This document shows positions 1 through 35,476 of a DNA stretch of 35,476 bases, one piece after another. Both the position numbers and the translations under genes were made by a program. The DNA is taken from contig DVJQ01000025.1 in the NCBI GenBank assembly GCA_018716625.1, positions 1 to 35,476 of the forward strand, written 5' to 3'. The stretch comes from Candidatus Galligastranaerophilus intestinavium. GTDB lineage: Bacteria; Cyanobacteriota; Vampirovibrionia; Gastranaerophilales; Gastranaerophilaceae. Each line of letters begins with the position of its first letter. Positions within the stretch are counted from its first letter, which is position 1. The notes below the pieces were generated by a model, which was given only the letters and a program-made list of their open reading frames with translations, had not been told where the DNA came from and made no database searches.

Positions 1-2
1 TT

Positions 3-995
3 GCAAAATTTTTGGACTGCAACCACGCAGTTACGCTAAACAGCGGAACGGACGCACTTCATTTGGCACTTAGAGCTCTTGACATAGGGGCGGGTGATGA
101 AGTTATAACAGTAGCGTTCACCTTTGTTGCAACAACAGAGGCTATTGGTATTGTAGGTGCGAAGCCTGTATTTGTAGACATTGACCCTGATACATTTGAT
201 ATTGATGTTAATGAAATAGAATCAAAAATCACACCCAGAACAAAAGCGATTTTACCCGTACACCTGTATGGACAGCCCTGCAATATGGATGTAATTATGG
301 ATATAGCAAAAAGACATAATCTTTTTGTAATAGAAGATGCATGTCAGGCTATCGGGGCAGAATTCAAAGGCAAAAAAGTAGGTACCTTTGGGGATATAGG
401 CTGCTTTAGTTTTTATCCCACAAAAAACCTTGGCACAATGGGTGATGGCGGTCTTGCGGTTACTAACAGTGAATACCTTAAAAATCGCATGATTGCACTA
501 AGAAACCATGGCGGCGCAGTAAGATATTACCATGACGAAATTGGTGTAAATTCAAGACTTGATGAAGTTCAAGCGGCGATTTTAAGAGTTAAGCTTAAAT
601 ATATAAACGAATGGAACAAAAAAAGACGTGAACACGCTGCATATTACAACGAATTATTTAAAGATGCAAAAGACATAATCACCCCAAAAGAACTTGATAA
701 CACATATTGTGTTTATCATCAATATACCGTTAAAATTCCAAACCGCGACGAGGTGCATAAACTTTTACAGGAAAAAGGTATCGGCGCTATGATATACTAT
801 CCGGTTCCTCTGCATTTACAAAAAGTACACGCTCATCTTGGTTTAAAAGAAGGACTTTTACCCAACACCGAGAAAAATACAAAACTTGTTCTCTCGCTTC
901 CTATGTTTGCTGAAATTACGCAAGAAGAACAAAGGACAGTTGCAAAAACACTTATTGAGTGTGTTGAATTGGCAAAAAGTAAAGCTGCAGTTTAA
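3..995 (+). CDS. DegT/DnrJ/EryC1-family sugar aminotransferase (5'-truncated)
   Basis: PLP-dependent aminotransferase of the DegT/DnrJ/EryC1/StrS family, which transfers an amino group to nucleotide-activated keto-sugars for surface polysaccharides. The reading frame is open to the window edge, so the N-terminus (about 40-50 residues, by comparison with ~370-residue relatives) is missing. The TTG at 12 is internal. Numbering from that TTG, the early SGTDALHLAL motif (11-20) is the phosphate-binding entrance, E108-D109 precede the ring-binding region, and SFYPTKNLG places the Schiff-base lysine at K138. The C-terminal half carries the NSRLDEVQAA and YYPVPLHLQ motifs typical of the family. The exact sugar cannot be read from this fragment. 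No partner sugar genes are visible. A strong terminator follows directly. Confidence 0.9.
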   Translation, partial: AKFLDCNHAVTLNSGTDALHLALRALDIGAGDEVITVAFTFVATTEAIGIVGAKPVFVDIDPDTFDIDVNEIESKITPRTKAILPVHLYGQPCNMDVIMDIAKRHNLFVIEDACQAIGAEFKGKKVGTFGDIGCFSFYPTKNLGTMGDGGLAVTNSEYLKNRMIALRNHGGAVRYYHDEIGVNSRLDEVQAAILRVKLKYINEWNKKRREHAAYYNELFKDAKDIITPKELDNTYCVYHQYTVKIPNRDEVHKLLQEKGIGAMIYYPVPLHLQKVHAHLGLKEGLLPNTEKNTKLVLSLPMFAEITQEEQRTVAKTLIECVELAKSKAAV

Positions 996-1020
996 AATAT
1001 AGTTTAAGCAAGATAAAATT

Positions 1021-1048
1021 AAAAACCGCCTCAGAGGGCGGTTTTTAT
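1021..1048. terminator. Bidirectional intrinsic terminator
   Basis: The sequence AAAAACCGCC, a short TCAGA-containing loop, then GGGCGGTTTTTAT forms a GC-rich stem with an A tract on one side and a T tract on the other. It can therefore stop transcription from the aminotransferase gene (+) and from the convergent activase gene (-). Confidence 0.85.
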
Positions 1049-1057
1049 ATGAATAAA

Positions 1058-2065
1058 TTAACCTATATCCCATCTGCCACAGGTGCCGCCCCAACGAGCA
1101 ATAATATTTCCTTTAATATCGCTTATTTTATGACTTTCACCATGTTTTAGGGGTTCAAAGTTACCCTCAAGAATGGTTATAACTTCGCAATTGTTAGAGC
1201 AGCCTTCACAAGTACATGTAACCGAGTTAAAATGCATATCTTTTGTTTGCCAACCTTTAAACTTTGTTTGCTCGTTTGTAAACTGATGATGTTCCATTGC
1301 CAAAAGCGCCGCACCTATTGCGCCCATTGTCTGGTGATTTTCAGGTACCACAATTTCGCAACCCAAAGCTTCTTCGAAAGCTTTAACCATGCCCTTGTTT
1401 GTTGCAACACCACCTTGGAAAGTAACAATCGGCAAAAGCTCCTTACCAAGAGCCAAATTAGATAAATAATTTCTCACAAGCGCCTGACACAGACCATACA
1501 ACAAGTCTTCAACAGGATAGCCTAACTGCTGTTTGTGAATCAAGTCAGATTCTGCAAAAACACCGCAACGTCCGGCAATGCGAGCGGGAGATTCCGATTG
1601 CAGCGCAATTGAGCCAAAATCTTCTATTTTAACATTGAGTCTGCCTGCCTGCTGATCAAGAAAACTTCCTGTTCCTGCAGCACAAACCGTATTCATTGCA
1701 AAATCTGTAACAATACCATCTCTTAAAATAATTATTTTACTGTCTTGACCGCCTATTTCAAGAATCGTTTGTACGCCGGGGACAATAACGGAAGCTGCTA
1801 CAGCATGTGCTGTTATTTCATTTTTTATCACATCTGCGCCAACAAGTGCACCTGCGAGATTTCTGCCGCTTCCTGTAGTACCTACAGAACAAACTTCGTA
1901 CTCACAAAGTGACTTTTTCAATAGTTCACTCAGACCGCCTTGCACAGCTTTTACAGGTTGCCCTGATGTCCTTAGCATATATGAGTCAATATATTTTCCG
2001 TTTTCATCAATTACAGCCAATTTTGTCGTAACGGAACCGACATCTATTCCTAAATATACTTTCAT
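1058..2065 (-). CDS. CoA-substrate enzyme activase (HgdC/BcrAD-BadFG ATPase family) with C-terminal cysteine ribbon
   Basis: ASKHA-fold ATPase that activates 2-hydroxyacyl-CoA dehydratase or benzoyl-CoA reductase type enzymes by ATP-driven electron transfer. The 335-residue protein begins MKVYLGIDVGSVTTK, the first phosphate motif; the reading frame continues upstream but those residues do not belong to the fold. C128 (NTVCAAGTGSF) and C167 (GRCGVF) match the two ligands of the 4Fe-4S cluster shared across the homodimer. LEIGGQDSK (102-110) and FQGGVATN (216-223) are the other nucleotide motifs. Unlike ~260-residue HgdC, it has a tail with C284, C286, C289, C293 and a GGTCGRW motif (C329), a ribbon known from activase-related proteins. 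No dehydratase subunits lie nearby, so the partner is unknown. No Shine-Dalgarno sequence precedes the ATG; see the promoter entry at 2073. Confidence 0.88.
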   Translation of the reverse strand: MKVYLGIDVGSVTTKLAVIDENGKYIDSYMLRTSGQPVKAVQGGLSELLKKSLCEYEVCSVGTTGSGRNLAGALVGADVIKNEITAHAVAASVIVPGVQTILEIGGQDSKIIILRDGIVTDFAMNTVCAAGTGSFLDQQAGRLNVKIEDFGSIALQSESPARIAGRCGVFAESDLIHKQQLGYPVEDLLYGLCQALVRNYLSNLALGKELLPIVTFQGGVATNKGMVKAFEEALGCEIVVPENHQTMGAIGAALLAMEHHQFTNEQTKFKGWQTKDMHFNSVTCTCEGCSNNCEVITILEGNFEPLKHGESHKISDIKGNIIARWGGTCGRWDIG

Positions 2066-2072
2066 AAGAAGG

Positions 2073-2101
2073 ATTTTATTACAAACAAAAAACAAAATAA
2101 A
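2073..2101 (-). promoter_or_regulatory. Possible promoter of the activase gene, leaderless arrangement
   Basis: On the minus strand a TAAAAT hexamer (2073-2078) ends exactly 7 nt before the ATG at 2065, and there is no ribosome binding site. A very weak -35 (TTTATT, 2096-2101) lies 17 bp upstream, inside the T tract of the preceding terminator. AT-rich sequence makes chance matches likely. Confidence 0.25.
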
Positions 2102-2131
2102 GCGCCCGCATAAAACTTGTTTTGGGCGCCT
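2092..2131 (-). terminator. Intrinsic terminator after rubrerythrin
   Basis: GCGCCC (2102-2107) pairs with GGGCGC (2124-2129), with additional AAAAC/GTTTT pairing in the loop. Read on the minus strand, the stem is followed by a T-rich run. It separates rubrerythrin from the activase gene. Confidence 0.8.
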
Positions 2132-2162
2132 TATTAAACTTGCAAAGGAAATGATGACAAGT

Positions 2163-2744
2163 TTAGTAGTTTTGATTACATATCTCAAAATATGCTCTCG
2201 GGTGCAAACAAGCAGGGCACGCATAGGGTGCGTCGCTGCCATAACTTATATAACCGCATTTTCTGCACTTCCAAAGAATTTGAGCATCTCTTTTGAAAAC
2301 CTTGCCATTTTCAAGATTTTCTTTTAAAATTCTATATCTTTTTTCATGACCCTTTTCAGCTTCAACTATTGCCTCAAAGCAAGCTGCAACGGAATCAAAA
2401 CCTTCTTCCCTTGCAATGTTTGCAAACATCGGATAGAGGTGTGAATTTTCATCATGCTCGCCTTCAATAGAATATTCAAGGTTTGTTATAGTGTCACTCA
2501 TACCAATCGGATAAATAACGTCTGAGAGCTCAATTGGGATATTATCCTTACCTAAAAATTGAAAAAATCTTTTTGCATGCATTTTTTCATTTTCCGCTGT
2601 TTCAAGAAAAATTGCCGCAATTTGCTCGTATCCTTCATCTTTTGCTATTTTTGAATAGTATGTATATCTGTTTCTAGCCATAGACTCGCCGGCAAAAGCT
2701 TTCATTAAATTTGTTTGCGTTTTGGTTCCTTCTAATTCAGGCAT
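2163..2744 (-). CDS. rbr: Rubrerythrin
   Basis: Non-haem di-iron peroxidase that reduces hydrogen peroxide in anaerobes, taking electrons through its rubredoxin-like domain. The 193-residue protein has the usual two parts. An N-terminal four-helix ferritin-like domain carries di-iron ligands E20, E53 and H56 (ENEKMH) and a second EAEKGHEKR motif. A C-terminal rubredoxin-like domain has CRKCGY and CPAC knuckles binding one iron. Length is normal for the family. The start is fixed by an AAGGAG ribosome binding site 7-8 nt upstream. The gene has its own promoter and operator region and its own terminator, so it is probably monocistronic and regulated by peroxide or metal. The ferredoxin at 6660 is a plausible but unproven electron donor. 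Confidence 0.95.
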   Translation of the reverse strand: MPELEGTKTQTNLMKAFAGESMARNRYTYYSKIAKDEGYEQIAAIFLETAENEKMHAKRFFQFLGKDNIPIELSDVIYPIGMSDTITNLEYSIEGEHDENSHLYPMFANIAREEGFDSVAACFEAIVEAEKGHEKRYRILKENLENGKVFKRDAQILWKCRKCGYISYGSDAPYACPACLHPRAYFEICNQNY

Positions 2745-2755
2745 AATTCTGCTCC

Positions 2756-2802
2756 TTATATGTTACATATAACTGAATAAAACACATAAGCGCATTTCTC
2801 AA
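2756..2802 (-). promoter_or_regulatory. Rubrerythrin promoter with palindromic operator
   Basis: A perfect 17-bp palindrome, TTATATGTTACATATAA (8-1-8; 2756-2772), abuts the ribosome binding site. Upstream on the minus strand are TATTCA (2774-2779) and TTGAGA (2797-2802) with a 17-bp spacer, so the palindrome would cover the transcription start. AT-rich palindromes of this kind are used by Fur/PerR-type repressors, which control rubrerythrin in other anaerobes, but the sequence is not an exact PerR box. Confidence 0.55.
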
Positions 2803-2831
2803 TTAGCCTTTAGTTTTTTTGAGGGCTAATT
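2801..2831. other. Inverted repeat at the end of the cyclo-ligase gene
   Basis: AATTAGCC (2801-2808) and GGCTAATT (2824-2831) form a perfect 8-bp stem around a 15-nt loop. It overlaps the cyclo-ligase stop codon and the proposed rubrerythrin -35. There is no clear T tract on the minus side, so it may be a weak terminator or an mRNA end-protecting hairpin. Confidence 0.4.
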
Positions 2832-3392
2832 AATAAAACCCGTTTCACAAACAATGTAATCACACTTAATATCAAATTCATCAAGCGGTAAATCTTTGCA
2901 CAACAGGTCTTTTGCTATTGGAATAATTTTTTTTGCCTTTATTTTGGGATTGGATAAAAATTTATCATAATAGCCGCAACCGTAACCCAGTCTATAAAAA
3001 CTCATATCCGCGCAAAGTGCGGGCACAAAAATAATATCAAGAATGCTTGGGTCATCAACTGGTTTTGACACAGGCTCAAAAATTTTATATTTATTTTGTT
3101 CAAATTTATCGCAATTTGGACAAACAAGGAGATTTTCACCGTCACATTTTGGAAAATAAAAGTTTTTGTCCTTATTTTCCAAAAGCGCAAGAAGGTTTAT
3201 TTCTTCTTTTAGAGGGTAGAAAAGCATAATATTTTTTGAATTTTTAAAAATCTCCGAATTAAGGATATTCTCCGTAATTTTATGTGAAATTTTGGCTGTT
3301 TCATTATCACAGTACAATTTATGTCTGATTAATTTACACAGTTTTCTTATTAAATCTTTACTCTGCGCCACCTTTGATTGGAACTGTAGCAT
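2826..3392 (-). CDS. 5-formyltetrahydrofolate cyclo-ligase
   Basis: ATP-dependent enzyme converting 5-formyl-THF to 5,10-methenyl-THF, returning stored folate to one-carbon metabolism. The 188-residue length fits the family. Diagnostic motifs are IMLFYPLKEEINL in the middle and RLGYGCGYYDKFL near the C-terminus, which is the nucleotide- and substrate-binding loop (family pattern RLGxGxGYYDR). An AGGGG ribosome binding site lies 6 nt before the ATG, which supports this start even though it overlaps the preceding 53-codon ORF by 35 nt. The cysteine content is somewhat high (CPNCDK, ADMS following C). It is the last gene of a minus-strand set behind the HIT protein gene. Confidence 0.9.
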   Translation of the reverse strand: MLQFQSKVAQSKDLIRKLCKLIRHKLYCDNETAKISHKITENILNSEIFKNSKNIMLFYPLKEEINLLALLENKDKNFYFPKCDGENLLVCPNCDKFEQNKYKIFEPVSKPVDDPSILDIIFVPALCADMSFYRLGYGCGYYDKFLSNPKIKAKKIIPIAKDLLCKDLPLDEFDIKCDYIVCETGFIN

Positions 3393-3519
3393 ATTTTACC
3401 CCTATTAAGTCAATCATAAGAGGTCTTTTTGTTTTTTGCACCTTAATTTTAGACCCCTTTTGTTCAATGTCCTCACTTTGATAAGCGATTAAATATCGCA
3501 TAAAATTTTCACTATACAT
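3358..3519 (-). CDS. Small protein of unknown function (53 aa), overlapping the cyclo-ligase start
   Basis: I do not recognise this protein. It is a basic 53-residue ORF starting MYSENFMRYLIAYQSED and ending KGGAE, with no membrane segment or cysteine. Translation is supported by a full AAGGAGG ribosome binding site 6 nt before the ATG at 3519; the frame extends further upstream but without such a site. Its last 35 nt overlap the start of the cyclo-ligase gene in another frame, which suggests translational coupling. It could be a real conserved small protein or a leader ORF that controls the cyclo-ligase. Confidence 0.6.
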   Translation of the reverse strand: MYSENFMRYLIAYQSEDIEQKGSKIKVQKTKRPLMIDLIGVKYATVPIKGGAE

Positions 3520-3595
3520 AAACTTCCTCCTTATATTTTTAATAAGGATTTTTAGCTTTATGTTATTGCGCAAAAAAGAAATTATTTAACAAAAA

Positions 3596-3916
3596 TTAAC
3601 TTTTTTTGTCCGCAAGAATATGTATATGCAGGTGAAAAACCTCTTGCCCCGCACCTTTGCCTGTGTTTATAAGAGTTTTGTAATCACTTATATTAAGTTT
3701 TTTTGTCACCTCTTTTACACTTTGCAAAAGCTCGCTCATAAGTTCCTTATCATCCAAGTCATTAAGCGTTGCATAGTGTTTTTTTGGAACAACAAGCATA
3801 TGCATGGGAGCTTTCGGGTTTATATCATTAAAAACAACGGTATTTGCACTTTCATATACAAACTTAGTAGGGATTATTCCGTTTGCAATTTTGCAAAAAA
3901 TACAATCTTCATTCAT
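3596..3916 (-). CDS. HIT-family (HinT-like) nucleotide hydrolase
   Basis: Histidine-triad protein of 106 residues, close to the usual ~110 for bacterial HinT. Members hydrolyse purine nucleoside phosphoramidates and aminoacyl-adenylates as cytosolic homodimers. The triad HLHIHIL is near the C-terminus, its middle histidine being the nucleophile. The N-terminal CIFCKI and the DINPKAPMHMLVVPKKH segment are typical. A purine-rich AAGGAAG ribosome binding site precedes the ATG. It is transcribed away from the secreted-protein gene at 4046, with an extended -10 promoter of its own. Confidence 0.93.
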   Translation of the reverse strand: MNEDCIFCKIANGIIPTKFVYESANTVVFNDINPKAPMHMLVVPKKHYATLNDLDDKELMSELLQSVKEVTKKLNISDYKTLINTGKGAGQEVFHLHIHILADKKS

Positions 3917-3942
3917 TTTTATCTTCCTTAAAACTCAATTGC

Positions 3943-3951
3943 ATTTTAGCA
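3943..3951 (-). promoter_or_regulatory. Extended -10 promoter of the HIT gene
   Basis: The minus strand reads TGCTAAAAT, an extended -10 (TGn plus TAAAAT), placing the start about 20 nt before the ATG. No good -35 is visible, as is usual for extended -10 promoters. Confidence 0.45.
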
Positions 3952-4011
3952 CACATTGATGTTTTTAAACTATTTTTTAAGTTTTATGTAGTTTTGGCAA
4001 AATTATTGTAT

Positions 4012-4017
4012 TATAAT
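4012..4017 (+). promoter_or_regulatory. -10 element for the 4046 gene
   Basis: A perfect TATAAT lies about 30 nt before the TTG start. A -35 at the proper distance is weak (TAGTTT), while a TTGGCA lies too close (12 bp). Confidence 0.45.
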
Positions 4018-4045
4018 TAAATTACAGGGATAGTGGGGAGAATTT

Positions 4046-5149
4046 TTGAAAAGGTTAATATCTGTACTTTTAATATTATTTATGTTTACACCATTGTGTC
4101 ATGCAGCGATTGAGGGTCACATCGAGCAAACGGATGTAAAAAATCAGGAACTTGATAAAAAACTTTTTACGGGTGAAGTAGAAAAACTCGAGCAGGAAGA
4201 TGTTATTAAAATGACTGTTTCGCAAGTTTTAAGCTCCGGCTACACCCAAGAAGGCGACGAGTTTTTTGCTGAAGTATCAGAGGATGTTTCAAGTGAAAAA
4301 GGTATAATAATACCAAAAGGCTCTATTGCCCATGGCAAAGTACAATATATGCAAGAAGCAAAAAATATGGGGCGTGACGGTTATATTGTTATGGATTTTG
4401 ACTATCTTGTAACTCCCGATGGCAGACAAATTCCCATTCAAGCGTCAGTTTCAACAAGAGAGAACCTTGCAAAAGGTACCGCAAAAGCAATAGGAGAACA
4501 TGTAGGCTACACTCTTGCAGGCGGTGTTATAGGAGGTTTTGCAGCCTTAAACCTTTTGGGTATTGAAGCTGCTATTGCTTCGCAAGGCTACACTCTTGCA
4601 GGCGGTGCGGCTATAGGCGGTCTTGTGGGTTTAACGGTTGCAATATTAAGAAAGGGTGATGGGGTTTTAATTCAACCGGGGGATGAATTAAAAATAAAAG
4701 TTTTATCAAACGTCGAACTGCCTGTTTTTTCAAAAGATGCTTTCAGACAGGAAGAATTAAGACTTGAGGGTTTAAATGTAAGGATAAACAATGTTGTATA
4801 TGAAAAAGACCCCTTTGGCGAAGATAACACTATTACAATTTCTCTTGGTATAGATAATTTTACCCAAAATACTTTTTCAGCTTTTGATATAGCTCTTGTA
4901 AATGACACAAAGTCTACATTTTTCCCTTCTCCTTTTGGTGATACATCTCTGTGGTTTAAAAATATTGCCCCCGGAGATAGGGTTGTGGGCAAGTTTTCAT
5001 TTTGCGTAAACGACAGGAAAAAACATCACTGGCTGGTTTTTTACGATAAAAAAACCAAAAAACCTTTAGCAAAGTATTCAATAGATAACGCCAAGTCTGA
5101 TATAGAGGAAAAATTGGCAGATAAAAAGAAAAAGAAAAAAAGAAAATAA
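4046..5149 (+). CDS. Exported protein of unknown function with glycine-rich central segment
   Basis: I do not recognise the family. The TTG start is supported by GTGGGGAG 5 nt upstream and gives a clear Sec signal peptide (MKRLISVLLILFMFTPLCHA, about 20 residues). After a charged stretch, residues ~60-140 (SSEKGIIIPKGSIAHGKV, then VTPDGRQIPIQA) look like a beta-barrel domain, loosely similar to VirB10/TrbI C-terminal domains. Residues ~155-205 are glycine/alanine-rich and hydrophobic with GYTLAGG repeated 27 residues apart, encoded by an exact 23-nt repeat at 4504-4526 and 4585-4607, so one copy is a recent duplication. A beta-sandwich-like region (~240-345) follows, then a lysine-rich tail. 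It is probably periplasmic or outer-envelope. The VirB10 resemblance is an impression, not a result. Confidence 0.75.
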   Translation: MKRLISVLLILFMFTPLCHAAIEGHIEQTDVKNQELDKKLFTGEVEKLEQEDVIKMTVSQVLSSGYTQEGDEFFAEVSEDVSSEKGIIIPKGSIAHGKVQYMQEAKNMGRDGYIVMDFDYLVTPDGRQIPIQASVSTRENLAKGTAKAIGEHVGYTLAGGVIGGFAALNLLGIEAAIASQGYTLAGGAAIGGLVGLTVAILRKGDGVLIQPGDELKIKVLSNVELPVFSKDAFRQEELRLEGLNVRINNVVYEKDPFGEDNTITISLGIDNFTQNTFSAFDIALVNDTKSTFFPSPFGDTSLWFKNIAPGDRVVGKFSFCVNDRKKHHWLVFYDKKTKKPLAKYSIDNAKSDIEEKLADKKKKKKRK

Positions 5150-5185
5150 TTACATTTTAAGCAATTATTTTTATTTTTTTGTTTT
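5143..5185 (+). terminator. AT-rich intrinsic terminator
   Basis: AAATAATT and AATTATTT form a stem overlapping the stop codon, and a long T-rich tract follows. The stem has no G-C pairs, so it may be leaky. Confidence 0.5.
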
Positions 5186-5219
5186 TATTAACATGTGTAT
5201 ACTTATGTTTTGAAGGTCA

Positions 5220-6620
5220 ATGTTAGAAAATACAACACAAATTAATAAAGCCGTAATAAATTCTAAATATATGGTAAAGACCGATGCAAATAAAGCTGTC
5301 AAAAACCCCATTGACAATGTAAACTACGGCAGGGACACCGTTGTGCTTTCAGATAAACAAAACAATTCAGCAGACAACAACAATGACAAAAATTCAAAAA
5401 AACGCTTCATAATAGCAGGTGCCTCACTTGCTTTGGCGGGATTTATAACACTTTCGGGAATTTTACTGAGAGGGCACACTCAAAGATTAAACAAAAAAAC
5501 AAAAAATATTTTCCAAAATTGGTTTGAAAAAAATAATTTGGATAAAGCACTCAACTTTACAAAGGCAAAAGACAAAATAAAACTCAGTGCGGAAGATAAA
5601 AGAATTGTTCAGATGAGCAATTTTATGAATAACACTGCAAATATTAAGGATTGCTATTTAATGCCTTTTTTAAAAAAATTCCCGATTTTAAGAGGATTTG
5701 CAAATAAAACATCTAAACTCTACACAGATACGGGAATTAAAATGACCCAAGGAGCATACAAACACGCAAGCTCTGTTTATAATAATCTTGATACAAAAAT
5801 TTTAAATGCGCTAAACGAAGCTGAAGCAGATGAAATTAAAAAACTCATCGATAAAAGAAATGCACTTATAAACAGCTCCTTTGGGCAAGAAAGTCTTTTA
5901 CCCAGAGTCAAAGGTATTCAAAAAGCAATGAGCGAAGTAGGCGAAAATGGCATAGCTGTTGAAGTAAGAGATACTTTTACAGACCTGATAAAAAGATTTG
6001 TAACTTCAAAGGGCAAAGACAGAGCGGGATTTTTTAATTTTGTTGCAGAAGATATGGTAAAAAATCAAAAAGCAGCCTATGTCGAAAATCTTGCAAAAAT
6101 GCGAGATGATATTTTAAAAGCAGACGAAACTATCTTTGAAACTTTAAAAGGCAAGGTGGATGAGAAAACATTTGAAACCTTATCCGCTTCAAGACAAAAT
6201 GCTCAAAAGTCACTAAATAATGCACTTAGAACAGAAGGTAACGATTTATTTGACAAAATCAGAGATATAGAAATTGGCAGTGCGCCTAATGACATTTTAG
6301 GCATGTTGGGTACCACCGGCATGCTTGGTGTATATCTGGCTCAAGCAAAAGATAAAGACCAAAGAGTTGAAGCCGCACTTACCACAGGTTTGCCTCTTGG
6401 GCTTGGTATGCTTGCAACAACATTTGCGACAATGAAAATGTACACAGGAATGAAAGCCATAGCTTTTGGTGCTGTTGCAACATTTATTTCAAACAATATA
6501 GGTAAAATTATAAACAAAGAATACCAAAAGAAAAATAATGTACAACCAAAAGAAGTTGAAATACCGACAATTGATAAAACTGTGGAAAATATAAAAGACA
6601 AAATTACAAATGCGCCCTAA
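5220..6620 (+). CDS. Membrane-associated protein of unknown function (466 aa)
   Basis: No family recognised. The N-terminal ~60 residues are polar, Asn/Asp/Lys-rich and probably disordered. One transmembrane helix follows (about 63-83, FIIAGASLALAGFITLSGILL). The centre (~90-350) is a long, charged, mainly helical region. Two glycine-rich hydrophobic stretches lie near the C-terminus (~358-375 and ~387-428), the second long enough for a helical hairpin, then a polar tail. GAAGG lies 3 nt before the ATG, a short spacing. The gene sits between two terminators and may be transcribed alone. The layout suggests a membrane-anchored scaffold or surface factor, but nothing in the sequence defines a function. 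Confidence 0.75.
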   Translation: MLENTTQINKAVINSKYMVKTDANKAVKNPIDNVNYGRDTVVLSDKQNNSADNNNDKNSKKRFIIAGASLALAGFITLSGILLRGHTQRLNKKTKNIFQNWFEKNNLDKALNFTKAKDKIKLSAEDKRIVQMSNFMNNTANIKDCYLMPFLKKFPILRGFANKTSKLYTDTGIKMTQGAYKHASSVYNNLDTKILNALNEAEADEIKKLIDKRNALINSSFGQESLLPRVKGIQKAMSEVGENGIAVEVRDTFTDLIKRFVTSKGKDRAGFFNFVAEDMVKNQKAAYVENLAKMRDDILKADETIFETLKGKVDEKTFETLSASRQNAQKSLNNALRTEGNDLFDKIRDIEIGSAPNDILGMLGTTGMLGVYLAQAKDKDQRVEAALTTGLPLGLGMLATTFATMKMYTGMKAIAFGAVATFISNNIGKIINKEYQKKNNVQPKEVEIPTIDKTVENIKDKITNAP

Positions 6621-6645
6621 AAACGAGTTTTAAGGCGCATTTTTT
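6609..6645. terminator. Bidirectional intrinsic terminator
   Basis: TGCGCC (6611-6616) pairs with GGCGCA (6634-6639), followed by a T run on the plus strand; AAAAC/GTTTT extend pairing in the loop. It ends the 466-aa gene and probably also the convergent ferredoxin gene. Confidence 0.8.
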
Positions 6646-6659
6646 AAAAAAAGAATTAA

Positions 6660-6839
6660 TTATTCTTCAACAGAAATAACGCTAACAGGGCAAGCTTCAG
6701 CTGCTTCTTTAACGCAGTCTTCATTACCTGCAACATTAGTATTGTTAGCTGTTGCAACGTCTTCTACTTTAAATACATCAGGGCAAAATGATTCACAAGC
6801 GCCGCAAGCGATGCATCCTTCTTCGATTTTAACTTTCAT
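6660..6839 (-). CDS. Single [4Fe-4S] ferredoxin
   Basis: Small electron carrier of 59 residues. C9, C12, C15 and C50 (CIACGAC and EACP) match the ligands of a one-cluster bacterial ferredoxin. C19 and C42 match the extra disulfide pair known from Thermotoga maritima ferredoxin, which this protein resembles in length and layout. The residues between the motifs are acidic, as usual. The ATG at 6839 is chosen because an AAGGAG ribosome binding site lies 7 nt upstream and upstream codons do not fit the family. A good promoter with a palindrome at the start point precedes it. Likely partners are anaerobic redox enzymes such as rubrerythrin; this is inference. Confidence 0.93.
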   Translation of the reverse strand: MKVKIEEGCIACGACESFCPDVFKVEDVATANNTNVAGNEDCVKEAAEACPVSVISVEE

Positions 6840-6868
6840 GTTTTTCTCCTTAATTTTAAATATGAAGC

Positions 6869-6918
6869 GTCTTAAATAAGACATTTAGATTATACTAAAA
6901 AATATTAACAAATTGCAA
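6869..6918 (-). promoter_or_regulatory. Ferredoxin promoter with palindrome at the start point
   Basis: TTGCAA (6913-6918) and TATAAT (6889-6894) with an 18-bp spacer form a near-consensus promoter on the minus strand. GTCTTA-AA-TAAGAC (6869-6882) is a 6-2-6 inverted repeat lying where transcription should begin. It could be an operator or a 5'-UTR hairpin. Confidence 0.65.
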
Positions 6919-6927
6919 TACGCAAAA

Positions 6928-7458
6928 TTATAAATTTTTAAGCTCCTTGTTTGAGTCAAGCAACTTGGCAAGCGTTTTTGCATCACCCTTTAGTTTAAAA
7001 TATTCTGCAAATTTTGGGGTAGTTTTAAGGTTATACGACCTGCCGTTTTTATCCTTTGTTCGAGATATTAAACCTTTTTCGACAAGCTCTGATACATGCT
7101 CGTAAGCATTAGAGCGCAAATCCTTTAGTGCGGACTGTCTAATGGGTTCTTTAAGAGCAATAACGGTGAGTGTCTTTAATACTGCCGGCTTTAAATCAAC
7201 AGGGCAAAGTTTTTCAACTATATCAAGATGCTCCGCTCTTACCTGAATTATATAGCCATCCTCATCATCAATTTCAAGTGCGCCTTCACGAGATGAATAG
7301 TCAAACATCAAATCCAAAAGTGCACTTTCAACCTCATCTTCGCGCACTGAGAGAAGTTCGGCAATTTCAAGAGGCTGCATGGCGCGAGCCGTTACAAATA
7401 AAACAGCTTCAACCTTTGCTTTTAAATTGTTTATTTCACCTGTTTCTTCAGTTTGCAA
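6928..7458 (-). CDS. scpB: Segregation and condensation protein B
   Basis: Winged-helix (kite) subunit of the SMC-ScpAB condensin, which dimerises and binds the centre of ScpA. The 176-residue protein has two tandem winged-helix domains (about 8-85 and 90-160), with the conserved LKTLTVIALKEPIRQSALKDLR and the GLISRTKDKNGRSYNL wing. The only start in frame is a TTG with GGAGG just 3 nt away, so translation is probably coupled to scpA, which it overlaps by 11 nt. It is the last gene of the smc-scpA-scpB run. Only about 10 nt separate it from the ferredoxin promoter, so readthrough is likely. Confidence 0.93.
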   Translation of the reverse strand: MQTEETGEINNLKAKVEAVLFVTARAMQPLEIAELLSVREDEVESALLDLMFDYSSREGALEIDDEDGYIIQVRAEHLDIVEKLCPVDLKPAVLKTLTVIALKEPIRQSALKDLRSNAYEHVSELVEKGLISRTKDKNGRSYNLKTTPKFAEYFKLKGDAKTLAKLLDSNKELKNL

Positions 7459-8329
7459 CTTCTTCCTCCGCAGACTTTTGCGCCTTCTTTACATAAAGCT
7501 TGCCGTAAAAGTCTTCTTGAACAATATCTATATCATCTTTTACCATAAGAAAAAGTACCGCAATGTATGCGCTGCTTTTATCAAAACCCAAAAGCGTTAA
7601 TTCGCGAAGCTCTATTTTTTCTTCTTTTTTAAAAATCTGTTCCAAATTTTGACGCATTTTCTCAACAACTGTTTCAATATACTCATCATGCGCAAGATTT
7701 AAAATGTCTTTTGCTTTTAGTTTGGAATAATCGCGAACACGCCTTTTTTGACGCTCCAGAGCATTTTTAAGACTTTGCTTTTTCTCCAGTTGCTCGTAAA
7801 ATTCCAAATGGCGTATCAAATCTTTCAAAGTAACGTTTCTGTTACGATTTAGTCTGACGCTTGTACGTCTTTGCAAGACTTCATCAAAAGATATGACATT
7901 TGATGAGGGTAATTGCAGCTGCTCAGCTTCATAATCCGCTTCAAAGCCGTCATCCTCAAAAAATTCATCTTCCTGCGGCTCTAAATCCTCAAGGCTAAGC
8001 CCTTCTATAACGTTTGATTTAAGCCTTAATAAGATGGATGTAAACAAAAGCGCACGTCCTATTGATTTAAGATTTTTAATTTTTAGTTGAGAAAGGCGCT
8101 CCATATATTTGTCGTAAAGATCAACTATATCTATGTTCCAAGGGTCAATTTTACCGCTGCGAGCAAGGTCAACAAGAATTTCAATAGTATCAACGTTTCC
8201 GTCTTTTTGTATGCCGTTTTTTGAAATATATTCCACATTTGCACTAAAATCGACGGTCGAGTCAAGATTGGTTATCTCTTTTAAAATATCATTATTGTTG
8301 CCGTAAAAATCTTGTACACTGTTGTTCAT
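7448..8329 (-). CDS. scpA: Segregation and condensation protein A (kleisin)
   Basis: Kleisin that bridges the two SMC heads and holds ScpB. The 293 residues include the N-terminal helical SMC-neck-binding region (~45-115, with VDLARSGKIDPWNIDIVDLYDKYM), an acidic linker (~120-150, EDEFFEDDGFEADYEAE) that would contact ScpB, and a C-terminal winged helix (~225-290, ELTLLGFDKSSAYIAVLFLMVKDDIDIVQEDFYGKLYV). About 40 extra N-terminal residues precede the core. The gene starts 6 nt after the smc stop and overlaps scpB, giving a tight three-gene condensin operon. Confidence 0.93.
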   Translation of the reverse strand: MNNSVQDFYGNNNDILKEITNLDSTVDFSANVEYISKNGIQKDGNVDTIEILVDLARSGKIDPWNIDIVDLYDKYMERLSQLKIKNLKSIGRALLFTSILLRLKSNVIEGLSLEDLEPQEDEFFEDDGFEADYEAEQLQLPSSNVISFDEVLQRRTSVRLNRNRNVTLKDLIRHLEFYEQLEKKQSLKNALERQKRRVRDYSKLKAKDILNLAHDEYIETVVEKMRQNLEQIFKKEEKIELRELTLLGFDKSSAYIAVLFLMVKDDIDIVQEDFYGKLYVKKAQKSAEEEVAN

Positions 8330-8335
8330 ACTATA

Positions 8336-11300
8336 CTATTCCTGCCCCTGCAATACTTCTTCCTTTAGCCCGACTCCCGATATCTTTGTGACACCTCTGC
8401 CTTTTTGAGTAACACCAATCATCCTGTCTGCAGAATCTATCATCGGTTTTCTAAGACTTACAACAATAAACTGAGTTTGTTTTGCTTGAATATTAATCAT
8501 TTTTGCCAACTTCTCAACGTTGGGCCCGTCAAGGTGCATATCAACCTCATCGAATGCATAAAACGGCGCCGGCAAATACCTTTGAACAGCAAAAACAAAT
8601 GCTAAAGCCGTAAGAGTTTTCTCGCCGCCGGACATTGCAGCAAGTTTTTGATTTTTCTTATCTCTGATACTTGCCCTAAAAACAAGTCCGCCTGAAAAAG
8701 GATCATTTGGATTTTCCAAAACCAACTCTCCTTCACCTTCGGAGAGCATAGGAAATATGTCCTTAAAGTTTTGATTAACCGCATTATAAGTTTTTAAAAA
8801 TTCTTCTTTCTTATTTGTTTCATAACCCTTCATGCGCTCTAATATCTCGACACGTTCTTTTTCAAGGGTTTCAATCCTTTGTGTAAGTTCATTAAGCGTA
8901 TTTGCAACATTTTCATAATCATTAATAGCGCGCATATTAACAAGCCCGAGGGCTTCTATTTTCTTTTGGAGTTTTTGAATTTTTGAGTTAATTTCATCAA
9001 GTGAAATTTCTGTCGGCTCAATTTCTTTTAGATTAATACCTGCTTCCTCAAGCTCTTTTGCGGTTTGTTCAAGTAAAGGCTCCAGCTCACGCCTTCTTGC
9101 TTTTGAGCTTTCTATTTGCTCGTTAATTCTATCAAGTTCAGCCTCAATATTGTTTTTTGTTTTTTCAAGTTCGAGCAATTCCTGTTGAGCTTCATCGCGT
9201 TGTTTTTGAAACTGTACAAGATTTTTGCCTAATTCTTCTATTTTTTCTTCATACTCTTTTAAAACAACTTTTAAATCTTCAATTTCTTTTGCATATTTTT
9301 TCTTGTCTTCTTCGAGTTTTAAATTTTCTTCATTTGTGCGAACAATATCATCTTGCCTTTGTTTTATGCTCATATCGTGAAATTTGATATTGTTCTTTTC
9401 TTTTTCTATATCGCTTTGAATATTTAAAATCTTACGTTCAATCTCGCGTATTTCGTTTTCCACGCCTTGAGTTTTTTCTTTAAGCTCTTTTAGTTCGCCT
9501 TCATCAATAAGTTTTTCAACCTCTTGAATTTCATCCTGCACTTTGGCAATTTTATCAAGCAAATCTACATGACTTGCTTCCATAGAGTCAAGTTTTTTCT
9601 CGTTTTCTTTTATTTTTGGCGTAATTTCATTTATTCTTGCAAATTTCTTTTCAATGTTTTCCTTTGCACCGGAGTTAACTTTGATAAGGTTTTGCAGCTC
9701 GTATTTTGCGCTGTTATAAACATTTGAGGCATTCGAATAATCAGCCCTTACCTGCTCTAAACGCTTATCAAGAGTATTTCTTTTTTTCTCTAACTCACTG
9801 TATTCAATCTCAAAAGCCTTTAAACGCTTTTTAAAGGTTTCAAGTTCCCTGTCTTCCGCTTTGCCAAAAGTTGAAGTCGATCTTTTTCTTGCACCGCCTG
9901 TGATTGCGCCTGTTTTTTCAAAAATATCACCCTCAAGCGTTACAACCCTGTACTTGCTCATTAATCTTTTTGCACAGTCAAGGCTTTCTACAACAATTGT
10001 CTCTCCCAATGCAAAATAAAATGCATCAATATACTTGTCATCAAAGTCAATGAGATTTATTGCAAAATCTATTACACCGTCGTCTTTTGGCAAAGACAGA
10101 CGAGATGGGGCTTTTTTGATTTTATTTAACGGCAGAAAAGTTGCCCTGTCGCGACCTTGCGATTTTAAAAGCTGAATTGCGCGAGCTGCAACGTTTTCGT
10201 CTTCTACTACAACAAATCTCGAACGCCCGCCCATTGCAACATCAATTGCATCTGCAAATTCACCGTCAACCTCAGCCAATTGCATTAGGGGAGCATGGAC
10301 GCCTTCAAGGTGAGCACTCATAATTGTTTCCACCCCTGCACCCAGTGCTATTGTCTTGTATGCCTGCTTATTTGCTTCAAGAGTTGCTATTTTCTTGTGC
10401 GAAAGCTGGATACTGTGCTCTAAATCCTGCAATTGAGTACGTGTTTTGTCCAAATCCTCAAATGTTATTTTTTGAACCGTTTTGCACTCATCAAGCTCTT
10501 TTTGCAGAGTTTGAATTTGAAGCTCTAACTTATCGCGCTTATCATCAAATGTTTTTTGACCTTCTTCAAGCTCCTCTATTGCTTTATTTGTTTCACTTAA
10601 TTCCTTTTGCAGGTTTGAAAGCTCGTTTTCAAGAGGCAATTTCGTCTTAATAAGCTCTGTTTCTTTATCTTTTAAGCCATCAAGTTCTTTTCTTAAAAAA
10701 TTCCTGCGCTCAATGTGCTCATCTGCCGTCTTATTAAGTCCTGACATTTCAATTAAAATCTCTGCCAGTTGAGCTTTTTTCTTTTCCAAAAGTTCTTCTT
10801 GTTCTTTTGTCAACTTTTCTTTTTGCTCTATAGCACAAATTATTTCTTCTTTTTTCTTTGTCAGATTTTCAATTCCGTTTTGCGCGTTTTGTGCGGTCTT
10901 TTTGTTGTCTAAAATCAACTTTTCACTGTGCGCTATTGAAGTTTCCTTGCGGCTTATTTCGCCCTTTTTTTCTTCCAAGAGTTTTTTTACTTCAAGTTGT
11001 TTGTCCTCGCCCTGTGCGCGAACCATTTCGCAAATTTCTTTGTATTTTGCCGTCTTGTCTTCAATTTTAGATTTTGTTTCATCTAACCTTACGTTTTGAA
11101 CTTTTATTTCTTTTGTGGAAGTCAAAATATTTTGATGTACTAAATCCAATGAGCGCTTTGTATCAAAATATTTAATAACACTAACCTTGCCTTCAAGCTC
11201 CAGTTTTTCATCGTTTAGAGCTTTATATTTAAGCGCGATTTCCCTTTCTTCTTTTAATTCTTCCAATCTCGCATCTTTTTCGTTTTTTATAATCAGGGAA

Positions 11301-11851
11301 TTTTGCACACGGGCTTCTACTGTTTCAAGCTCTTTTTGCGCAGCTGCAATTTTCCTGTCAAAGTCCGCAGTTCCGGCTATTTCATCCAAATATTGGCGTC
11401 TTTCTTTTGGACTGCAATTTGCAATTGTTGTAACATGCCCCTGCATTATTACGTTATGGCTGTTTGAAGTAATATTGTATTTTTCAAGCTCTGAGCATAC
11501 CTGCGTAAAAGTACACTGCTTATCATTCATATAGTAGGTGCTTTGCACACCATGAGAAGTTCTTTTTATTTTTCTTGTAATAATAAGTTCATCTTCATCA
11601 TCAAGTGCAAAAGTAACTCTAACCGACGCCTCGTTTCTTTTGTTGTGTGTTGAGATTAAATCTCCCGCACCTTGTTCCGAGCGAAGCTCACGCGAGGTGG
11701 ACAAGCCTAGTGCAAATAAAATACAGTCAATAATATTACTTTTTCCCGAGCCGTTTGGCCCCGAAACAACAGTAAAACCATCCAAAAACGGTATGGTATT
11801 TTGGTTGGCAAAAGATTTAAAGTTGTCTATTTCTAACTGTTTTATACGCAT
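8336..11851 (-). CDS. smc: Chromosome partition protein SMC
   Basis: Full-length bacterial condensin ATPase (1171 aa) that folds and segregates the chromosome. Walker A is GPNGSGKSN (31-39). Two long Lys/Glu-rich coiled coils flank a hinge near residues 500-600 (GVHAPLMQLAEVDGEFADAIDVAMGG, then RDRATFLPLN). The signature motif SGGEK begins at 1074 and Walker B FYAFDEVD spans 1097-1104. A GGAAG ribosome binding site precedes the ATG, and a promoter lies in the 103-bp gap after lepB. The kleisin genes follow directly. In many bacteria smc and scpAB are in separate operons, so this arrangement would give matched synthesis. Confidence 0.97.
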   Translation of the reverse strand: MRIKQLEIDNFKSFANQNTIPFLDGFTVVSGPNGSGKSNIIDCILFALGLSTSRELRSEQGAGDLISTHNKRNEASVRVTFALDDEDELIITRKIKRTSHGVQSTYYMNDKQCTFTQVCSELEKYNITSNSHNVIMQGHVTTIANCSPKERRQYLDEIAGTADFDRKIAAAQKELETVEARVQNSLIIKNEKDARLEELKEEREIALKYKALNDEKLELEGKVSVIKYFDTKRSLDLVHQNILTSTKEIKVQNVRLDETKSKIEDKTAKYKEICEMVRAQGEDKQLEVKKLLEEKKGEISRKETSIAHSEKLILDNKKTAQNAQNGIENLTKKKEEIICAIEQKEKLTKEQEELLEKKKAQLAEILIEMSGLNKTADEHIERRNFLRKELDGLKDKETELIKTKLPLENELSNLQKELSETNKAIEELEEGQKTFDDKRDKLELQIQTLQKELDECKTVQKITFEDLDKTRTQLQDLEHSIQLSHKKIATLEANKQAYKTIALGAGVETIMSAHLEGVHAPLMQLAEVDGEFADAIDVAMGGRSRFVVVEDENVAARAIQLLKSQGRDRATFLPLNKIKKAPSRLSLPKDDGVIDFAINLIDFDDKYIDAFYFALGETIVVESLDCAKRLMSKYRVVTLEGDIFEKTGAITGGARKRSTSTFGKAEDRELETFKKRLKAFEIEYSELEKKRNTLDKRLEQVRADYSNASNVYNSAKYELQNLIKVNSGAKENIEKKFARINEITPKIKENEKKLDSMEASHVDLLDKIAKVQDEIQEVEKLIDEGELKELKEKTQGVENEIREIERKILNIQSDIEKEKNNIKFHDMSIKQRQDDIVRTNEENLKLEEDKKKYAKEIEDLKVVLKEYEEKIEELGKNLVQFQKQRDEAQQELLELEKTKNNIEAELDRINEQIESSKARRRELEPLLEQTAKELEEAGINLKEIEPTEISLDEINSKIQKLQKKIEALGLVNMRAINDYENVANTLNELTQRIETLEKERVEILERMKGYETNKKEEFLKTYNAVNQNFKDIFPMLSEGEGELVLENPNDPFSGGLVFRASIRDKKNQKLAAMSGGEKTLTALAFVFAVQRYLPAPFYAFDEVDMHLDGPNVEKLAKMINIQAKQTQFIVVSLRKPMIDSADRMIGVTQKGRGVTKISGVGLKEEVLQGQE

Positions 11852-11887
11852 TCAAAACTTCCAAAGAAAGACAAGTCGACTATTATA

Positions 11888-11917
11888 ATTAGACAACAAA
11901 ATACACTACTATGTCAA
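11888..11917 (-). promoter_or_regulatory. Likely smc-scpAB promoter
   Basis: On the minus strand TTGACA (11912-11917) and TCTAAT (11888-11893) are separated by 18 bp, about 37 bp before the smc start. An overlapping TATAAT lies 24 bp from the -35 and is too far. The 103-bp lepB-smc gap holds no other feature. Confidence 0.45.
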
Positions 11918-11954
11918 ATTATGTATAAATATTACTCCAAATGTTTTAGAGAGG

Positions 11955-12590
11955 CTATTTTGCGTATTTGTTAAGCATTTCAATTCGATTTAGCGGCCAG
12001 AAAATAAAGTATGCACGACCTATTACTCTGTCTTTTGGCAAAAATCCCCAAAAACGGCTGTCTTGAGAGTTTGCGCGATTATCACCCATCATAAAATACT
12101 GCCCCTCGGGAATAATGAACGGCCCGCAATACATATCATCTCTACATGGCGTCCAGTCGGTTTTAGATAAAATATAAGGCTCATCAAGCGGGATGTCATT
12201 AATGTACACATACCAACTGCCGTCTTTGTCCTGCTTAATTTCAAATTTGTCACCTTCCATGCCGACAATTCTTTTAATATATGCTATGTCACGGCAAAAA
12301 ATCCCTGTCAGACGCGAAAATACAGAGAATACGTCTTTTTTGAGTCTTTCATCCGGCGGATAAAAGACTATAACATCGCCGCGTTTAAGCGGGCGAAAAA
12401 CTTTTGACACTTTTTCAACAAAGAGCCGGTCTTTTTCAATTAAGGTCGGATGCATTGAGCCTGAGGGAATCCACCTGAGTTCACCTATAAAAAATCTTAT
12501 TAAAATCACCGCAACTATAACAAAAACAAGTGTTTCAACTGTTTCTTTTATAAAATCCTTTGCGGTTTTTAAAAATTCTTCTCTCTTCAT
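11955..12590 (-). CDS. lepB: Signal peptidase I
   Basis: Membrane serine protease that removes Sec signal peptides on the outer face of the inner membrane. The 211-residue protein has one N-terminal transmembrane helix (~18-36). The Ser nucleophile is S45 in PSGSMHPTL, the Lys general base is K106 in YIKRIVGMEGD, and box E is GDNRANSQDSRFWG. An insert between boxes brings three cysteines (C99 and two near TPCRDDMYCG), which could form disulfides outside the cytoplasm. Its ATG overlaps the stop of the polyprenyl synthase by one base (TAATG), with GAGGA upstream, so the two are coupled. Confidence 0.95.
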   Translation of the reverse strand: MKREEFLKTAKDFIKETVETLVFVIVAVILIRFFIGELRWIPSGSMHPTLIEKDRLFVEKVSKVFRPLKRGDVIVFYPPDERLKKDVFSVFSRLTGIFCRDIAYIKRIVGMEGDKFEIKQDKDGSWYVYINDIPLDEPYILSKTDWTPCRDDMYCGPFIIPEGQYFMMGDNRANSQDSRFWGFLPKDRVIGRAYFIFWPLNRIEMLNKYAK

Positions 12591-13471
12591 TATATCCTCA
12601 AAAGCTCATCGCACAAACTTTTTAGCCGGTCTTTTGCCTGAGTGTTTGAACAAAAATCAAGTTCCAAAAACGCCTTGTTGATTATTTGTCTTGATTTGTT
12701 CAAAGCTGCTTTACAGTATTTTAAAGCTTGCTTTTTACTAAAGTTAATTATATCACAAGTCGGGTTTTCTTGCTTAAAATAAATATAAGGCAGCGTATAA
12801 ATGCCGTTTTTAACATCATCTTGTGTTGATAAAATATTTTTTACATCATTATTAATTTGAAAAACCACACCAAAGTTATAAGCAAAATTTTCCAGAGATT
12901 TTTTTACATTCAAATTTACATTTTTCAAGCAACAAACCGATTGAACAATACAAACAAAAAGATTTGCAGTCTTTGGCGCTGTTTTATAAAAATAATCCTT
13001 TTCGCTTTGAATGCAAAATTGCGAGCTGAATTGGTTAATTTCACCGTTTATTGTTTTAATTATGTTATTTGAAAAAATCTTGAGAATTTCACTGTTTTGT
13101 ATTTCAGAAAGCGCCAAAAGGCAAAGGGATAAAATATAATCTCCCGTTACTACAGATTTTTTAGAACCCAGTTTTGAATAAAAACTCTCTATTTCACGCC
13201 TTTGCAAACTTTCATCGAGCACATCATCATGCACAAGGGTAGCATTGTGCAAAAGTTCAACCGCAAGAGCAACTCTACAGATATCATCGTCTATTTTTTC
13301 ATTAAGCAAAAACGTGCAAAGATAGGTAAAAACGGGTCTAATGCGTTTAGATTTTGCAAAAAGAAATCCAAGGACATCTTCCTTTAGTTCGTTAGAGTTT
13401 TTATCGACAATTGTTTTTAAATCTTCCTCTAAGCGCAATATATAAGGCTTTATTATGTCATTGGATTTCAT
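12590..13471 (-). CDS. Polyprenyl diphosphate synthase-family protein with altered second aspartate motif
   Basis: Trans-isoprenyl diphosphate synthase fold (293 aa), normally extending allylic diphosphates with isopentenyl diphosphate to make quinone tails or lipid carriers. The first aspartate-rich motif is intact (HDDVLD, 81-86, followed by R91-R92), as are KRIRP (42-46) and K163-T164. The second motif, normally FQxxDDxxD, reads FQINNDVKN (204-212): two of the three metal-binding aspartates are asparagines and a lysine sits inside. This would weaken Mg binding or mean a non-catalytic subunit of a two-part synthase. The GGK motif is also changed (AKSKR). There is no clear ribosome binding site. 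It is coupled to lepB downstream and 9 nt from the M29 peptidase upstream. Confidence 0.85.
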   Translation of the reverse strand: MKSNDIIKPYILRLEEDLKTIVDKNSNELKEDVLGFLFAKSKRIRPVFTYLCTFLLNEKIDDDICRVALAVELLHNATLVHDDVLDESLQRREIESFYSKLGSKKSVVTGDYILSLCLLALSEIQNSEILKIFSNNIIKTINGEINQFSSQFCIQSEKDYFYKTAPKTANLFVCIVQSVCCLKNVNLNVKKSLENFAYNFGVVFQINNDVKNILSTQDDVKNGIYTLPYIYFKQENPTCDIINFSKKQALKYCKAALNKSRQIINKAFLELDFCSNTQAKDRLKSLCDELLRI

Positions 13472-13480
13472 ATTGTTATT

Positions 13481-14590
13481 TTAAATCACAAATTTTCCGT
13501 TTTCGTATATTAGTTTGTCGTCAAGGAAAATTTTTGAATTTTCTTTCATATTTTTTATAATATCCCAGTGCAAACCGGATTCGTTTTTGCCGCCTGTTTC
13601 AGGATAGCTTGCACCAAGAGCCATATGAATTGAGCCGCCGATTTTTTCATCAAACAAAATATTTCCGGTAACGTCTTTTACTCTGTCATTTGTACCTATT
13701 GCAATTTCGCCTACAAAGCGGCTGCCTGCATCCATATCAAGCATAGAGATAAGGAACTCCTCACCCTTTTGTGCTTTTGCGTCAACTACCTTACCGCCTT
13801 CAAGTTTAAGCCAAATCTTGTGGGACTCGTTACCGCGGTAAATTGCCGGAAAATCAAAATAAATTTCGCCCTGCGCACTGTCCTCAACAGGAGATGTAAA
13901 AATTTCACCATCTGGGAAATTATTAAGACCTGCACAGCTCACCCATTTTCTGCCTTCAACGCTAAAAGTAATGTCTGTTTTATCGCCGATTATGTGCAGC
14001 TTTTTACCGCCATTCATAAGATTTACCAATCTGTCTTGCTCTTTGCCGATTTGCTGCCACTTTTCGATAGGGTTATCTAAATCTAAATAGCAAGAATTTA
14101 TAATAAAATCACTATAATCATCAAGCGACATTTTTGCTTCCTGTGCAAGAGCATGGGTCGGATAATCCGCAATGACCCAGTTTAATTTACCTTCAGCCGC
14201 ACGATTTAACATAAGAGTTGAAAGTTCGCGTGTTGCAGCCGAACGTTTTGCCATTTTTTTTGAATCAGCCTTTGTCATGCTTTTAACATTGAACGGTGCG
14301 CCGATTGATATATATTTGTCAACTTTTTCATATTCAAGTTTTGTAATAGGATCAACGTATGCAAGCTGCTCATCGTTTGCATATTTAATAAAATCCACCG
14401 CAAGCCCGTCAAGTGAACATCTTACTATCGGATGAGCACCACACTTTAATACAAGCTTGTATATTTCTTTTACAAGTGGCTGACACTGATAGCTCTCAGC
14501 TCTAATTAGCACCAAGTCGCCCTTTTGAACTTTTGTCGAATATTCTACCAAAACTTGAGCATATTTTTCTAAAATTGTTTTATTGTTCAT
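13481..14590 (-). CDS. M29-family (AmpS/AmpT-like) metallo-aminopeptidase
   Basis: Two-metal aminopeptidase of family M29 releasing N-terminal residues from peptides in the cytoplasm. The 369 residues are close to the family length. Putative metal and active-site segments are NNFPDGEIFTSPVEDSAQG, RFVGEIAIGTND, GSIHMALGASY and GLHWDI, carrying the conserved Glu, Glu, His, His and Asp. A GGAGG site 6 nt upstream supports the start, which overlaps lpxA by 11 nt. Its place directly behind the lipid A genes has no obvious metabolic reason and may only reflect the shared operon. Confidence 0.92.
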   Translation of the reverse strand: MNNKTILEKYAQVLVEYSTKVQKGDLVLIRAESYQCQPLVKEIYKLVLKCGAHPIVRCSLDGLAVDFIKYANDEQLAYVDPITKLEYEKVDKYISIGAPFNVKSMTKADSKKMAKRSAATRELSTLMLNRAAEGKLNWVIADYPTHALAQEAKMSLDDYSDFIINSCYLDLDNPIEKWQQIGKEQDRLVNLMNGGKKLHIIGDKTDITFSVEGRKWVSCAGLNNFPDGEIFTSPVEDSAQGEIYFDFPAIYRGNESHKIWLKLEGGKVVDAKAQKGEEFLISMLDMDAGSRFVGEIAIGTNDRVKDVTGNILFDEKIGGSIHMALGASYPETGGKNESGLHWDIIKNMKENSKIFLDDKLIYENGKFVI

Positions 14591-15395
14591 CGCTCTCCTC
14601 CATGTTTTTGTAGTAAGCGTCTTTAAATCTCAGTGTAACACCTCGTTTTGAAGTTTTTACAAAATCAACAAGTTTATTTACATATTCATTTTTATCAACT
14701 GTTTCTTCGATTACTTCAAGCGCCTGTGTGGTATTATACTCCGGACTTCTTAAAATTCTTATTGCCTTATGAATAGCATCACGCGATGCTTTATCTACTC
14801 CGCGCCTCCTTAAACCTATTGCGTTCAAACCTATAGGCAGTGCAGGAATGCCTTCCGCCTTACAATATGGGATTATATCAAGTCTTGCAGCTGAAGCGCC
14901 CGAGATAATTGCCATCTCGCCTATTCTGATATTTTGGTGGAAAACTGATTGTCCGCCCAAGAAAGCGCCAAAACCTACTTTAACGTGTCCACCGATTGTA
15001 GCTGCATTTGCAAATATTACTTCATCACCCAGCTCACAATTGTGTGCAACGTGAGAATATGCCATAAGAAGACATTTGTTACCTATTTTTGTCATATTGC
15101 CTTCGCCTGAAGCTCTATTGATTGTTGCAAATTCTCTTATCCAGCAATTTTTACCGATTATAACCCCTGTTTTTTCGCCTTTGTAGCCTAAATCCTGAGG
15201 TTCGCCGCCGATTGATGCCATAGGAGAAATTTTTGTACCTTCGCCAATTGTAGCATATTCAATGTTTGCTCCCGCGCCTATTTTAACTCCGGACGCTATA
15301 ATTACACCCTCACCTATTACGGCATTGGGGCCTATTTCAACATCCGGCGCGATTTGCGCACTGTCGCAAATAACTGCACTTTTATGAATTGTCAT
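14580..15395 (-). CDS. lpxA: UDP-N-acetylglucosamine acyltransferase
   Basis: First enzyme of lipid A synthesis; moves a 3-hydroxyacyl chain from acyl-ACP to UDP-GlcNAc. The 271-residue protein has a left-handed beta-helix of hexapeptide repeats over the first ~190 residues and a helical C-terminus. GGEPQDLGYKGE (63-74), the catalytic H118 in AYSHVAHNC, and LNAIGLRRRG are diagnostic for LpxA over LpxD. It lies 13 nt after fabZ and overlaps the M29 peptidase gene. The ribosome binding site is weak, which suggests coupling. Confidence 0.97.
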   Translation of the reverse strand: MTIHKSAVICDSAQIAPDVEIGPNAVIGEGVIIASGVKIGAGANIEYATIGEGTKISPMASIGGEPQDLGYKGEKTGVIIGKNCWIREFATINRASGEGNMTKIGNKCLLMAYSHVAHNCELGDEVIFANAATIGGHVKVGFGAFLGGQSVFHQNIRIGEMAIISGASAARLDIIPYCKAEGIPALPIGLNAIGLRRRGVDKASRDAIHKAIRILRSPEYNTTQALEVIEETVDKNEYVNKLVDFVKTSKRGVTLRFKDAYYKNMEESDEQ

Positions 15396-15408
15396 TTTTT
15401 CACACTTT

Positions 15409-15858
15409 CTACTTCAATGCTATTGTAATTTCGGCTTCTACGCACAATTTACCGTCAACAAATGCGCGCGCGTCACACTTTGCAATCGGGCCTTTAATTT
15501 TTGTCATATAAGCTTCCATCTCAAGTCTGTCACCGGGGCGCACTATGTTTTTAAACCTTACTTTATCAACAGCGGCAAAAAGCGCCAATTTTCCTTTGTA
15601 TTGATCAAGTGACAAAAGAATCGGTGCTGCTGTTTGTGCCATAGCCTCAATTTGCAAAACTCCTGGCATAACAGGGTTGCCGGGGAAATGTCCGTTAAAA
15701 AACATTTCATTTGCCGTTAAATTTTTATAACCTTTTGAGTACTTTCCGGGGACATATTCCGTTATTCTGTCCACAAGCAAAAAAGGGTACCTGTGAGGAA
15801 TCATGTCCATAATCTCCATCACATCCATAGAAAGAGGCTTATCTGTAGTTGTATCCAT
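15409..15858 (-). CDS. fabZ: (3R)-hydroxyacyl-ACP dehydratase
   Basis: Hot-dog-fold dehydratase of fatty acid elongation (149 aa). The catalytic pair is H57 in FNGHFPGNPVMPG and E71 in LQIEAMAQ; IPHRYPFLLVDR (20-31) is the other signature. AAAGGAGA lies 4 nt before the ATG. Being between lpxC and lpxA is the standard arrangement, balancing 3-hydroxyacyl-ACP use between phospholipid and lipid A. Confidence 0.97.
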   Translation of the reverse strand: MDTTTDKPLSMDVMEIMDMIPHRYPFLLVDRITEYVPGKYSKGYKNLTANEMFFNGHFPGNPVMPGVLQIEAMAQTAAPILLSLDQYKGKLALFAAVDKVRFKNIVRPGDRLEMEAYMTKIKGPIAKCDARAFVDGKLCVEAEITIALK

Positions 15859-15876
15859 CTTATCTCCTTTATAAAA

Positions 15877-16707
15877 TTACAAACTTTTTTCTATGTTTTT
15901 TGCAAATTGAATATGCAGAGCATGTCCTGCTTCTTTTGCAAAAATGTTAGCATTAAGCTCAAGCGGATTTACACCTGTCAAGTACAAATCGCCGATTATA
16001 TCAAGGATTTTGTGTTTTGCAGGCTCAAATTCACTTCTGAGTTGTGTGGTATAGCCGCCGTCTTCTGTCATGCCAACGGTATTTTCAATTGTAACACCTT
16101 TTGAAATACCCATTTTTTGAAATGTTTCAAGGTCTTTTAAATAACCGAAAGTACGTGCTTCAACTATTTCATTCATATTTGTGTCTTGATTCAGATTTAC
16201 CCAGCGATTTTTTAAATCGGGATGGTTATAGTTCACCGCGTAGGTTATTGTTGTTTTGCCCTGATTTGGCATAAGCACAATCATTGAATTGTTATAAGAA
16301 AAAACAAAATGATTGTTAATTGGCTTAACTTTTTCACTCTCACCATAAAAACCCGCTTCATTAAACAAATCAACCCATACTTTTGCGCTGCCGTCCATAA
16401 TGGGGACTTCATAGCCTTGAGATTTAAAATGCACATCAAGATTATCAATTCTGCATATTGCGCAAGCCGCCAAAAAATGCTCAACGAGTGCAATTTTGGC
16501 ATCCGCACCGTCTTGAGTATTTGCAAGAACTACAAAATGCTCTGTTGAAACAACATTTGAAGTTTTTGCCTCGATTAATTTATCGTTTATAAAAAAACGT
16601 ATACCTTGTTTTTCATTTGATGTATTAGGACAAATCTCAAGCTGCGCTTCAAGATTTGTCATTAAACCGTTGCCTTTAGCCGTTATTTTAGATTTTACCG
16701 TCTTCAT
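15877..16707 (-). CDS. lpxC: UDP-3-O-acyl-N-acetylglucosamine deacetylase
   Basis: Zinc amidase that commits carbon to lipid A. The 276-residue protein is shorter than the ~305 of E. coli but keeps the zinc ligands H77 (VEHFLAA), H232 and D236 ([11 protein letters not shown]) and the general-acid histidine H262 (AGHALH). [10 protein letters not shown] and [10 protein letters not shown] are also typical. It lacks the usual C-terminal tail that E. coli uses for FtsH degradation, so regulation probably differs. Its start overlaps lpxD by 20 nt with no clear ribosome binding site, implying coupled translation. Confidence 0.96.
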
Positions 16708-17797
16708 TTAAAAATTTCTCGTAATCCTCTAGTAAATGTTGATATTTTTTGTATTTTTGAACCATAACTTCCGCTTCGTTCAAATATTTCATGCGCTTTA
16801 AGAAATCTTTTCTCGGGACTGCAGGCGCGCCCATAAGAACTGTTTTTGCCGGATGTGACTTTGTAACGCCTGATTTTGCAAGGATAATACAATCATCACC
16901 GATAGAAATATGATCGGCAAGACCTGACTGACCGGCTATTACAACTCTGTCACCTATTTCACAAGAGCCTGCAATACCTACTTGAGAAACTATCATGCAA
17001 GCGCGACCTATTTTACAGTTATGACCAATCATAACAAGATTGTCTATTTTTGTTTGATCGCCGACTGTGGTGTTTTCAATTGTGCCTCTGTCAATTGTGG
17101 CATTAGCACCGATTTCAACATCATTACCTATTATAACAGAGCCTAAAGAGGGGATTTTAAAGACTTTTTGATTTTCTTTTCCGCCCTTAACTTCGCCTTC
17201 TTTTCTGGCACTTTCAATGTTGTCGGGAGTTTCTGTGACAAAACTGAATCCGTCAGCACCAAGACTTGCACCATGGTGAATTATACATCTGTCACCTATT
17301 TGAACTCTGTCACCTATGTTTACTCCGGGGTGGAATAAACAATCATTACCGATTTTAGCAAATTTTCCCACATACACATTTGGTAACAGCGCGCAGTTAT
17401 CACCTATTATCGCACCGCGAGAAACTACAACGTTCGGGCCTATTGAAACATTTTTACCCAATTTTGCCTCAGGGTGAATAATAGCGCTGGGATGAACACC
17501 CACAGGGGTATCAGGCCCTTCGTAAAATAAATTTAAAAGTTTCATCATAGCAAGACGCGGACGTTCAACCTCAATGGTTGAAATATTTTCAAGGTTAACA
17601 CCCAGAGGAACAAGTGCGGTCTTTGCTTTTGTATGTGCAAGGTTTGCAATTTCGTCTTCTCCAAAAGCCAGCGCAAGAGTTGTTTCATCGGCAAGTAATG
17701 GTGGTGCAACTTTTTCTATGACACCACTTTCTACAACACTCAAGATACCGCCTAAAATGTCAGAAATTTCTTTTTGCGTAAAACTTTTTTTACTCAC
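16688..17797 (-). CDS. lpxD: UDP-3-O-acylglucosamine N-acyltransferase
   Basis: Third lipid A enzyme, adding the N-linked 3-hydroxyacyl chain. An N-terminal uridine-binding domain (~1-95) precedes a long hexapeptide-repeat beta-helix (~100-320) and a helical C-terminus (369 aa). H259 in MIGHNCKIG matches the catalytic histidine. Two GTG codons could start it, at 17812 and 17797. The AGGAG ribosome binding site lies inside the longer form, 7 nt before the second GTG, so 17797 is chosen. An insert of ~25 residues (about 192-215, [19 protein letters not shown]) interrupts the helix, like the loop in some other LpxD proteins. Confidence 0.95.
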
Positions 17798-17844
17798 CTT
17801 TTTGCTCCTCACAATGCTAACAGAATAAGTCTATTTTAGTACAA

Positions 17845-18309
17845 TTATTTAATTTTGTCGATTATTTTTGTTGTTGACTTGCCTTCAACAAGCTCAATAA
17901 ATTCAACCCATCCGTTATTTTTAAGGATTATATCTGCTTCAGGCAAGGTTTGCAGGGTATAATCCGCTCCTTTTGTATAGATATTAGGCTTTATTATTTC
18001 AAGCAAATCTTTTGGAGAATCCTCGTCAAATAAAATAACATAATCTACACACTCAAGCGCGCATAAAACTTCCGCTCTGTCATTTTCATTGTTAATGGGA
18101 CGACCTTCACCTTTAATTGAGCGAACCGATTTGTCGGAATTTAGACATACAATTAAAACATCGCCAAAAGTTTTGCTTTTTTTTAAATATCTGACATGCC
18201 CGACATGCAAAATATCAAAACAACCGTTTGTCGTGACTATTATTTTCTTTTTGGTCCTAAGCAGTTTTAAAAGTTCTTCCAGTTTGTCCCTTTGAATTAT
18301 TTTTCCCAT
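17845..18309 (-). CDS. rfaE2: Heptose-1-phosphate adenylyltransferase (RfaE2/HldE C-terminal type)
   Basis: Nucleotidyltransferase of 154 residues making ADP-heptose for the LPS core. It is equivalent to the C-terminal half of E. coli HldE, so the kinase half must be encoded elsewhere. NGCFDILHVGHVRYL (28-42) carries the HxGH nucleotide motif, and GKSTTKIID near the C-terminus replaces the usual ISSTxII. The YTKGADY motif is typical of RfaE2. An AGGTGA ribosome binding site supports the start. It lies 47 nt upstream of lpxD in transcription order, so the whole lipid A/LPS set may be one unit. Confidence 0.92.
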   Translation of the reverse strand: MGKIIQRDKLEELLKLLRTKKKIIVTTNGCFDILHVGHVRYLKKSKTFGDVLIVCLNSDKSVRSIKGEGRPINNENDRAEVLCALECVDYVILFDEDSPKDLLEIIKPNIYTKGADYTLQTLPEADIILKNNGWVEFIELVEGKSTTKIIDKIK

Positions 18310-18328
18310 ACTTCACCTTTAATATTAA

Positions 18329-18365
18329 TGCAGCCGCCAATAACCTTTTGTTGTTGACGGCTGCA
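18329..18365 (-). terminator. Hairpin between the foldase and rfaE2 genes
   Basis: TGCAGCCG (18329-18336) and CGGCTGCA (18358-18365) form a perfect 8-bp GC-rich stem. On the minus strand only a short weak T stretch follows, so it may be a partial terminator or an RNA-stabilising hairpin. The T tract is better on the plus strand, which carries no gene here. Confidence 0.5.
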
Positions 18366-18383
18366 CATTTTTTATTTATTTAC

Positions 18384-19499
18384 TTATTTTTTTTCCTGAG
18401 CATTTTGCTCTTGGTTAGTTGCAGGCTGTCTCAGTTTATCTTGAATATTTTTAGGATTATATTCAGGATCATTGTATTCAATTTTAGCACTTGCCTTTAG
18501 CCCTGTAAATAAAGCTTGCATTGCACTCATTTTTTTATTTTGTTCAAGCATGGCTTTAATTTCGCCTTGCACTTGTTCAAAAGGCGCAAGTCCTGCAGCA
18601 GCTCTGTCTACAACCAAGATAATATGATTACCGTATGGTGTTACAACAATTTCTGAAATTGTATCAGGTTTTTGCGAGAAAGCAGCGTCAGAAAATTCTT
18701 TAACCATTGCTTCCCTTGGGAAATAGCCCAAATCTCCGCCTTTTTGAGCACTACCCTTGTCATCAGAGTATTTTTTTGCAAGTGCTGCAAATTCTTTTGG
18801 ATTTTTTAACGCTTGTTCTCTGACATCGCGTGCTAACGCCATTTTTTTATCAAGTTCTTCTTTTACTTTTTTATCAATATCAGCAGCACTCAATTTGCCG
18901 TCTTTATCTGCGTCTATAATGGTTTTTCTTATTGATTCGGGATTTGCCTCAATTAAAATATGAGAAGCGCGAACTCTTTGCGGGAAGTTAAATTGGGCCT
19001 TGTTTTTATTATAGTAGTCTTTTACTTCATCATCGCTTACTTTTACATTTGCAACAGCTTCAACCAGCTTATCTACTTTTATAACATTTGCAAGATCTTC
19101 TTTAACCTTAGATTCTGCCACGCCGTTTTGTTTTAGCAATTCCTGATATTTTTCTTTTGAACCTATTTGTTTTATCAACTCTTCTTTTTTAGCTTCAATT
19201 TCTTCATTTGTAGCACTAATGTCACGTTTTTTAAATTCTTGTTCAAGTAATTTTTTTGTAATTAAATCTTGAACAATTCTATCTCTTGTCATTAGCATCA
19301 TGGGGCTGTCATCTTTTTTTTGTTCCTCAGGTGCAGCTTTGTACTGGGGATTTTTCTTTATCAAGTCCATAATTTCGTTATATTGACCTTTTGTAATAGC
19401 TTCGCCGTTAACGGTAACTATTGCTTTATTGTTCACTGTACATCCCGAGAAAAGCAACAGTGAAAACATTGCACTTAAAAACACTTTTGTAAACTTCAT
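18384..19499 (-). CDS. SurA/PrsA-like peptidyl-prolyl isomerase lipoprotein
   Basis: Extracytoplasmic folding factor of 371 residues. The ATG at 19499 has AAGGAG 8 nt upstream; a GTG at 19508 lies within that site and is rejected. A lipoprotein signal ends LLLFSGC, making C20 the lipidated residue. The N-terminal chaperone region (~22-170) is helical and lysine-rich, and a parvulin domain (~176-310) starts RVRASHILI and continues GGDLGYFPREAM and YGNHIILVVD. Between the first strand and first helix of the parvulin domain is an insert with an EF-hand-type loop, residues 196-207, DADKDGKLSAAD. That is not usual for SurA or PrsA. It probably helps fold outer-membrane or exported proteins. Confidence 0.9.
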   Translation of the reverse strand: MKFTKVFLSAMFSLLLFSGCTVNNKAIVTVNGEAITKGQYNEIMDLIKKNPQYKAAPEEQKKDDSPMMLMTRDRIVQDLITKKLLEQEFKKRDISATNEEIEAKKEELIKQIGSKEKYQELLKQNGVAESKVKEDLANVIKVDKLVEAVANVKVSDDEVKDYYNKNKAQFNFPQRVRASHILIEANPESIRKTIIDADKDGKLSAADIDKKVKEELDKKMALARDVREQALKNPKEFAALAKKYSDDKGSAQKGGDLGYFPREAMVKEFSDAAFSQKPDTISEIVVTPYGNHIILVVDRAAAGLAPFEQVQGEIKAMLEQNKKMSAMQALFTGLKASAKIEYNDPEYNPKNIQDKLRQPATNQEQNAQEKK

Positions 19500-19517
19500 A
19501 AATTTCACTCCTTATAA

Positions 19518-22500
19518 TTAATTTTGAATTTTAAATTCGGATACTACTTTAGATATATAATAGAACAAATCTGTTAATATGTTAAATATTTCATCAAAAT
19601 TAAGATTGTCTTTATTCATCAGCAATATGCCTTTTGTTTGTGGGGCTGATTTTGGCGGGTTTGTAAACTTGAAATATTTTGTTATGGAAAAATCTATTTT
19701 TCTTTTTAAATACATCCACTCCCTTTCGTTGAATTGGGTGTAAATTCTAATATTATCAAGTGTTTCACGTATCATTGAAACATTGTTTTGTTCTGCAATA
19801 AGCCTTAGTTTTATGAGTTTTATGAGATTTTCAACACTTTGCGGAAGTTTTGAAAATCTGTCTTTAAAGCCCAATACAACATTATCAAGCTCTGCGGCAT
19901 TTTTTACATCGCTCAATCGTTTATATTCAAGCATTTTTTGTTCATAACCGCCAACCCATTCATCAGGTATGTATGCTGTTACATTTATGTCAACAACTGC
20001 GTTTTGCGGTTTTTTAATTTTTTCTTTAGCATAGGGGTCTTTAGATTTATTTGCTTTAAGCTCGTTTACACATTCCTCCAAAAGATTGCAATATGTGTCA
20101 AACCCGACATTTACCATATGCCCGTGCTGTTTTGAGCCCAAAATATTACCTACGCCGCGAATTTCAATATCTCTTAGCGCTATATGATAACCGCTGCCCA
20201 GACTTTCAAAGTCTTTTATTGCATTTAAGCGCTTGTAAGCATCAGGGGTAAGTTCTTTTGATTTTTTGTAAAAACAGTAGCAGTAAGCTTGTCTGTCCGA
20301 ACGTCCGACCCGTCCTCTTAATTGGTAAAGTTGAGCCAATCCAAAGCGATCCGAGTCATGAATTATAATTGTATTGGCATTTGAAATATCAAGACCCGAT
20401 TCAATAATTGTTGTGCACAACAAAAGATCATACTCTTTGTTTGCAAACTCATACATTATGCGCTCAAGCTCACCGTCTTTCATTTGCCCATGAGCAACTG
20501 CTATTCTTACATTTGGAACAATAGAGGACAGGTAATCCCTGAATTGATAAATTGTTTCAACTCTGTTGTAAAGGTAAAAAACCTGCCCGTCACGCTGTAT
20601 TTCATGATTTATCGCATTTTTTAAATATGCTTCGTTAAACTCTCCGACATATGTTTTTACACTCAAACGGTTTTTAGGCGGAGTATTTATAACCGATAAA
20701 TCCTTTATGCCTGATAAAGCCATATTCAGCGTTCTTGGGATAGGTGTGGCAGACATTGCAAGTATGTCAATATTTTCCCTGTATTTTTTCAGCTTTTCTT
20801 TATGTTTAACGCCGAACTTGTGCTCCTCGTCTATTACCAAAAGTCCGAGATTTTTAAATTGTATATCATCACCCAAAAGCCTGTGTGTACCGATTACAAC
20901 ATCAACACTACCTTCATTTATTTCTTTAACGATTTGTTTTTGCTCTTTTGCGCTTCTAAATCTTGACATCAGCTCTACTCTGACACTAAAAGGCTTAAAC
21001 CTCTCAAAAATTGTTTGGTAGTGTTGCAGCGCAAGTATTGTTGTAGGGGCAATAAGTGCAGCCTGTTTGCCTGACATGACTGCTTTAAATATTGCTCTTA
21101 TTGCAATTTCAGTTTTCCCAAAACCGACATCGGCGCAAATTAACCTGTCCATAGGACGTGCTGCTTCCATATCGGCTTTTGTATCTATTATTGCCTTCAT
21201 TTGATCAGGGGTTTCTGTGTATTCAAAAGCGTCTTCCATCTCAAATTGCCAAGTTGTATCAGGCTCAAAAGCAATACCTTGCGACATTTGCCTTTTTGCG
21301 TACAGTTCAAGCAAATCTTGAGCTATTAGTTCAACCTCGGCTTTTGCCTTGGATTTTGTGGCCTCCCATGCACTTCCGCCCATTTTTGATAGTTTAGGTT
21401 TTATGGAACCCGAGCCGCGATAGCGATAAAGCAGGTTTATTTGCTCTGCCGGCATAAAAAGTTTATCTGAATTTGCAAATTCAATTTCAAGATAGTCTTT
21501 TTTTGCGCCGTCAATTTCTTGTTTTGTAAGCCCCTTGTAAATTCCCACCCCGTGAATCGAGTGCACGACATACTCGCCCTCTTTTATATCATTAATTGAG
21601 TCAATATAGTCTTGTGATTGTTTATTTTTAAAGTATTTTCTAACCGTAACGTCTTTTGAGCGCTTATTAAAAAGTTCTTTATCCGATAAAAAAATGTATC
21701 TGCCTTTTGGGGTTTCAAAATTATCGTCAAAGTCAACAATACCCCCGCCAAAACTTAAAGAGGGTTTAATTGTTACATTGTTTGAAAATATCTCCTGTTC
21801 GCTTAAAATTTCTTTTATTCTTTTTGGGTAATCAGTGCAAATAAAGATTTTACGGTTATTTTTTAAGTTATTTTTTATATACGCGCTTATCTCATCAATA
21901 TCAGAGGAAAAAATCGGAGCAAGAGAAGTTTCAAACTCGATTAATTTGTCGTAATCATCGTCTAAAAAGTTATCAAACCCTATTGTTTTAAATTTTTTAA
22001 TCTCACGCACAAATTCTTCATATTTTGTGTGGTTAAGCTCTATAAGGGGCAATTTAAGGTTTGAAGAAACTTCCTTTTGATACTGTTCACAAAAATCTTT
22101 GTCGAGATTTTCAAACTTTGCAAATATTTGTGATGACTCATCAAAAATTACCACATAGTCTTTAAAATAATCAAGCGGGCAGTAAAGTGAATTTGTCAGA
22201 TAACTTTGATAATATTCAATACCGTCAAAATAACCGCTTTCATTTATTTTTTCACAAATTTGATTGTATATATCGCAAGCAATTTCATTATCCGTATTTT
22301 TAGCTTGCTTTAAAAGTTTTTGTTTAAAATCCTCAATCGTATTTTCATCGGGCAAAAATTTATATAAAGGATAAATTGTTATTTCATTTACTTTTTCATA
22401 ACTTCTCTGCGTTTTCGGGTCAAAATATCTTATATCCTCAACAGTGTCGCCAAAAAACTCTATTCTGACCGGATTTTTATCAAGAGTATAGATATCTAAA

Positions 22501-23012
22501 ATATCACCCCTTACACTGAATTCGGATGTGTCAACAACGCTTGTGGTGCGTCTGTATCCGAGCTTAGAGAGCGATTTTATAAGCTTTTGATAGTCAACAT
22601 CCTCGTTTACTTTTATTTTAAAAGAATTTTTTTCGTAAAAATTTCTTGTTGCAAATTTTTCAAAAAGCGAGCGAATAGGAGCCAAAACAACGTCATAAGA
22701 ACCCAATAGAACATTTATTTGCTCTTGATATATGTAGTAGTTTTTCTCAACATCATCATAAAAATTTATCTCCTGAGAGGGGAAAATTTTTGCCTCAATC
22801 TCGCAAAAATTTTCCAAATCCTTTTGAAATTTTAGTGCGTTTTGCTCATTTGGGGTGATATACAATATTTTTTTGTTTTGTTTTAAAATTGATTGAAAAA
22901 TAAGGAGTCTTAAAGGGTTATTAAGAGCACTCAAAGAAAGCTTTGAAACGCCATTAAGCGCCAAAAAACGATTTAGTGTAGGAATTTGTATGTTTTTTAA
23001 ATCGTCAGACAT
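19518..23012 (-). CDS. mfd: Transcription-repair coupling factor
   Basis: ATP-driven translocase that removes stalled RNA polymerase and recruits UvrA (about 1164 aa, full length). An N-terminal UvrB-like region (~1-480) is followed by the polymerase-interacting CarD-like domain (EYVVHSIHGVGIYKGL, then LFMPAEQINLLYRY), then the RecG-like motor with Walker A DVGFGKTE, DEEH (VIDEEHKFGVKHKEKL), and QLRGRVGRSDRQAYCYC. The C-terminal TRCF domain carries IRGVGNILGSKQHGHMVNVGFDTYC. The ATG at 23012 is preferred over a TTG at 23030; neither has a good ribosome binding site, and the sugar kinase stop is just upstream. Confidence 0.96.
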   Translation of the reverse strand: MSDDLKNIQIPTLNRFLALNGVSKLSLSALNNPLRLLIFQSILKQNKKILYITPNEQNALKFQKDLENFCEIEAKIFPSQEINFYDDVEKNYYIYQEQINVLLGSYDVVLAPIRSLFEKFATRNFYEKNSFKIKVNEDVDYQKLIKSLSKLGYRRTTSVVDTSEFSVRGDILDIYTLDKNPVRIEFFGDTVEDIRYFDPKTQRSYEKVNEITIYPLYKFLPDENTIEDFKQKLLKQAKNTDNEIACDIYNQICEKINESGYFDGIEYYQSYLTNSLYCPLDYFKDYVVIFDESSQIFAKFENLDKDFCEQYQKEVSSNLKLPLIELNHTKYEEFVREIKKFKTIGFDNFLDDDYDKLIEFETSLAPIFSSDIDEISAYIKNNLKNNRKIFICTDYPKRIKEILSEQEIFSNNVTIKPSLSFGGGIVDFDDNFETPKGRYIFLSDKELFNKRSKDVTVRKYFKNKQSQDYIDSINDIKEGEYVVHSIHGVGIYKGLTKQEIDGAKKDYLEIEFANSDKLFMPAEQINLLYRYRGSGSIKPKLSKMGGSAWEATKSKAKAEVELIAQDLLELYAKRQMSQGIAFEPDTTWQFEMEDAFEYTETPDQMKAIIDTKADMEAARPMDRLICADVGFGKTEIAIRAIFKAVMSGKQAALIAPTTILALQHYQTIFERFKPFSVRVELMSRFRSAKEQKQIVKEINEGSVDVVIGTHRLLGDDIQFKNLGLLVIDEEHKFGVKHKEKLKKYRENIDILAMSATPIPRTLNMALSGIKDLSVINTPPKNRLSVKTYVGEFNEAYLKNAINHEIQRDGQVFYLYNRVETIYQFRDYLSSIVPNVRIAVAHGQMKDGELERIMYEFANKEYDLLLCTTIIESGLDISNANTIIIHDSDRFGLAQLYQLRGRVGRSDRQAYCYCFYKKSKELTPDAYKRLNAIKDFESLGSGYHIALRDIEIRGVGNILGSKQHGHMVNVGFDTYCNLLEECVNELKANKSKDPYAKEKIKKPQNAVVDINVTAYIPDEWVGGYEQKMLEYKRLSDVKNAAELDNVVLGFKDRFSKLPQSVENLIKLIKLRLIAEQNNVSMIRETLDNIRIYTQFNEREWMYLKRKIDFSITKYFKFTNPPKSAPQTKGILLMNKDNLNFDEIFNILTDLFYYISKVVSEFKIQN

Positions 23013-23039
23013 ATATAAAGTATTGCACAAAAATTTTTA

Positions 23040-23996
23040 TTAAATAACCCTTTGCTCTAAAAGTGCCGCCCCTACCACACCCGAGTAGTCACCCAAAGAA
23101 GCCTTTTTAAATTCTATTTTAGCTGCAGGGGTAGGCAGCGCCTTTGCTCTGGCTTTTTTAATTGTTTGCAAATAAAAATCGTCAATACTTTGAATAAGCC
23201 CGCCACCCAAGATAATAAGTTCGGGATTGTAAAAGTTAATAACACTTGCAATACCACCTGACAGATAGTCTATTGCCTCGTTTACATACTGCGTTACAAC
23301 TTCATCGTGTGCTTCAAGCGATTTTTTAATATGCTTTGAACTAATGCTTTTACCGTCAGTCAGCTCCGTTATAATTGATTTTCTACCCTTTTTAACGGCG
23401 CCCAAAATTCTTGATTCAATGGCACTTCTTGAAGCATAAGCCTCAAGACATCCGTTACCGCCGCATGCGCAAGCTCTGCCGTTTAAATCGACAATAATAT
23501 GACCTATTTCTCCCGCACTTTGACTTGCACCGAGGTGAATTTTACCGTCTTTTACAATGCTTGAACCAATTCCTGTGCCGACAAATATACATACTATGTC
23601 CTTATAGTCCTTACCTGCGCCGAATTTTAACTCACCAAAAGTCGCAACTTCAACGTCGTTACCAATATTCACAGGTATTGAAAATTTTTCTTCCAGAATT
23701 TCTTTTATGTTTAAATCTTTACACTCAAGGTTAACCGCGTTAATTAAAATCCCTTTGTTTCTCTCCACTTGACCCGCAAGACCTATGCCGACAGATGAGA
23801 TTTCTTCTTTCGGCACATTTGAGGTTTCAAAAAGTTCCTCCAGTGTTTCAATAATTTTTGCGGTAATTTTTTTGTTACCTTTTTCTTTTTTTGTTTTGTT
23901 TTTAACCTCAAAAATCACATTGCCCGTTTGTTTTTCAACTACACCCGCAAGAATTTTTGTTCCGCCTAAATCTATTCCAATAGAATAATTTTTCAT
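23040..23996 (-). CDS. ROK-family sugar kinase (glucokinase-like)
   Basis: Cytosolic ATP-dependent hexose kinase of 318 residues. DLGGTK (9-14) binds phosphate; GNDVEVATFGE contains the catalytic D114; GEIGHIIVD with H166 and CACGGNGCLE with C176, C178 and C183 form the ROK zinc site; a second phosphate motif is IFVGTGIGSS. There is no HTH domain, so it is a kinase, not a NagC-type repressor. Glucose is the most likely substrate, but other hexoses or N-acetyl sugars are possible. AGGA lies 5 nt before the ATG. It follows the acyltransferase by 7 nt. Confidence 0.92.
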   Translation of the reverse strand: MKNYSIGIDLGGTKILAGVVEKQTGNVIFEVKNKTKKEKGNKKITAKIIETLEELFETSNVPKEEISSVGIGLAGQVERNKGILINAVNLECKDLNIKEILEEKFSIPVNIGNDVEVATFGELKFGAGKDYKDIVCIFVGTGIGSSIVKDGKIHLGASQSAGEIGHIIVDLNGRACACGGNGCLEAYASRSAIESRILGAVKKGRKSIITELTDGKSISSKHIKKSLEAHDEVVTQYVNEAIDYLSGGIASVINFYNPELIILGGGLIQSIDDFYLQTIKKARAKALPTPAAKIEFKKASLGDYSGVVGAALLEQRVI

Positions 23997-24003
23997 TTGT
24001 TTC

Positions 24004-24855
24004 CTATTTTAAATCTATAATTTCTTTGTTTTTAAGACCTTTTGCTTTCAATTTTTGCTCTATATAGCGCCACCATTTAAGCTTTTGCCTGTACAAATAA
24101 TGATATCCTTCAAAATTTGCACTTGAAATATCTGACTGTTGCTTGTCTAAAAATTGTTCAAATTCGCGCTCAAGAGTATGAGTAAGCTCTTTTCTGTTAA
24201 AATCAGGCTCACTCATTATCCTTGGATTACCAAATTCTACAAGTATTTCAGGTCTGTCTTGCCTTAAAAAAGTATAGTTTATTGCAACAGGCACAAGGTT
24301 AACACCACCAAATTTTTTAACAGCCTCTTTTACAATGTAGGCAAGCCCTGATTGAAAAATTTCGGGACGATACATTGGCGGACGGATTATACCTTGCGGA
24401 AAAATCCAAAACGCAATGTCAGGCTCACTTAAAGTTGTCACTGCGTATTGAAGAAATTTCATAGACGCTTGCGGAGATTTTTTATTTATGGGGAAACATC
24501 CGACATATTGAAAAAGCGGAAATCTGTTCATCTCCTCAATCATAAAGCGAAAACGCGGTTTTTTTATAACTTTTTTAATTATCCTGTACACAATATTATA
24601 GGCTAAAACACCGTCCCACCAATTATTATGAGGGGCATAAAAAATTGTAGCCTTTGTTTTGTCCCTTTGTTCAAGCCTGTCAAGGTTTTTGTACATAAGA
24701 GAACAAAAACGCGCCTCTATCATTTTCGGAAAAACAATATCACCGATAAAATGCCAAAATGGGACATTCTTAGCCTCTCTGAATTTCTCCTCGCGGTTTC
24801 TCATTTTTGTCGGAGGAACCGCACTATACATGTGTTGTGGTGTGTCTTGGTTCAT
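24004..24855 (-). CDS. PlsC-like 1-acylglycerol-3-phosphate acyltransferase family protein
   Basis: Acyltransferase with the glycerolipid acyltransferase motifs. HNNWWD is the HX4D catalytic box, NKKSPQASMKFL is near the substrate-binding motif, FPQGIIRPP corresponds to the FPEGTR motif, and VPVAINYTFLR is the last box. The 283-residue length is somewhat longer than PlsC because of a basic C-terminal tail. It has no strong transmembrane helix, so it may bind the inner face of the membrane peripherally. The altered third motif (FPQGIIRPP) resembles cyanobacterial-type homologues more than canonical PlsC, so the acceptor may not be lysophosphatidate. The gene has no ribosome binding site but has a consensus promoter ending 6 nt from the ATG. 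Confidence 0.85.
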   Translation of the reverse strand: MNQDTPQHMYSAVPPTKMRNREEKFREAKNVPFWHFIGDIVFPKMIEARFCSLMYKNLDRLEQRDKTKATIFYAPHNNWWDGVLAYNIVYRIIKKVIKKPRFRFMIEEMNRFPLFQYVGCFPINKKSPQASMKFLQYAVTTLSEPDIAFWIFPQGIIRPPMYRPEIFQSGLAYIVKEAVKKFGGVNLVPVAINYTFLRQDRPEILVEFGNPRIMSEPDFNRKELTHTLEREFEQFLDKQQSDISSANFEGYHYLYRQKLKWWRYIEQKLKAKGLKNKEIIDLK

Positions 24856-24861
24856 AGTTTG

Positions 24862-24890
24862 ATTCTAGTTAAATTTTTATTTTGTGTCAA
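24862..24890 (-). promoter_or_regulatory. Consensus promoter giving an apparently leaderless acyltransferase mRNA
   Basis: On the minus strand TTGACA (24885-24890) and TAGAAT (24862-24867) have a 17-bp spacer, and only 6 nt separate the -10 from the ATG at 24855. Transcription should start at or just before the A of the start codon, and no ribosome binding site exists. The promoter touches the stop codon of the upstream gene. Confidence 0.7.
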
Positions 24891-27800
24891 TCAGCTTATG
24901 CGTTTTAATTGGCAATATGCCCTAAATGCTGTCAATTCCTTTTGTATTGCATATTGATGTTTTTCAAGCCCCAAGCGCGATGCAAGAGTCAAGGCTTTTT
25001 CATAAACCCTTATCGTACTTTGAGCAACAGCAAGTTTTTTATCATCATCAATATGCACAATTGAATCCTGCATGATATTTGCCCTTAAACGGTACAAACG
25101 CATTTGTAAAAATATCAGCTCGTTTGCACTTGCGTCCTGTAAAGCCAGTTCGCAATACATTTTTGCATTATCAAAGTCATTCTTTTGCAAATACGCACGC
25201 GACAAAAGCTCTTGAAAAAGTATTTTAAAATTAATACTGCTTATTTTTGCACTCTCGCATATTGCAACAGCTTTTTCGCAAATTTCAATACATCTGTCCG
25301 CACCTGAAGAAGGCAGGGTTGCCTTTGCACTTATATACCAAGCCAAAAGCGCCCCAAAGGCAATTTTTTTATCGGAAAAATATGTCATTTGCTGCGCACA
25401 TATCTCAAGAGCACGAAGAGCATTGTTTTCTTTTAAAAGAACATAAGCAAGCATTGTTTTTAGAATATTTTTTGTATACTCATCCCCGCAATTGTTTGCA
25501 AAAGTTACCGCTTCAAACAAATCTTCCTTAATGTTTTCAAAGTTACCCGAAAATATTTTATTAAAAATATCTATAAGATTCCATTTTGATACTAATTTTA
25601 AATCATTTACGGCATAAGAAAATTCTTTTAGTACTGATTGCAATATCTCATCAGAATCTTTTATAAACCCGCGAGATGTTTGCGCGCAAGCATGAGTTAG
25701 CGCCAAGTGCATTTTAAGCCTTGTTAGACTGTGGCTCTTGTCTTTGTTTAACTCTTTTTTTATTTCTTCAATTAACTCAAAAGAAAGAGGACTGCCCTGC
25801 TGTGCGTAGGATTCCGCCAAAATAATATTCGACATTATCCAAGTTTCATAAACCTCTCTTATTGACACAAAGTCACTTTTCTTGGGATGTTTTAAAAATT
25901 TTTGTAAAACAGGATTTATCTCATTATTAACCATGCTTGCTATTTCGGACCAGTTACCGAGTTGCAAAAGTGCTTCCAGTTTTCTTGTTTTTATAAGCGC
26001 CCTTTGCAATTCTTGTTTTGGTTTAGAATATATTGCAAGAACAGCGTCAACCGTTTCTACTATTGCAGGGTAATTTTGCGCGACTTTGCAACTTTGAATC
26101 AAATAACCGCTAAGTTCAACAACTTTGCTGTCATTTTCGTTTTTCTGAGCACTGACAATCGCATTTGAAAGATACTCAATAGCTTCTTTAGGGTTTTTCA
26201 GATAGGTTAATTTACCCAAACGCTCACAAATGTTGTTTTTGATATAGTCAAAGTTTGCAACTTTTACGTCTTTTAAAAGAATAAGACTTTGCTTTTGACA
26301 TAGGGTATAAAAACTTACATCACCAATGTATGAAGCGAGTTTAAGACTCATTGTCCACAAACTGAATGCAAGGTCTTTTTCTCCTGTAATCTGCGCCAAA
26401 AGAGAGGGTATAGCCGGAGATGATACAGTTCTTTTACAAATTTCACCGAGAAGTTTTTTATGAACTTCCAGCAATTCTTTGTCATCTTTTGCAACAGCAT
26501 AAGTATGTGACCATACGAGCGAGTTTTTAAATTCGAAAATATTTTCCGTAATTCTTTTTATATAACCGTTTTTTTCCAAAAACGCAACAACGCGCTCAAA
26601 GTTTTCAAGCTCAAGATTAAAAACTTTTTCCATAAGCGATTTTGTAAACTTGCCGCCAAGCATAGAGGCAACCATTAAGAACTCATACTCCTTACGGCGA
26701 TTTTCTTTTAAATAAGCAAAACGCTTATCCATAAGCTCTTTAAGACTGTTTACTATATACATTGACTCTTGCTTTGCATCAAAGACAAATTCCTTGTTTT
26801 TTAAACTTAGTGTTTTTGTTTCGAACAAATCGTATAAAACCTGTTCTACATAAGCAAAATTACCCTGAGCATTTAAAATAATTTGGTTTAATACCGCAAG
26901 TGGTAAAACATCACAGCTGCCAACACGCAACTTTATAAAATCTCTGACATCGGCAGCTTCTTTTTGCGCAAGGTTAATGTTTAAGCATGCATTCTTTGGG
27001 AGCTTTTCACTGTTTATGTACATTTGAATGGCATGTTGATTTCTATAGGTCAAAACCAATTTTGCACCGGTTTTGAAATAATCGCATTCAATGAGATATT
27101 TTACAAAATCAAAAGACGTTTCATCAATTAAATCAAAATCATCAATTACAACTGTCAGTTTATTTTTAGATTTCAAATATACAAGAATATCTTTTAAGTC
27201 TTGAAAAGTTTTCTTTTTGTTCTCTAAAATATGCTCATAATAAGCTTCTTTTAGGGGATATACAATATTTATAAGGGTGTCTATTTTTTCTTGAGGAAGA
27301 TGACCTGATAAGTTCCTTCCAAGGACATCTTTTAGCTCTTGCACTCTTTTTTCGTACCGACTCGGGGCAAAAGATAAGTCAAAAAGCGACAGACAAATAT
27401 CCTGTATTAAGCCCATAGGAGTTACTTGGGTTAGTGCGCAACAGTGCCCCTTTAATACAATATGTGCACCAACTTCAAGTCTTTTGTACATTTTTTCTAA
27501 AAGATTAGTTTTACCACAACCTCTTGGGGCGTTGATTGAAATTGCTTTAATCTCACTCGAGGAGTCATTTATGGCATCGAGTACCATTTCAAGAGCTACA
27601 TCATCTCTTTGACATTCACTTTGAGAAAATACCGGCTTTTGATCCAAAAATACCATTTTATAAGATATCGGAGAAATTTTTATAAGTGGTATTTCGGATG
27701 ATAAAATTGAATAAGCGCCTTCAGATGTTATAATATCTTTTTCGATTCCTGATTCAAGTTGTTTTGGGGAGCGTGCTTCAAGATATTCCTCCTCCTTTAA

Positions 27801-28451
27801 AACTGCATATTTATAGTTAATTCCAACACCTAAGGTTTCACTTAAAATATTGTTAAATTTCTCGAACTCATCACTAAAAAGTCTTACCTTATCTAAAAAT
27901 TTAAAGTTTTTAGTATGGGGTATTTTAAACACTACGGTATGGGGATTTATAAATTCGCAAGGCACATTAAAACCTAACTTTACAGAGGTTTTTATATTTA
28001 AAACTACCTTTTGTCTAAACTCCTCGTCTTTGTACTTTTCAAACAACTGCTCAAGGTTAATAAAATCAACAAAAACAACAAGCTTTTGTTGCTTCTGCTC
28101 TTTGGGTTCAGCTTCTTTTTTTTGTTTTAAAGGCTCTTTTTCTTTTGGTTTTTGTATTTTATCCTTAGGTTTTTCAATATTTTGTTTGGGCTTAATTTCA
28201 TTATTTTCTTTTTTTTGGGTTTCGCTGTTAAAAACAAAAGAGCATTTTCTGCACTCAGGACTTGAGGCATAATTTGCACTACCGCATTTTGGGCAAAATT
28301 TTACAAAAGTAAAACCGCAAACAGAACAGGATGAGGATCCTATTCTTGTGTAGTTTCCGCATCGCGGGCACTTAAACTTCAGCCTCAGACCACATCCGGG
28401 GCACACAACATCTTGAGAGCTTACTTCAGTTTTGCATTTTGGACAAATCAC
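24891..28451 (-). CDS. Triple zinc-ribbon / cyclase-like / AAA-type NTPase / TPR protein
   Basis: A 1186-residue multidomain protein of unknown role. Three tandem zinc ribbons with exact 25-residue period (C3/6/17/20, C28/31/42/45, C53/56/67/70; CxxC-x10-CxxC each) are followed by a Lys/Glu/Pro linker (~78-122). Residues ~123-270 resemble a class III nucleotide cyclase domain (VVFVDFINLEQLF, then IITSEGAYSIL) with the catalytic residues apparently lost. A STAND-like NTPase follows with Walker A APRGCGKT (308-315) and Walker B VVIDDFD (434-440), then a winged-helix region and a long alpha-helical TPR-like C-terminus (~690-1180). This is the layout of cyclase-ATPase-TPR signalling proteins. A GTG starts it with a weak ribosome binding site. 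It is the first gene of the long minus-strand run. Confidence 0.85.
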   Translation of the reverse strand: MICPKCKTEVSSQDVVCPGCGLRLKFKCPRCGNYTRIGSSSCSVCGFTFVKFCPKCGSANYASSPECRKCSFVFNSETQKKENNEIKPKQNIEKPKDKIQKPKEKEPLKQKKEAEPKEQKQQKLVVFVDFINLEQLFEKYKDEEFRQKVVLNIKTSVKLGFNVPCEFINPHTVVFKIPHTKNFKFLDKVRLFSDEFEKFNNILSETLGVGINYKYAVLKEEEYLEARSPKQLESGIEKDIITSEGAYSILSSEIPLIKISPISYKMVFLDQKPVFSQSECQRDDVALEMVLDAINDSSSEIKAISINAPRGCGKTNLLEKMYKRLEVGAHIVLKGHCCALTQVTPMGLIQDICLSLFDLSFAPSRYEKRVQELKDVLGRNLSGHLPQEKIDTLINIVYPLKEAYYEHILENKKKTFQDLKDILVYLKSKNKLTVVIDDFDLIDETSFDFVKYLIECDYFKTGAKLVLTYRNQHAIQMYINSEKLPKNACLNINLAQKEAADVRDFIKLRVGSCDVLPLAVLNQIILNAQGNFAYVEQVLYDLFETKTLSLKNKEFVFDAKQESMYIVNSLKELMDKRFAYLKENRRKEYEFLMVASMLGGKFTKSLMEKVFNLELENFERVVAFLEKNGYIKRITENIFEFKNSLVWSHTYAVAKDDKELLEVHKKLLGEICKRTVSSPAIPSLLAQITGEKDLAFSLWTMSLKLASYIGDVSFYTLCQKQSLILLKDVKVANFDYIKNNICERLGKLTYLKNPKEAIEYLSNAIVSAQKNENDSKVVELSGYLIQSCKVAQNYPAIVETVDAVLAIYSKPKQELQRALIKTRKLEALLQLGNWSEIASMVNNEINPVLQKFLKHPKKSDFVSIREVYETWIMSNIILAESYAQQGSPLSFELIEEIKKELNKDKSHSLTRLKMHLALTHACAQTSRGFIKDSDEILQSVLKEFSYAVNDLKLVSKWNLIDIFNKIFSGNFENIKEDLFEAVTFANNCGDEYTKNILKTMLAYVLLKENNALRALEICAQQMTYFSDKKIAFGALLAWYISAKATLPSSGADRCIEICEKAVAICESAKISSINFKILFQELLSRAYLQKNDFDNAKMYCELALQDASANELIFLQMRLYRLRANIMQDSIVHIDDDKKLAVAQSTIRVYEKALTLASRLGLEKHQYAIQKELTAFRAYCQLKRIS

Positions 28452-28490
28452 GCTTTGTTCTCATAAAAATTAACAATATTTTACATTTAT

Positions 28491-28519
28491 TATATATGAA
28501 ATTTTAATTTAGTCCACAA
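28491..28519 (-). promoter_or_regulatory. Possible promoter of the zinc-ribbon NTPase gene
   Basis: On the minus strand TTGTGG (28514-28519) and TATATA (28491-28496) have a 17-bp spacer in the 134-bp gap shared with divergent pdxJ. The match is moderate and the gap is very AT-rich. Confidence 0.4.
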
Positions 28520-28569
28520 AACATACAATAAATAGTCAATTTGTACCAGTTTTAATTTTTTTAAAAATA

Positions 28570-28578
28570 TGCTATTAT
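28570..28578 (+). promoter_or_regulatory. Extended -10 promoter giving an apparently leaderless pdxJ
   Basis: TGCTATTAT is an extended -10 element ending 7 nt before the pdxJ ATG, so transcription should begin at the A of that codon. No ribosome binding site lies in the gap. The -35 region (TTTTAA) is weak, as is usual for this promoter type. Confidence 0.6.
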
Positions 28579-28585
28579 CTGAACT

Positions 28586-29296
28586 ATGGAATTAGGAGTA
28601 AATATAGATCACGTTGCAACACTTAGAAACGCAAGAGGCGGAGCAGAGCCCAGCGTTTTAGATGCCGCACTCATTGCTCAGCGTGCGGGTGCAAGCGCCA
28701 TTACAATCCATTTAAGAGAGGACAGACGACACATTAAAGATTGCGACCTTGATGAGATTAAAAAGAATATTAAAACAAACATTAACCTTGAGATGGCTGC
28801 AACGGAAGAAATGCAACAGATAGCTGTCAAAAACAAACCCTACTCCTGCTGTATTGTCCCTGAAAAAAGACAGGAAGTTACGACAGAAGGCGGTTTAGAT
28901 GTTTATTCGCAAGAAGAATATATAAAAGAATTTATTAAACCGCTTCATCAGGCAGGTATTGTAGTCAGCCTTTTTATAGACCCTGATGAAAAACAAATTT
29001 TTGCTGCTCACAATTGCAAAGCTGATTTTATAGAGCTGCACACAGGTGCATTTTCAAATGCGTTTAATACTGAGCGCGAAAAAGAAGAATTTGAAAAATT
29101 AAAAACCGCAGCAGCTCTTGCGCAAAATTTAGGTCTAAAAGTTAATGCCGGTCATGGTTTAAATTACGAAAATGTACATTTAATGCATGGAATTGACGGA
29201 CTTGTCGAGCTAAATATAGGGCACAGTATTATCTCGCGTGCGGTTTTTGTTGGTTTAGAGCGGGCAATTAAAGAAATGCGCGAACTTATTATCTAG
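28586..29296 (+). CDS. pdxJ: Pyridoxine 5'-phosphate synthase
   Basis: TIM-barrel enzyme joining 3-amino-2-oxopropyl phosphate and deoxyxylulose 5-phosphate to pyridoxine 5'-phosphate, the last step of the DXP-dependent vitamin B6 route. The 236 residues match the family. The N-terminal GVNIDHVATLRNARGG carries the catalytic histidine (H9), IHLREDRRHI the phosphate loop, NLEMAATEEM the catalytic glutamate, and VNAGHGLNYENV with IGHSIISRAVF the C-terminal sites. The start is fixed by homology and lies 7 nt after an extended -10. The stop codon shares the bases CTAG with the stop of the convergent 171-aa gene. Confidence 0.97.
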   Translation: MELGVNIDHVATLRNARGGAEPSVLDAALIAQRAGASAITIHLREDRRHIKDCDLDEIKKNIKTNINLEMAATEEMQQIAVKNKPYSCCIVPEKRQEVTTEGGLDVYSQEEYIKEFIKPLHQAGIVVSLFIDPDEKQIFAAHNCKADFIELHTGAFSNAFNTEREKEEFEKLKTAAALAQNLGLKVNAGHGLNYENVHLMHGIDGLVELNIGHSIISRAVFVGLERAIKEMRELII

Positions 29297-29808
29297 TCAA
29301 GCAAATCAATAACACTTCCGCTGTCATTAGTACCTGAAGTTAATTTGTCTGCGTATCTTGCAACCTGTTTATCAAAACTTGGGTCATTTACATAAATACA
29401 GCAGGAAATTTCATTGTTGTCAGGATTTTTTGTTTCTTTATTTTTTGTAAAAATACTTTTTAATTTTTCTGCAAAACCACCGCCTGTTTTAGTTTCTAAA
29501 GTTTTATCGGCTTTTTTTGCACTAAATGTAACATATTCTATACTATTAGCAACGTCAAACTCACTGCTTGCAAAAACGTCCAATTGATAAGTTACATCAT
29601 CGGGCAATTTTGTTTCAACTTCGTCTTTTAGGAAATTTATAGCCTTGGCAACCTTTATAACCTGTTGTCGCTCTGTGGGTCTGCTTATATTTATTGAGCC
29701 ATCAGAACCATATTGTCCAAGAGTTGATATCTTTTTTGCTACTTGTTCCTTATCGTACACAAGTTTTCCTTGAAATGACTGATTAATGTTTATTGGTGCT
29801 ATTTTCAT
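29293..29808 (-). CDS. Protein of unknown function (171 aa)
   Basis: Family not recognised. It begins MKIAPININQSFQGKLVYDK and has no signal peptide or membrane helix. The rest is a mix of predicted strands and helices with a central basic, Lys/Thr-rich stretch (~105-130) and a Cys pair (SCCIYV). The ATG is supported by AGGAGA 6-7 nt upstream. The short N-terminal pattern MKI, then NINQSF-GK, has the look of a recurring lineage-specific N-terminus, which would need a search to confirm. It converges on pdxJ with overlapping stops and no terminator between. Confidence 0.7.
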   Translation of the reverse strand: MKIAPININQSFQGKLVYDKEQVAKKISTLGQYGSDGSINISRPTERQQVIKVAKAINFLKDEVETKLPDDVTYQLDVFASSEFDVANSIEYVTFSAKKADKTLETKTGGGFAEKLKSIFTKNKETKNPDNNEISCCIYVNDPSFDKQVARYADKLTSGTNDSGSVIDLLD

Positions 29809-29929
29809 ACAGATTTCTCCTAAATAGTAAAAATACTACAGCCGCATAAAACCTGTGAAAATATTTTTTTGCCATATACTCCATATAAATGATTTTTTGT
29901 TGTAAAGCATTGTTAAGAGTCTTTTTGAC

Positions 29930-29991
29930 GTAATATTAAGAAATATTACCAAACAAAAAACATGCTCAAATCATGTGTCCATGCATGTTTT
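29930..29991. other. Two inverted repeats in the 297-bp gap before yggS
   Basis: GTAATATT-AAGA-AATATTAC (29930-29949) is an 8-bp inverted repeat. AAAACATGC (29957-29965) pairs perfectly with GCATGTTTT (29983-29991) over a 17-nt loop. Neither has a terminator tract. They lie between the divergent 171-aa and yggS genes, upstream of the yggS promoter, so they may be binding sites. The rest of the gap (29809-29929) shows nothing convincing. Confidence 0.4.
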
Positions 29992-30007
29992 AAGAAAAAG
30001 TGTCTAT

Positions 30008-30063
30008 ACAACAATATGTTCACTGAACAAAGTGTTGTCACAACGAAAAAATGGACATATAAT
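30008..30063 (+). promoter_or_regulatory. yggS-sepF promoter overlapped by a nested palindrome
   Basis: TTGTCA (30035-30040) and TATAAT (30058-30063) have an ideal 17-bp spacer. A symmetric element centred on C30023 overlaps the -35: outer arms ACAACA (30008-30013) and TGTTGT (30033-30038), inner arms TGTTCA (30017-30022) and TGAACA (30024-30029). A second small palindrome, GTTGT-C-ACAAC (30034-30044), covers the -35. Repressor binding here would block polymerase. Confidence 0.7.
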
Positions 30064-30105
30064 GAAAAAGTCGTGCAAAAAGTGCGGCAACGGGGAAAAT
30101 AATAA

Positions 30106-30762
30106 GTGTGTACAAAAAGTACAATACAAAGCAATCTCGATCGTATTTTGAAAATTGTTGACGGGAAAAACGTAAGAATAGTTGCTGTAACAAAGTATTA
30201 TGATGAACAGTGTATTAAGGACACGTTTTACTCCGGACTGAGAGATTTCGGCGAGAGCCGAGCACTTGAAGCCATTGAAAAAATCAACAAATTAGACGAT
30301 GAAATAAGGCAAAAATCGACTTATCATTTTATTGGACATTTACAAACAAACAAAGTGAAGTATGTTGTTGGAAATTTTCACTACATCCACAGTGTAGATT
30401 CACTAAAAGTAGCACAAGAAATAGCAAAATGTGCGGCAGAAAAAAACATAGTCCAGAAGATTCTTGTTCAAGTGAATAACGCAAATGAAGAATCTAAATT
30501 TGGAATTGCACCTTCTCAGTTAGATAATCTGATAAATGAAATAAAAAAGTTTGAGTCTTTAAATCTTGTAGGACTTATGAACATTGCGCCCAATATAAGC
30601 GATGAAAAAGAGCTTGGCAGGCTTTTTTCACAAATGAGGGAACTAAAAGAAAAATACGGACTTGAAGAACTTTCAATGGGAATGAGTCATGATTATAAAA
30701 TAGCACTCAATGAAGGTGCCACAATGATACGTTTAGGAAGAATACTATTTGAAAATTCATAA
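30106..30762 (+). CDS. yggS: PLP-binding homeostasis protein (YggS/PipY family)
   Basis: Single-domain TIM-barrel PLP carrier without known enzymatic activity, involved in vitamin B6 and amino-acid homeostasis. The 218-residue protein has the PLP lysine K30 in RIVAVTKYY, the FGESRALEA motif, HFIGHLQTNKVKYV, and MGMSHDYKIALNEGATMIRLGRILF, where the final Arg/Gly-rich part binds the phosphate. The GTG start has GGGGA 9 nt upstream. It precedes sepF, an order also known in cyanobacteria and many Gram-positive bacteria. The pyridoxine synthase gene lies close by, divided by one unrelated gene. Confidence 0.95.
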   Translation: MCTKSTIQSNLDRILKIVDGKNVRIVAVTKYYDEQCIKDTFYSGLRDFGESRALEAIEKINKLDDEIRQKSTYHFIGHLQTNKVKYVVGNFHYIHSVDSLKVAQEIAKCAAEKNIVQKILVQVNNANEESKFGIAPSQLDNLINEIKKFESLNLVGLMNIAPNISDEKELGRLFSQMRELKEKYGLEELSMGMSHDYKIALNEGATMIRLGRILFENS

Positions 30763-30777
30763 AAGGAGGAAAAGAAA

Positions 30778-31272
30778 TTGGCAGGCATAGGAGAAAAATT
30801 TAAGTTTTTATACAACTTATTCGGTTTTGATAATCCGGATGAAAATGAATTCGGAGAGTTAAGTGACGAATATGAAAATGAATATGAAACAGATGGTACA
30901 AATGTACTTAAGAGAAATTTTGAAGCTCAAAGCCCTATGGAAACAAGAGAGCGCAATAATTTAAGAGTTCTACATGGTGCAAATCGCGGTTACGAGGTAA
31001 TTGTATTTGAACCAAGAGCATTCAACGAATCAATCAACATTGTAGAAGCTCTTAAATCCAGAAAAACAGTTATCCTTAACCTGCAATTACTTGATAGAGA
31101 ACAATCACAAAGAATAGTAGATTTCTTATGTGGCTGTACACACGCTCTTGACGGATCACAAAGAAAAATCGGAGAGTTTGTCTTTATCTTTACTCCTTCC
31201 AATATTAACATTTCACAAGAAGTTGTAAATTCAAAATTAACAAGAGATGCTATCTGGACAGCCAGCAACTAG
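30778..31272 (+). CDS. sepF: Cell division protein SepF
   Basis: FtsZ-binding protein that ties the Z ring to the membrane and aligns filaments. The 164-residue protein has an N-terminal amphipathic helix (AGIGEKFKFLYNLFGF) as membrane anchor, an acidic linker (~20-45), and the SepF core (~60-155) with TVILNLQLLD, RIVDFLCGCTHALDGSQRKIGE and VFIFTPSNINI. The TTG start is fixed by AAAGGAGG 8 nt upstream. It lies 15 nt after yggS. SepF with no MinCDE or FtsA nearby fits a cyanobacterial-type division apparatus. A strong terminator follows. Confidence 0.95.
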   Translation: MAGIGEKFKFLYNLFGFDNPDENEFGELSDEYENEYETDGTNVLKRNFEAQSPMETRERNNLRVLHGANRGYEVIVFEPRAFNESINIVEALKSRKTVILNLQLLDREQSQRIVDFLCGCTHALDGSQRKIGEFVFIFTPSNINISQEVVNSKLTRDAIWTASN

Positions 31273-31312
31273 TATTTCTTAAACTTATACGGAGAAATTA
31301 GAGAGAATAAGC

Positions 31313-31345
31313 TATAGCGCACGACAAGTGCGCTATATTATTTTG
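31313..31345 (+). terminator. Intrinsic terminator after sepF
   Basis: TATAGCGCAC (31313-31322) and GTGCGCTATA (31328-31337) form a perfect 10-bp stem with a GACAA loop, followed by TTATTTTG. Confidence 0.88.
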
Positions 31346-31466
31346 TCATGACTATAGAAATTGTAAAAAAAATTAACAAAAATTTAAACACAGCGCGAAA
31401 AGCAGACCTGGCAAAACACAGACAAGCAGATGATTTGAGAAAATTTTAAAATGCGTTGTTAATAAT

Positions 31467-31495
31467 TTGCAAAATAATTATGTGCCTTGTATAAT
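31467..31495 (+). promoter_or_regulatory. acpP promoter
   Basis: TTGCAA (31467-31472) and TATAAT (31490-31495) have an exact 17-bp spacer, giving a leader of about 34 nt with a GAGGT ribosome binding site. This strength fits the high demand for acyl carrier protein. Confidence 0.8.
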
Positions 31496-31535
31496 CAATA
31501 AAGTAAGTTAGTTAGTATTATAAATTGAGGTAAAA

Positions 31536-31766
31536 ATGAGTACATTAGACAGAGTAAAAAAAGTTGTAGTTGACCAATTAAGTGTTGATGAAAATTTGGT
31601 TACACCACAAGCAAGTTTCACAGGCGACCTTGGTGCAGATTCTCTCGACACTGTTGAATTAGTTATGGCTTTTGAAGAAGAATTCGGCTGCGAAATCCCT
31701 GACGAAGAAGCAGAAAAAATCGCTACAGTACAAGATGCTGTTGATTATATCGATTCTCATTCATAA
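31536..31766 (+). CDS. acpP: Acyl carrier protein
   Basis: Small acidic four-helix carrier of growing acyl chains (76 aa). S36 in [12 protein letters not shown] receives the 4'-phosphopantetheine arm; the following helix II ([23 protein letters not shown]) is typical. Its acyl products serve FabF, FabZ, LpxA and LpxD, all encoded in this window. GAGGT lies about 5 nt before the ATG. It is separated from fabF by 93 bp containing a hairpin. Confidence 0.98.
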
Positions 31767-31800
31767 TTTAATAATTAACGACACAGAATTCATTTGCAAA

Positions 31801-31841
31801 AAAGTTGCAATGAGATAACATCGATTTGTAACTTTTTGTTT
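31801..31841 (+). terminator. Attenuator-like hairpin between acpP and fabF
   Basis: AAAGTTGCAA (31801-31810) pairs with TTGTAACTTT (31826-31835) through 10 bp with one G-U wobble, then a T-rich stretch. A leaky terminator here would let acpP be expressed above fabF. Confidence 0.5.
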
Positions 31842-31859
31842 TGAAGATTTAAGGAACTA

Positions 31860-33122
31860 ATGATGGAGAACAGGAAAAGAAGAGTAGTAGTAACAGGCAT
31901 GGGTATGGCAACGCCATACGGATATGGCACTAAAAAGTTTTGGGATGCCATGCTTGAAGGTAAAAGCGCAATAGACACTATACAAAGAATACCTCTTGAA
32001 GGTCACAGCGTTCATATTGCAGGTGAGATAAAAGACTTTGAAAGTTGGGAAAAACTTGATCCTAAGGAAGCAAAAAGGATGGACAGGTTTACCCAGTTTG
32101 CGGTTGTTGCAGCAGATGAAGCCGTTGAAGATTCAAAAATTGACTCGCAAAAAGAAGATCCTTATCGCTATGGTGTGATAGTCGGCTCTGCAGCGGGTGG
32201 CTTTGACACTTTTGAAAAACAACACCACAATATATTACAAAAAGGCGCTACAAAATGTTCTCCCTTTACGGTTCCAATGCTAATTGCCGATATGGGTGCA
32301 GGCAGAATCTCTATGCGTCACCATGCAAAAGGAGTTAACAAGGCTATAGTTACAGCTTGTGCAACATCTGCACATTGCGTTGGTGATGCTTTTAGAACAA
32401 TACAATACGGCGATGCAGATATAATAATTGCAGGTGGCTCAGAAGCAGTTATCACAACGTTGGGCATAGGGGCCTTTACTTCTGCAAGAACACTTTCCAA
32501 AAGAAATGACGAACCCAAAAAAGCCTCAAGACCTTATGACATTGACCGTGATGGTTTTGTAATGTCAGAAGGTGCAGCAATAATTGTTCTTGAAGAACTT
32601 GAACATGCAAAAGCTCGTGGTGCAAAAATCTACGCAGAAATTGTAGGCTATGGTCAAACAGCTGACGCTTACGACATTGTTGCTCCCGATCCGACAGGTG
32701 CGGGTGCTGCAAAAGCTATGGAACTGGCTGTAGCAGATGCAGGGATTAAGCCTCAAGATGTCGATTATGTAAATGCGCATGGCACAAGTACAGGTCTTGG
32801 TGATATTGCCGAATCAAAAGCAATAGCAAGAGTATTTGGCGATTTAGACACAAATAAACACCTGAAGGTATCCTCAACAAAGAGCATGCATGGTCATATG
32901 CTTGGTGCAACGGGTGCTGCCGAATCGATTGTATGTATAAAAACAATACAAGATGGTATAATACCGCCTACTATTAATTTAGATAATCAGGATCCACAAG
33001 TTGCTAATCTAAACTATGTTCCGCATAAACCCGTAAAAGCAGATGTAAAATATGCTCTTACCAACTCTTTTGGTTTTGGCGGACATAATGCTTCACTTTT
33101 GTTTAAAAAATTTGAAGATTAA
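31860..33122 (+). CDS. fabF: 3-oxoacyl-ACP synthase II
   Basis: Condensing enzyme of fatty acid elongation with malonyl-ACP (420 aa, thiolase fold). The catalytic cysteine is C167 in VTACATSAHC; the two histidines lie in NAHGTSTGLGD and STKSMHGHMLGATGAAE; the C-terminal NSFGFGGHNASLLF is typical. Two adjacent ATG codons exist: 31860 is taken here, but the second (31863) has better spacing (7 nt) from AAGGA. It is probably expressed with acpP. No terminator follows; the transcript would run into the tRNA-related repeats. Confidence 0.97.
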   Translation: MMENRKRRVVVTGMGMATPYGYGTKKFWDAMLEGKSAIDTIQRIPLEGHSVHIAGEIKDFESWEKLDPKEAKRMDRFTQFAVVAADEAVEDSKIDSQKEDPYRYGVIVGSAAGGFDTFEKQHHNILQKGATKCSPFTVPMLIADMGAGRISMRHHAKGVNKAIVTACATSAHCVGDAFRTIQYGDADIIIAGGSEAVITTLGIGAFTSARTLSKRNDEPKKASRPYDIDRDGFVMSEGAAIIVLEELEHAKARGAKIYAEIVGYGQTADAYDIVAPDPTGAGAAKAMELAVADAGIKPQDVDYVNAHGTSTGLGDIAESKAIARVFGDLDTNKHLKVSSTKSMHGHMLGATGAAESIVCIKTIQDGIIPPTINLDNQDPQVANLNYVPHKPVKADVKYALTNSFGFGGHNASLLFKKFED

Positions 33123-33127
33123 TTAAA

Positions 33128-33330
33128 GTCGACGTGGCGGCAAGCGCGAAGACGTGGAGTGCGTAGTTCATATCTACCATTTCGCCACCGAGACAACATT
33201 AAAAATTGAATAACATTATTTTGTCGACGTGGCGGCAAGCGCGAAGACGTGGAGTGCGTAGTTCATATCTACCATTTCGCCACCGAGACAACATTGAAAA
33301 TTGAATAACATTATTTTGTCGACGTGGCGG
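33128..33330 (+). repeat. 95-bp tandem repeat made of tRNA-Leu fragments
   Basis: Two copies (33128-33222 and 33223-33317) are identical except for one base (A at 33201, G at 33296). A third start (33318-33330) is the first 13 nt of the real tRNA-Leu gene. Each unit begins GTCGACGTGGCGG, the tRNA 5' end. It also contains, in reverse orientation (33169-33188 and 33264-33283), a degenerate copy of tRNA-Leu nucleotides ~7-26 matching at 16 of 20 positions. It ends in the AT-rich leader that also precedes the true tRNA. Forward and inverted tRNA pieces can pair (GTGGCGG with TCGCCAC, flanked by GTC/GAC), so each unit folds into a long hairpin. Confidence 0.9.
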
Positions 33331-33398
33331 AATGGTAGACGCGCATGCTTGAGGTGCATGTGGAGAAATCTGTGGGGGTTCAAGTCCCCCCGTCGACA
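33318..33398 (+). tRNA. tRNA-Leu (anticodon GAG)
   Basis: An 81-nt class II tRNA without encoded CCA. The acceptor stem GTCGACG/CGTCGAC is perfectly paired. The D arm contains GGCGGAATGGTAGA. The anticodon stem CATGC/GCATG encloses TTGAGGT, anticodon GAG at 33351-33353. There is a long variable arm, and the T arm GGGGG-TTCAAGT-CCCCC is canonical. The discriminator is A, as expected for leucine. The gene is the integration site of the element to its right. No clear promoter was found; it may be made from its AT-rich leader or by readthrough from fabF. Confidence 0.97.
33374..33398 (+). other. Putative attachment site (attL core) in the tRNA 3' end
   Basis: An integrase gene lies directly beyond the 3' end of tRNA-Leu and is transcribed toward it, the usual arrangement for tRNA-targeting elements. 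The core is expected within the T arm and 3' acceptor. The matching attR lies outside the window, so the exact borders cannot be set. Confidence 0.5.
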
Positions 33399-33433
33399 TT
33401 ACTTAAACCCAAGCTGGACAGCGTTTTGGATTT

Positions 33434-33457
33434 AACTATGTACTCAACTATGTACTC
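33434..33457. repeat. 12-bp direct repeat, two tandem copies
   Basis: AACTATGTACTC occurs at 33434-33445 and again at 33446-33457, between the tRNA 3' end and the integrase stop codon. Direct repeats beside an attachment site often serve as arm-type integrase or excisionase binding sites. Confidence 0.75.
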
Positions 33458-33461
33458 ATTT

Positions 33462-34496
33462 TTAATACCCCTCTAAAATTTCCATCGCTGCAATTTTATT
33501 TGTATAGCTATTATCCAAATATTTTCGTGTAACAAGTGGTGTTGAATGTGCCATATAGCTTTGAATTTCATGTATTAGAACACAAGCTTGAGCCATACGA
33601 GTCCCAGCAGTGTGTCTAAATCCATTCCAACCATAGTATTTAACATTTGCTAACGCACAAGATTCTTTAAGCTTATTTTCTAAGGTTTTTTCACTACGTG
33701 GAGTTTTTCTTGATTTATTGATAAATACATATTCTGTATCGTTATCATCAAAATTTCTTGCAATAATTTCTTTTAGCTTTTTACCCATAGGCAATTCTAT
33801 GGCTTTTCTACTTTTAGAGTGTTCGCAAGGAACTATGATTTTATTGCGTTCCCAATCAACCCAATCTTTATTAAACAGACGGATATTTGCTCTTCTTAAT
33901 GACGTAATTAAAGCACAATCTATCATATCAACAAGCCAGAGTGGAGAAACTTTTTTAATAGCTAAAATCTCATTTTTATTCCAAAATTTAAAATTCTGCT
34001 GGTTATATAATCCTAATTTTTTAACTTTAGAACAAGGATTCTTTAGAAGAATTTCATCGTCTATTGCAATATTATACATTTTAGATAGAGCACTAATGTA
34101 TCTATCGATAGTAGTGTCTTTGTGTTTTTTTACGGTTCTGCAATAATTTATAAGTCTATCAATATCGCTTCTTTTAATATCTACTGCTGGTGTTGTAATG
34201 CCAAAATATTCATTAAAGAATTTAACTTTAGACCTTACGTGCTTTATATCTCTATTCCTTGCAAGGGTATATTGTTTGTATTTTTCACCCAATACACCTA
34301 TTGTTATGACTTTATCATTAGATAGCTTTTCTTTATTTCTTAATTCGGCTTTTAAATTAGCAACATAAGCAAGAGCTTTTTCTCTTGAGTAACAGTTCTT
34401 ACAAGCACCCTGATATTGCACTCCTACCACTGTTATTTTATAAGAATAACCGCCACGCTTGTCTTTTCTGATATTGTTTTTATATTTACCAGCCAT
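33462..34496 (-). CDS. int: Tyrosine-recombinase integrase
   Basis: Site-specific recombinase of 344 residues. An N-terminal arm-binding region (~1-55), with a Cys pair in CKNCYS, is followed by a core-binding SAM-like domain (~65-150) and the catalytic domain (~170-335). The catalytic residues are R201 (TSLRRANI), K228 (HSKSRK), R294-H295 (NGFRHTAGTR), H317 (MAHSTPLVT) and the nucleophile Y326 (RKYL). The histidine usually found three residues before the second Arg (HxxRH) is N291 here. The gene ends 64 bp from the tRNA and is transcribed toward it. It lies 9 nt after the small HTH gene and shares its promoter. Confidence 0.95.
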   Translation of the reverse strand: MAGKYKNNIRKDKRGGYSYKITVVGVQYQGACKNCYSREKALAYVANLKAELRNKEKLSNDKVITIGVLGEKYKQYTLARNRDIKHVRSKVKFFNEYFGITTPAVDIKRSDIDRLINYCRTVKKHKDTTIDRYISALSKMYNIAIDDEILLKNPCSKVKKLGLYNQQNFKFWNKNEILAIKKVSPLWLVDMIDCALITSLRRANIRLFNKDWVDWERNKIIVPCEHSKSRKAIELPMGKKLKEIIARNFDDNDTEYVFINKSRKTPRSEKTLENKLKESCALANVKYYGWNGFRHTAGTRMAQACVLIHEIQSYMAHSTPLVTRKYLDNSYTNKIAAMEILEGY

Positions 34497-34505
34497 AATT
34501 GAACC

Positions 34506-34679
34506 TTATGACGCAATAAAAACTTTAATTTCATCAATTTTAACGTACCAAATTGAACCGATTTGTTTAAAACAATTCGCTGGTATTGTTCCGTTGTTTT
34601 TCCAATCATAAATCGTGCTTACGCCTCGACCAATGGCTTTTGCAAATTCTTTAATTGTCATAATGTTGAACATATTCAT
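34506..34679 (-). CDS. Small HTH protein, probable excisionase/recombination directionality factor
   Basis: A 57-residue protein with a MerR-like/HTH_17 fold: MTIKEFAKAIGRGVSTIYDWKNNGTIP gives the helix-turn-helix and the following IGSIWYVKIDEIKVFI the wing and last helix, as in AlpA and excisionase families. The ATG at 34679 is chosen because AAAGGA lies 5 nt upstream; the frame extends to 34703 without a ribosome binding site. The position, first in an operon with int and opposite a repressor, supports a role in excision or as int activator. Confidence 0.85.
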   Translation of the reverse strand: MNMFNIMTIKEFAKAIGRGVSTIYDWKNNGTIPANCFKQIGSIWYVKIDEIKVFIAS

Positions 34680-34710
34680 AAATATCCTTTCTTTTTTGTA
34701 CATCTTTTGC

Positions 34711-34780
34711 CGAACGTGTTCGTCATATTATATTTATACAACATATTTTTTGTTTTGTCAAGTTTTGTCGAACGTGTTCG
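34711..34780 (-). promoter_or_regulatory. xis-int promoter flanked by two repressor operators
   Basis: On the minus strand TTGACA (34756-34761) and TATAAA (34733-34738) have a 17-bp spacer. Identical operators CGAACGTGTTCG (arms CGAAC and GTTCG) lie at 34711-34722, just past the expected start point, and at 34769-34780, 7 bp upstream of the -35. Binding at the first would block initiation or clearance. Confidence 0.85.
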
Positions 34781-34809
34781 TTATTTAAGTATTAAATTAC
34801 ATTATTTTC

Positions 34810-34857
34810 CGAACAAGTTCATTTTTTCTTGACACGTAACGGTTAAAAGAGTAGTAT
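34810..34857 (+). promoter_or_regulatory. Repressor promoter with third operator
   Basis: TTGACA (34829-34834) and TAGTAT (34852-34857) have a 17-bp spacer. The operator variant CGAACAAGTTCA (34810-34821) lies 7 bp upstream of the -35, the same distance as the second operator from the opposing promoter. One changed base in the last position suggests weaker binding, as in autoregulation. Confidence 0.8.
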
Positions 34858-34880
34858 GATATACAAAAGGAGAATCCCCG

Positions 34881-35297
34881 TTGAAAAATACAGAAGACAT
34901 AAGCAAACAGGCAAAAATATATGAACAGCTAATTTTAAATCAAATTGGTGCTTTTATTGCAAATAAAAGAAATGAAAAAAATATTACCATTAGAGAATTG
35001 AATAAAATTACTGGTGTTAGCATAGGGGTAATATCAGACCTAGAAAATGCTAAATCTATGCCAAGGGTTGAAACATTAATTAAACTTGCTGAAGCACTTG
35101 AAATTTCTTTATCCTTAATTTTTGAGAACATGAAACCAGCTACGCAAAAAACATCTAATAAATCAAAAATCATACCCGATGACATGAATAAATATGACAA
35201 AATAAGCACTCTACTTGCCGGGTTAAGTTACGCCAAAGAAGAAATTACCGATATTATTTCATATATTAAATTTACTGACTATAAAAAACAAAAATGA
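34881..35297 (+). CDS. XRE-family repressor
   Basis: CI/XRE-type DNA-binding regulator of 138 residues. The HTH spans about 22-80 (IGAFIANKRNEKNITIRELNKITGVSIGVISDLENAKSMPRVETLIKLAEALEISL). The C-terminal ~50 residues (KIIPDDMNKYDKISTLLAGLSYAKEEITDIISYIKF) are helical and likely a dimerisation domain; there is no LexA-like protease domain, so induction is not by RecA-driven self-cleavage. The TTG start has AAGGAGA 8 nt upstream. It most likely binds the three CGAAC-N2-GTTCG operators in the divergent control region. Confidence 0.9.
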   Translation: MKNTEDISKQAKIYEQLILNQIGAFIANKRNEKNITIRELNKITGVSIGVISDLENAKSMPRVETLIKLAEALEISLSLIFENMKPATQKTSNKSKIIPDDMNKYDKISTLLAGLSYAKEEITDIISYIKFTDYKKQK

Positions 35298-35355
35298 GAT
35301 GAGCTTATAGCTAAAATAGGTAAAAGTTGTCAGAATTGCTAAAAAATTTTCTGAG

Positions 35356-35385
35356 AAGATTAATTTTTACGTTAATCTTTATTTT
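35356..35385 (+). terminator. AT-rich hairpin after the repressor gene
   Basis: AAGATTAA (35356-35363) and TTAATCTT (35372-35379) form a perfect 8-bp stem followed by TATTTTC. It overlaps the stop codon of the convergent gene. The remaining gap (35298-35355) shows nothing else. Confidence 0.5.
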
Positions 35386-35476
35386 CAGCTGCCTCTATCG
35401 ACGTTTTAGGAACTATTTTTAATTTACAGTCGAATAAGTCAAGAATTTCTATTACCTCAGATAGTTGAAATGTTGC
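35372..35476 (-). CDS. C-terminal end of an unidentified gene, possibly an HTH regulator
   Basis: An open frame on the minus strand enters from the window edge and ends at a TAA (35372-35374), giving 34 residues: ATFQLSEVIEILDLFDCKL, then KIVPKTSIEAAENKD. The LSEVIEILDLFDCKLKIVPK stretch resembles the last helix and strand of short XRE-type HTH proteins, such as antitoxins and phage regulators. Only the C-terminus is visible, so this is tentative. Confidence 0.5.
   Translation of the reverse strand, partial: ATFQLSEVIEILDLFDCKLKIVPKTSIEAAENKD

Follow-up and report, generated by a model that had tools for sequence, protein, structure and literature searches.

A zinc-ribbon, STAND NTPase and helical-repeat protein of Gastranaerophilales with an almost surely inactive cyclase-fold domain and a candidate link to an ECF sigma factor

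A gene of Candidatus Galligastranaerophilus intestinavium codes for a protein in which three zinc ribbons are followed by a predicted cyclase-fold domain that has almost surely lost its chemistry, a STAND-type NTPase and a long array of helical repeats. We propose, with a little more confidence than doubt, that this protein is a cytosolic STAND switch of an ECF sigma circuit in which the dead cyclase domain has been kept as a structural or regulatory module. The gene lies at 24891..28451 on the minus strand of the window, that is, the 35,476-nucleotide stretch of DNA that was analysed, which is a whole contig (C4) of the 1.76 Mb genome. The open reading frame has a GTG start, is without an internal stop and codes for 1186 aa. 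A protein of this make-up had been claimed in a first-pass annotation made from the sequence alone, and the reading frame, conservation, profiles and structure models all bear it out. The architecture recurs in 26 other loci with 46-92% identity to the focal protein and is therefore not a product of chance. No family for the protein as a whole came out of PADLOC, NCBIfam or Pfam, and nothing on the protein was found in the literature.

The three zinc ribbons are encoded at 28392..28445 (C3, C6, C17, C20), 28317..28370 (C28, C31, C42, C45) and 28242..28295 (C53, C56, C67, C70), all on the minus strand, and were assigned by Pfam and by alignment. Pfam DZR scores 30.4 bits on them against a cut-off of 27.3. 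The six CxxC pairs begin at residues 3, 17, 28, 42, 53, and 67, all 12 cysteines are invariant in the orthologue alignment, and the period of exactly 25 residues that had been noticed earlier is kept in 27/27 aligned orthologues. The ribbons are joined to the rest of the protein by a variable linker rich in Lys and Glu (residues 75-119; 28095..28229, minus strand), where model confidence is low and pN/pS is 0.59.

The NTPase covers residues 288-560 (26772..27590, minus strand) and was assigned as STAND/AAA_16-type by Pfam, alignment, and Foldseek, the Pfam AAA_16 match (E=1.8e-7, 32.2 bits) being just below the cut-off of 32.6. The Walker A motif, APRGCGKT, is at residues 308-315 (27507-27530, minus strand) and its G311, G313, and K314 are invariant in the orthologues, as are both D437 and D438, around which Walker B lies. 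MalT-type STAND proteins usually have GNP at the GxP motif; the focal NTPase has GNF at residues 530-532, of which G530 and N531 are nearly invariant. A winged-helix-like region (residues 561-655; 26487..26771, minus strand) is suggested by secondary structure and by analogy with MalT and Apaf-1. It is followed by a TPR-like repeat array (residues 656-1186; 24894..26486, minus strand); in the full-length model, which has a pLDDT of 81.5, helix follows helix without a break over residues 658-1182, about 520 residues in all. The best PDB match of this model in Foldseek was a STAND-TPR protein, 6mfv (E 4.9e-11), and MalT and Apaf-1 were among the top matches. Thus, both the STAND-type NTPase and the roughly 500 residues of helical repeats that had been read from the sequence were confirmed, the first by its Walker motifs and these fold matches and the second by the modelled helices. 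The focal protein shares the NTPase and TPR fold and the Walker A and B motifs with 6mfv, MalT, and Apaf-1 but Pfam found no DNA-binding or death domain in it, and it has zinc ribbons and a pseudo-cyclase instead.

Residues 120-272 (27636..28094, minus strand) adopt, by structure prediction and structure search, the class III cyclase fold. The AlphaFold (AF2) model of this middle domain has a pLDDT of 84, so that the cyclase-like segment proposed earlier at residues 120-275 did come out as a cyclase fold on structure prediction. With the model as query, 73 PDB chains reached E<=1e-3 in Foldseek; the best 50 of them are class III cyclases, and structures of the sAC cyclase are among the matches. 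One of these 50 chains, 7sua, was deposited as a hypothetical protein. The VIA-align Z for the model against cyclases was as high as 13.7 over 152 residues. By sequence, PF00211 did not match the focal protein at any E up to 5, and in the same genome PF00211 found only a CHASE2 cyclase on contig C44. Because a sequence-profile search of the PDB with the middle domain gave no match, the claim of a cyclase fold rests on structure. When the middle domain was aligned by hhalign with intact cyclases of the same class the probability was 3% (E 0.014, a single comparison), and for the middle domain of a B-form paralogue of the protein, compared with cyclases in the same way, it was 12% (E 0.0024); the middle domains of the focal protein and the paralogue gave no hhalign alignment to each other. 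The sequence link of the domain to cyclases is only suggestive.

The catalytic site was compared by eye, without gaps, with that of the intact cyclase of the same genome (L001), positions being matched by register and secondary structure. In this comparison FVDFINLEQLFEKYKDEEF of the focal domain pairs with FADIRGFTSISEKLSAEEV of the intact cyclase and D129 would therefore be at the position of the first metal-binding aspartate. This position is D in 22/27 orthologues and N in the other five. The orthologues with N all belong to one lineage. KFMGDAVLAVF of the intact cyclase corresponds to EFINPHTVVFK in the focal domain, and the position of the second metal-binding aspartate (170, P in the focal protein) is P, S, E, Q, or K in the orthologues and D in none of the 27. 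The claim that there are no evident metal-binding aspartates is therefore nearly right, D129 being the exception. The focal domain is also about 20 residues shorter than the genome's own cyclase between beta-4 and the strand resembling ILVS, where the Asn/Arg dyad is expected, and no equivalent of the dyad motif was spotted by eye in this shortened segment. The base-specifying Lys position of cyclases is not conserved. Since the second metal-binding aspartate is lost in 27/27 orthologues and the dyad segment is shortened, the cyclase fold appears to have been retained while the chemistry is almost surely gone, which agrees with the earlier description of a decayed cyclase domain without cyclase output. 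The term decayed should not be taken to mean decaying because the domain is under purifying selection, like the NTPase: its median pN/pS among 12 close orthologues is 0.117, the NTPase having 0.126, the repeats 0.105, and the linker 0.59.

A cyclase that precedes an NTPase and an extended repeat region is found in human soluble adenylyl cyclase (ADCY10), in bacterial cyclase-ATPase-TPR proteins and in TOMM fusions, and the focal protein has this order in common with them. TIGR03903, the model for the TOMM kinase/cyclase fusion, does match the focal NTPase (E 5.7e-7) but with 27.8 bits it is far under the cut-off of 705.75, and the focal protein, unlike those fusions, is without a kinase and has one dead cyclase domain. 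A database search for zinc-ribbon-cyclase proteins, in which the probe was an approximate consensus, gave matches in 221 plasmid records, 56 of which cover at least 80% of that probe. The protein WP_081050230 of Cupriavidus basilensis (1139 aa, compared to 1186 aa) has the same four parts in the same order, namely, zinc ribbons at 1-49, Guanylate_cyc at 89-268 (E 1.6e-26), AAA_16 at 290-475, and TPR. This upholds the likeness to cyclase-ATPase-TPR signalling proteins that had been pointed out in the first-pass annotation, the order and size being shared, but not its suggestion of a new N-terminal input, because the Cupriavidus protein already has zinc ribbons before the cyclase, AAA_16, and TPR parts. 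The two proteins differ in that a full PF00211 cyclase of the active type and two ribbons are present in that of Cupriavidus, whereas the focal protein has a dead domain that PF00211 does not match and three ribbons. The layout is thus not new, and the focal protein follows a known plan, with the catalysis lost and one ribbon added. An intact ancestor was also sought within the same class, and the PF00211 matches in 77 genomes were mostly in open reading frames too short for the full plan; the two PF00211 proteins of more than 1400 aa that were inspected were kinase-cyclase fusions without zinc ribbons.

The family is near-universal in Gastranaerophilales; in a sample of the phylum it was present in 129/130 genomes of the window's own GTDB family. 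Its middle part occurs in three states: it is a pseudo-cyclase in the window's clade (~1190 aa), and in other members either a long acidic linker or a short one (~985 aa). The orthologues of most genera do not have the cyclase domain. Just one relative turned up in a neighbouring family of the order; it comes from G214, and its middle domain is long too and gives a weak match to that of the focal protein (hmmsearch E 7e-5). In a tree of the NTPase and repeats the long forms make up one clade (100/100) that is nested among the linker forms (85/93), and a single loss of the cyclase-like domain was not rejected (AU p 0.063). The B-form paralogue is more distant, at ~23% identity; its middle segment is long as well, and a pattern search for Walker A in this protein found none. 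It was considered as a second sigma partner and was set aside, its neighbours being ruvB and a glycogen-synthase-like gene, with no sigma gene. The window's genome has only one match to the focal family.

The link to an ECF sigma factor comes from the genomes outside the window's clade. There, in 17/20 loci, the gene for a ~190-aa protein is directly upstream on the same strand, and TIGR02937 identifies this protein as an ECF sigma factor, with E 1.6e-20 and a score of 73.4 bits (cut-off 42.9). Computed from the gene coordinates of 38 genomes, the gap between the sigma gene and the gene for the cyclase-less orthologue is 4-104 nt with a median of 17. The sigma factor was found in 95/107 genomes of the family. 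In 17/20 of the same loci the gene for a large protein is upstream of the sigma gene, and where scanned this protein combines DUF1822 with a long acidic region, a TM segment, and, at its C-terminus, a TonB domain. The window's genome has all three genes, each on a separate contig: the focal gene on C4, an ECF-like sigma gene at C66:11719-12357 (E 7e-31), and a DUF1822 gene on C44 (E 1e-39). This sigma factor is divergent, its TIGR02937 score of 30.5 bits being below the cut-off. The DUF1822 protein matches DUF1822 above the cut-off and zf-HC2 at 22.7 against 22.2, followed by a TM segment and TonB_2, and it carries HLLACPAC, which is a ZAS anti-sigma signature. Three further lineages that were checked have retained the ZAS motif, but its zinc ligands are missing in most short-form genera. 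Because several of the DUF1822 proteins, including that of the window's genome, have this motif, they are candidate membrane anti-sigma factors. One genome of the family (G204) has neither the focal gene nor the sigma gene, whereas G194 has the focal family without a clear sigma match and without a DUF1822 gene; in the outgroup family the focal, sigma, and DUF1822 genes are likewise unlinked. Since the window's genome has the three genes unlinked and a divergent sigma factor, coupling among them there would be a further step that relies on orthology.

Comparable neighbourhoods have been described, in which ECF sigma and DUF1822 genes accompany those of large signalling proteins, a STAND or CHASE2 domain being present in some, and these EACC2/DUF1822/ECF-sigma systems have been tied to immunity (PMC8195603). 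Our loci resemble the EACC2-caspase neighbourhoods of that report in having both genes beside a large signalling protein that potentially bears a STAND domain, but here the third partner is a zinc-ribbon/STAND/TPR protein without a caspase match, and DUF1822 is fused to ZAS-like, TM, and TonB-C parts. In cyanobacteria, SigG-SapG is a further pair of an ECF-type sigma factor and a co-transcribed regulator gene (PMC2758279), from which our case differs in gene order and in the type of partner.

Four other readings of the protein were weighed. Given the immunity link of the DUF1822 and ECF sigma neighbourhoods (PMC8195603), the protein could be a STAND protein of conflict or anti-phage defence, like Avs or those systems, and both its STAND-TPR build and the presence of Avs3 among the Foldseek matches of the full-length model agree with this. 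It is nonetheless an unlikely reading, as the family behaves like a core gene (129/130 sampled family genomes) with low pN/pS, PADLOC gave only mad8 (E 0.005), and no effector domain and no mobile context were found. It is also improbable, and to a like degree, that the protein regulates or scaffolds its own gene run, which holds lipid A, Mfd, and SMC-ScpAB genes. The focal gene does stand, as had been noted, at the head of 16 co-directional genes that extend from 28451 down to 6928, and it is separated by 35 nt from the next gene, which codes for a PF01553 (PlsC-like) acyltransferase (24004..24855, minus strand); pdxJ is the divergent neighbour (28586..29296, plus strand), and the order pdxJ/focal/plsC/ROK/mfd/ppi recurs at most loci within the window's clade. 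On the other hand, plsC, ROK, and mfd are absent even from two loci of this clade (L017-L018), and none of the pdxJ, plsC, ROK, and mfd neighbours was found in the 20 loci outside it, where the coupling is with the ECF sigma gene. The gene family is near-universal while this neighbourhood, with pdxJ and plsC flanking the focal gene, has been conserved in the window's clade alone, and control of the local run is for that reason the weaker reading; the earlier proposal of a regulator or scaffold for an envelope and chromosome run was not supported.

The remaining two readings concern single parts of the protein. A role of the zinc ribbons in binding to nucleic acid or to ribosomes, with the protein acting in translation or RNA processing, is suggested by a weak resemblance between the ribbons and ribosomal eL40, but these matches (E 0.009 to 0.3) reflect a general likeness among zinc ribbons and the conserved neighbourhood is without translation genes, which makes such a role very unlikely. 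It is at least as hard to believe that the cyclase-like domain has kept nucleotide binding or yields some unusual product. An intact fold and the D129 kept in most orthologues would allow it; against it are the change of D129 to N in one lineage, the second metal-binding aspartate lost throughout, the base-specifying Lys position that is not conserved, the shortened dyad segment, and the absence of the whole domain from most orthologues.

The reading that we prefer, a STAND switch of an ECF sigma circuit, would work as follows. The TPR superhelix would sense a ligand or a partner, ATP binding and oligomerisation would switch the STAND NTPase, and the N-terminal zinc ribbons might contact the sigma/anti-sigma pair or RNA polymerase; in this way the protein would determine the level of active ECF sigma. 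The dead cyclase domain, where present, would serve for assembly, probably as a dimerising module. Because in related genera the cyclase-free version directly follows the genes for the stress-type ECF sigma and the candidate membrane anti-sigma factor, the output is more likely to be transcription control than a cyclic nucleotide. As a tentative extension, which we hold with clearly less confidence than the switch itself, these genes may be a core signalling circuit of the Gastranaerophilales of the gut. In it, a protein that was once of the cyclase-ATPase-TPR type would have exchanged its second-messenger output for direct control over an ECF sigma held by a DUF1822/ZAS/TonB-like membrane anti-sigma factor, the pseudo-cyclase remnant serving as an assembly module in one clade and having been deleted in most others.

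Gastranaerophilales are widespread gut bacteria whose signalling has been little studied, and a literature search on this subject found nothing relevant. An uncharacterised, near-universal large protein of these bacteria is now tied to a pair made up of an ECF sigma and a candidate anti-sigma factor. The natural series of dead cyclase, long linker, and short linker offers a way to probe what the cyclase domains of cyclase-ATPase-TPR proteins contribute besides catalysis. Should the sigma link hold, a STAND switch would join anti-sigma factors, kinases, and fused TPR or SnoaL extensions among the modes of ECF control.

The CHASE2-type cyclase encoded at 7927-9879 of C44, another contig of the window's genome, is the sole class III cyclase of that genome. 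It lies about 2.4 kb from the DUF1822/ZAS/TM/TonB-C gene (3991-5499 of C44; locus L206), which codes for a candidate membrane anti-sigma factor, and recG is located between the two. CHASE2 has been found in the published DUF1822/ECF neighbourhoods as well (PMC8195603). Elsewhere in the class Vampirovibrionia, kinase-cyclase fusion proteins occur in large-genome members, namely, at L142 (genome G334) and L143 (genome G316), where the ORFs are 1270 and 1516 aa long and are similar to the TOMM kinase/cyclase type.

Many genomes from sister genera encode another protein with three zinc ribbons, the B form, which is about 1170 aa long. This paralogue was located at L049-L052, L078-L079, and L122-L141, and in loci of several genera it is flanked by ruvB on one side and by a glycogen-synthase-like gene on the other. 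Its middle segment is cyclase-like and matches intact cyclases weakly in profile comparison (E about 1e-4). A pattern search of the B form found no Walker A motif.

In the window, the run of sixteen co-directional genes (6928-28451) combines the lipid A genes lpxA, lpxC, lpxD, and fabZ with those for heptose adenylyltransferase and signal peptidase I, mfd, and smc-scpA-scpB. The motif SF[KRQ]G recurs at the N-terminus of several small proteins of Gastranaerophilales, no more than 30 residues from the start. Of 845 ORFs, 9 have it in this position, where the interior rate would predict 0.4, and about five of these 9 carriers are mutually homologous. The 9 carriers are the ORF at 29293-29808 of the window and those at L145, L146, L151, L153, L154, L172, L199, and L008. 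The motif is possibly a sorting tag.

Follow-up and report, generated by a model that had tools for sequence, protein, structure and literature searches.

The window, a stretch of 35,476 bp that makes up an entire contig of the genome of the uncultured gut bacterium Candidatus Galligastranaerophilus intestinavium (G000), ends 179 bp after the gene of a predicted 138-aa repressor. This gene is read rightward, a divergent pair of genes coding for a small xis-like protein and a tyrosine integrase (xis and int) is read leftward and points at a tRNA-Leu(GAG) gene, and a second HTH-like gene is cut by the contig end (Table 1). Translation of xis more likely starts at the ATG at 34679 than at 34703, the start of the longest open reading frame, because AAGGA precedes the former. 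The convincing Pfam matches of the repressor are to HTH families only, the protein having ~50 further residues, and no peptidase domain was recognised, in agreement with the initial annotation, which had described a repressor devoid of a self-cleaving domain. A SinR-like C-terminal dimerisation/antirepressor domain was considered and rejected: the full-length profile search hit SinR (1b0n, 3.7e-6), and the C-terminal part alone found none at E up to 10. A structure predicted for the repressor without relatives had a mean pLDDT of 66, too weak for a fold search.

Table 1. Features of the control region, of the adjoining genes and attachment site, and of related loci (positions refer to the window unless a locus is named)
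Feature	Position	Strand	Description and support
tRNA-Leu(GAG), attachment site	33317..33399	+	ARAGORN, Rfam tRNA
attL core	33378..33398	+	GTTCAAGTCCCCCCGTCGACA, 3' end of the tRNA; second copy on G000:C65:13486-13505 (-)
int, tyrosine integrase, 344 aa	33462..34496	-	Pfam Phage_integrase 1.5e-20; PHROG integrase 1.3e-35
xis-like small HTH_17 protein, 57 aa	34506..34679	-	HTH_17 9.1e-7; PHROG excisionase 2.7e-7
O1	34711..34722		CGAACGTGTTCG, perfect CGAAC-N2-GTTCG, just downstream of the predicted xis-int promoter
P_xis-int (predicted)	34733..34761	-	TTGACA 34761-34756, 17 bp, TATAAA 34738-34733; consensus match 11/12
O2	34769..34780		CGAACGTGTTCG, perfect CGAAC-N2-GTTCG, 7 bp upstream of the xis-int -35
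O3	34810..34821		CGAACAAGTTCA, 1 mismatch, 7 bp upstream of the repressor -35
P_rep (predicted)	34829..34857	+	TTGACA 34829-34834, 17 bp, TAGTAT 34852-34857; consensus
HTH_3 repressor, 138 aa	34881..35297	+	HTH_3 1.4e-13; TTG start, AAAGGAG upstream
Second HTH-like gene, 3' end	35372..35476	-	DUF6471-like; cut by the contig end
Second divergent module	L022:3285-3740 and L060:4880-5090		DUF6471-like 93-104-aa HTH gene opposite the outward operon
Complete tRNA islands	L061:661-7124 and L024:339-6969		One with a HigB-type toxin and repressor, the other with a DNA invertase-type resolvase

The initial annotation had proposed three operators on two divergent promoters, both with a TTGACA box and a 17-bp spacer. 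Both promoters are predicted by consensus as claimed, and the three sites (O1, O2, and O3), two perfect palindromes and one with a single mismatch, stand where they had been placed, all inside 111 bp and with the same distance between site and -35 at either promoter. O1 begins 10 bp past the -10 of P_xis-int, i.e., just beyond the expected transcription start, and by the consensus promoter it would form the first transcribed bases of xis-int, ahead of the likely xis ATG. The weaker third site beside the repressor promoter also finds support, O3 of an island from a different genus (G275, CGAACTTGTTCA) having the same terminal A deviation as O3 of the window.

Exact copies of CGAAC-N2-GTTCG occur only twice in the whole genome (1,755,909 bases), as O1 and O2, and the three operators account for 3 of its 16 motif sites with ≤1 mismatch. 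With ≤2 mismatches allowed, the window holds no excess of the motif (7 sites observed vs. 7.9 expected from shuffles); the signal lies in the exact copies and their clustering, not in the count at this threshold. An untargeted search for the best family of three palindromes, run on 230 bp that surround and precede the start of the repressor gene, picked out precisely O1, O2, and O3, with a score that none of 40 dinucleotide shuffles reached. Across the four genomes that carry the element, 15 of the 217 columns of the control region vary, none of them among the 30 columns of the palindrome arms. As judged from the sequence, the 138-aa repressor very probably binds these three look-alike sites and would thereby keep the island locked in the chromosome.

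The Gram-positive LexA box is a CGAAC...GTTCG-like palindrome with a 4-bp spacer, and the resemblance of the three sites to it invites the reading that they are host SOS boxes tying excision directly to DNA damage. However, the spacer here is 2 bp, both exact copies in the genome belong to the element, and the box in the host lexA promoter differs (TGTACAATTGTACA in G000 and G010, TGTACAATCGTACA in G007). Identity of O1-O3 with LexA boxes is ruled out by the TGTACAATTGTACA box, and a direct link of this kind to the SOS response is exceedingly improbable.

Assignment of the sites to the repressor encoded next to them can be examined in related islands. Near-identical copies of the repressor gene are present in G006, G007, and G010, and matches at E up to 1e-8 were found in 20 of 286 genomes of the order, from 8 of its 50 genera; in the loci whose open reading frames were listed, these relatives adjoin an integrase gene. 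The three-site layout, in which O1 directly follows the xis promoter, O2 precedes its -35 and O3 adjoins the repressor promoter, is found again in islands with repressors of 21-54% identity, and P_xis-int occupies the same position in relatives. Geometry was compared at 8 loci, 7 of them independent (G007 is near-identical to the window), which were chosen since their sites could be assigned, the other loci inspected being without a confident three-site assignment. Among these 8 loci, the centres of O1 and O2 are 45-59 bp apart, O2 lies 4-8 bp from the xis -35 in every case, and O3 lies 1-9 bp from the repressor -35 in 7 of 8. In the eighth (G134:C2), O3 falls inside the repressor promoter, and the autoregulatory arrangement is therefore not uniform. 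The island of G004 has two sites, not three. When the untargeted three-palindrome search was applied to 16 loci, 6 outscored at least 39 of 40 shuffles, five with this layout and one (G263) with another; the 10 that did not rise above the shuffles include G140, which was cut at the wrong offset and whose sites were found afterwards by pattern.

Repressors with the helices S(I/L)GVISDLE and SLAVINDLE accompany CG(A/T)AC-N2-GT(A/T)CG sites (G000, G275, G134:C1, and G140), from which O3 of the window, O3 of G275 and O2 of G275 (ending in ACC) deviate. The recognition helix GTAVISDLE of G086 goes with CGAAATCGTTTC-like sites, which were picked by eye, and SKSLLSAFE of G168 with AAGTGGACGTCCACTT-like sites. 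In this co-variation, which was assessed by eye at a few independent loci, the site differs where the helix differs and the position stays, as is expected of operators of the neighbouring repressor. The comparison thus supports the view that the palindromes are operators of the adjacent repressor.

The element to which this region belongs has the 3' end of the tRNA at both of its ends and the integrase gene beside one of them, as a tRNA-targeted island does. On contig C65 of the same genome, the second copy of the attL core consists of the 21-bp core with the rest of the tRNA absent, and beyond it lies a flank of ~149 bp that in a related genome (G014; 88.6% identity) directly adjoins an intact tRNA. 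The same tRNA is free of the element in G014, so that the two genomes form an occupied/empty pair, in which the shared flank extends over ~149 bp only. Beyond this flank, C65 matches the corresponding piece of G007:C23 at 93% identity over 3.3 kb. The probable far end of the element is G000:C65:13300-24924 (L084), and the two pieces of the element sum to ~13.5 kb, the middle between them being unassembled. The element is 96-97% identical between host species vs. 78-82% for fabF of the same species, which fits recent transfer. Just before the tRNA-Leu gene, positions 33202-33330 hold a tandem partial duplication that includes the first bases of the tRNA (a 34-bp repeat 95 bp apart); the same duplication is seen with other spacing in G010 and G007.

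Ten open reading frames of the far end were scanned, and among them are genes for HigB and its HTH partner, AbiH, type I HsdM/HsdS, a DUF6338 protein, and a SoFic-like Fic protein. HsdR was not seen among the ten; the island of G275 has one, and a ResIII helicase family search of this genome for the missing HsdR returned 9 places. No conjugation genes were recognised among the 10 far-end proteins. The contigs of all four element-bearing genomes end 0.2-2.5 kb past the repressor (G000:C4:35476, G010:C10, G006:C12, and G007:C4), and the missing middle could therefore hold genes that change the picture. A break in all four assemblies would be expected if this region differed between strains or existed in several forms. 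Two relatives with the same kind of switch, those of G134:C2 (6.3 kb) and G004 (6.6 kb), are complete, with direct repeats of the tRNA end (45-49 bp) at their borders. Their PHROG matches comprise regulators, a HigB-type toxin, a DNA invertase, a RecE-like C-terminal segment, and unknowns, and no head, tail, terminase or lysis family was found in 9 + 9 non-switch open reading frames, a scan that left out one 99-aa frame of G134:C2 as well as overlapping or antisense frames.

These contents bear on the name given to the control region in the initial annotation, that of a compact lysogeny switch, which is not supported: the visible part of the element and the two complete relatives point to small tRNA islands that carry defence and toxin-antitoxin genes, and phage structural genes were not recognised in them. 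A true prophage switch, in which the 138-aa protein would be a CI-like repressor and the structural genes would lie in the unseen middle, would accord with the divergent arrangement of repressor and int, with the matches of the switch genes to phage repressors, excisionase and integrase in PHROGs, and with the unassembled state of the middle. It is nevertheless quite improbable, given the absence of structural or lysis families from the frames scanned in the complete relatives and the restriction-modification, AbiH, HigB and Fic genes of the far end; moreover, the operators would drive xis-int and not a cro-like early operon, the far end has no further motif site except one match with 2 mismatches, and no relative was found among the IMG/VR viral contigs. 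Phage and plasmid collections gave distant matches only, none above 60% identity: 31 phage records matched, none of which covered 80% of the query in a single place, and 74 plasmid records, 4 of them covering 80%.

Small tRNA-targeted islands with a non-cleavable repressor are also reminiscent of phage satellites of the PICI/SaPI type, in which the region would act as a master switch and a protein of a helper phage would remove the repressor. A SaPI-type Stl is indeed among the HTH matches of the repressor family in a PDB profile search, although this match spans the HTH only, and no packaging or capsid-remodelling gene was recognised in what was scanned. In SaPIs, int and the repressor gene stand together, opposite to xis, an arrangement unlike the one described here, and we consider a satellite origin unlikely. 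The region is probably the excision and integration control switch of a non-phage integrative element residing in tRNA-Leu(GAG) of a Candidatus Gastranaerophilales bacterium.

The genes that extend outward from this switch appear to have a regulator of their own. The small HTH-like gene that comes next, complete in G007 (93 aa), is divergent from an outward operon in G007, G006, and G275, and GTAGCYATATRGTTAC-type palindromes, read by eye, are located in or next to both promoters. In G010, this second module is present as a different allele with different sites. Relatives thus reveal some of the unseen part, in which the initial annotation had placed a candidate antirepressor: the four genes past the repressor of G007 code, according to Pfam, for a DUF6471-like HTH protein, two proteins without a convincing match and a DUF6876 protein. 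The initial annotation had suggested scanning the rest of the element for additional CGAAC-N2-GTTCG sites; in the 1.7 kb beyond the repressor of G007, none was found at ≤2 mismatches. Since no outward site was seen in this stretch, and in the far end only the single 2-mismatch match, control by the 138-aa repressor is probably confined to excision and its own expression, separately from the outward genes, and the outward operons are probably under the second small regulator with its own palindromes.

The closest described case, by analogy of layout, is the ImmR/Pxis switch of ICEBs1 in Bacillus subtilis, and the same working would be expected here. ICEBs1 sits in a tRNA-Leu gene, and its repressor is element-encoded and without a self-cleaving domain. 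The arrangement of an ICEBs1-type switch, an XRE repressor gene opposite a divergent promoter from which xis is read first, is also found in the window. According to the published account (PMC9956884), ImmR represses Pxis and acts on its own promoter first as an activator and then as a repressor via operators of different affinity, the ImmA protease acts as antirepressor by cleaving ImmR, Pxis drives the replication and conjugation genes, and expression follows entry into a repressor-free cell. Relative to ICEBs1, the likeness lies in the several operators at both promoters, which by sequence are present here as well, and the differences are threefold: int comes after xis in one operon and is read toward the tRNA, Pfam recognised no ImmA-like protease gene among the four genes after the repressor of G007, and the outward genes seem separately regulated. 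Divergent promoters with several operators, and a regulator acting on the main promoter and its own, are likewise described for RcoLS20 in a report on conjugation control in plasmid pLS20, together with overlapping promoters and looping to a distant operator (PMC4207663). Unlike in the RcoLS20 switch, the promoters here are separated and all sites are close together. Multiple palindromic operators and non-overlapping divergent promoters are shared with the CI/Cro-type switches of temperate phages, of which they are typical, but no cro-like gene stands opposite the repressor, no peptidase domain was recognised, and the element is not a phage as far as visible.

On this basis, a dimer of the 138-aa HTH_3 protein would occupy O1 and O2, which flank P_xis-int, and switch this promoter off; with neither Int nor Xis made, the island would stay integrated. 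The weaker O3, when occupied, would adjust the level of the repressor. The initial annotation had proposed autoregulation from this site, which is plausible, although its sign is not given by the layout: O3 lies upstream of the -35 of P_rep, a position that also allows activation, and from which we would guess that it activates. Upon entry into a repressor-free cell, or whenever the repressor falls, xis-int would be turned on and the island would recombine at the tRNA; the simplest trigger may be that no repressor is present on entry into a new cell. The outward genes would probably answer to the second small regulator through its own operators. The principle is familiar from other mobile elements, and the putative switch is well supported by comparison.

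In the open-licence literature, no title was found on such islands in Gastranaerophilales or Melainabacteria. Tentatively, Gastranaerophilales may harbour lineage-specific small tRNA islands with defence and toxin-antitoxin genes, in which a three-operator excision switch of near-fixed geometry and fast-diverging operator sequence would be gated separately from a second, DUF6471-like outward switch, with a new kind of inducer such as a helper phage or host signal. As for mechanism, the switch confirms a familiar principle. It offers a testable control region and a natural repressor-operator series in which nearly the same geometry is kept as the sequence drifts, in a lineage represented here by metagenome-assembled genomes, and it suggests that defence genes may travel on small tRNA islands in Gastranaerophilales.
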